Virus record (IMG/VR): IMGVR_UViG_3300043446_000453
Location: 1 to 25,866 of that record
DNA: 25,866 nucleotides
Direction: 5' to 3' (one strand)
DNA from: a virus
The notes beneath the pieces were generated by a model. It did no database searches. It was not told the origin of the DNA and was given only the letters and a program-made list of their open reading frames with translations. The first letter of the stretch is position 1; every line of letters begins with the position of its first letter. The translations under genes were made by a program, and so were the position numbers. This document shows, piece after piece, positions 1 through 25,866 of this stretch.

Positions 1-1039
1 TGTAAATCTTCTCACCCAGCGTTGCAAGCAGTCCGGGACTTGTTTTTGTCAGCGTAGTAGCGGGAAGCAACGGCGTTGGCGCCATCATAGTGTTATAGAC
101 TTGTCGGCCCGTATCACGCGAAAGACCCAGTGATTCAGCCTTTTCTTGGAACCACTCAGGCGACATGAAGCCTGTGGGTTTTGTAGAAGCAGCGGGAGCT
201 GCAAAGCGTTGGCCCGGGATAAGCGCGGCTTTGTCTTCTGGCGCAGCTGCGGGCATCGTTCCTGCTTGGGCAGACGGAATAACGGATGTTGCCAGGTCGG
301 CCAAACGATTATTCCAACCGGCCTGGTATTTACCGTATTTGTCGGGGTCGTTTTTAACCAACGAAGCGTAGTGCTGCCCGCGCAGTTCCAGAATTTTCTT
401 GGGGTCACCGCCAGACTGCTCTACAAACTGTTTGGCTTTATCAACGCCTTGGTTAACCGCCGTGTCAAACGCTACCTGAGCCAAGGCCGGACTTATGTTT
501 GCTAGTTTGTCGCCGCTGATGGCGTCCCAGTACCGCTCCTTGTAAATCTTCTTGGCCTTTTCCGGCGTCAACGACTTAACATCAATGTCCGGGTTTGCCC
601 TCTGGCTGATGCCGTACATAGTCGGGCCGCCGGTATCTTCGGTGTAGCCGCCCTCATAACGTAGCGTGCGATTGAAAGCAGTATCAAACAGAGTGCCGCC
701 CTTGTTATAGCGCGGCACCTCACCACCCTCATCAAACGCCACGATGCCGCCGGTGGCCATACCCCTGAGATTGTCAGCAGGCAGCGCACCAATACCCACA
801 TCTTCCGGCAGCGGCTGTCGGGGCTGCGGGGCCATCTGCGCCAGGGCCTGGTCGGCTACCTTCGGCTGTGGGGGCTGCATCGCCTGGCTCTCGGCACGCA
901 TCTGTTGACGTGTCTGACTTTCTTGGAACGCCAAGGGGAAGATGAACGGGTCATTTTTGTGCATTGCAGCATACTGCTGCAACTGCTTGTCGTCCATCAT
1001 GCGGAGCTGTGACAACACGTTTTGGGGGTTCATTGCCAT
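1..1039 (-). CDS. Virion-associated peptidoglycan hydrolase / ejection protein with GH108 domain (3' end cut off)
   Basis: The reading frame is open from ATG at 1039 to the left edge (346 complete codons), so the C-terminus is missing. The start follows AAGGA at good spacing, 9 bp after the preceding stop. Residues 1-90 are Met/Gln/Pro-rich and probably disordered. A glycine motif (ATGGIVAFDEGGE, about 95-107) of a kind common in virion proteins of related phages comes next. Residues about 118-210 look like a GH108 (TtsA-type) N-acetylmuramidase: RYEGGY with putative catalytic Glu129, then TGGPTMYGIS and a KERYWDAI helix. Residues beyond 210 are Pro/Ala-rich linker. Sitting at the end of the ejection-protein block, this is probably the internal virion protein that opens the cell wall during DNA entry, as T7 gp16 does with a different enzyme fold. 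It is separate from the lysis lysozyme at 6898. Confidence 0.85.
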   Translation of the reverse strand, partial: MAMNPQNVLSQLRMMDDKQLQQYAAMHKNDPFIFPLAFQESQTRQQMRAESQAMQPPQPKVADQALAQMAPQPRQPLPEDVGIGALPADNLRGMATGGIVAFDEGGEVPRYNKGGTLFDTAFNRTLRYEGGYTEDTGGPTMYGISQRANPDIDVKSLTPEKAKKIYKERYWDAISGDKLANISPALAQVAFDTAVNQGVDKAKQFVEQSGGDPKKILELRGQHYASLVKNDPDKYGKYQAGWNNRLADLATSVIPSAQAGTMPAAAPEDKAALIPGQRFAAPAASTKPTGFMSPEWFQEKAESLGLSRDTGRQVYNTMMAPTPLLPATTLTKTSPGLLATLGEKIY

Positions 1040-1048
1040 GACAGTTCC

Positions 1049-2194
1049 TTACATTTTCGACAGGGCCAGGGCTTGCAAGCCGCCGGGGGCGTCGTCCATC
1101 TTTTTCTTCTCGAAGTCCTTGGGCATACCGCCTTTCTTACCGAAGGCGCCTGCTCTGTTGAGGCCGTAGCCAAGCATGCCCAGACCTGCCGCCTGGGACA
1201 AATAGCTTGGCGGGGCCTGATACGACTGAGTCGTGCTTGCTTGCATGGGCAGACCGCGAAGCTGGGCATTCATGAACGCCAACTGTTGCTGCGGATACTG
1301 TTGCTGCATCGCATAGTTCTGAATGGCTTGGTTCAGAATGTTCTGGTTGTACGCCTGCTGTTGGCCACCGGCTGCCTGCTGCTGTCCCAGGACACCCATT
1401 GCTTGGCCATACATCTGTTGACCACCCGCCAGACCCGCTTGCGCGCCTTGAAGACCGAGGTTGGCGCCAAACTGTTGAGCTTGCCGAGCCTGATCAAACG
1501 CCGACTGAAGTCCGGTAGCCTGGATAGAACCTTTTTGTGCGGCCAAAGCACGCTGACGCTCGGCCTCCATAAGCGCCTGACGGCTACCGCCATAAGCTCC
1601 CGCCTGAGTAGCTTGACCACGTTGCTGGGCACCCTGAATGTCGGAGACGCGTTGAGCTTCGCGCTGCTGCACATCTACCACGTTTTGCATGTACGGCGAC
1701 ATGAACGCTTGTGTGGCGTAGGGGTTGGTAGCCTGCTGGTTGTACAAAGCCCCGGCATTAACGGCGTTGGCGGCTGCAATGTTGGTGATGTCACGCCCGC
1801 CAGCCAGCTGTGGGGTTACGCTTTGACGGGAGATGTCTGCGTAGGCTCGTTGCTGCAACGGGTCCATAGGGGCGTAGGCGGCTTGGGCAGCACCCATCTC
1901 ACCAGGACCCATGCCTGCGGCGTATTGACTACCGGCTACCGGAGCACCAAAAGCCTGATATGGCTTGACGCTGGTAATCTGTGTAGATCCATCCGGCCCA
2001 GGAGCAGTATTAAACAGCTGTTGCTGGGTAGCACCCAGCATGGTCTCCACGTACGGGCGTGCGTACTCGGGAATGTTTGACGTCTGCGTGGTGTTTTGCG
2101 TTGGTGCAGGGGAGCCGCCGCCACTGCCGCCACCCCATAGGGTGAACTTTTTAATAATAGCCAACGGGTTCCAAAAAGATTGGAGCAAGTTCAT
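1049..2194 (-). CDS. Internal virion / DNA-ejection-like protein, Gln/Ala-rich
   Basis: This gene encodes 381 residues. Its ATG overlaps the stop of the GNAT-like gene by 4 bp (ATGA), implying translational coupling. Residues 1-20 are hydrophobic with a few Lys, followed by a GGGSGGGSP linker. The bulk (about 100-340) is rich in Gln, Ala and Gly with many predicted helices (for example QQREAQRVSDIQGAQQRG), and the C-terminus has a short hydrophobic patch (SQAAGLGMLGYGL) and a basic KKGGMPKDFEKKK stretch. No enzyme motif is visible. Composition and position between nozzle/virion genes and the hydrolase-bearing gene resemble the T7 gp14/gp15 and P22 gp7/gp20/gp16 ejection proteins, so I infer an internal virion protein released into the cell envelope. 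I recognise the type but not a named family. Confidence 0.75.
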   Translation of the reverse strand: MNLLQSFWNPLAIIKKFTLWGGGSGGGSPAPTQNTTQTSNIPEYARPYVETMLGATQQQLFNTAPGPDGSTQITSVKPYQAFGAPVAGSQYAAGMGPGEMGAAQAAYAPMDPLQQRAYADISRQSVTPQLAGGRDITNIAAANAVNAGALYNQQATNPYATQAFMSPYMQNVVDVQQREAQRVSDIQGAQQRGQATQAGAYGGSRQALMEAERQRALAAQKGSIQATGLQSAFDQARQAQQFGANLGLQGAQAGLAGGQQMYGQAMGVLGQQQAAGGQQQAYNQNILNQAIQNYAMQQQYPQQQLAFMNAQLRGLPMQASTTQSYQAPPSYLSQAAGLGMLGYGLNRAGAFGKKGGMPKDFEKKKMDDAPGGLQALALSKM

Positions 2195-2622
2195 AGCAAG
2201 GCCTCGACCAGAGTGTTGCGGGGTTCAAAGTTGTAGCGTTTCCACAACCGGACGATGGCGTCGCGTCCTGACCCTTGAATCTTTGTAGCGCCTCGGCTTT
2301 TCAGGATTACCTTGAGCTGCTCAAAGGTCTCCTGATTGGAAATCAATTTGCCCCCAATACAGGTGACAAACGCCACACGGTGCAGGGGGTAGTTGATGAA
2401 CGACACGGTGGCCGCCCCATGAATTTTATGCTCTTCGTCCGCAGCCACCAAGAGGAGCCATTGCCCCGCCGTCACAAACTGCTGGACATGGTGGATGTTG
2501 TAGCAGGCGGCCCACTCGGGGAAGTCCACACCTTTGGTCAGCGCGTCGTTCAGAAACGGTTCTACCATCGGCCAGATCTGCTGGACGTGGTTTGTGTCAA
2601 CGTGCTGGACCGCGAGTTTCAT
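2191..2622 (-). CDS. GNAT-like acetyltransferase-fold protein in the ejection module
   Basis: A 143-residue protein overlapping both neighbours by 4 bp (ATGA at each end). The layout resembles a small GNAT domain: N-terminal strand and helix (QHVDTNHVQQIWPMVEPFL), a central pair of strands (QWLLLVAADEE, then IHGAATVSFINYP), a strand at VAFVTCIGG in the acetyl-CoA-binding position, and a C-terminal GSGRDAIVRLWKRYNFEP helix-strand of the kind that closes many GNATs. A canonical R/Q-x-x-G-x-G/A pyrophosphate loop is not obvious, so catalysis is uncertain. Phage proteins of this kind are often annotated as acetyltransferase or as T7 gp13-like assembly proteins. Its place between two ejection-protein genes suggests a role in virion assembly or modification of ejection proteins. 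The function is inferred. Confidence 0.7.
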   Translation of the reverse strand: MKLAVQHVDTNHVQQIWPMVEPFLNDALTKGVDFPEWAACYNIHHVQQFVTAGQWLLLVAADEEHKIHGAATVSFINYPLHRVAFVTCIGGKLISNQETFEQLKVILKSRGATKIQGSGRDAIVRLWKRYNFEPRNTLVEALL

Positions 2623-4223
2623 GCAGGCATGTACTTGTTCGGGTTGATCTGCTTGCCCTGCTTCTTGTTGCCGGTTCGGGCGGAGCGCACCTTGTCGAGC
2701 ATCTTGTACAACTGCTTGGCGCCAGCATCGGTAGAGCCGTTACCCAGACCGGACACTACATCCGCCGGGACCACAAACTCGCCATCGGCCAAACGAGCCG
2801 GTTGCTTACGCCCAATCGTAGCGGGGATGTTGTCAGACATGCCGTCCCCAGGGCCTTTGAGCAGGCGCCCGCCATCAGAGTAGCCGCCAAGAGACGCAAG
2901 GCCTCCACTTGCAAGTACGCTATAAACAATAGGCGTCCCAGTATCAACAGGGGCAGGCTCTTTTGGGCCTTGTCCAGCGGCATAAAGGCCCGTGTACGTT
3001 ACCGGCGGCGCTGCGGCTTCGGTGATTGGTAGGTTTTGGTAACGAGCCAAGAAGTTCTGGAAGTTCTGGCGCGACATGTCCATCGTTGGCTGCGCCGCAG
3101 CATACTCAGCTGCCGGGTCTACCAAGGACGATGACATCATGGACGGGCTATACATCATGGGGCCCAGGGCGGCAATACCGGTATCGCCAGAATCACCACT
3201 ACTAGCCGAACCGCCTTCCGCCATGCGCTCCATACCCGTCATCTGGTCCACACCAATATCCCCAGCACCGGCCACAACATTGCGGGAAATGGGCGTTTGC
3301 CAAGGGGTAGCGTAAGCGCCATGCTGGATGTCAGCTTGGGGATAGCCCGTGTTGGCACCGATAGCGTTCTCACGTGACATTTCTTCTACCGGGCCGCCAG
3401 CCGCATAGGGTTTATACGTATACGGCTTGTATGTGTCGGGGCTGTAGCTGAACTTGGACAGCGGGCCGTTGTACTTTTCAGGAGCCGCTACGCCTTGGGG
3501 TTTGTTCAGGTATTTGGCGGCTTGCAACGCGCCGGTGGCGCCAAGGCCGTATTTTGTCAATGTGTTCTGGTCGTCCCACCAGTTCTGTAGGGGCTGTGTG
3601 GCGTTCTTGAGGATGTCGCCAATACCTCCGGCTCCTTGCGTTGTAGTAGGGGCTGTTTTAGATGCCCACCCAGGCTCGGCGGTATACATTCCGGGCTCAC
3701 GTGGTGGGGTCGGTGTGGCAGGCGTTGCTGCTTTGGGAGCCACGGTTTCAGCATCAACAACATCTTCGGGGCGGATATTCAAATCCATCGTGGCGTTGAC
3801 GTCTTGCAGGTAGTTGACTGGGTTTAACGTTTGCGTTGCGGCTTCACCCGCGCCCTGACCTAACGTTTGCAACAAAGCAGGGTCACCAATCTGACCTGCA
3901 CCCAAGGCTGCATTAGCGGAAGGCAGGGCCCCCATGTTGGCAAACTGTGCAGTCTGCGCCGCAATCTCGGGATTAAATACGGCAGTTTCGCCAAGGGCGG
4001 TTTGGAAAGCAGGGCTCAATGCGCCCAGACCACCAGCACCGGCTAGTCCGGTACCAAGACCCGCGCCCGTGCCAAGACCAAGACCGGCAACACCCGCACC
4101 TTCAAGTGCAGAAACACCTGCCATGCCTTCAAGAAAACCAGCTCCACCACCAATAGCACCGGCGGCTTCGGCTGCTCCAATCGCTTCTGCCGCCAGGGCG
4201 GCTTCACCTACACCAGTACCCAT
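2619..4223 (-). CDS. Large Ala/Gly-rich internal virion protein with conserved C-terminal phage motif
   Basis: This gene encodes 534 residues; ATG 4223 follows AGGAG with 6-base spacing. Residues 1-75 are a near-continuous Ala/Gly/Leu hydrophobic region able to form membrane-active helices. The middle is Pro/Thr/Tyr-rich and low in order, including a repeated TYKPY and several patches like AAGG and MAEGG. Residues about 435-534 hold a motif I recognise from many phage virion proteins: GPGDGMSDNIPA, then LADGEFVVPADVVSGLGNGS and a DAGAKQLYKMLDKVR helix, ending with a basic KQGKQINPN tail. Expected role: DNA-ejection or internal head protein. The stop overlaps the GNAT-like gene by 4 bp. An alternative is a short tape-measure-like protein, but no tail tube genes accompany it. 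Confidence 0.75.
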   Translation of the reverse strand: MGTGVGEAALAAEAIGAAEAAGAIGGGAGFLEGMAGVSALEGAGVAGLGLGTGAGLGTGLAGAGGLGALSPAFQTALGETAVFNPEIAAQTAQFANMGALPSANAALGAGQIGDPALLQTLGQGAGEAATQTLNPVNYLQDVNATMDLNIRPEDVVDAETVAPKAATPATPTPPREPGMYTAEPGWASKTAPTTTQGAGGIGDILKNATQPLQNWWDDQNTLTKYGLGATGALQAAKYLNKPQGVAAPEKYNGPLSKFSYSPDTYKPYTYKPYAAGGPVEEMSRENAIGANTGYPQADIQHGAYATPWQTPISRNVVAGAGDIGVDQMTGMERMAEGGSASSGDSGDTGIAALGPMMYSPSMMSSSLVDPAAEYAAAQPTMDMSRQNFQNFLARYQNLPITEAAAPPVTYTGLYAAGQGPKEPAPVDTGTPIVYSVLASGGLASLGGYSDGGRLLKGPGDGMSDNIPATIGRKQPARLADGEFVVPADVVSGLGNGSTDAGAKQLYKMLDKVRSARTGNKKQGKQINPNKYMPA

Positions 4224-4259
4224 GGTGCTCTCCTGTAAATTGGTTGAATCGTAACATTT

Positions 4260-4931
4260 TCAGATCTTTGACACAAACGTTGCCGTGAAGATTACAGACG
4301 GCAAAGCCGGGCGTGTAGGTGACGCTGCCGCTGGGTCCGCCTGGATAAAAGCAGAAGTGTTTGTGGTATGCCACTGTAAGCTAACGTTGTCCCCTGCCGC
4401 CATGTCAATAAACGTATTGACTGTCCCGATGCAGTAAAAAGGCGTGGCTGGGTTTTTACGCGCTGCCATGCCAAACCGGCTATTAGACCGGGGCACGTCC
4501 AAGCCATTGTGATGGAACCAGATGTCGATCGACTCGGTCGAGTTGGCCAAGTTAGCCAACTGAATACTAAACTGAAAGTTGTACCGCCCGGCCTTGGCAA
4601 CGACGACTTGATACCCGCCCACAAGAGAAATGTCGTCAGCTGCCTCAGTTGTGTCCAACTGCACGTTATAGGCAGTCGTTGTGCTGGCCGCTGTTTGGTT
4701 GGCGTTGGAGGTAAAACACCCGTTGGGAAAATAAATAGACGACCCATCGTTGATGGGAGACAGCGCGGTTGTACGCAGCTGGCTGTTAAATGCGTCTAGT
4801 TGGTTGAAATACAGGCGCAGGATGTTGGTGTACTGATCCATGAACCGCTGGTCGTAATCGACCGGGGCGGCTGCCAAACGCGGAGCAACAAACCTTTGCA
4901 GGTCTTGTTCGGTGTAAACGTATAAAGTCAT
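4260..4931 (-). CDS. Virion structural protein with jelly-roll-like C-terminal domain
   Basis: A 223-residue protein. I chose ATG 4931 because it overlaps the nozzle gene stop as ATGA; an earlier in-frame start lies deep inside that gene. The N-terminal third (LYVYTEQDLQRFVAPRL... and a helix ending FNQLDAFNSQL) is a helical adaptor-like segment. From about residue 95 the protein is beta-rich with the pattern of a C1q/TNF-type jelly roll: GGYQVVVAKAGRYNFQFSIQ, SIDIWFHHNGLDVPRSNSRF and a final SLQWHTTNTSAFIQA strand pair. Such domains occur in phage fibres and virion decoration proteins, where they usually trimerise. Located directly after the nozzle gene, it may be a protein attached to the tail tip. 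Its exact role is unknown. Confidence 0.75.
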   Translation of the reverse strand: MTLYVYTEQDLQRFVAPRLAAAPVDYDQRFMDQYTNILRLYFNQLDAFNSQLRTTALSPINDGSSIYFPNGCFTSNANQTAASTTTAYNVQLDTTEAADDISLVGGYQVVVAKAGRYNFQFSIQLANLANSTESIDIWFHHNGLDVPRSNSRFGMAARKNPATPFYCIGTVNTFIDMAAGDNVSLQWHTTNTSAFIQADPAAASPTRPALPSVIFTATFVSKI

Positions 4932-6889
4932 CGACGGCCATCCGGGCGCACATCCATGCGCGGGGTTCCCAACTGCCACGACACGCCAAGCTGGTCAGAC
5001 TCCACGCGGAACGCCATCTGACGGCCACGCAACCGGACATAGACCTGCTCCGTGAACTGCTGCACGTTATAGGACTGCTGGCCTACGTAATTCTGCGTAC
5101 TCTTAACTGCCGGATTGTCCGACGTGCCGTAATTGGTGCCGGGAAACTGGCGCGGGCGCACAGTGAAGTTGGCTTGGGGCTTGTTTACATCCGACCCGTC
5201 AAACGTGATGTCAGGAATCAGACGCCAAACAAAGCCAAAGTTGTGGCCGTCACCAATATCAAAATCGGAAGACTGAACGTAAGCAGTGATCGGAGAAGGG
5301 GGATCAGTTGTACCATCATCGTTTCCTGTCTCATGGTAAACCAGCTGGCCGTTTGATCCAGCGTAGGGCGTGGCCATGGGCTGGCTACGTAGCGGGCTAT
5401 CCAACCAAGAACTACGGCCAAGATTGCCGTAATACCAGGTGCGCTCCAAGTAGTTGTACACCACGTACTTGTCTACCGTGGTAGAAGCAGCAGAGCAATA
5501 AAACCACCAGATTTCGTTATAGCCCTCATTGGTTCCGGCGAACGCCTGGAAACCCTGCTGGACGTTAATGTCGTCGTAGATGTACTGACGGAGGGTGCAC
5601 GGAAGGGTTTCCACTCGACCGGAGTACATGTAGAACTTGTCAACACCCATCCAGTATGTGATGTTGTTGACTGTAGCAACGGCGTTGGGGCCCATGACGG
5701 AGATGTTGTCTCCCATGATTTGAAAGCCCCAGACGAACGGCGCTCCAAGATACTGCATGGAATAAATGGCTGCATCGGTAAGCACCAACACTTCCTGACG
5801 AGTCTGAATCGCCGTAATGATCTGCGACCCACGGCTCAGTCTATAGCTACCTGCCTGGTTGGTAATGTCTGGCGTCCATACGGCCAGGTTTTCCTGATCC
5901 GACCAACGAACCAGCATGGGATCAATAGCCGAAGAACCGTAGTCGTTAACGCCAAATGCCAGCACAAACCGCTGCGCGTCAGACACCATGACAAAGTTGC
6001 AAATGGACGGGCAATCCACATCCGTCAGCCACCACTGAATGCCGTTCTGGGTGTTGGTGTTGGTGGAAGAAAGCTCTTGCGCCCGGGTAAATGTGTTGGG
6101 ACTGGCGTCCACTACCCAGTAGTACAACGGGCCACCGCGCGGATTGAGAATCAGGTTTTGGCCAAAGTTGGCCTGGCTCCACAAACGCAGCTGCAATCCA
6201 ATGCCCGACGTAGCTGCTTCACCCCAGCCTGTATTACCGCTTGGATTGACACCGCCCCATGCGCCAGCACCCCAACCAACTCCGTAGGAAAACACATCAC
6301 TGCCGGTGTTGATCTGATACTCAAAGTCTGCGTCTACCGCAGGCGTTCCGCTTGACGTGGCGGTTACCGGGGATACGATTGAGTAGTGGTCGTTGTCGAT
6401 GTAGGTGATCTGGAATTCGCCTTCCAAGTCCACCGCCGGAATACCATTGACCGGCCCCGTTACGTTTGAAATGGTAACGAAGTCGTTGTTCTGTGCTCCG
6501 TGCCCAGTATCGTTAACAATAACCGTCGTGGTCCCGTCCGTGGTAAAGGCGTTGGTCACCCCGGTAACGGTGGAACGGATAGGCGTCACGTCATGAAAAT
6601 CACCGCTCGGACCATTCTGAACATAGAACTTCAGGTTTGTTCCAAGGCCCAGCAGGTTGTAGCCAGCCAAGGTAATCCAGTTCCACATCGAGCGGCAAAT
6701 GCCCCAGAACGTACCCGTGGGCGGAACATATTCCGTGGGAAGCCCCTGATCTTTGACCCAGCCGCCGATTTTTTCTGGGTAGCCGGAACGGAAACGCACT
6801 TTGTCGGACTCAAACCAGCCGCCCTCGTTGGCCAACGTGGTTGATTCCCGGTTGACACCCGGTCGGAACTGAAGTTTCTGTAAGGGCAT
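4928..6889 (-). CDS. Tail nozzle protein (P22 gp10 / T7 gp12 tail tubular B-like)
   Basis: A 653-residue protein starting at ATG 6889 behind AGGAG (6-base spacing), with the ribosome site overlapping the lysozyme stop. The opening PLQKLQFRPGVNRE...WFESDKVRFRSGYPEKIGGW is characteristic of podoviral nozzle proteins that bind the viral DNA end and form a beta-propeller tube. Later blades are visible as repeated W/Y-rich strands (VRWSDQENLAVWTPD, VLVLTDAAIYSMQYLG, NNITYWMGVDKFYMYSG, EIWWFYCSA, YLERTWYYG). Residues about 107-195 interrupt the propeller with an extra Ig/adhesin-like domain (GHGAQNNDFVTISNVTGP and ITYIDNDHYSI). The length is larger than P22 gp10 (about 470), largely because of this insert and the long C-terminus. 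It should form the hexameric tail end through which DNA leaves. Confidence 0.88.
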   Translation of the reverse strand: MPLQKLQFRPGVNRESTTLANEGGWFESDKVRFRSGYPEKIGGWVKDQGLPTEYVPPTGTFWGICRSMWNWITLAGYNLLGLGTNLKFYVQNGPSGDFHDVTPIRSTVTGVTNAFTTDGTTTVIVNDTGHGAQNNDFVTISNVTGPVNGIPAVDLEGEFQITYIDNDHYSIVSPVTATSSGTPAVDADFEYQINTGSDVFSYGVGWGAGAWGGVNPSGNTGWGEAATSGIGLQLRLWSQANFGQNLILNPRGGPLYYWVVDASPNTFTRAQELSSTNTNTQNGIQWWLTDVDCPSICNFVMVSDAQRFVLAFGVNDYGSSAIDPMLVRWSDQENLAVWTPDITNQAGSYRLSRGSQIITAIQTRQEVLVLTDAAIYSMQYLGAPFVWGFQIMGDNISVMGPNAVATVNNITYWMGVDKFYMYSGRVETLPCTLRQYIYDDINVQQGFQAFAGTNEGYNEIWWFYCSAASTTVDKYVVYNYLERTWYYGNLGRSSWLDSPLRSQPMATPYAGSNGQLVYHETGNDDGTTDPPSPITAYVQSSDFDIGDGHNFGFVWRLIPDITFDGSDVNKPQANFTVRPRQFPGTNYGTSDNPAVKSTQNYVGQQSYNVQQFTEQVYVRLRGRQMAFRVESDQLGVSWQLGTPRMDVRPDGRR

Positions 6890-6897
6890 CTGGACTC

Positions 6898-7374
6898 CTA
6901 CGACATGAACAGGGCGTGCTCGTCGAGGCGACGGTTTTGTAACCCTTTCAGTATTTTGCCACCAGCCATGCAGTACTTCAATAGTTCCTGTCCTGCGCCC
7001 TCTTTATCCCCTCGATTGAGCTTTTGACGAAGCGTCGAACGCTGGAGTGTTCCCAGACCGACGTTAAAACTAAAAGACACAAGAGCGTCAAACATGCCTT
7101 GTGTAAGAGGAACAGTGATGTAGGCGTGAACCCCTCGCTCAAAACGAGCCAGATCTGCTCGAAGTATTCCATCAATTTCCTCCATGCTGAAGATCCTGAA
7201 GTCCTCGATCTTCAAGGCAAACCCATCCCGCTGGTCGATGGGCAACTTTCCCTGCTCCGGGTACAACACATGTCCAACGCCAATCGTCCAGAGCTTGGCT
7301 GGGCAACGGTAAGGCTTTTGTCTTACACCCTCATGGTGCTTGATCATAGCCACAGCTTTGGGGCTGACGTTCAT
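6898..7374 (-). CDS. Endolysin, GH24 phage lysozyme with Glu-Cys-Thr active site
   Basis: A 158-residue T4-lysozyme-family muramidase. The catalytic block is HHEGVRQKPYRCPAKLWTIG followed by VGH: Glu15, Cys24 and Thr30 match T4 Glu11, Asp20 and Thr26 in spacing. The Asp-to-Cys change is the arrangement known from P1 Lyz. The C-terminal lobe motifs PLTQGMFDALVSFSFNVG and RR-x-x-DEHALF are typical of the family. There is no N-terminal signal-anchor, unlike P1 Lyz, so release should depend on the holins encoded immediately upstream. The ATG overlaps the stop of the three-segment holin by 4 bp (ATGA). It cleaves peptidoglycan between N-acetylmuramic acid and N-acetylglucosamine at the end of infection. 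Confidence 0.95.
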   Translation of the reverse strand: MNVSPKAVAMIKHHEGVRQKPYRCPAKLWTIGVGHVLYPEQGKLPIDQRDGFALKIEDFRIFSMEEIDGILRADLARFERGVHAYITVPLTQGMFDALVSFSFNVGLGTLQRSTLRQKLNRGDKEGAGQELLKYCMAGGKILKGLQNRRLDEHALFMS

Positions 7375-7886
7375 TTGCCGAATGCCCGACCGCCGAAGTG
7401 GAATGCAATGATGCTGGCAAAGAGCGCTTGGGTCTCGTCATCCCAGAGCTGGTCAGCCATGTCTTGGAAGCCAACGCCGGTCGTAACCCCGTGCCACACC
7501 AAGGCGCAGTCAATACCCACCAGCAACAGGAAGAAGCCATAGGTAATGGCCGGGCGCACGCTTGCGCGGAAGTTCTTCATCCACTGGCTAGTACCTTCGT
7601 TGAGCGCCGTGTCGTGGGCGTAGATGGCCTGCATCTCGGCCTGTTGGGCGGCTATCAGCGACTGCTTTTCTGCAGACTTGGTCTCGATCTCAAGCTGCTG
7701 GGTGTGGATGTTTTCGACCCGCTCTTGGGCTTCAAACCCAAGTTTGCGCATCTCAAGCTCCCGGGCGATCTGCATCTGGGCCAGCTCCAGCTCGTGCTTT
7801 TTGTCACTGCGGTCTTGGAAGAAGTCCAGAATCTTGGGCAGGCCGCCCATCAGGAACGATACCAGGGTAGAGAATAGTGTCAGCAT
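7371..7886 (-). CDS. Holin, three-transmembrane GTA-release type
   Basis: A 171-residue protein. Residues 1-22 form an amphipathic or hydrophobic start (MLTLFSTLVSFLMGGLPK), 25-92 are a highly charged coiled coil rich in Glu/Gln/Lys, 108-132 form a transmembrane segment (PAITYGFFLLLVGIDCALVW), and 149-167 form a second (ETQALFASIIAFHFGGRAF). The closing DDETQALF...FGGRAFGK pattern matches the family described as holin of 3TMs for gene-transfer release (GTA_holin_3TM). The start overlaps the stop of the T4-type holin by 1 bp (TAATG) and the stop overlaps the lysozyme start by 4 bp, a classic lysis cassette. It probably permeabilises the inner membrane to let the cytoplasmic lysozyme out. An antiholin or accessory role cannot be excluded because another holin lies next to it. 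Confidence 0.85.
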   Translation of the reverse strand: MLTLFSTLVSFLMGGLPKILDFFQDRSDKKHELELAQMQIARELEMRKLGFEAQERVENIHTQQLEIETKSAEKQSLIAAQQAEMQAIYAHDTALNEGTSQWMKNFRASVRPAITYGFFLLLVGIDCALVWHGVTTGVGFQDMADQLWDDETQALFASIIAFHFGGRAFGK

Positions 7887-8503
7887 TAGTAACTCTTTTT
7901 GGTTAACATGGATGAAGCAATGAGCAACATGGACTGGGCGTCCTCTATGCTCTCAGGTTTATCTTTGTACCCGACGGTAATTTGACCGATGAAACGTGAG
8001 TTGTCCGGTGGTACAGAGATTCGACAGCCGTAGGTGACACCAGCCTCGACGTACCACAGGCCGATTTCGCTTTGTGGCTTGTGGTAATCACCGCATGGCG
8101 TTTCTCCTGCCATAAGGCGGACAACGTCTGCATTATTGTTGGGATTCTGGGTAAAGAGACCGACATCGATGCCCTCCATGCGCTTGTCGCGCCCTTCCTT
8201 CGTATACGCCCGGTACAAGACCCGGGTGCCAAATAACGGGTTGACCTTGAAGATGGCCACAGTTTGTGCGCCGCCGTACTTGAACAGGATTGCTGCTGCG
8301 TCGTCCGCCCGGGCCTCGTTGATGCTGGGTAGCTTCTGGCTTTCCTTGTAGGCCCCGACCAGCAGCTCTTGGTTGCTGTAAACAAACCAGGCGCAGAACC
8401 CGAACACGAACATGATCAGGAGGGCGATGAGCTTGAACGGGCTGTCCACGTAGGCCAGCACCCTGTCCAGTACCCCCAGCGCTTTGTCCTGCGGCTCGCT
8501 CAC
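7886..8503 (-). CDS. T4 T-holin-like membrane protein
   Basis: A 205-residue protein starting with GTG at 8503 (AAGG 8 bases upstream; GTGA overlap with the preceding stop). The layout fits the T4 holin T: a short cytoplasmic start with GVLDRVL, one transmembrane segment at about residues 23-42 (FKLIALLIMFVFGFCAWFVY), a helical stalk (GAYKESQKLPSINEARADDA) and a periplasmic globular domain to the end. T4 T has the same GVLDRL start, similar length and a periplasmic domain with a disulfide. Here Cys137 and Cys160 are the matching candidates. In T4 that domain binds antiholin RI to give lysis inhibition. A soluble antiholin partner is not obvious in this window. The call rests on topology and the N-terminal motif. 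Confidence 0.75.
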   Translation of the reverse strand: MSEPQDKALGVLDRVLAYVDSPFKLIALLIMFVFGFCAWFVYSNQELLVGAYKESQKLPSINEARADDAAAILFKYGGAQTVAIFKVNPLFGTRVLYRAYTKEGRDKRMEGIDVGLFTQNPNNNADVVRLMAGETPCGDYHKPQSEIGLWYVEAGVTYGCRISVPPDNSRFIGQITVGYKDKPESIEDAQSMLLIASSMLTKKSY

Positions 8504-8787
8504 CTGTCACACCTTTCAATCAATTGTCGGTACTTGCCGATCTTGTAGGTTATCCGTTCGTTCTCCAGCCGGAGCTTTTGCATGTCGATGTACATGAACA
8601 TCATCACCGGTAGCATGATGGCGAACAGAAACGCCATGATGGTCAGACCAACCAGACACCCAATCGACTCTTCTGGTGCAACATCACCGACCAGATTAGA
8701 GCGACCAGATACGCCAGCATTACCAGAACGAGTATTACTTCCAGGGCCACCTCTTGCATTTGATCTAGTTTGACCCTGCGTTGCCAT
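8500..8787 (-). CDS. Small membrane protein of the lysis cassette, overlapping the upstream gene
   Basis: The open frame is 95 residues from ATG 8787, which has AGGGA six bases upstream inside the neighbouring gene. Residues 1-40 are Gly/Ser/Asn/Arg-rich, residues about 42-68 are strongly hydrophobic (GCLVGLTIMAFLFAIMLPVM), and the rest is a short charged helix (DMQKLRLENERITYKIGKY). The first 145 bp overlap the 3' end of the coiled-coil membrane gene in another frame. A non-overlapping alternative starts at ATG 8637 and leaves 45 residues that keep most of the membrane helix. The ribosome-site evidence favours the long form and gene packing favours the short one. The stop overlaps the T-holin GTG start. 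A spanin or holin-accessory role is possible, but no lipobox is present. Confidence 0.6.
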   Translation of the reverse strand: MATQGQTRSNARGGPGSNTRSGNAGVSGRSNLVGDVAPEESIGCLVGLTIMAFLFAIMLPVMMFMYIDMQKLRLENERITYKIGKYRQLIERCDR

Positions 8788-9197
8788 TCCAGTTCCCTTT
8801 GCATCTGCTCGGCTAGTTCCATGTCCCTTTCATGCTCTTGTTCCAACCGGAACAGCGTCTGCTCAAAGTCAGCCCAGAATCCCCCCGGCAACCCCAGCTC
8901 GTAGATGATCATGTTGCGCAACTGTTCGTACTGTTGCTTTAGCTCCATCTTGCGAGCCACCTCCTCAAACGCCAGAACCTGTAAGGACTTGTCCTTGGGT
9001 GGGTTCTTCTTAACCTCTAGCTCCGCCTTCTTCAGCGTCTGCGTGTGCTCAAGTACCTTGCCAACATGCTGGGTTACTTGGCTCGTCAGGTCAGCTACTT
9101 CTTTGCCAGCTGCTTGAGCTTCCTTGACCAGAGCACAAAGTTTGCGAACGCCTGAGATAGCGCCGCTAACCATCGTGAAAGCAGTGACCGGATCAAT
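8643..9197 (-). CDS. Coiled-coil protein with C-terminal membrane anchor, probable ATT start
   Basis: About 184 residues if translation begins at ATT 9197, or 176 from ATG 9173. I prefer ATT because AGGAG lies exactly 6 bases before it, no ribosome site precedes the ATG, and the extra residues (I/M-DPVTAFT) match how phage proteins of this style usually begin. Residues about 10-60 and 75-150 are long amphipathic helices (KEAQAAGKEVADLTSQVTQ, QEHERDMELAEQMQRELEWQ). Residues about 151-172 form a transmembrane segment (VALEVILVLVMLAYLVALIW) near the C-terminus, with a short basic tail. It is the first gene of the lysis cassette and overlaps the next by 145 bp. Function is unknown; a membrane-attached structural or lysis accessory is likely. 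Confidence 0.75.
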   Translation of the reverse strand: MDPVTAFTMVSGAISGVRKLCALVKEAQAAGKEVADLTSQVTQHVGKVLEHTQTLKKAELEVKKNPPKDKSLQVLAFEEVARKMELKQQYEQLRNMIIYELGLPGGFWADFEQTLFRLEQEHERDMELAEQMQRELEWQRRVKLDQMQEVALEVILVLVMLAYLVALIWSVMLHQKSRLGVWLV

Positions 9198-9208
9198 GTT
9201 GCACTCCT
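9195..9208 (-). promoter_or_regulatory. Ribosome binding site deciding an ATT start codon
   Basis: On the minus strand AGGAG (9208-9204) is followed by six bases and then ATT (9197-9195), in frame with the coiled-coil membrane protein. The site starts two bases after the stop codon of the cupin gene. The nearest ATG is 24 bases further on and has no purine-rich site before it. Confidence 0.6.
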
Positions 9209-9209
9209 G

Positions 9210-9569
9210 TTACAGCATGCTTTCAGTCATTGGATACTTGGTTTCATCAAGCTGCTCCATATAAGCAGGCAAAGAGGCTGGGTCAACAATATCTTCACAG
9301 CCGCGCTCTCGGATAGCATGAATGCAGTGCACAACCGTGTGATCTTCTAGCGCCTCAAGCTCATGCACAACACCAGCTTTAATAAAAATATGCTGCGGGG
9401 CGACGAAGTCAGTTGATTTTCCAAGCGCCGTTAAACGTAACTTGCCTGACGCCAGCAACGTCAAATGGTCAAACAAATGAGCATGCCCCTCTTCCTTGTC
9501 GCCTGCATGCACAAAGTGCATTTGTTTGATAAACACATTTGACACGCAACTGATGGTGGTTGCCAACAT
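9210..9569 (-). CDS. Cupin-fold protein
   Basis: A 119-residue protein starting at ATG 9569 behind AAGGA (6-base spacing); longer in-frame extensions run back into the preceding gene and are rejected. The core is a single small cupin: GHAHLFDHLTLLASGKLRL, then a turn and IFIKAGVVHELEALED. His29, His31, His35 and His69 fall where cupins place their metal ligands (H-x-H-x3-H, then a later His), so a metal-binding beta barrel is likely. A C-terminal tail of about 35 residues (ERGCEDIVDPASLPAYMEQL) follows. Small cupins in phage fibre regions are seen often, but the substrate is unknown; sugar modification or a structural role are both possible. It sits between fibre genes and the lysis cassette. 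Confidence 0.75.
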   Translation of the reverse strand: MLATTISCVSNVFIKQMHFVHAGDKEEGHAHLFDHLTLLASGKLRLTALGKSTDFVAPQHIFIKAGVVHELEALEDHTVVHCIHAIRERGCEDIVDPASLPAYMEQLDETKYPMTESML

Positions 9570-9583
9570 TTGTTTTCCTTGTA

Positions 9584-9994
9584 TTAACCAATAATAGTTG
9601 GAGACTTGGGGGGCTGCGGACCAAACGGCACCCACTCGTGCAAGGCGTCGTCCCAAAGATAAATACCCCCATCTGTAGGATACGGCACAGGCGGTATCCA
9701 CATACAAACAGCCTCATCAAAGATGAAGTCGGGATATTCTTGCGTGTTGCCGAAACCGCCATACGGCGTTGCCGTACAGTTTGGATAAAAAGCCATCCCT
9801 ACACCGGCAAACCTTACACGAAAATTTCCGTTGTAAGACGTTTGTGCGTATGTCGCTGGCGGCAGAAAGGAATTAAGGTACGCAATACCCACAGACTCAC
9901 TTTCTGGAAACGGCAAATTGTCAACGTCGGAATTGTTAACAACTAATACGTCAACAATGACATTGTTCTCATCTAGTTTTGCAAAGTGCGCCAT
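9584..9994 (-). CDS. Conserved small phage tail-region protein (MAHFAK family)
   Basis: A 136-residue protein one base after the glycine-rich fibre stop (TGA T ATG). I recognise the pattern from many environmental and cyanobacterial phages: start MAHFAKLDENNVIVDVLVV, a central SYNGNFRVRFAGVGMAF, and a C-terminal WIPPVPYPTDGGIYLWDD block. It is rich in aromatic residues and Pro, with no membrane segment or catalytic motif. Relatives usually lie among tail fibre genes, so a fibre assembly or tail-associated role is inferred; no biochemical function is known to me. Confidence 0.8.
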   Translation of the reverse strand: MAHFAKLDENNVIVDVLVVNNSDVDNLPFPESESVGIAYLNSFLPPATYAQTSYNGNFRVRFAGVGMAFYPNCTATPYGGFGNTQEYPDFIFDEAVCMWIPPVPYPTDGGIYLWDDALHEWVPFGPQPPKSPTIIG

Positions 9995-9995
9995 A

Positions 9996-11075
9996 TCAGT
10001 TCACCGTGAAAGTGCCAGAACCTGTAAAAGTGTGGATGTAGTAAGTCCCATCATTGGTCTGTGTACCGCCCGAACACTTACTTGCTCCCGCAGATATTGG
10101 GTAACGAATAAGAACAATACCCGAACCCCCATTTCCGGCTCTAGCCGTACCGTTTGTTGGGTATAAAGCGCCTCGTCCACCGCCACCACCGCCATAGTTA
10201 GCAGTACCGTCTCCACCGTTGACGTTTGCAGGACTTGACCCACTCATACCAGCGTTTCCTGCGCCGCCTCCACCAGAACCCCCTGGTTTTGCTCCGTTAC
10301 CTTGAGAATTCCAAGCAGAAGCCCCTCCGCCTCCTCCTGCTCTTGTTGTTCCAGTAATTGTGTCTGAAAAACCATCGCCACCAGCCCCCGCATCACCCGC
10401 AGGAATACCAGGGGCATAATTCCCAGGGCCTCTAAAGGTTGATCCCGCAGCTCCAAGATTCCCTGCTCCTCCGCCGCCACCGCCGTTGTAATAAACAGAG
10501 CTTTTATTTTCAATATACCAATTACCGGCCCCGCCGACATTGCCCCCTGGCCCAGAGGATCCACCAGAAGTGCTAGAAGTTCCAGCAGTGCCACCGCCAG
10601 AGCCGCCAGAAGCACCGGCAACAGGGTTGACGTTATTTGATCCTCCTCGACCTCCACCCAATGATGTTGAGCCGTTAAAAGAAGAATTAGAGCCGTTAGT
10701 TCCAAGAGCAGCGCCAGTAGGGCCTAAGCCGCTAGTTGTTCCCGCTCCTCCGCCGCCAACGGTAACTGGATACGATCCACTAGATACTGATGCAGTGAAA
10801 TATTGCAACGCACCAGCACCGCCACCGCCCCCTGCATAATTACCGCCACCACCGCCACCAGCAATAATTGTGTAGCCAATAGCAAGCGTATTTGCACTTG
10901 CGCCTGTGCCGTAAAAGTCGCTGATAGAAATGGCGCCAGATGGGAACGTGAATGGTCCTGCACTTGAAGTGTAGTACTGCGTCCCGCGATATGCATTGAG
11001 GTTATTACCACGCCCAAACTGACCGTTTATGTCGTTAATGCTGAGCGTGCCAGAACCTGGTAGATATGTTGCCAT
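9996..11075 (-). CDS. Glycine-rich tail fibre / adhesin protein (polyglycine II-like)
   Basis: A 359-residue protein. Residues 1-60 form an N-terminal phage module (PGSGTLSINDINGQFGRG, NLNAYRG, ISISDFYG) found on many fibre proteins. From about residue 70 to 320 the chain is dominated by Gly runs (GGGGGG, GGGGGAG, GGGGGGAGN) separated by Ser/Asn/Thr loops. This resembles the polyglycine II helix sandwich in the gp38 adhesin of T-even-like phage S16, where loops between Gly runs carry receptor specificity. It ends with GSGIVLIRYP and YYIHTFTGSGTFTVN, a beta end-cap common to this class. It starts only 2 bp after the previous fibre stop. Expected role: receptor recognition at the fibre tip. Confidence 0.82.
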   Translation of the reverse strand: MATYLPGSGTLSINDINGQFGRGNNLNAYRGTQYYTSSAGPFTFPSGAISISDFYGTGASANTLAIGYTIIAGGGGGGNYAGGGGGAGALQYFTASVSSGSYPVTVGGGGAGTTSGLGPTGAALGTNGSNSSFNGSTSLGGGRGGSNNVNPVAGASGGSGGGTAGTSSTSGGSSGPGGNVGGAGNWYIENKSSVYYNGGGGGGAGNLGAAGSTFRGPGNYAPGIPAGDAGAGGDGFSDTITGTTRAGGGGGASAWNSQGNGAKPGGSGGGGAGNAGMSGSSPANVNGGDGTANYGGGGGGRGALYPTNGTARAGNGGSGIVLIRYPISAGASKCSGGTQTNDGTYYIHTFTGSGTFTVN

Positions 11076-11077
11076 AG

Positions 11078-11767
11078 TTACGGTGTCCCATAAGCAGTGA
11101 CGTTAGCCGCCGAGGTGATGTTGCCCGACGAGTCCATCGATGCGATTGTTGTTACGCCATACTTAAAAACAAGTTTACCGCCAGACTCGGTAATTGTGAA
11201 GTTAGTGGTAGCCAAGTTAGTTGCATTGGTTGCGTTGGTTACCGCGTTGGAGCCAATTGCAGACGTAATCTGTGAGCCCGTGGCAGCGGCAAACGTGGAG
11301 CCGTTGCTGTAAACAATTCCGGTAAAAGTAGGATTTGTGTCGAGCGTGTAGAAGTTTGTGCCGTTGCTAAACACGTAATACTTCTTGCCCGCCGGGATCG
11401 TGACACCTGTACCCGCCGGGGTGGTGTTGCCAAGCACCGAGCTGTTGTAGATCGTCATGCTCTGGGCGCTGTTGTTCCAGATCACATACTGTTTGGCGTT
11501 GGGCGGAGCGTACACGTTGAACGCCGTCCCGAGACCGGTCGTAAACGCTAATGATGCGTAGATTGCCTGGTTGGCTGATGCCGTAGCCGTAGACCCGCTG
11601 ACATAGGTGAGCGCCTGATCCGCACTGGCAGCCACCACAGTCTGAAAACCGGAGATCGCTGGGTCAATAACGTATGCCCAGGTATCGTTGGTCGTTGTGC
11701 CCCATGTGCCTGCTTGGGCACCGTTGGCGATTAGTTCAATTCTCAGGTCGGGAGAGTAAGTAGACAT
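11078..11767 (-). CDS. Tail fibre protein without chaperone domain
   Basis: A 229-residue protein starting at ATG 11767 behind AAGGA. The N-terminus (YSPDLRIELIANGAQAGTWG, TTNDTW) is a recognisable phage fibre attachment module. The middle is beta-rich with repeated YNSS/FSNGTNFYTLD strands typical of fibre shafts. The end (GGKLVFKYGVTTIASMDSSG and then ANVTAYGTP) stops just where the collagen-like fibre of this operon continues from NVTAY into an S74 chaperone domain. It therefore looks like a fibre whose intramolecular chaperone is absent, or which never needs one. Neighbours are the oxygenase (9 bp gap) and the glycine-rich adhesin. Probably a trimeric fibre part. Confidence 0.82.
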   Translation of the reverse strand: MSTYSPDLRIELIANGAQAGTWGTTTNDTWAYVIDPAISGFQTVVAASADQALTYVSGSTATASANQAIYASLAFTTGLGTAFNVYAPPNAKQYVIWNNSAQSMTIYNSSVLGNTTPAGTGVTIPAGKKYYVFSNGTNFYTLDTNPTFTGIVYSNGSTFAAATGSQITSAIGSNAVTNATNATNLATTNFTITESGGKLVFKYGVTTIASMDSSGNITSAANVTAYGTP

Positions 11768-11776
11768 GCTGTGTCC

Positions 11777-12322
11777 TTATCGAAAACGAGGGCCTCGCAG
11801 CCACATTGTTGCCGACTTACGTACTCCTGACGTAACCGGCACTACACGATGTTCCAAAAACGATGGAAACGCAATCACTGACCCCTTGACCAGCGGAGCA
11901 GTGTACTCGGAATATAGCCGAATCTGGAACTCTCCGCCAGTAAATTCAGCAGGATCATTCAGCAGGCAGACCACCGTCATCTTTCGGTCCATGGGCAGCC
12001 CTGACAGGGGGAAAACATCTACGTGCCAGTGGTAATGCTGCTCCGGCCCGTACTCGGCAAACTGGATATTCTCGTTGTCCGTGACGTGGAATTCCCAGCG
12101 GCAAGCCTGGTTCCCGGCAAAAGCCACCTGGGTCAGGTAGTTATCAAACCAGTGATTAGGCCCGGCAAACCGGACGGTGGTGTTTCGGTGAACATGGTCC
12201 TGAGTCTCCCCCTCGGTACCCATTGTGGCGTCTTTGGCTGGCAGGGAGGAAAAGTCCTCCACTGCCTTGTCGCAGATTTCCGGGGGTACGGTTCCTAGAT
12301 ACCAGATGGGGAGGTGACTCAA
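11777..12322 (-). CDS. 2-oxoglutarate/Fe(II)-dependent oxygenase, prolyl 4-hydroxylase type
   Basis: A 181-residue protein. The double-stranded beta-helix signature is complete: His100-x-Asp102 ([10 protein letters not shown]), distal His158 ([12 protein letters not shown]) and Arg168 ten residues later (GVRKSATMW), which should bind the 2-oxoglutarate carboxylate. A GGEFQI strand lies between, as in the P4H/PKHD families. The start is TTG at 12322, overlapping the fibre stop as TTGA with GGAAG upstream; the next ATG (residue 34) would delete conserved N-terminal sequence. Coupling to the collagen-like fibre suggests hydroxylation of Pro (or Lys/Thr) in its triplets. This target is inference. 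AlkB-type nucleic-acid repair is unlikely, since the AlkB N-x-Y-x-x-G and R-x5-R patterns are missing. Confidence 0.88.
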
Positions 12323-14571
12323 TTGCGTTCTTCCAGTTTCTTCTCAAGTTCCAAGATGCGCTGGGCCAGCTTGACACAGGCAGCCAAAGCGGCATTTCCG
12401 TACGCCACACGCAACAATCCTTCGTCGTCAGCAGATACAGCTTCTGCCACCACATTGCTGAAAGACTGTGCTCCTACACCAACCTGACGCATGCCCGTGT
12501 CAGTGCGCTTAAACGTACCAGCTTTAGTAGACGCCAAACGCTCGATAAAGTCGTCCGGCAGCTCTTCCCAGTCAACCTTCAGGCGCTCGTCCGAATAAGC
12601 GGTAACGTTACCGCCCGTGGCAAAATCACCAGAACTGGCGTTATAAGTCAGCGCGGTTGCGGTTGTACGAACCCGGGGTGTGTCGTTGGCTCCGGCGGAA
12701 CCGGTAAATAGCAAGTAGTAAGTTGCAGCGGTCGTCGTGTTTGTTGCGTTGATTACCGTGCTGGGTCCGGTCGGGCCGGTTGGTCCCGTGGGCCCCGTGG
12801 GCCCCGTGGGTCCGGGAGAGCCCGTAGGTCCAGTAGGTCCAGTAGGTCCAGGACTACCCGTTGGACCAGTGGGGCCGGTAGATCCGGTGGGTCCGGTAGC
12901 ACCTTGAGAACCTGTATCCGTAATGGTCCAAGCAGCAAGAGTTCCGCTGCCACCTGTATAGTCAACACTAATGGTCAACGAAGTAGTGGTATAGGCCGTG
13001 ATTGCACCGGCCATAAAGTTGGCTGGCGTTGTGGTGTTGAACGCACGAACATATTGACCAACAACAAAGGCGTTTGTACCTTGGGCTTGGTTAACCGTAA
13101 ACGTCTTGGCCCCGGTGCCAATAAGCAAAGATGTGGCTGACGTAAGCCCTGCATAACCCAAACCTGTGGGTCCAGTAGGGCCAGGAGCGCCGGTGGGGCC
13201 CGTAGGCCCGGTTGGTCCCGTAGCGCCTTGCGATCCGGTATCTGTAATTGTCCACGCAGAAAAGGTGCCCGAGCCCCCAATGTAATCCACGCTAACAGTA
13301 AGCGTTGTGCTGGAATACGCCGTAATTGTGCCCGCCATGTAGTTAGCAGGGGTGGCGGTGTTAAATACGCGGATGTACTGACCAACCACAAAAGCATTCG
13401 TGCCCTGCGCTTGGTTAACAGTAAATGTTTTTGAGCCCGTAGCAATTGCCACCGACGAGGTTGAGGTCAAACCTGCATAGCCAAGGCCCGTGGGGCCAGT
13501 GGGGCCAGTGGGGCCGGGAGAACCTGTAGGTCCGGTAGGTCCAGTAGGCCCGGTGGGGCCCGTAGGTCCAGTGGGGCCTGTAGGAATGGTAAACGCAAAC
13601 ACCGCAGCGCTTGACGTGCCAGTATTTACAACAGACGCACTGCCGCCTGCCGGGCTAGTCGTGGTCGGACCAACAGCAATCGTAGCTGCCGTACCTGTTG
13701 GGCCGGTTGGTCCAGTAGGTCCAGTAGGACCAGTCGGTCCTGTAGCACCTTGAGAACCGGTATCAGTAATGGTCCATGCAGACAGCGTACCGCTTCCACC
13801 GGTGTAGTCAACGCTGATGGTTAACGAAGTTGTGGTGTAAGCTGTTATCGCCCCTGCCATGAAGTTGGTAGGCGTCCCGGTGTTAAAAGCACGGACGTAC
13901 TGGCCAACCACAAACGCGTTGGTTCCCTGGGCTTGGTTAACCGTAAACGTCTTGGAGCCGGTACCAATCGCCACCGAGGATGTAGATGTCAGACCGGAAT
14001 AACCCAACCCAGTAGGACCTGTGGGGCCAGTCGGACCGGTAGGGCCCGGGCTTCCCGTGGGGCCCGTAGGGCCTGTGGGACCAGTCGGCCCTTGCAAAGC
14101 AGCCGCAGCAATAGTTGCCTTTTTGTTGGCGCCCGAGGCGGCGTTATACAGGAGAATGGTGTCCGTGCTGGCAACCGACGGCGCAGAGGCTGTACCGTTA
14201 ATGTCCAGGCTTGTGGCCGCTACTAGGCCGTTGTTAGAGAACACAACCGTTGTGCCGTCAACCCACACGCCGCGCTCAGACGGATATGTGGCAAAGACGT
14301 TCTTGGTTCCCGCAGCAAATGAAATCTTGGCGCCGGAGGCGCTGGAGGCTAGGATGGTTGTGCGAGCAAGTGTTGGACCTGTCGTAGAGTACGTACCAAT
14401 ACCTACTTCCCAGGCACCAGCACTTGGATCATACGCTGTGTAATAGGTTGTGTTTCCGTTGCCAATCGCGGCAAAGGTTTGGTATGAAAGCACCGCTCCG
14501 CCAAGAACGAAATCACTTGTTCCTGTCGTTGTAGTGGTTTCTTGGACCCTGTCCTGTAGAACTAAAGCCAT
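12319..14571 (-). CDS. Collagen-like tail fibre with C-terminal S74 intramolecular chaperone
   Basis: A 750-residue protein (ATG 14571; AGGA 6 bases upstream). Residues 1-100 are an N-terminal fibre domain, 100-160 a linker, and 161-603 alternate Gly-Pro-Thr collagen-like segments (161-188, 276-293, 332-362, 449-470, 557-603) with three near-identical beta modules (189-275, 363-448, 471-556) and one TAATIAVGP module (294-330). Residues 651-750 are a peptidase S74 chaperone: [11 protein letters not shown] carries the Ser660/Lys665 pair expected to cut the chain before Ser660, and a final EL-EKK coiled coil follows. The chaperone should drive trimerisation and then be released. The stop overlaps the hydroxylase start. 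Triple-helix formation is supported by about 47 regular Gly-X-Y triplets. Confidence 0.92.
12763..14091 (-). repeat. Collagen-like Gly-Pro-Thr triplet repeats, five segments
   Basis: Nine-base-periodic coding repeats (Gly-Pro-Thr) lie at 14008-14091, 13693-13746, 13486-13578, 13162-13227 and 12763-12903. Most triplets are GPT. GSP or GAP triplets, the only ones with Pro in the Y position, occur at residues 173-175, 350-352, 461-463, 572-574 and 584-586. Synonymous codons vary between copies, yet the DNA remains repetitive enough for slippage or recombination to change segment length. Confidence 0.9.
12904..14007 (-). repeat. Three tandem copies of a ~86-residue beta module in the collagen-like fibre
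   Basis: Copies lie at about 13747-14007, 13228-13485 and 12904-13161. Each runs from GLGY(S/A)GLTS through [19 protein letters not shown] and TLT(I/V)SVDY to [14 protein letters not shown]. Copies 1 and 3 are closest. Wobble positions differ, so the duplication is not recent or has been selected to diverge at DNA level. The modules probably act as knobs between triple-helix rods and may bind sugars. Confidence 0.85.
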
Positions 14572-14580
14572 CTTTTATCC

Positions 14581-15681
14581 TCAACATTCCTCTGTCACAA
14601 CAAGATCCCACTCGGCATCCTGGCTGTTTTGGATAGTTTGCCAACCTGCATTTTGGGTGGTGTCAATTATCGTCCAATTGCGGGGGCAGACATCGCCCAC
14701 TATACCCACCGCCTGCACCCCGGTCAAGGCGTTGATGTGGATGACGCCAAACTGTCCGACTTGGCCAAGCGCCTGGACTCCGGTCAGCGGGATTTCAAAC
14801 ACAGGGTATACCGTACCGACCTGGCCGGTAGCCTGTACGCCGGTCAAAGCATGCTGTCTGTTGGGCGTTAATGTACCAACTTGCCCGGTGGCCTCAACGC
14901 CTGTAAGCGGGAACGACTTAACCCCAACAACGGTTCCGACATCGCCGTACCCAACTGACGGGTTGTGCACCTGGTGGCCGCCCCAAGCAACGTCGTAGTA
15001 ACCGCCGCTTGAGGTATCCCCGCCCCACGGACCCATGCCCCAGCCAAGATCGTCAATTGTGCTTAGCGCAACAATAACAGGAAGAGTGTATGTAATTGTG
15101 CCTACACTACCGGTGGCCGCATTTCCAGTCAGCGCAACTGTCTTGCTTTGAGTAACGCTTCCCACAGCCCCCGTTGCCGCGTTACCGGAGAGAGTGAACG
15201 CATTGCTATACGCAACCGTGCCAACAGCGGAAGTAGAAACATTGCCGGTTAACGCCAGATTTTGACTCGGTACAGCCGTACCCACGGACCCGGTAGCCGA
15301 ATTGCCAGTTAGCGCCTGATTCCGACTTGGGACAACGGTTCCAACGGAGCCTGTTGCCGCAACACCCGTAATTGCCTCAGTTGGTGTGGGCTGTTCGTTG
15401 CCAACCAAACCTTGGCCAGCGACGCCAGTTAGTGATACGGTGAGCGTGGAGAAAGTAACGGAGCCAACGGAACCTGTAGCGGCTACGCCGGTTATAACAT
15501 CTGTCTTTGCAAAGACAACAGTGCCTACAGAACCGGTTGCGGCAACCCCGCTAAGCGCTTGGGAAGCAGACAGCGTAACGGAGCCTACGGACCCAGTGAC
15601 CGCAATTCCGGTAATGGCAACAACTACATCACCGCTTGTCGAGGCAAGTGGTGCTGCTGCTAGTGGGGTTAAACCCAGCAT
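14581..15681 (-). CDS. Repeat protein: 13 twenty-residue TG-x-x-A-x-G-x-V-G repeats, likely tail fibre
   Basis: A 366-residue protein starting at ATG 15681 behind GGGAG. After a short Ala-rich start it consists of repeats with consensus LTGVAATGSVGTV-x6 at 20-residue spacing: nine copies (residues 22-203), a Trp/Gly-rich linker (WGMGPWGG, about 204-256), then four copies (257-335). Residues 336-366 hold a second repeat, three 11-residue units each starting with Trp (W336, W347, W358). Only one spacing is 21 instead of 20. No catalytic motif is present. The regular repeats suggest a beta-solenoid or stacked-strand shaft. Its position just before the collagen-like fibre makes a tail fibre or appendage role likely. 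I do not recognise a named family. Confidence 0.8.
   Translation of the reverse strand: MLGLTPLAAAPLASTSGDVVVAITGIAVTGSVGSVTLSASQALSGVAATGSVGTVVFAKTDVITGVAATGSVGSVTFSTLTVSLTGVAGQGLVGNEQPTPTEAITGVAATGSVGTVVPSRNQALTGNSATGSVGTAVPSQNLALTGNVSTSAVGTVAYSNAFTLSGNAATGAVGSVTQSKTVALTGNAATGSVGTITYTLPVIVALSTIDDLGWGMGPWGGDTSSGGYYDVAWGGHQVHNPSVGYGDVGTVVGVKSFPLTGVEATGQVGTLTPNRQHALTGVQATGQVGTVYPVFEIPLTGVQALGQVGQFGVIHINALTGVQAVGIVGDVCPRNWTIIDTTQNAGWQTIQNSQDAEWDLVVTEEC
14677..15618 (-). repeat. Twenty-residue (60 bp) coding repeats, 9 + 4 copies
   Basis: Two blocks of 60 bp coding repeats (about 15073-15618 and 14677-14913) are separated by a 160 bp unique linker. Copies keep I/L-[TS]-G-x4-G-x-V-G while the six residues between cores vary, suggesting selection on structure with freedom in loops. 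Confidence 0.85.
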
Positions 15682-15705
15682 GGCGCTCCCCTAGAACGGG
15701 GAGGC

Positions 15706-16161
15706 TTAAGCCAGACGCAACAGTGCGGTCGAGCTGGTGTTGGAAGGCATCGTCAAAATGAATGTGCCCGCCGTGATCGTCTGCGAACCGAACGTGTGAA
15801 CGCTGACAGCCTTGTTGCTCTGAGTCTGGTTATAGATCAGGACGGTATCAAACGCCGTGGTCAACGTTACGCTTGAATACGTCAAACTGGCCGAAGGTGT
15901 CCAGTAAGCCGTGGTGCCAGAAGAGGTGGGGGCCGTAGCGTTAGTCACAGCCACACCACCAGCGGTATAGCCCGTACCGGTCACTTCACCGGTCGAAGAA
16001 TAAGCCGTCGTTCCAGCGCCCAGTGAGGCCGTGGTCAGATACAGCGCACCGTAGAACGTGTCAGCAGTACCAGTAGCACGCACGGGGGCGGTACCGAAAT
16101 TGTGCGTTGCGGTCATCAACTCCGTCTTGAACGAAGTGCACATAGCTTGAGTGTTTGCCAT
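15706..16161 (-). CDS. Beta-rich virion structural protein, paralogue of the protein at 16379-16816
   Basis: A 151-residue protein with ATG 16161 behind AGGA. The pattern SFKTELMTATHNFGT, then ADTFYGALYLTTASLGAGTT and AYSSTGEVTGTGYTAGG is a recognisable phage structural family in which the same strands recur with little change. The protein two genes upstream has the corresponding SFK/TFK, DTFKIALYTNTATL and AYTSTGESSGGNYVAGG. The C-terminus (GSQTITAGTFILTMPSN) mirrors the end of that paralogue. No membrane segment or enzyme motif is seen. Likely a tail or fibre-base component present in several copies; exact position in the particle is unknown. Confidence 0.78.
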   Translation of the reverse strand: MANTQAMCTSFKTELMTATHNFGTAPVRATGTADTFYGALYLTTASLGAGTTAYSSTGEVTGTGYTAGGVAVTNATAPTSSGTTAYWTPSASLTYSSVTLTTAFDTVLIYNQTQSNKAVSVHTFGSQTITAGTFILTMPSNTSSTALLRLA

Positions 16162-16173
16162 TTTTCAGTCCTT

Positions 16174-16368
16174 TCAACCGAGCATTGCGGCCATTCCATC
16201 GGCCAATACATTTGTTTTCAACTCGACATGCACCGAACGATGCACCAACTCGCCGTCCAGCCAGAACTCAATCCAGCGGGTGTACTCGTTGTCATTATCG
16301 ATGGAACCCTCACGCTTTTCAAGCAAGGTCTCGTCCATCAAACCTTTGGTTGTAGTTACTAGGGCCAT
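16174..16368 (-). CDS. Small conserved phage protein, 64 residues, between two structural paralogues
   Basis: ATG 16368 follows AAGGA with 6-base spacing. The protein is acidic and compact, with LLEKREGSIDNDNEYTRWIE and WLDGELVHRSVHVELK, a pattern I recognise from small genes beside fibre and structural genes in related phages. There is a probable beta hairpin (WIEFWLDGELVHRSVHVEL). No function is known to me. Its fixed place between the two paralogous structural genes suggests a structural accessory or chaperone, which is inference. Confidence 0.7.
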   Translation of the reverse strand: MALVTTTKGLMDETLLEKREGSIDNDNEYTRWIEFWLDGELVHRSVHVELKTNVLADGMAAMLG

Positions 16369-16378
16369 GGCTTATCCT

Positions 16379-16816
16379 TTATACCAAGCGAATGATTGAA
16401 GTCGTGCTACCCGAAGTTGGGAACTGCACCTCGAACGTATTGACCGAGGTCTTTGTTGAGCCAAAGTCCAGCACACAGACTGCCGGGTAAGTGGCCCCAT
16501 CATCTTTGTAGATCAACGCACCTCGTGCCGTGATGGCGCCAGTCCAGGAGGCGTTGGCAAACGAGATGTAAACCACTGCGTTCTGTCCGGTCTGGTTACC
16601 GATTGTCGGCACCTGCGACACAGTCAAAGCCAAGCCGCCAGCAACATAGTTTCCCCCGGAGGACTCACCGGTTGACGTGTACGCGGTGGTGTCGGCATTG
16701 AGTGTAGCTGTGTTTGTATACAGTGCAATCTTGAACGTGTCCGTCGTAAAGTCGAACGTGCCGTTCATCAAGCCGATCTTGAAGGTGTTGCAGGTGTAGT
16801 TGCCGGTAAACGCCAT
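16379..16816 (-). CDS. Beta-rich virion structural protein, paralogue of the protein at 15706-16161
   Basis: A 145-residue protein. ATG 16816 overlaps the adaptor stop by 1 bp (TGATG); a TTG one codon earlier is possible but unneeded. Motifs: NTFKIGLMNGTFDFTTDTFK, ALYTNTATLNADTTAYTSTG, then WTGAITARGALIYKDDG and a final strand run ending SIIRLV. This is a widespread phage structural family recognised by ALYT...ADTTAY and ITARGALIY. The gene follows the tail adaptor directly, so a tail or fibre-base location is likely. Compared with its paralogue it keeps the ARGALIY block, which the other has replaced by LTTAFDTVLIY. Confidence 0.8.
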   Translation of the reverse strand: MAFTGNYTCNTFKIGLMNGTFDFTTDTFKIALYTNTATLNADTTAYTSTGESSGGNYVAGGLALTVSQVPTIGNQTGQNAVVYISFANASWTGAITARGALIYKDDGATYPAVCVLDFGSTKTSVNTFEVQFPTSGSTTSIIRLV

Positions 16817-17793
16817 CAACGCACCCCGTTATTCTGCGGTAGCGGCGCAACACGCGCCTGCCCGCTACGGTACGCATCGCTGCGCTCCAGGCCATCACCC
16901 AGACGCTGAGCCATCGCCATAGCTTCCTTGTACTTGCCGTCGTACAGCGCGATTAGATCGGTCTCACCCTTCATGAAGGTGTACGCCTCAACCAGGCAAC
17001 CGTATAGCAGCACCGTGTCAAAGTTGTCACCCAGCCAAGAAGTACCCTGGGCGTTGTTGACCTGTGCAATTGGTACAGAAAAGTCGACCGTAGCCGTACC
17101 ACCAAGATACGTGGCATCAGCAGAAAGATTGTCGGCAACCGTGTACAGGCAGCCAGAGTTCTTAATAAAGATCTCATCAACCGCACCGCCGGTCACAACG
17201 ATGTCAGCCACAGCGCCTTGGCCAGTGCCGCCAGTAAGAGGAACACCGTAGTACTTACCGTTGGTGTATCCAGAACCACCCACAATAACGCCTAGCGCGT
17301 TAATAGAGGACTGCACAATAGATTGAGGGTAGTAGTAAAAGTGCAACTCGACTTCGTAATTGTCGTCAGGGGTTGGTCCAAGAATAAAGGACAGCTCATT
17401 AGAAATAGTGCTGCCAGATACGGAAGGACCAAAAAGCGCATAGTACTTGGGAACTCCGACATCCGTGGTTGGGTTTGGGTAAGCCTGCCGGATGAAGTTA
17501 ACGTCTTTGTTGAGAAGATACTCGTACGACCCGTCGACGATGACCGCCAAGGAGTACGTGGAGAGATAGTCATCCGGGGCTGTTAGATAGGGTACGGACG
17601 TAGACACATACCCCGTCATGTTCTTGCGAAGCGACGGGAACTGAACCGTGTTGTAGATGCGTTGCTCTGCCTGCTCGATGAAACGGTTGAGCTGGGCGTT
17701 TGGCCCAATCACCGTGCCATTCGCAAGGTACGTATCCGGGAACGCGTTCTCGGTATACGACTGGATAGCAGAAACAAGTTCGCTGTAGTTCAT
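16816..17793 (-). CDS. Tail adaptor / head-tail connector (T7 gp11-like) with inserted beta domain
   Basis: A 325-residue protein starting at ATG 17793, one base after the previous stop (TGAAATG). The N-terminal YSELVSAIQSYTEN...LNRFIEQAEQRIYNTVQFP helices and PDDYLSTYSLAV block, plus the C-terminal helical WLGDNFDTVLLYGCLVEAYT and KYKEAMAMAQRLGDG, match podoviral adaptor (tail tubular A-like) proteins that form a 12-membered ring under the portal. Residues about 166-245 are a Gly-rich beta insert (VIVGGSGYTNGKY, PLTGGTGQGAVADIVVTGG) of a kind that recurs as an add-on domain in phage virion proteins. The usual family length is near 200-250, so the insert explains most of the excess. Confidence 0.85.
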   Translation of the reverse strand: MNYSELVSAIQSYTENAFPDTYLANGTVIGPNAQLNRFIEQAEQRIYNTVQFPSLRKNMTGYVSTSVPYLTAPDDYLSTYSLAVIVDGSYEYLLNKDVNFIRQAYPNPTTDVGVPKYYALFGPSVSGSTISNELSFILGPTPDDNYEVELHFYYYPQSIVQSSINALGVIVGGSGYTNGKYYGVPLTGGTGQGAVADIVVTGGAVDEIFIKNSGCLYTVADNLSADATYLGGTATVDFSVPIAQVNNAQGTSWLGDNFDTVLLYGCLVEAYTFMKGETDLIALYDGKYKEAMAMAQRLGDGLERSDAYRSGQARVAPLPQNNGVR

Positions 17794-17794
17794 T

Positions 17795-17995
17795 TCAAGC
17801 CATCGGCCCGCGAGCCATCACGCCTTTAGTAGCCGCGCCAGTACCCCGAATCTTGATACCTGAAGTCTTGGTGCCCTTGTAGTCGTTACTACGCACGTTG
17901 GCAACAGACACGTTGGCTTCGCGCAGATACTTTTTGTTGTCCTCCACGCCAACGACGGGAGAAGCGGTTTTCTTGGGTTGCTTGTACGTTGCCAT
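17795..17995 (-). CDS. Small basic phage protein, 66 residues
   Basis: I chose ATG 17995 (GGAGG seven bases before the ATG; one base after the preceding stop, TGAGATG) over an upstream in-frame start inside the previous gene. The protein is Lys/Arg-rich: TYKQPKKTASPVVGVEDNKK, then ANVRSNDYKGTKTSGIKIRG and a GTGAATKGVMARGPMA end. The closing G-x-G-A-A-T-K-G motif recurs in small genes of similar phages. No hydrophobic core long enough for a membrane helix is present. It lies directly before the adaptor gene. Function unknown; it may bind nucleic acid or be a minor virion protein. Confidence 0.7.
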   Translation of the reverse strand: MATYKQPKKTASPVVGVEDNKKYLREANVSVANVRSNDYKGTKTSGIKIRGTGAATKGVMARGPMA

Positions 17996-17996
17996 C

Positions 17997-18188
17997 TCAG
18001 CCTCCGCGACCAGAGCTGCGCTGGTTAGCTGCACGAGCCAAGTTACGGCCCATCTGCATCATGGCCTTAGAGGTCACGCCGCCTTTGGCTAATTTGGTTG
18101 GGGGTTTGCCCGGGTGCATGCGGGCTTCGTGCTTGTGCACAGCCGATGCCACCATTTTCTTGTCTTGCGCCAGGTCTTTCTTGTCCAT
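17997..18188 (-). CDS. Small basic phage protein, 63 residues (DKKMVASAVHKHE type)
   Basis: ATG 18188 follows AAGGAG with 6-base spacing. The sequence DLAQDKKMVASAVHKHEARM followed by HPGKPPTKLAKGG is a pattern I recognise as conserved among phages with this gene order. The end is Arg/Ser/Gly-rich (NLARAANQRSSGRGG). His/Lys-rich and without a membrane segment. It carries the K-L-A-K-G-G element seen in several neighbours. Function unknown. Confidence 0.72.
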   Translation of the reverse strand: MDKKDLAQDKKMVASAVHKHEARMHPGKPPTKLAKGGVTSKAMMQMGRNLARAANQRSSGRGG

Positions 18189-18198
18189 GATCGACTCC

Positions 18199-18627
18199 TT
18201 ACGTCGTTACTACCGTTACTGTACCAAGTTCTACGCGGGACACCAAGTTATTTGGTGTTTCAACCGACGTAAAAAACGTTGATCCGCCAACCGGATTCCA
18301 CCCCCATTGAATGACACGGCTACCACCAGATGGTGTGCCATTCTCATCCAAGCCCGTACCCACTGTCTCAGTGATCTGCAAGCCCGTGTTGCCGCCCAGC
18401 AAGTACGTGATGTCAGGGCGGGGGTCCCGCACACCCTGGGGATCATCCACCGGGTACATACCCAGCTGCAACTGCGGATGGTCCGGGTCCCAGCATGTGC
18501 TGCACACCTTCAGCTGGTACGGCTTGGTCTTGATGATCTCCGTCTTCAACTCATGCAGCTTGAACCGGAAATTGCACCGGTCGCACTGCGATATTGAGTT
18601 CTTGCCGGACGAAAACCGGTTGCCCAT
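18199..18627 (-). CDS. Zinc-ribbon structural protein, 142 residues
   Basis: ATG 18627 abuts the connector stop (TAAATG). Residues 15-45 form a zinc-ribbon: Cys15-x2-Cys18 (CDRCNFRF) and Cys42-x2-Cys45 (CSTCWDPDHPQ), with 23 residues between. The following region (LGMYPVDDPQGVRDPRPDI) is a conserved-looking segment often seen in phage proteins beside the connector genes. The C-terminal half is beta-rich and Gly/Thr-rich. It is translated directly after the gp4-like connector, so a head-completion or connector-associated virion role is plausible. Alternative: an HNH-related remnant, but no HNH histidines are visible. Confidence 0.78.
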   Translation of the reverse strand: MGNRFSSGKNSISQCDRCNFRFKLHELKTEIIKTKPYQLKVCSTCWDPDHPQLQLGMYPVDDPQGVRDPRPDITYLLGGNTGLQITETVGTGLDENGTPSGGSRVIQWGWNPVGGSTFFTSVETPNNLVSRVELGTVTVVTT

Positions 18628-19581
18628 TTACGTGCCCGCCCCTATGAACATCTGGCGCGGCACAAGCCGGATAGCTGCCCGTTCTTGATCCTCATCGGCT
18701 GCCGTCATCCAGGCCTCATCGTACTGAGCTTTCAGAATTTGGAGACGCTCCATGCCACCCGGCACCTTGAGCGCGATGTAGTAGGCCAGGCCAGCGGCCA
18801 GACAGGGGATAAACCGGAACGGGACGTCAGCGATATTTACGCCACTGCCAGCATCCTGAATACGGCGCATACGCCAATAGACGAACTGATACTGGGTCCC
18901 GGGGTCAGGCGTAGGCCAGACCGTAATTGACTGCTTCTGGGTTAGCTTGATGGCCGTACCAGAAGGGATTGAAGCCGCCGTGGTGCCGTCTTGGCCCCGG
19001 CAGCAGTTGTACAAGTAGAACGGGGCTCCGTCCTGGGGGTTGCTGGTCTCGTTGTAGCTGATCAGCTCGGTGCCGATCGTCAAGAAACCCGCTGTGGGTA
19101 GACCCGCCAGGGTCGAGACCTGAATCGTCGTAGCGTTTGCTGCTGTTGTACCGCCCGTTGTTGTGGCTGCGGTAAGCGATGAGTTGGCTGTCAAACGCTG
19201 AATCCAAACCTGGATTGGACGCCCGGTTGTCAGTTTGTTGGGGATCGTCGCGTAGGTAGAAACACTAATACGCGTGATGGTGAGGTCCGCCTGGTTGCTG
19301 GGCTGGTTGGCCTGGGTGCGAATCACATGATCCAGGATGTCCACCGTGTCGTCAGGCAGTGCATACGTGGGTTGTCCGGCCACCAGATTGATGGTGTTTT
19401 GCTCGAACGTCCACATGTTGACGCCACGGTTTGCCCAGTCAGCAAACAGTAAGTTAAGCGACCGACGTGCTGTGCGCAAGTCGTAGCCCGTGCGAAGCTC
19501 GGAGCCTGCACGCTCAAACGCCTCCTCGACGATCTCAGACAAGTCGAGGTTGAATGCTGCTACGCCGGACGTTGTTGCCAT
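18628..19581 (-). CDS. Head-to-tail connector, P22 gp4-like tail accessory protein with inserted domain
   Basis: A 317-residue protein, ATG 19581. The N-terminal helices (LDLSEIVEEAFERAG, YDLRTARRSLNLLFADWANR, then NMWTFEQNTINL) and PTYALPDDTVDILDHVIR match the gp4-type connector that binds under the portal and stabilises packaged DNA. The C-terminal block has YWRMRRIQDAG, FRFIPCLAAGLAYYIALKVP and a terminal helix KAQYDEAWMTAADED. Residues about 131-214 are an inserted beta domain (FLTIGTELISYNETS, YNCCRGQDGTTAAS) similar in style to add-on domains elsewhere. P22 gp4 is about 166 residues; the insert and the C-terminus make this one longer. It lies among small basic genes. Confidence 0.82.
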   Translation of the reverse strand: MATTSGVAAFNLDLSEIVEEAFERAGSELRTGYDLRTARRSLNLLFADWANRGVNMWTFEQNTINLVAGQPTYALPDDTVDILDHVIRTQANQPSNQADLTITRISVSTYATIPNKLTTGRPIQVWIQRLTANSSLTAATTTGGTTAANATTIQVSTLAGLPTAGFLTIGTELISYNETSNPQDGAPFYLYNCCRGQDGTTAASIPSGTAIKLTQKQSITVWPTPDPGTQYQFVYWRMRRIQDAGSGVNIADVPFRFIPCLAAGLAYYIALKVPGGMERLQILKAQYDEAWMTAADEDQERAAIRLVPRQMFIGAGT

Positions 19582-19583
19582 GA

Positions 19584-19841
19584 TCAGTAGATCTTTCCGC
19601 GAGTTTTGCCACGCTGAGCAATACCATCGGCACGGCTAGAAGCAGAACGGACTTTACCGCCCTTGGCCATGTATGACGGCTTCTGGCCCTTTTTCCGGTC
19701 CTCGTCCATCATGTTTTGCACTTGCGATGCGTTGCTGTTGATGCCGGAACCGGTCAGGTCACTGATGATGTTGCCTGGTATTTCAAGAACTTTACCAACC
19801 GCGTTGGTGGTTGTGTTCACTGCGTCGTTCAGAATACCCAT
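19584..19841 (-). CDS. Small phage protein, 85 residues, with basic R-G-K-T-R-G-K tail
   Basis: ATG 19841 lies 3 bp after the preceding stop. The N-terminal half (MGILNDAVNTTTNAVGKVLE and IPGNIISDLTGSG) is an amphipathic, weakly hydrophobic helix. The C-terminal half is basic and ends AKGGKVRSASSRADGIAQRG-KTRGKIY. This end matches the style of the protein at 20533 (PSRDGVAAKGKTKGK), pointing to a shared C-terminal module. No enzyme motif is visible. Possibly a minor virion or DNA-binding protein; unknown function. Confidence 0.72.
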   Translation of the reverse strand: MGILNDAVNTTTNAVGKVLEIPGNIISDLTGSGINSNASQVQNMMDEDRKKGQKPSYMAKGGKVRSASSRADGIAQRGKTRGKIY

Positions 19842-19844
19842 ACA

Positions 19845-20021
19845 TCACCCCATCTTCTTCAACGTCTGCGCCAAACGAGCGCGTTGGCCCATCTTGCCGG
19901 GCTTCTTGGCCGCAGCCGCCAGTTTCTTGGCGGGGATCGGCTCACCCTTCTTGGCACCCAGCGCAGAACGCAAAGCCCCGGGCTTTTTGATCGCGCCTGC
20001 GATCCAGTTTTTTGTGGCCAT
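19845..20021 (-). CDS. Very small basic phage protein, 58 residues
   Basis: ATG 20021 overlaps the previous stop by 1 bp (TAATG). The product, MATKNWIAGAIKKPGALRSA followed by LGAKKGEPIPAKKLAAAAKK and a C-terminal RARLAQTLKKMG, has 15 Lys/Arg in 58 residues. The PxKKLAAAAKK...GxRARLAQTL pattern is one I recognise as a common conserved small gene in phages with this gene order. It may bind DNA or RNA; there is no experimental role known to me. Confidence 0.8.
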   Translation of the reverse strand: MATKNWIAGAIKKPGALRSALGAKKGEPIPAKKLAAAAKKPGKMGQRARLAQTLKKMG

Positions 20022-20254
20022 TACCGGAACCCCGCTGTTTTCTTGGCAATTGATTTTGGCTGAGCGACAAACTGTTTACCCGCCGCCTTGCCTGCACGTT
20101 TTGCTTTGGTGGTGGCTGCGTACTCCGCAGGGCTCAGGGCTTTGATGGCCTTCTCAGGCAAGTACCGCTCCCCCGTCTTGGAAGACGGTTTGCCAGACTT
20201 GGTACGCCACTTCTGGTCGCCCCAGTCCTTCAGGGATTTTTGCGGTGCTTTCAT
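20021..20254 (-). CDS. Small basic phage protein, 77 residues (WRTKSGKPS motif)
   Basis: ATG 20254 lies one base after the preceding stop, with AAGGA spanning that stop. The sequence KSLKDWGDQKWRTKSGKPSS, KTGERYLPEKAI, LSPAEYAATTKAKRAGK and QPKSIAKKTAGFR is strongly conserved in style: I recall the same W-x-x-Q-x-W-R-T-x-S-G-K pattern from small ORFs of phages and large algal viruses. It is very basic with no hydrophobic segment. Function unknown; nucleic-acid binding or packing is a reasonable guess only. Confidence 0.8.
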   Translation of the reverse strand: MKAPQKSLKDWGDQKWRTKSGKPSSKTGERYLPEKAIKALSPAEYAATTKAKRAGKAAGKQFVAQPKSIAKKTAGFR

Positions 20255-20255
20255 C

Positions 20256-20531
20256 TCAATCCTTGTACCCGCCGCCAGCTTCCTTGTACTTCTTGGCCAC
20301 CAGCTGCGCCTTACGCGCAGACCACTGACCCGCCTTGGTACCGTGGGTTGCCGCAGCTTTTACCTGCGACACAATCCGCTTGCGCAAGCCTGGCTTCGTG
20401 TAGTTGCCCGCAGCATTGACTTTGCCGCCCTCCGCATACTGCGTGAAGTCGGTATCGTCTCGACGTGCCTTACGCACGCCTTTGGGCATCTTGGAGGGAG
20501 CGATGGCCCCCATCCCACGGGAGGCCATCAT
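20256..20531 (-). CDS. Small basic phage protein, 91 residues (DUF5872-like)
   Basis: I place the start at ATG 20531, one base after the preceding stop (TGAAATG), rather than at an in-frame GTG at 20558 whose AAGG would touch the codon. A second ATG follows at once. The N-terminal part (RGMGAIAPSKMPKGVRKARR) and KVNAAGNYTKPGLRKRIVSQ are basic. The C-terminal GTKAGQWSARKAQLVAKKYK followed by EAGGGYKD matches the DUF5872-type pattern (GQWSARKAQ...YK-x-x-GGGY) that I recall from phages and giant viruses. Function unknown. Confidence 0.75.
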   Translation of the reverse strand: MMASRGMGAIAPSKMPKGVRKARRDDTDFTQYAEGGKVNAAGNYTKPGLRKRIVSQVKAAATHGTKAGQWSARKAQLVAKKYKEAGGGYKD

Positions 20532-20532
20532 T

Positions 20533-20928
20533 TCAACACTTGCCTTTTGCGTAGCCACCCTTGTTCATGCCAAGCGGCTTGCTTCCGCTCATGACAATCT
20601 GTTTGCCCTTGGTTTTACCCTTGGCAGCAACGCCGTCACGGCTGGGGGCTGCGGTCTTGACCTTGCCCATTTTTGCGTTGGTGATACCACCGGAAGACAT
20701 CTTTTTCATATAACCACCTTCTGAGAAAAGTGCCGACTTCCCGTGATCGGTTTTCGGCTTGTTGATAGCTTGTTCTTTGGCCCGGCCTCCGGTGCCAAAC
20801 TTCTTACCCTTGTCCGCCGCAGCGAACTCTTTGCCCACGGACTGCGGGACTCCTGCCTTCTTCGCAAAAGCCGGGCTGTGCGCCACGGCTTCCATGAAGT
20901 TGTGCTGTTTACGACTAACTGAGGGCAC
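20533..20928 (-). CDS. Phage protein, 131 residues, DUF3008-like N-terminus, GTG start
   Basis: The likely start is GTG 20928, since the resulting MPSVSRKQHNFMEAVAHSPA is the usual beginning of the DUF3008 family and GGGAG lies 7 bases upstream. The gene overlaps its upstream neighbour by 14 bp. The first 50 residues (to GVPQSVGKEFAAADKGKKF) are the conserved domain. The rest is Lys/Gly-rich with KMGKVKTAAPSRDGVAAKGK and a GMNKGGYAKGKC end. This C-terminal extension resembles the tails of other small proteins here. Function unknown. Confidence 0.78.
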   Translation of the reverse strand: MPSVSRKQHNFMEAVAHSPAFAKKAGVPQSVGKEFAAADKGKKFGTGGRAKEQAINKPKTDHGKSALFSEGGYMKKMSSGGITNAKMGKVKTAAPSRDGVAAKGKTKGKQIVMSGSKPLGMNKGGYAKGKC

Positions 20929-21163
20929 TGCGTTGCTCCCGGATAAACAGGTCAATCTTGTCGTTCAACTTGTCGAACCGGCTGTCGATGTGCGCCACAA
21001 TCTTGTCGATCTCCGCCTGTGTCACGTTGTCCCGAGCGATCTCCTCCCGCGTCCTGTTTAACAGGATCGTGATTCGGCCCAGTTCTGCTGACTTCTCTCT
21101 CAGATTCCAACTTAGTAACCCGATGAATGTAGTCAGCAAGACGTTCCACAGCATCATCTCCAT
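20915..21163 (-). CDS. Small membrane-anchored coiled-coil protein, 82 residues
   Basis: ATG 21163 lies one base after the previous stop (TGAAATG). Residues about 4-20 form a transmembrane segment (MLWNVLLTTFIGLLSWNL), followed by a long charged amphipathic helix (REKSAELGRITILLNRTREE ... DSRFDKLNDKIDLFIREQR) suited to a coiled coil. The arrangement is like small phage membrane proteins of the spanin or holin-accessory kind, but it sits among capsid genes far from the lysis cassette, so that role is uncertain. It is the only membrane protein in the small-gene cluster. Confidence 0.75.
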   Translation of the reverse strand: MEMMLWNVLLTTFIGLLSWNLREKSAELGRITILLNRTREEIARDNVTQAEIDKIVAHIDSRFDKLNDKIDLFIREQRSALS

Positions 21164-21164
21164 T

Positions 21165-21410
21165 TCAGCAGTTCCAGGCCCGAAGGCTCTTGTTGATACG
21201 GCTGTTCGGATCTTTTGCTGTCTTGGCGGAGGTCAGCTTCTTTTTCATCCCACTCATCCTTGCGCAGAAAGAGTCGCGGCGTGAGCCGCCTTCCGGCTGG
21301 GGAGGTTTCAAGTTCATGCCTTGCTTTTTGGCAGAGGCTCGCCCCTTGGCGTTCAGGCCGCCGTTGGGGTTCTTGCCTTCCTTGCGTTGCCATGCTGGGG
21401 ATTTAGCCAT
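21165..21410 (-). CDS. Small Lys-rich phage protein, 81 residues (DUF6321-like)
   Basis: I use ATG 21410, which overlaps the preceding gene by 8 bp; a longer frame lies inside that gene. The pattern MAKSPAWQRKEGKNPNGGLN, SAKKQGMNLKPPQPEGG, SRRDSFCARMSGMKKKLTS and DPNSRINKSLRAWNC is one I recognise as the DUF6321-type phage protein. It is very basic and ends in Cys. The SFCARMSGMK block is the most conserved part in my memory of the family. Function unknown. Confidence 0.82.
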   Translation of the reverse strand: MAKSPAWQRKEGKNPNGGLNAKGRASAKKQGMNLKPPQPEGGSRRDSFCARMSGMKKKLTSAKTAKDPNSRINKSLRAWNC

Positions 21411-21693
21411 AGAACACCGTGATTGACGCAATATTGGTCAACGTGGCGTAGATGTTCGTGTAAAACCGCACACCTTCGCCAGGCACCAGTACGTAAAAAG
21501 AATTAGGATTTGAATTGGCCGGGATGTCAATCTCGATGAGCGTTGTCCCGCCCGAACCGCCATCCTTGAGCAACAACGTGCCAGCGGCGCTGGCCGTGGC
21601 ACAGATAGAAAAGCCCTTCACACGTGCAGGCTGAGCGTACACGCTACCCGACGCATTCAGGTGGGCTGACTTGACGTCATACTGCATCGTCAT
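21403..21693 (-). CDS. Small beta-rich virion-like protein, 96 residues
   Basis: ATG 21693 follows AGGAG with 6-base spacing. The protein is all-beta in appearance (YDVKSAHLNASGSVYAQPAR, FSICATASAAGTLLLKDGG, TLIEIDIPAN, FYVLVPGEGVRFYTNIYATL). This resembles small phage virion proteins of the jelly-roll or spike type that carry GxGVRF near the end. It has no charge clusters, unlike its basic neighbours downstream. It probably belongs to the structural proteins after the capsid gene. No named family recognised. Confidence 0.72.
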   Translation of the reverse strand: MTMQYDVKSAHLNASGSVYAQPARVKGFSICATASAAGTLLLKDGGSGGTTLIEIDIPANSNPNSFYVLVPGEGVRFYTNIYATLTNIASITVFYG

Positions 21694-21705
21694 GAAGTGC
21701 TCCTA

Positions 21706-22161
21706 TCAGACGTTCTGCTGACCAGCCAGGGGATCAACCACGAAATACGTGATGTAGCCGCCAACGGTGCCGGAACCAGACGTGTCGATCGTCACAGTGA
21801 CATAGGACATTTCGCTGGTAGCGGTCAGGGTCAAGCCGCTGGTAACAACACCGGCAGAAGCCACAGACAGGTTGTTGGCAATAGCCGCGCCGGTCACGGT
21901 ACCGCTAGTGTAACCACGGGTGCCCAAATCCACAGAACCAGCGCCTGCGTCATTGATATACACGCCGAGTACAACAGCGCCAGCGGGAAGAATCAGAGCG
22001 GGAGAGCCAGAGGCAGACGCAACGGTGACGTTGGTGGCGGTGGCTACAGAGGCGTCGGCAATGTAAAACTGAGCGGCCATAACGCCGGAACCACAGTAAG
22101 CGGTGCGAGTCTGATCGCCGCCGCCCGAACGCCAAATGCTTTGGGTGGTAGAGAGTGCCAT
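21706..22161 (-). CDS. Beta-rich structural protein after the capsid terminator, 151 residues
   Basis: ATG 22161 follows AAGGA with 9-base spacing and is the first gene after the intrinsic terminator. Residues 1-30 contain STTQSIWRSGGGDQTRTAYC, and the rest is a Gly/Ala/Thr/Val-rich beta protein (VTVASASGSPALILPAGAVV, VDLGTRGYTSGTVTGAAIAN, MSYVTVTIDTSGSG, GGYITYFVVDP). The sequence style matches small capsid or virion surface proteins. No catalytic motif or membrane span is seen. Likely a virion component, possibly a second decoration protein; not assigned to a named family. Confidence 0.72.
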   Translation of the reverse strand: MALSTTQSIWRSGGGDQTRTAYCGSGVMAAQFYIADASVATATNVTVASASGSPALILPAGAVVLGVYINDAGAGSVDLGTRGYTSGTVTGAAIANNLSVASAGVVTSGLTLTATSEMSYVTVTIDTSGSGTVGGYITYFVVDPLAGQQNV

Positions 22162-22296
22162 GATGAATTGTCCTTACGTACAAGATCAGCGCATCAGTCG
22201 GTACGTCGTCTGCCGGGTCAGTCTGATGCACCGGGGGTCCCGGGCTTGCTAACAATATACAACAAAAGAAAAGGGGGCACAAGGCCCCCTTTCTGC
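22162..22296. other. 135 bp intergenic region after the capsid gene
   Basis: This is the only long non-coding stretch in the window. It holds the terminator (separate entry), a small GC-rich hairpin (CCGGG-GGT-CCCGG, 22231-22243), and a 7 bp inverted repeat GCATCAG/CTGATGC (22191-22197 and 22223-22229, 25 bases apart) just upstream of the next gene's ribosome site. I see no convincing -35/-10 pair. A phage-specific promoter or RNA-processing site is possible. Confidence 0.5.
22258..22291 (-). terminator. Intrinsic terminator after the major capsid gene
   Basis: On the minus strand AAAGGGGGC and GCCCCCTTT form a perfect 9 bp stem (22269-22277 with 22283-22291) with a 5-base loop, followed by a T-rich run (TCTTTTGTTG). 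It starts 5 bp past the capsid stop. It should limit read-through from the highly expressed head genes into the tail genes. Confidence 0.88.
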
Positions 22297-23226
22297 TTAC
22301 GCTCCGGCAGAGCCCCAGATTCCCAGGGGATCAGACCAGCCGAACGAATAACGCTCGCGGGCCTTGTAGCGGACGTTGCCGGTGTCGAAATCACCGTCCA
22401 TCGAGTTAGCCAGAGGCATACGCTCGAAGTGCTTCATGCCGTTGGGCACGTCGGTCAACAGGAACCAAGCGTTGCTATCGGTCAAGAAGTGGTTGACGGT
22501 GTAACCTTCCGGCACAGCACCCATCTGCTTCAGGGCGTTGATGTCGTTGTCGTTCGTACCAACACGCAGCTCGGTGTCAAGCAGGCGCTTGGCAACGAAC
22601 ATCAGTGCCGGAGGAACAACCATCTTACGCGGCTTGGCAGCGATCAGCAGACCACGTTCATCGGTCCACGCAGCGATCTGGATCACAGCATTTTCCAAGG
22701 AGGTCTCGTTCAGGTCAACGGCCACGGTCGGGCTGTTGTAGTTCACACCACCGTTAACCAGGGGGTGACCAACACGAACGCTGCTGGAGTTAACACCGAA
22801 CAGCGACACGCCGTCACCGCCGGGATAAGAACCGTTGAAACCGTTGTTGATAACGGAGGCGGCTTTTACCTGCTTGGTGTAGGACATGGCGCGGGCCAGG
22901 GCCTTGGTGTAACGAGCAGACAGGCTGTCGTACAGGTTATCTTCGATCGCTTCTTCAGTGATCGAGAAACCCAAGGCGATGGTCTCGTGGGTGTAGCGGG
23001 CGGTGAATGCTTCCTGCGCGTTGTCGTAAGCGATGGCAGAGCCTTCGTTCTTGACAGGAGCAGCCTGGAAGCCAGCCAGCTTGGTTTCTTCTTCAAAGCT
23101 ACGCTCCGACTTCTCGGTTTCGTAGATCTCTTTGTGCTCTTCGCCGTAACGGGCGTACTCCATGCCGAACAAAGCGTTCAGGCCGGGGAGCAGTTCCTTG
23201 AGCAGTTGTGCGCGTGAAATTGCCAT
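22297..23226 (-). CDS. Major capsid protein (HK97-type fold expected)
   Basis: A 309-residue protein with a strong ribosome site (AAGGAG, 6-base spacing) at ATG 23226. N-terminal helix ISRAQLLKELLPGLNALFG, an E-loop-like segment with RSFEEETKLAGFQAAPVKNE, the central helix RYTKALARAMSYTKQVKAAS, and PPALMFVAKRLLDTELRVGT are typical of phage major capsids of this size. The end RYKARERYSFGWSDPLGIWG is a hallmark I associate with capsid proteins of phages with this gene order. It follows the scaffold-like and decoration-like genes and is followed by a terminator, consistent with the most abundant virion protein. No protease gene is visible nearby, so maturation cleavage is uncertain. Confidence 0.92.
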   Translation of the reverse strand: MAISRAQLLKELLPGLNALFGMEYARYGEEHKEIYETEKSERSFEEETKLAGFQAAPVKNEGSAIAYDNAQEAFTARYTHETIALGFSITEEAIEDNLYDSLSARYTKALARAMSYTKQVKAASVINNGFNGSYPGGDGVSLFGVNSSSVRVGHPLVNGGVNYNSPTVAVDLNETSLENAVIQIAAWTDERGLLIAAKPRKMVVPPALMFVAKRLLDTELRVGTNDNDINALKQMGAVPEGYTVNHFLTDSNAWFLLTDVPNGMKHFERMPLANSMDGDFDTGNVRYKARERYSFGWSDPLGIWGSAGA

Positions 23227-23236
23227 GGTTTACTCC

Positions 23237-23839
23237 TTAGATGCCGACGGCGTTGGTATAGGCGTGAGCGCCGGGGTTGAACTTCACCAACACTTCAGTG
23301 TAGGTATCGGTCAGCGGGGAAGCGAAACCGATGATCTTGAAGGCGGCAGCCGTGGTAACAACGGTGGACTCCAACGCGCTGGTCGAGTTACCGGTGGTAG
23401 TCGAGCCCGTGCTGGTGCTCTGAGCAGCAGCGAAGAAGGTGTTTGCACCAAGAGCGGCTTGGGTGACTTGGCCATCCAGCTGAGCTACGAACGTCACGTT
23501 GGGGTCAGTAATGACATACGCGGTAACCACGCCGGTGGTGCCGGAGGGGTAGTACTGAGCGTAAATCTGCTGGCCTTGCGCGTTGATGTAGGAACAGCCA
23601 ACGAACACACCCCAAGCGCCAAGCGAGCTGCCGCCGAGGTTGTTGGTTGTCAGATCCGCACCAGTAGCGGTAGACAGAGCAATGTAGCCGTTGGCGTTAA
23701 TGATAACGACTTGGCCATTGAAAAGATTGGAGCCCAGGCCTGCCGGGTCAATCAGGAACTGACTCGTAGCGCCAGCATAGGGCATGCCGTCGTTACGGTT
23801 TACGGCGCGTAGGCCGTAGGGGGCATTTGTGTTTGCCAT
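23237..23839 (-). CDS. Head decoration-like / capsid-associated structural protein
   Basis: A 200-residue protein, ATG 23839 behind AGGAG. The beginning ANTNAPYGLRAVNRNDGMPY, then FLIDPAGLGSNLFNGQVVIINANGY resembles the many phage proteins that start MANT-x-APFGLRPV and lie next to the capsid gene. The rest is beta-rich, with a LGAWGVFVGCSYINAQGQQI block and IYAQYYPSGTTGVVTAYVI. It has no membrane span or enzyme motif. Its place directly before the capsid gene makes a capsid-decorating role most likely. Confidence 0.8.
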   Translation of the reverse strand: MANTNAPYGLRAVNRNDGMPYAGATSQFLIDPAGLGSNLFNGQVVIINANGYIALSTATGADLTTNNLGGSSLGAWGVFVGCSYINAQGQQIYAQYYPSGTTGVVTAYVITDPNVTFVAQLDGQVTQAALGANTFFAAAQSTSTGSTTTGNSTSALESTVVTTAAAFKIIGFASPLTDTYTEVLVKFNPGAHAYTNAVGI

Positions 23840-23852
23840 TTAGAAACTCCTG

Positions 23853-24305
23853 TTATTTAGAACCAGAACCAAACCCGTTTCCGCGACTGGACGAAGACTT
23901 GCGGTCCGAGAACAGAGGCATGCGCGGGTCATTGTTTCGCATGAAGTGGTTGTCCACTGAGTTCATCTGATCCGACGCTTGCTTGGAGTAGTACTCATCG
24001 CGGGCACGGGCTTGTTCGACGGACATCTTGCAGAGCATGAGCCCACCGATTTCCACGTTTCCGGTCTTTTCGTTACCAAGCAGCATAAGTTCAGGATGAT
24101 CAACTGCCTTTACCGGCTCCCACCCTTCGCGCATCTTGCGACTCACGTTAGTAGGTTCAGCCTGGCCCAGGATGTGCGTCGCTACCCAGCGATACAAATA
24201 CCCAGGTTCGGGGGTCGGATCGGGCAAGTTTGTGGGCGGTACGTATACAGCCCGAGCGGTTTTTGAGCGCGACTCTAGGTCACGAGGGGTACGATTTTCA
24301 GCCAT
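23853..24305 (-). CDS. Conserved head-region protein of unknown function, 150 residues
   Basis: ATG 24305 overlaps the scaffold-like stop by 1 bp (TAATG), implying coupled translation. The pattern AVYVPPTNLPDPTPEPGYLY, RWVATHILGQAEPTNVSRKM and REGWEPVKAVDHPELMLLG, then GGLMLCKMSVEQARARDEYY is one I recognise between scaffold and capsid genes of similar phages. It ends in a Ser/Gly-rich tail (RKSSSSRGNGFGSGSK). No enzyme motif. It may assist scaffold or capsid assembly; this is from position only. Confidence 0.75.
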   Translation of the reverse strand: MAENRTPRDLESRSKTARAVYVPPTNLPDPTPEPGYLYRWVATHILGQAEPTNVSRKMREGWEPVKAVDHPELMLLGNEKTGNVEIGGLMLCKMSVEQARARDEYYSKQASDQMNSVDNHFMRNNDPRMPLFSDRKSSSSRGNGFGSGSK

Positions 24306-25273
24306 TATTGATTCTCCAGTTTTAGAACTTCTGCCACATACTTCTTGGGGTCCAGGTTGTACTTTTTAATTAACGCAGCTTGCGACGGCGTTAGTTGTAC
24401 TTTCTTCGCTCCAGTTGTACGAGTCGCGGGTGCGACCACGGCGGCAGGTTTCCTTGCCGAAGTCTCAACCGTACGGGACGGCTCGTCTCGTCTACCACCG
24501 AAAACCTCGGGGAACGTCGACTTCACGCGAGCGTCTATCTGCTCGAAGTATTCATCAGAGCGGGGGTCTACCCCGTTGTTGACTAGCTTTTGATGCAGCC
24601 CTAGTGCGTAGCTGGTGATTTCCTCGAATCCCTGGGCGCCGAACCACTGGTTTTTTGCTTGCCAGCGCAAGGTCTTTTCGTCGGCTTGAACCCGTTGGGG
24701 TTGCGGTTGGCTAGTTTGTACTACAGCTTCTTCACGCTGTAAAGGGGGTGCCCGGAAATTTTTTGCGTTCTTGACTTCCCACGTCGCCTCGGCCAGGGCT
24801 TCCTGGGCGGCAACGATGGCGTCGGAGTCATATGACTCCTGGGCCGCCTTTAGCTCACGCCGGGCCTTGTCCAGCTTGGCTTCCGCCGCCTCGTTGGCCA
24901 TGGTCATGTACTGCTGCGTGCCGGAGTCCACGTACGCCTTGAGGCGTTTGTTCTCCTCGATAATGTGCTGAGCAAGACGCTCAAGCTCCTCTTTCTCACG
25001 AGCCAGGGCTTCCTTGGCTCGGCGCTCGTCGTGGCGGGCGTGGGTCAGCTCCTTGATGCGTTTTTGCGCACCCTGGGTGTATGACTCAATCTCGTCGTCC
25101 GTTGGGTCCTCCACCTCACGGTCTAGGGGGCGACGGCCACGATCTCTCTCGGGAGTGTCGTCAACGATCTCGATCTCAACGTCGTCTCCTGCGACGGTGA
25201 TCTCAACGTCATCCGCCGGGGCGGACCTCTTTTCTTCTTCCAGCTCGTCTGGAAATTTATATGCGTCGTTCAT
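24305..25273 (-). CDS. Probable scaffolding protein, coiled-coil, 322 residues
   Basis: ATG 25273 follows AAAGGAG with 6-base spacing. Residues 1-65 are very acidic (EEEKRSAPADDVEITVAGDD...). Residues about 66-175 are a long charged coiled coil (IKELTHARHDERRAKEALAR, EKEELERLAQHIIEENKRLK). Residues about 175-290 are a flexible linker with a helix. The C-terminal 35 residues (KKVQLTPSQAALIKKYNLDP, then KKYVAEVLKLENQ) form a basic helical end. This acidic N-terminus, coiled-coil middle and basic helical C-terminus is the general design of phage scaffolds, whose C-terminus binds the capsid protein. It lies upstream of the capsid gene. There is no protease motif. Confidence 0.75.
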   Translation of the reverse strand: MNDAYKFPDELEEEKRSAPADDVEITVAGDDVEIEIVDDTPERDRGRRPLDREVEDPTDDEIESYTQGAQKRIKELTHARHDERRAKEALAREKEELERLAQHIIEENKRLKAYVDSGTQQYMTMANEAAEAKLDKARRELKAAQESYDSDAIVAAQEALAEATWEVKNAKNFRAPPLQREEAVVQTSQPQPQRVQADEKTLRWQAKNQWFGAQGFEEITSYALGLHQKLVNNGVDPRSDEYFEQIDARVKSTFPEVFGGRRDEPSRTVETSARKPAAVVAPATRTTGAKKVQLTPSQAALIKKYNLDPKKYVAEVLKLENQ

Positions 25274-25284
25274 CTACCACTCCT

Positions 25285-25719
25285 TTAAGCGCGGGTTATC
25301 CCACGAGGATCTTGCACAACACACTCCACCTGATCGTCATTGATCACGCGGAATTCTTTGCCAAAGATCTTGAAACGCGTACCGGTATAGGTACGAACAA
25401 GAACAAAGTCTCCCTCCTTACACCACGGGCCGGTGGGGAACCGTTCCGGGTCTTTGTAGGCAGACGCGCCCAGACGCAGAACAAACAGCACCGTAGTGGC
25501 CGTCTCTTCTTGACGCAGGGTGGTGGCATCTCGAACCAGGTCGAGACTCGTACCGGCGATCTTTTCATCGACCTCGGGCACGATACACAGCAGCTTGTGG
25601 CCAGCTGGGATTGGCAAGGCTGACGCCTTGGTTTCTGCATCCGCGCCTTCGTCCGGTTGGTCTACAGGCTGGATGTGCTTGGGCAACTGAATGCCCGGGG
25701 GCAAGAGGATTTCACTCAT
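25285..25719 (-). CDS. GroES-like co-chaperonin
   Basis: A 144-residue protein; ATG 25719 lies in the overlap with the upstream gene. A longer frame exists, but the conserved region begins later and the overlap start is typical. Residues 1-38 are a Pro-rich, acidic extension. Residues 40-136 match the GroES fold: GHKLLCIVPEVDEKIAGTSL (first strand with the R/K-x-L position), a mobile-loop region (about 60-76, DATTLRQEETATT), then KEGDFVLVRTYTGTRFKIFG and KEFRVINDDQVECVV, which line up with GroES KVGDKVLF...GTEVKIDGEEYLILREDDILAVI. T4 gp31 plays this part for its capsid. The protein probably adapts host GroEL for folding the capsid protein. Confidence 0.85.
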   Translation of the reverse strand: MSEILLPPGIQLPKHIQPVDQPDEGADAETKASALPIPAGHKLLCIVPEVDEKIAGTSLDLVRDATTLRQEETATTVLFVLRLGASAYKDPERFPTGPWCKEGDFVLVRTYTGTRFKIFGKEFRVINDDQVECVVQDPRGITRA

Positions 25720-25866
25720 CTGCTTTTTCGACTTTCTCAGCAAGGTCAATGATGTAACGCTCTGCCATCGCCAGACCCTGGATGACGCCGCAGAGTTTTT
25801 GATACTGCTCAAAAGATTGACATGAACCACCCGCCAAGTCGTCCGCGTAGTTGTTCAGGTCGCTGC
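25712..25866 (-). CDS. C-terminus of a small unknown phage protein (5' end outside window)
   Basis: Fifty residues are visible before the stop at 25714-25712; the start lies beyond the right edge. The sequence begins SDLNNYADDLAGGSCQSFEQ and continues with CGVIQGLAMAERYIIDLAEK and a charged end. The CGVIQGLxxAER helix is a pattern I recognise from small proteins before the GroES-like gene in similar phages. It overlaps that gene by 8 bp. Function unknown. Confidence 0.75.
   Translation of the reverse strand, partial: SDLNNYADDLAGGSCQSFEQYQKLCGVIQGLAMAERYIIDLAEKVEKADE

What the first reader, a model, noticed from the sequence alone, without database searches (positions are those of the whole stretch)
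11777..14571. Collagen-like tail fibre translationally coupled to a prolyl-hydroxylase-type oxygenase
The fibre stop and the oxygenase start overlap (TTGA). The oxygenase has the full His-x-Asp...His...Arg ligand set of P4H/PKHD enzymes, and its neighbour is a collagen-like protein. Animal collagen is stabilised by 4-hydroxyproline in the Y position of Gly-X-Y. Here most triplets are Gly-Pro-Thr (Pro at X), but five GSP/GAP triplets place Pro at Y (P175, P352, P463, P574, P586). A phage that hydroxylates its own fibre, and perhaps enables Thr glycosylation as in Bacillus BclA GPT repeats, would be a new virion-maturation system.
Basis: partly seen in the sequence, partly recalled or inferred. 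Interest (0 to 1): 0.85.

Follow-up and report, generated by a model that had tools for sequence, protein, structure and literature searches.

The report
Phage enzyme modifying its collagen-like fibre
This phage fragment carries a collagen-like tail-fibre gene overlapped by a gene for an enzyme of the kind that hydroxylates collagen in animals; comparison with relatives suggests that some bacterial viruses chemically mature collagen-like fibres, and a few isolated ones even carry a version of the animal enzymes that hydroxylate collagen lysines and add sugars.

Summary
In detail: a 750-aa collagen-like fibre (52 Gly-X-Y triplets, 38 GPT, five Y-position prolines exactly as listed) overlaps by TTGA a 181-aa 2OG-Fe(II) oxygenase with intact HxD...H...R, under purifying selection. 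Its confidently predicted fold matches peptidyl-prolyl hydroxylases best, including the PBCV-1 collagen hydroxylase. In its own clade 20 of 20 members with usable flanks lie beside a collagen-like fibre carrying Y-Pro; across the sampled family 55 of 89 do, while collagen occurs in 5/76, 6/74 and 11/48 loci anchored on other tail genes. Strongest evidence: 14 related loci, including isolated cyanophages S-PRM1, S-CAM9 and S-8S53, have a further overlapping gene with procollagen-galactosyltransferase-like, PLOD/LH3-glucosyltransferase-like and lysyl-hydroxylase-like domains; all 14 neighbour Lys-at-Y collagens, versus 3 of 57 without that gene. Roseobacter phage CRP-6 repeats the pairing. Self-modification of collagen-like fibres is the best reading; here prolyl hydroxylation is likeliest, Thr glycosylation unsupported. 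Limits: about a third of relatives (some with the sugar-transferase gene) lack collagen, most phage collagens lack the enzyme, and no chemistry has been measured.

The parts
12319..14571 (-). collagen-like tail fibre, 750 aa: N-terminal domain, GPT-type collagen blocks, three 84-aa repeat modules (79-89% identical), C-terminal S74 chaperone domain
   Evidence: PF01391 6e-23, PF13884 3.3e-5 above cut-off; PHROG tail fibre families; repeats
11777..12322 (-). 2OG-Fe(II) oxygenase, P4H-like, 181 aa, TTG start
   Evidence: PF13640 1.4e-16; phrog_61 C-terminal part 7e-38; AlphaFold2 pLDDT 93.7, pTM 0.89; Foldseek best E-value P. putida P4H 4iw3, highest TM-score among the listed hits PBCV-1 vCPH 5c5t 0.74; dN/dS 0.04-0.19
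12319..12322 (-). four-base TTGA stop/start overlap of fibre and oxygenase
   Evidence: sequence; same 4-base overlap in L001-L008, L013, L017, L040, L180
14011..14091 (-). collagen block 1, fibre residues 161-187 (9 triplets, one GSP, P175)
13687..13758 (-). collagen block 2, fibre residues 272-295 (8 triplets)
13489..13578 (-). collagen block 3, fibre residues 332-361 (10 triplets, one GSP, P352)
13165..13236 (-). collagen block 4, fibre residues 446-469 (8 triplets, one GAP, P463)
12760..12912 (-). collagen block 5, fibre residues 554-604 (17 triplets, two GSP, P574 and P586)
11078..11767 (-). next gene downstream, 229-aa tail-type protein (phrog_31104), the constant downstream neighbour in most close relatives
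   Evidence: phrog_31104 8.6e-9; gene maps; anchor set

Best explanation
The oxygenase is a phage peptidyl hydroxylase that acts on the collagen-like segments of the fibre translated just before it from the same message. Using 2-oxoglutarate, Fe(II) and O2 in the infected cell, it hydroxylates prolines of the unfolded chain, most likely the Y-position prolines of GSP/GAP triplets and perhaps X-position prolines of GPT, before trimerisation by the C-terminal S74 domain; the product is a more stable or differently surfaced fibre. It is the simple, hydroxylation-only form of a wider set of phage fibre-modification operons, whose larger form adds a galactosyltransferase-like, glucosyltransferase-like and lysyl-hydroxylase-like protein beside Lys-rich collagens. 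Shown: gene order, fold, motifs, associations. Inferred: substrate, residue, timing and benefit.
For: Fold and profile place it among peptidyl-prolyl hydroxylases: PBCV-1 P4H 1.4e-11, B. anthracis P4H 1.5e-8, algal P4H 3e-8, and Foldseek. Window clade: 20/20 non-redundant members with usable flanks beside collagen-like fibres, all with Y-Pro and no Y-Lys. Anchor sets not chosen for collagen or oxygenase, collagen in loci with against without oxygenase: 6/11 against 0/63 (phrog_3287-type tail gene), 3/5 against 2/71 (fibre N-terminus), 6/8 against 5/40 (downstream gene); tree-corrected, 5 of 5 independent pairs agree, sign test p 0.0625, the minimum possible. Related operons: PLOD-like gene overlapping or adjoining the oxygenase in 14 collagen loci, all with Y-Lys collagens, against 3/57 otherwise; its domains match human LH3 4e-33, COLGALT1 7e-23 and mimivirus L230 1e-9. 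CRP-6 repeats the pairing. B. anthracis P4H hydroxylates both X and Y prolines of (PPG)n (PMC8968730).
Against: 34 of 89 classifiable relatives have no collagen neighbour, and 15 of 16 long records of that kind have none anywhere, including three GT-bearing records (L104, L106, L108; 56-91 kb). The sister group (45-48% identical) is coupled to terminase. Only 14 of 111 GPT and 2 of 80 GPx phage collagen loci have the enzyme. Y-Pro is not enriched overall (p 0.28). L006 keeps the enzyme with five triplets and no Y-Pro; L087 keeps it with a Pro-free collagen. The closeness-to-collagen rank test was not significant (p 0.23). The top Foldseek hit acts on EF-Tu. Fisher tests treat related phages as independent.
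Confidence: 0.6

Rival explanations
1. The enzyme hydroxylates a host protein such as elongation factor Tu, as the structurally closest enzyme from Pseudomonas putida does; the place beside the fibre is only a convenient late-expression slot.
For: Best Foldseek hit by E-value is P. putida P4H in complex with EF-Tu. Relatives occur beside terminase, helicase and DNA-repair genes.
Against: Does not explain the recurrent collagen pairing or the collagen-type glycosyltransferases in related operons.
Confidence: 0.12
2. The enzyme modifies another virion or tail protein, for example the conserved downstream tail protein or a non-collagen part of fibres, so collagen is a frequent but incidental neighbour.
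For: Oxygenases also follow non-collagen fibre or tail genes (cyanophage records), and the downstream tail gene is the constant neighbour in the window's clade.
Against: Collagen-negative tail loci mostly lack the enzyme; where collagen is present, the PLOD-like partner occurs only with Lys-at-Y collagens.
Confidence: 0.15
3. The family works in nucleic acid repair or in changing host 2-oxoglutarate levels, as proposed for cyanophage 2OG-Fe(II) oxygenases, and travels with tail cassettes.
For: Published proposal (PMC3037559); neighbours include UvsW and endonuclease V in some cyanophages.
Against: The best structural matches are P4H and PKHD enzymes; recurrent coupling to collagen-like fibres.
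Confidence: 0.06
4. A variant of the main explanation: the enzyme acts on the fibre, but X-position proline of GPT (or Thr) is the real target and the GSP/GAP triplets are irrelevant.
For: 38 of 52 triplets are GPT; 10 non-redundant collagen-linked relatives have neither Y-Pro nor Y-Lys, and these have X-Pro; GPT is enriched in oxygenase-linked collagens (p 0.003).
Against: Y-Pro is present in all members of the window's clade; several oxygenase-linked collagens have almost no X-Pro but do have Y-Pro.
Confidence: 0.2

Closest known systems
PBCV-1 prolyl 4-hydroxylase (vCPH, PDB 5c5t)
   Same: virus-encoded small P4H fold; highest TM-score (0.74) among the listed hits and profile match 1.4e-11
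   Different: algal virus, not a bacteriophage; no coupled collagen-like fibre gene was examined here
Mimivirus L230 / R699 with collagen L71 (PMC9546862, PMC9614988)
   Same: a virus that hydroxylates and glucosylates its own collagen-like proteins; the PLOD-like gene of related phages matches L230 and R699
   Different: giant virus of amoebae, Lys chemistry; the window itself has neither GT nor Lys-rich collagen
Bacillus anthracis P4H (PDB 3itq, 5hv0)
   Same: bacterial P4H that hydroxylates collagen-like peptides (PMC8968730); profile match 1.5e-8
   Different: bacterial gene, not virion-associated
Human LH3/PLOD3 with COLGALT1
   Same: domain content of the extra gene in related phages (GT25, PLOD GT, 2OG lysyl hydroxylase)
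   Different: in phages the three domains are in one protein; the window lacks it; the usual 2OG arginine position is Lys
E. coli prophage collagen-like fibres (PMC3368898)
   Same: phage tail fibres with a collagen triple helix
   Different: those authors state that bacteria and viruses lack the prolyl hydroxylase; here a P4H-like gene is coupled to the fibre

Membership tests
2OG-Fe(II) oxygenase, PF13640 / phrog_61 | profile score above cut-off; HxD...H metal ligands and 2OG-binding Arg | tested here: met
   61.6 bits against 27; H100, D102, H158, R168 invariant in 40 sequences
Peptidyl prolyl 4-hydroxylase | P4H/PHD-type double-stranded beta-helix fold | tested here: met
   pLDDT 93.7 model; the top hits are dominated by P4H/PHD structures, with PKHD/PiuC oxygenases among them
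Peptidyl prolyl 4-hydroxylase | hydroxylates peptidyl proline | not testable with these tools
   needs enzyme assay and mass spectrometry
PKHD-type hydroxylase YbiX/PiuC (NCBIfam equivalogs) | score above the curated cut-off | tested here: not met
   48.7 bits against 143; the other three models score lower against higher cut-offs
Collagen triple helix repeat protein (PF01391) | Gly-X-Y runs scoring above cut-off | tested here: met
   80.8 bits against 27.2
Collagen triple helix repeat protein (PF01391) | forms a triple helix | not testable with these tools
   needs CD or microscopy
PLOD/LH3-type collagen lysyl hydroxylase-glycosyltransferase | GT_PLOD domain in the window | tested here: not met
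   no hit to the GT25 or GT_PLOD models in any window ORF
PLOD/LH3-type collagen lysyl hydroxylase-glycosyltransferase (related phages S-PRM1, L345, CRP-6) | GT_PLOD and GT25 domains above cut-off | tested here: met
   PF25342 9e-46, 4e-49, 5e-28 and PF01755 hits, all above cut-off
PLOD/LH3-type collagen lysyl hydroxylase-glycosyltransferase (related phages S-PRM1, L345, CRP-6) | C-terminal lysyl-hydroxylase 2OG domain | tested here: inconclusive
   S-PRM1 matches L230 lysyl hydroxylase at 1e-9 and HxD...H is invariant, but PF13640 scores are below cut-off in L345 and CRP-6 and Lys replaces the usual Arg

The most novel reading that the evidence does not exclude
Tailed phages carry their own collagen maturation pathways for virion fibres in at least two forms: a prolyl-hydroxylase form (this window and its clade) and a form with lysyl hydroxylation followed by galactosylation and glucosylation, found in isolated cyanophages and a Roseobacter phage, which rebuilds in one operon the chemistry of animal LH3 and COLGALT1.
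Probability: 0.55. Interest if true: 0.9.

Novelty: new variant of a known kind. Interest (0 to 1): 0.78.

Why it matters
Collagen hydroxylation and hydroxylysine glycosylation are known mainly from animals and a few large viruses of eukaryotes; the papers read here say that bacteria and viruses lack the prolyl hydroxylase (PMC3368898) or leave the role of viral P4H and cyanophage 2OG oxygenases open (PMC9301287, PMC9602691). The gene pairing gives these common marine phage enzymes a concrete, testable substrate, and several of the phages are in culture, so one mass-spectrometry experiment on virions could settle it. It would also offer compact collagen-modifying enzymes that work in bacteria.

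Tried and rejected
Overall Y-Pro enrichment in oxygenase-linked collagens: not found (p 0.28); enrichment appears only in the GPT-type subset, chosen afterwards. Rank test that the oxygenase is the gene nearest to collagen in collagen-anchored loci: not significant (p 0.23). Genome-collection scan for the oxygenase: one Burkholderiales MAG contig at 37% identity, no host assignment. The fibre C-terminal anchor gave only three relatives. The 607-aa PLOD-like model was of middling confidence (pLDDT 71.6, pTM 0.42) and was not searched further. The 360-aa oxygenase ORFs in L333, L322 and L307 look like start-codon read-through rather than fusions (inference from sequence). A strict first paper query found nothing. 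Thr glycosylation by the window: no GT25 or PLOD-type GT found.

Full report
Observation. Both genes read as described. The fibre (14571-12319, minus strand) has 52 Gly-X-Y triplets in runs of three or more, 38 of them GPT, with Y-position prolines at exactly the five residues named, a PF01391 match and a C-terminal S74 chaperone domain. Between collagen blocks lie three 84-residue modules that are 79-89% identical. The oxygenase (12322-11777) starts with TTG and shares TTGA with the fibre stop; CTGGAAG precedes it. Homology that begins upstream of the first internal Met supports the TTG start. Its ligands H100, D102, H158 and R168 are invariant in 40 diverse homologues, and dN/dS of 0.04-0.19 against seven relatives shows that the protein is maintained.

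What the enzyme is. It belongs to PF13640 and to the C-terminal part of phrog_61. The AlphaFold2 model is confident (pLDDT 93.7, pTM 0.89). Foldseek returns P. putida P4H with EF-Tu first by E-value, and the viral collagen prolyl hydroxylase of PBCV-1 with the highest TM-score in the list shown (0.74). A family profile finds PKHD oxygenases, PBCV-1 P4H, B. anthracis P4H and algal P4H. It fails the NCBIfam PKHD equivalog cut-offs. A peptidyl hydroxylase is therefore likelier than a DNA-repair enzyme, but the substrate cannot be read from the fold.

Is the pairing special? Close relatives keep the oxygenase constant while the gene overlapping it upstream varies: the collagen-S74 fibre in most, a 120-aa DUF7936 protein in L009-L012 and a 139-aa protein in L014/L015, with the collagen fibre one gene further up where the contig reaches it; the visible fibre end in L011 has no repeats. 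A tree of 105 non-redundant oxygenases gives 55 with a collagen neighbour, 34 without despite at least 3 kb upstream, and 16 with too short a flank; in the window's clade 20 of 20 with usable flanks have one, all with Y-Pro. In sets anchored on other genes, collagen presence goes with oxygenase presence: 6/11 against 0/63, 3/5 against 2/71, 6/8 against 5/40. On a tree of the phrog_3287-type tail gene, 5 of 5 independent pairs agree (p 0.0625, the best possible with five). Starting instead from collagen, 14 of 111 (GPT) and 2 of 80 (GPx) loci have the oxygenase, in all 16 downstream on the same strand; most phage collagens do without it.

A link to collagen chemistry. In isolated cyanophages S-PRM1, S-CAM9 and S-8S53 a fibre with 55-59 consecutive triplets and Lys at about 40% of Y positions is followed by a small gene, two oxygenases and a 613-621-aa protein. 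The two of these proteins scanned, from S-PRM1 and S-8S53, match the PLOD GT domain (PF25342 9e-46, 2e-47) and GT25. In PDB sequences the S-PRM1 protein matches human LH3 (4e-33), procollagen galactosyltransferase 1 (7e-23) and the mimivirus L230 lysyl hydroxylase (1e-9). The phrog_61 profile spans this whole protein (4e-268), so the window's enzyme is related to its C-terminal domain. Searching all loci, this gene occurs in 14 non-redundant collagen loci with the oxygenase, and all 14 collagens are of the Lys-at-Y type, against 3 of 57 oxygenase loci without it; none of the 182 collagen loci without oxygenase has it. The Lys cut-off of 0.1 had been set before this gene was seen. Catalytic-site motifs are invariant across homologues, except that Lys stands where the 2OG arginine is usual. 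Roseobacter phage CRP-6, found by searching with the PLOD-like protein, has a 97-triplet fibre with 26 Lys at Y and only 6 Pro, the PLOD-like gene one gene downstream, and no separate oxygenase of this family in its complete genome.

Which residue in the window? The window's collagen blocks have no Lys in the triplets counted, and the window has no GT25 or PLOD-type GT, so Lys chemistry is unlikely. Y-Pro is universal in the clade, and 60 of 71 Y-Pro triplets in the close set counted are GSP or GAP. X-Pro of GPT remains possible: B. anthracis P4H modifies both positions (PMC8968730), and ten collagen-linked relatives have neither Y-Pro nor Y-Lys. CRP-6, almost Pro-free and without the separate oxygenase, suggests that this oxygenase serves Pro; L087, Pro-free but with it, speaks against.

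Limits. About a third of relatives lack a collagen neighbour; of 16 long records of that kind 15 have no collagen anywhere, including three with the PLOD-like gene (L104, L106, L108); in L104 the oxygenase and PLOD-like gene follow a fibre-like gene without collagen. The sister group lies between terminase and the next gene, probably portal. Associations are between related phages, so Fisher values overstate independence. Some subset tests were chosen after looking. No modification has been measured.

Known context. Mimivirus hydroxylates and glucosylates its collagens (PMC9546862, PMC9614988). Cyanophage 2OG oxygenases have been assigned to DNA repair or 2-oxoglutarate control (PMC3037559) or left open (PMC9602691); the use of viral P4H is called cryptic (PMC9301287). 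None of the papers read here reports a phage PLOD-like enzyme; most subscription papers were not searchable.

Noticed in passing
L552 8555-10396 (S-PRM1), L554, L556, L561 8926-10692 (CRP-6): Phage proteins with GT25, PLOD-type GT and lysyl-hydroxylase-like domains, annotated as hypothetical or 2OG oxygenase family.
   Followed up: yes
L104, L106, L108: PLOD-like gene and oxygenase, in L104 after a tail-fibre-like gene, with no collagen in the whole record (56-91 kb); substrate unexplained.
   Followed up: partly
L333 1639-3900, L322, L307: Two or three different 2OG-type oxygenase genes in a row before a short collagen-like protein.
   Followed up: partly
L048 6882-7997, L075, L134: Proteins of 370-385 aa that look like two oxygenase halves; in L048 the N-terminal half matches a PHROG named ferrochelatase, which may be a misannotation.
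   Followed up: no
L049, L051, L052: Closest sister group of the oxygenase, coupled to the end of what looks like terminase and followed by a portal-like gene.
   Followed up: partly
window 14581-15681: Repetitive 366-aa protein of ALTGNAATGSVGTV-like units just upstream of the fibre; no family match.
   Followed up: no
window 4260-4979: Weak match to the BclA C-terminal domain (E 0.002, below cut-off) in another structural-region protein.
   Followed up: no
window 9210-9707: Cupin-like small protein with a weak short-tail-fibre PHROG match; similar small cupin-like genes lie in L009, L010 and L017.
   Followed up: no
L087 1733-3970, CRP-6 fibre: Lys in these fibres is mostly in KGQKGE/KGQKGQ units, which resemble glycosylated Lys sites of animal collagen (comparison from memory).
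   Followed up: no
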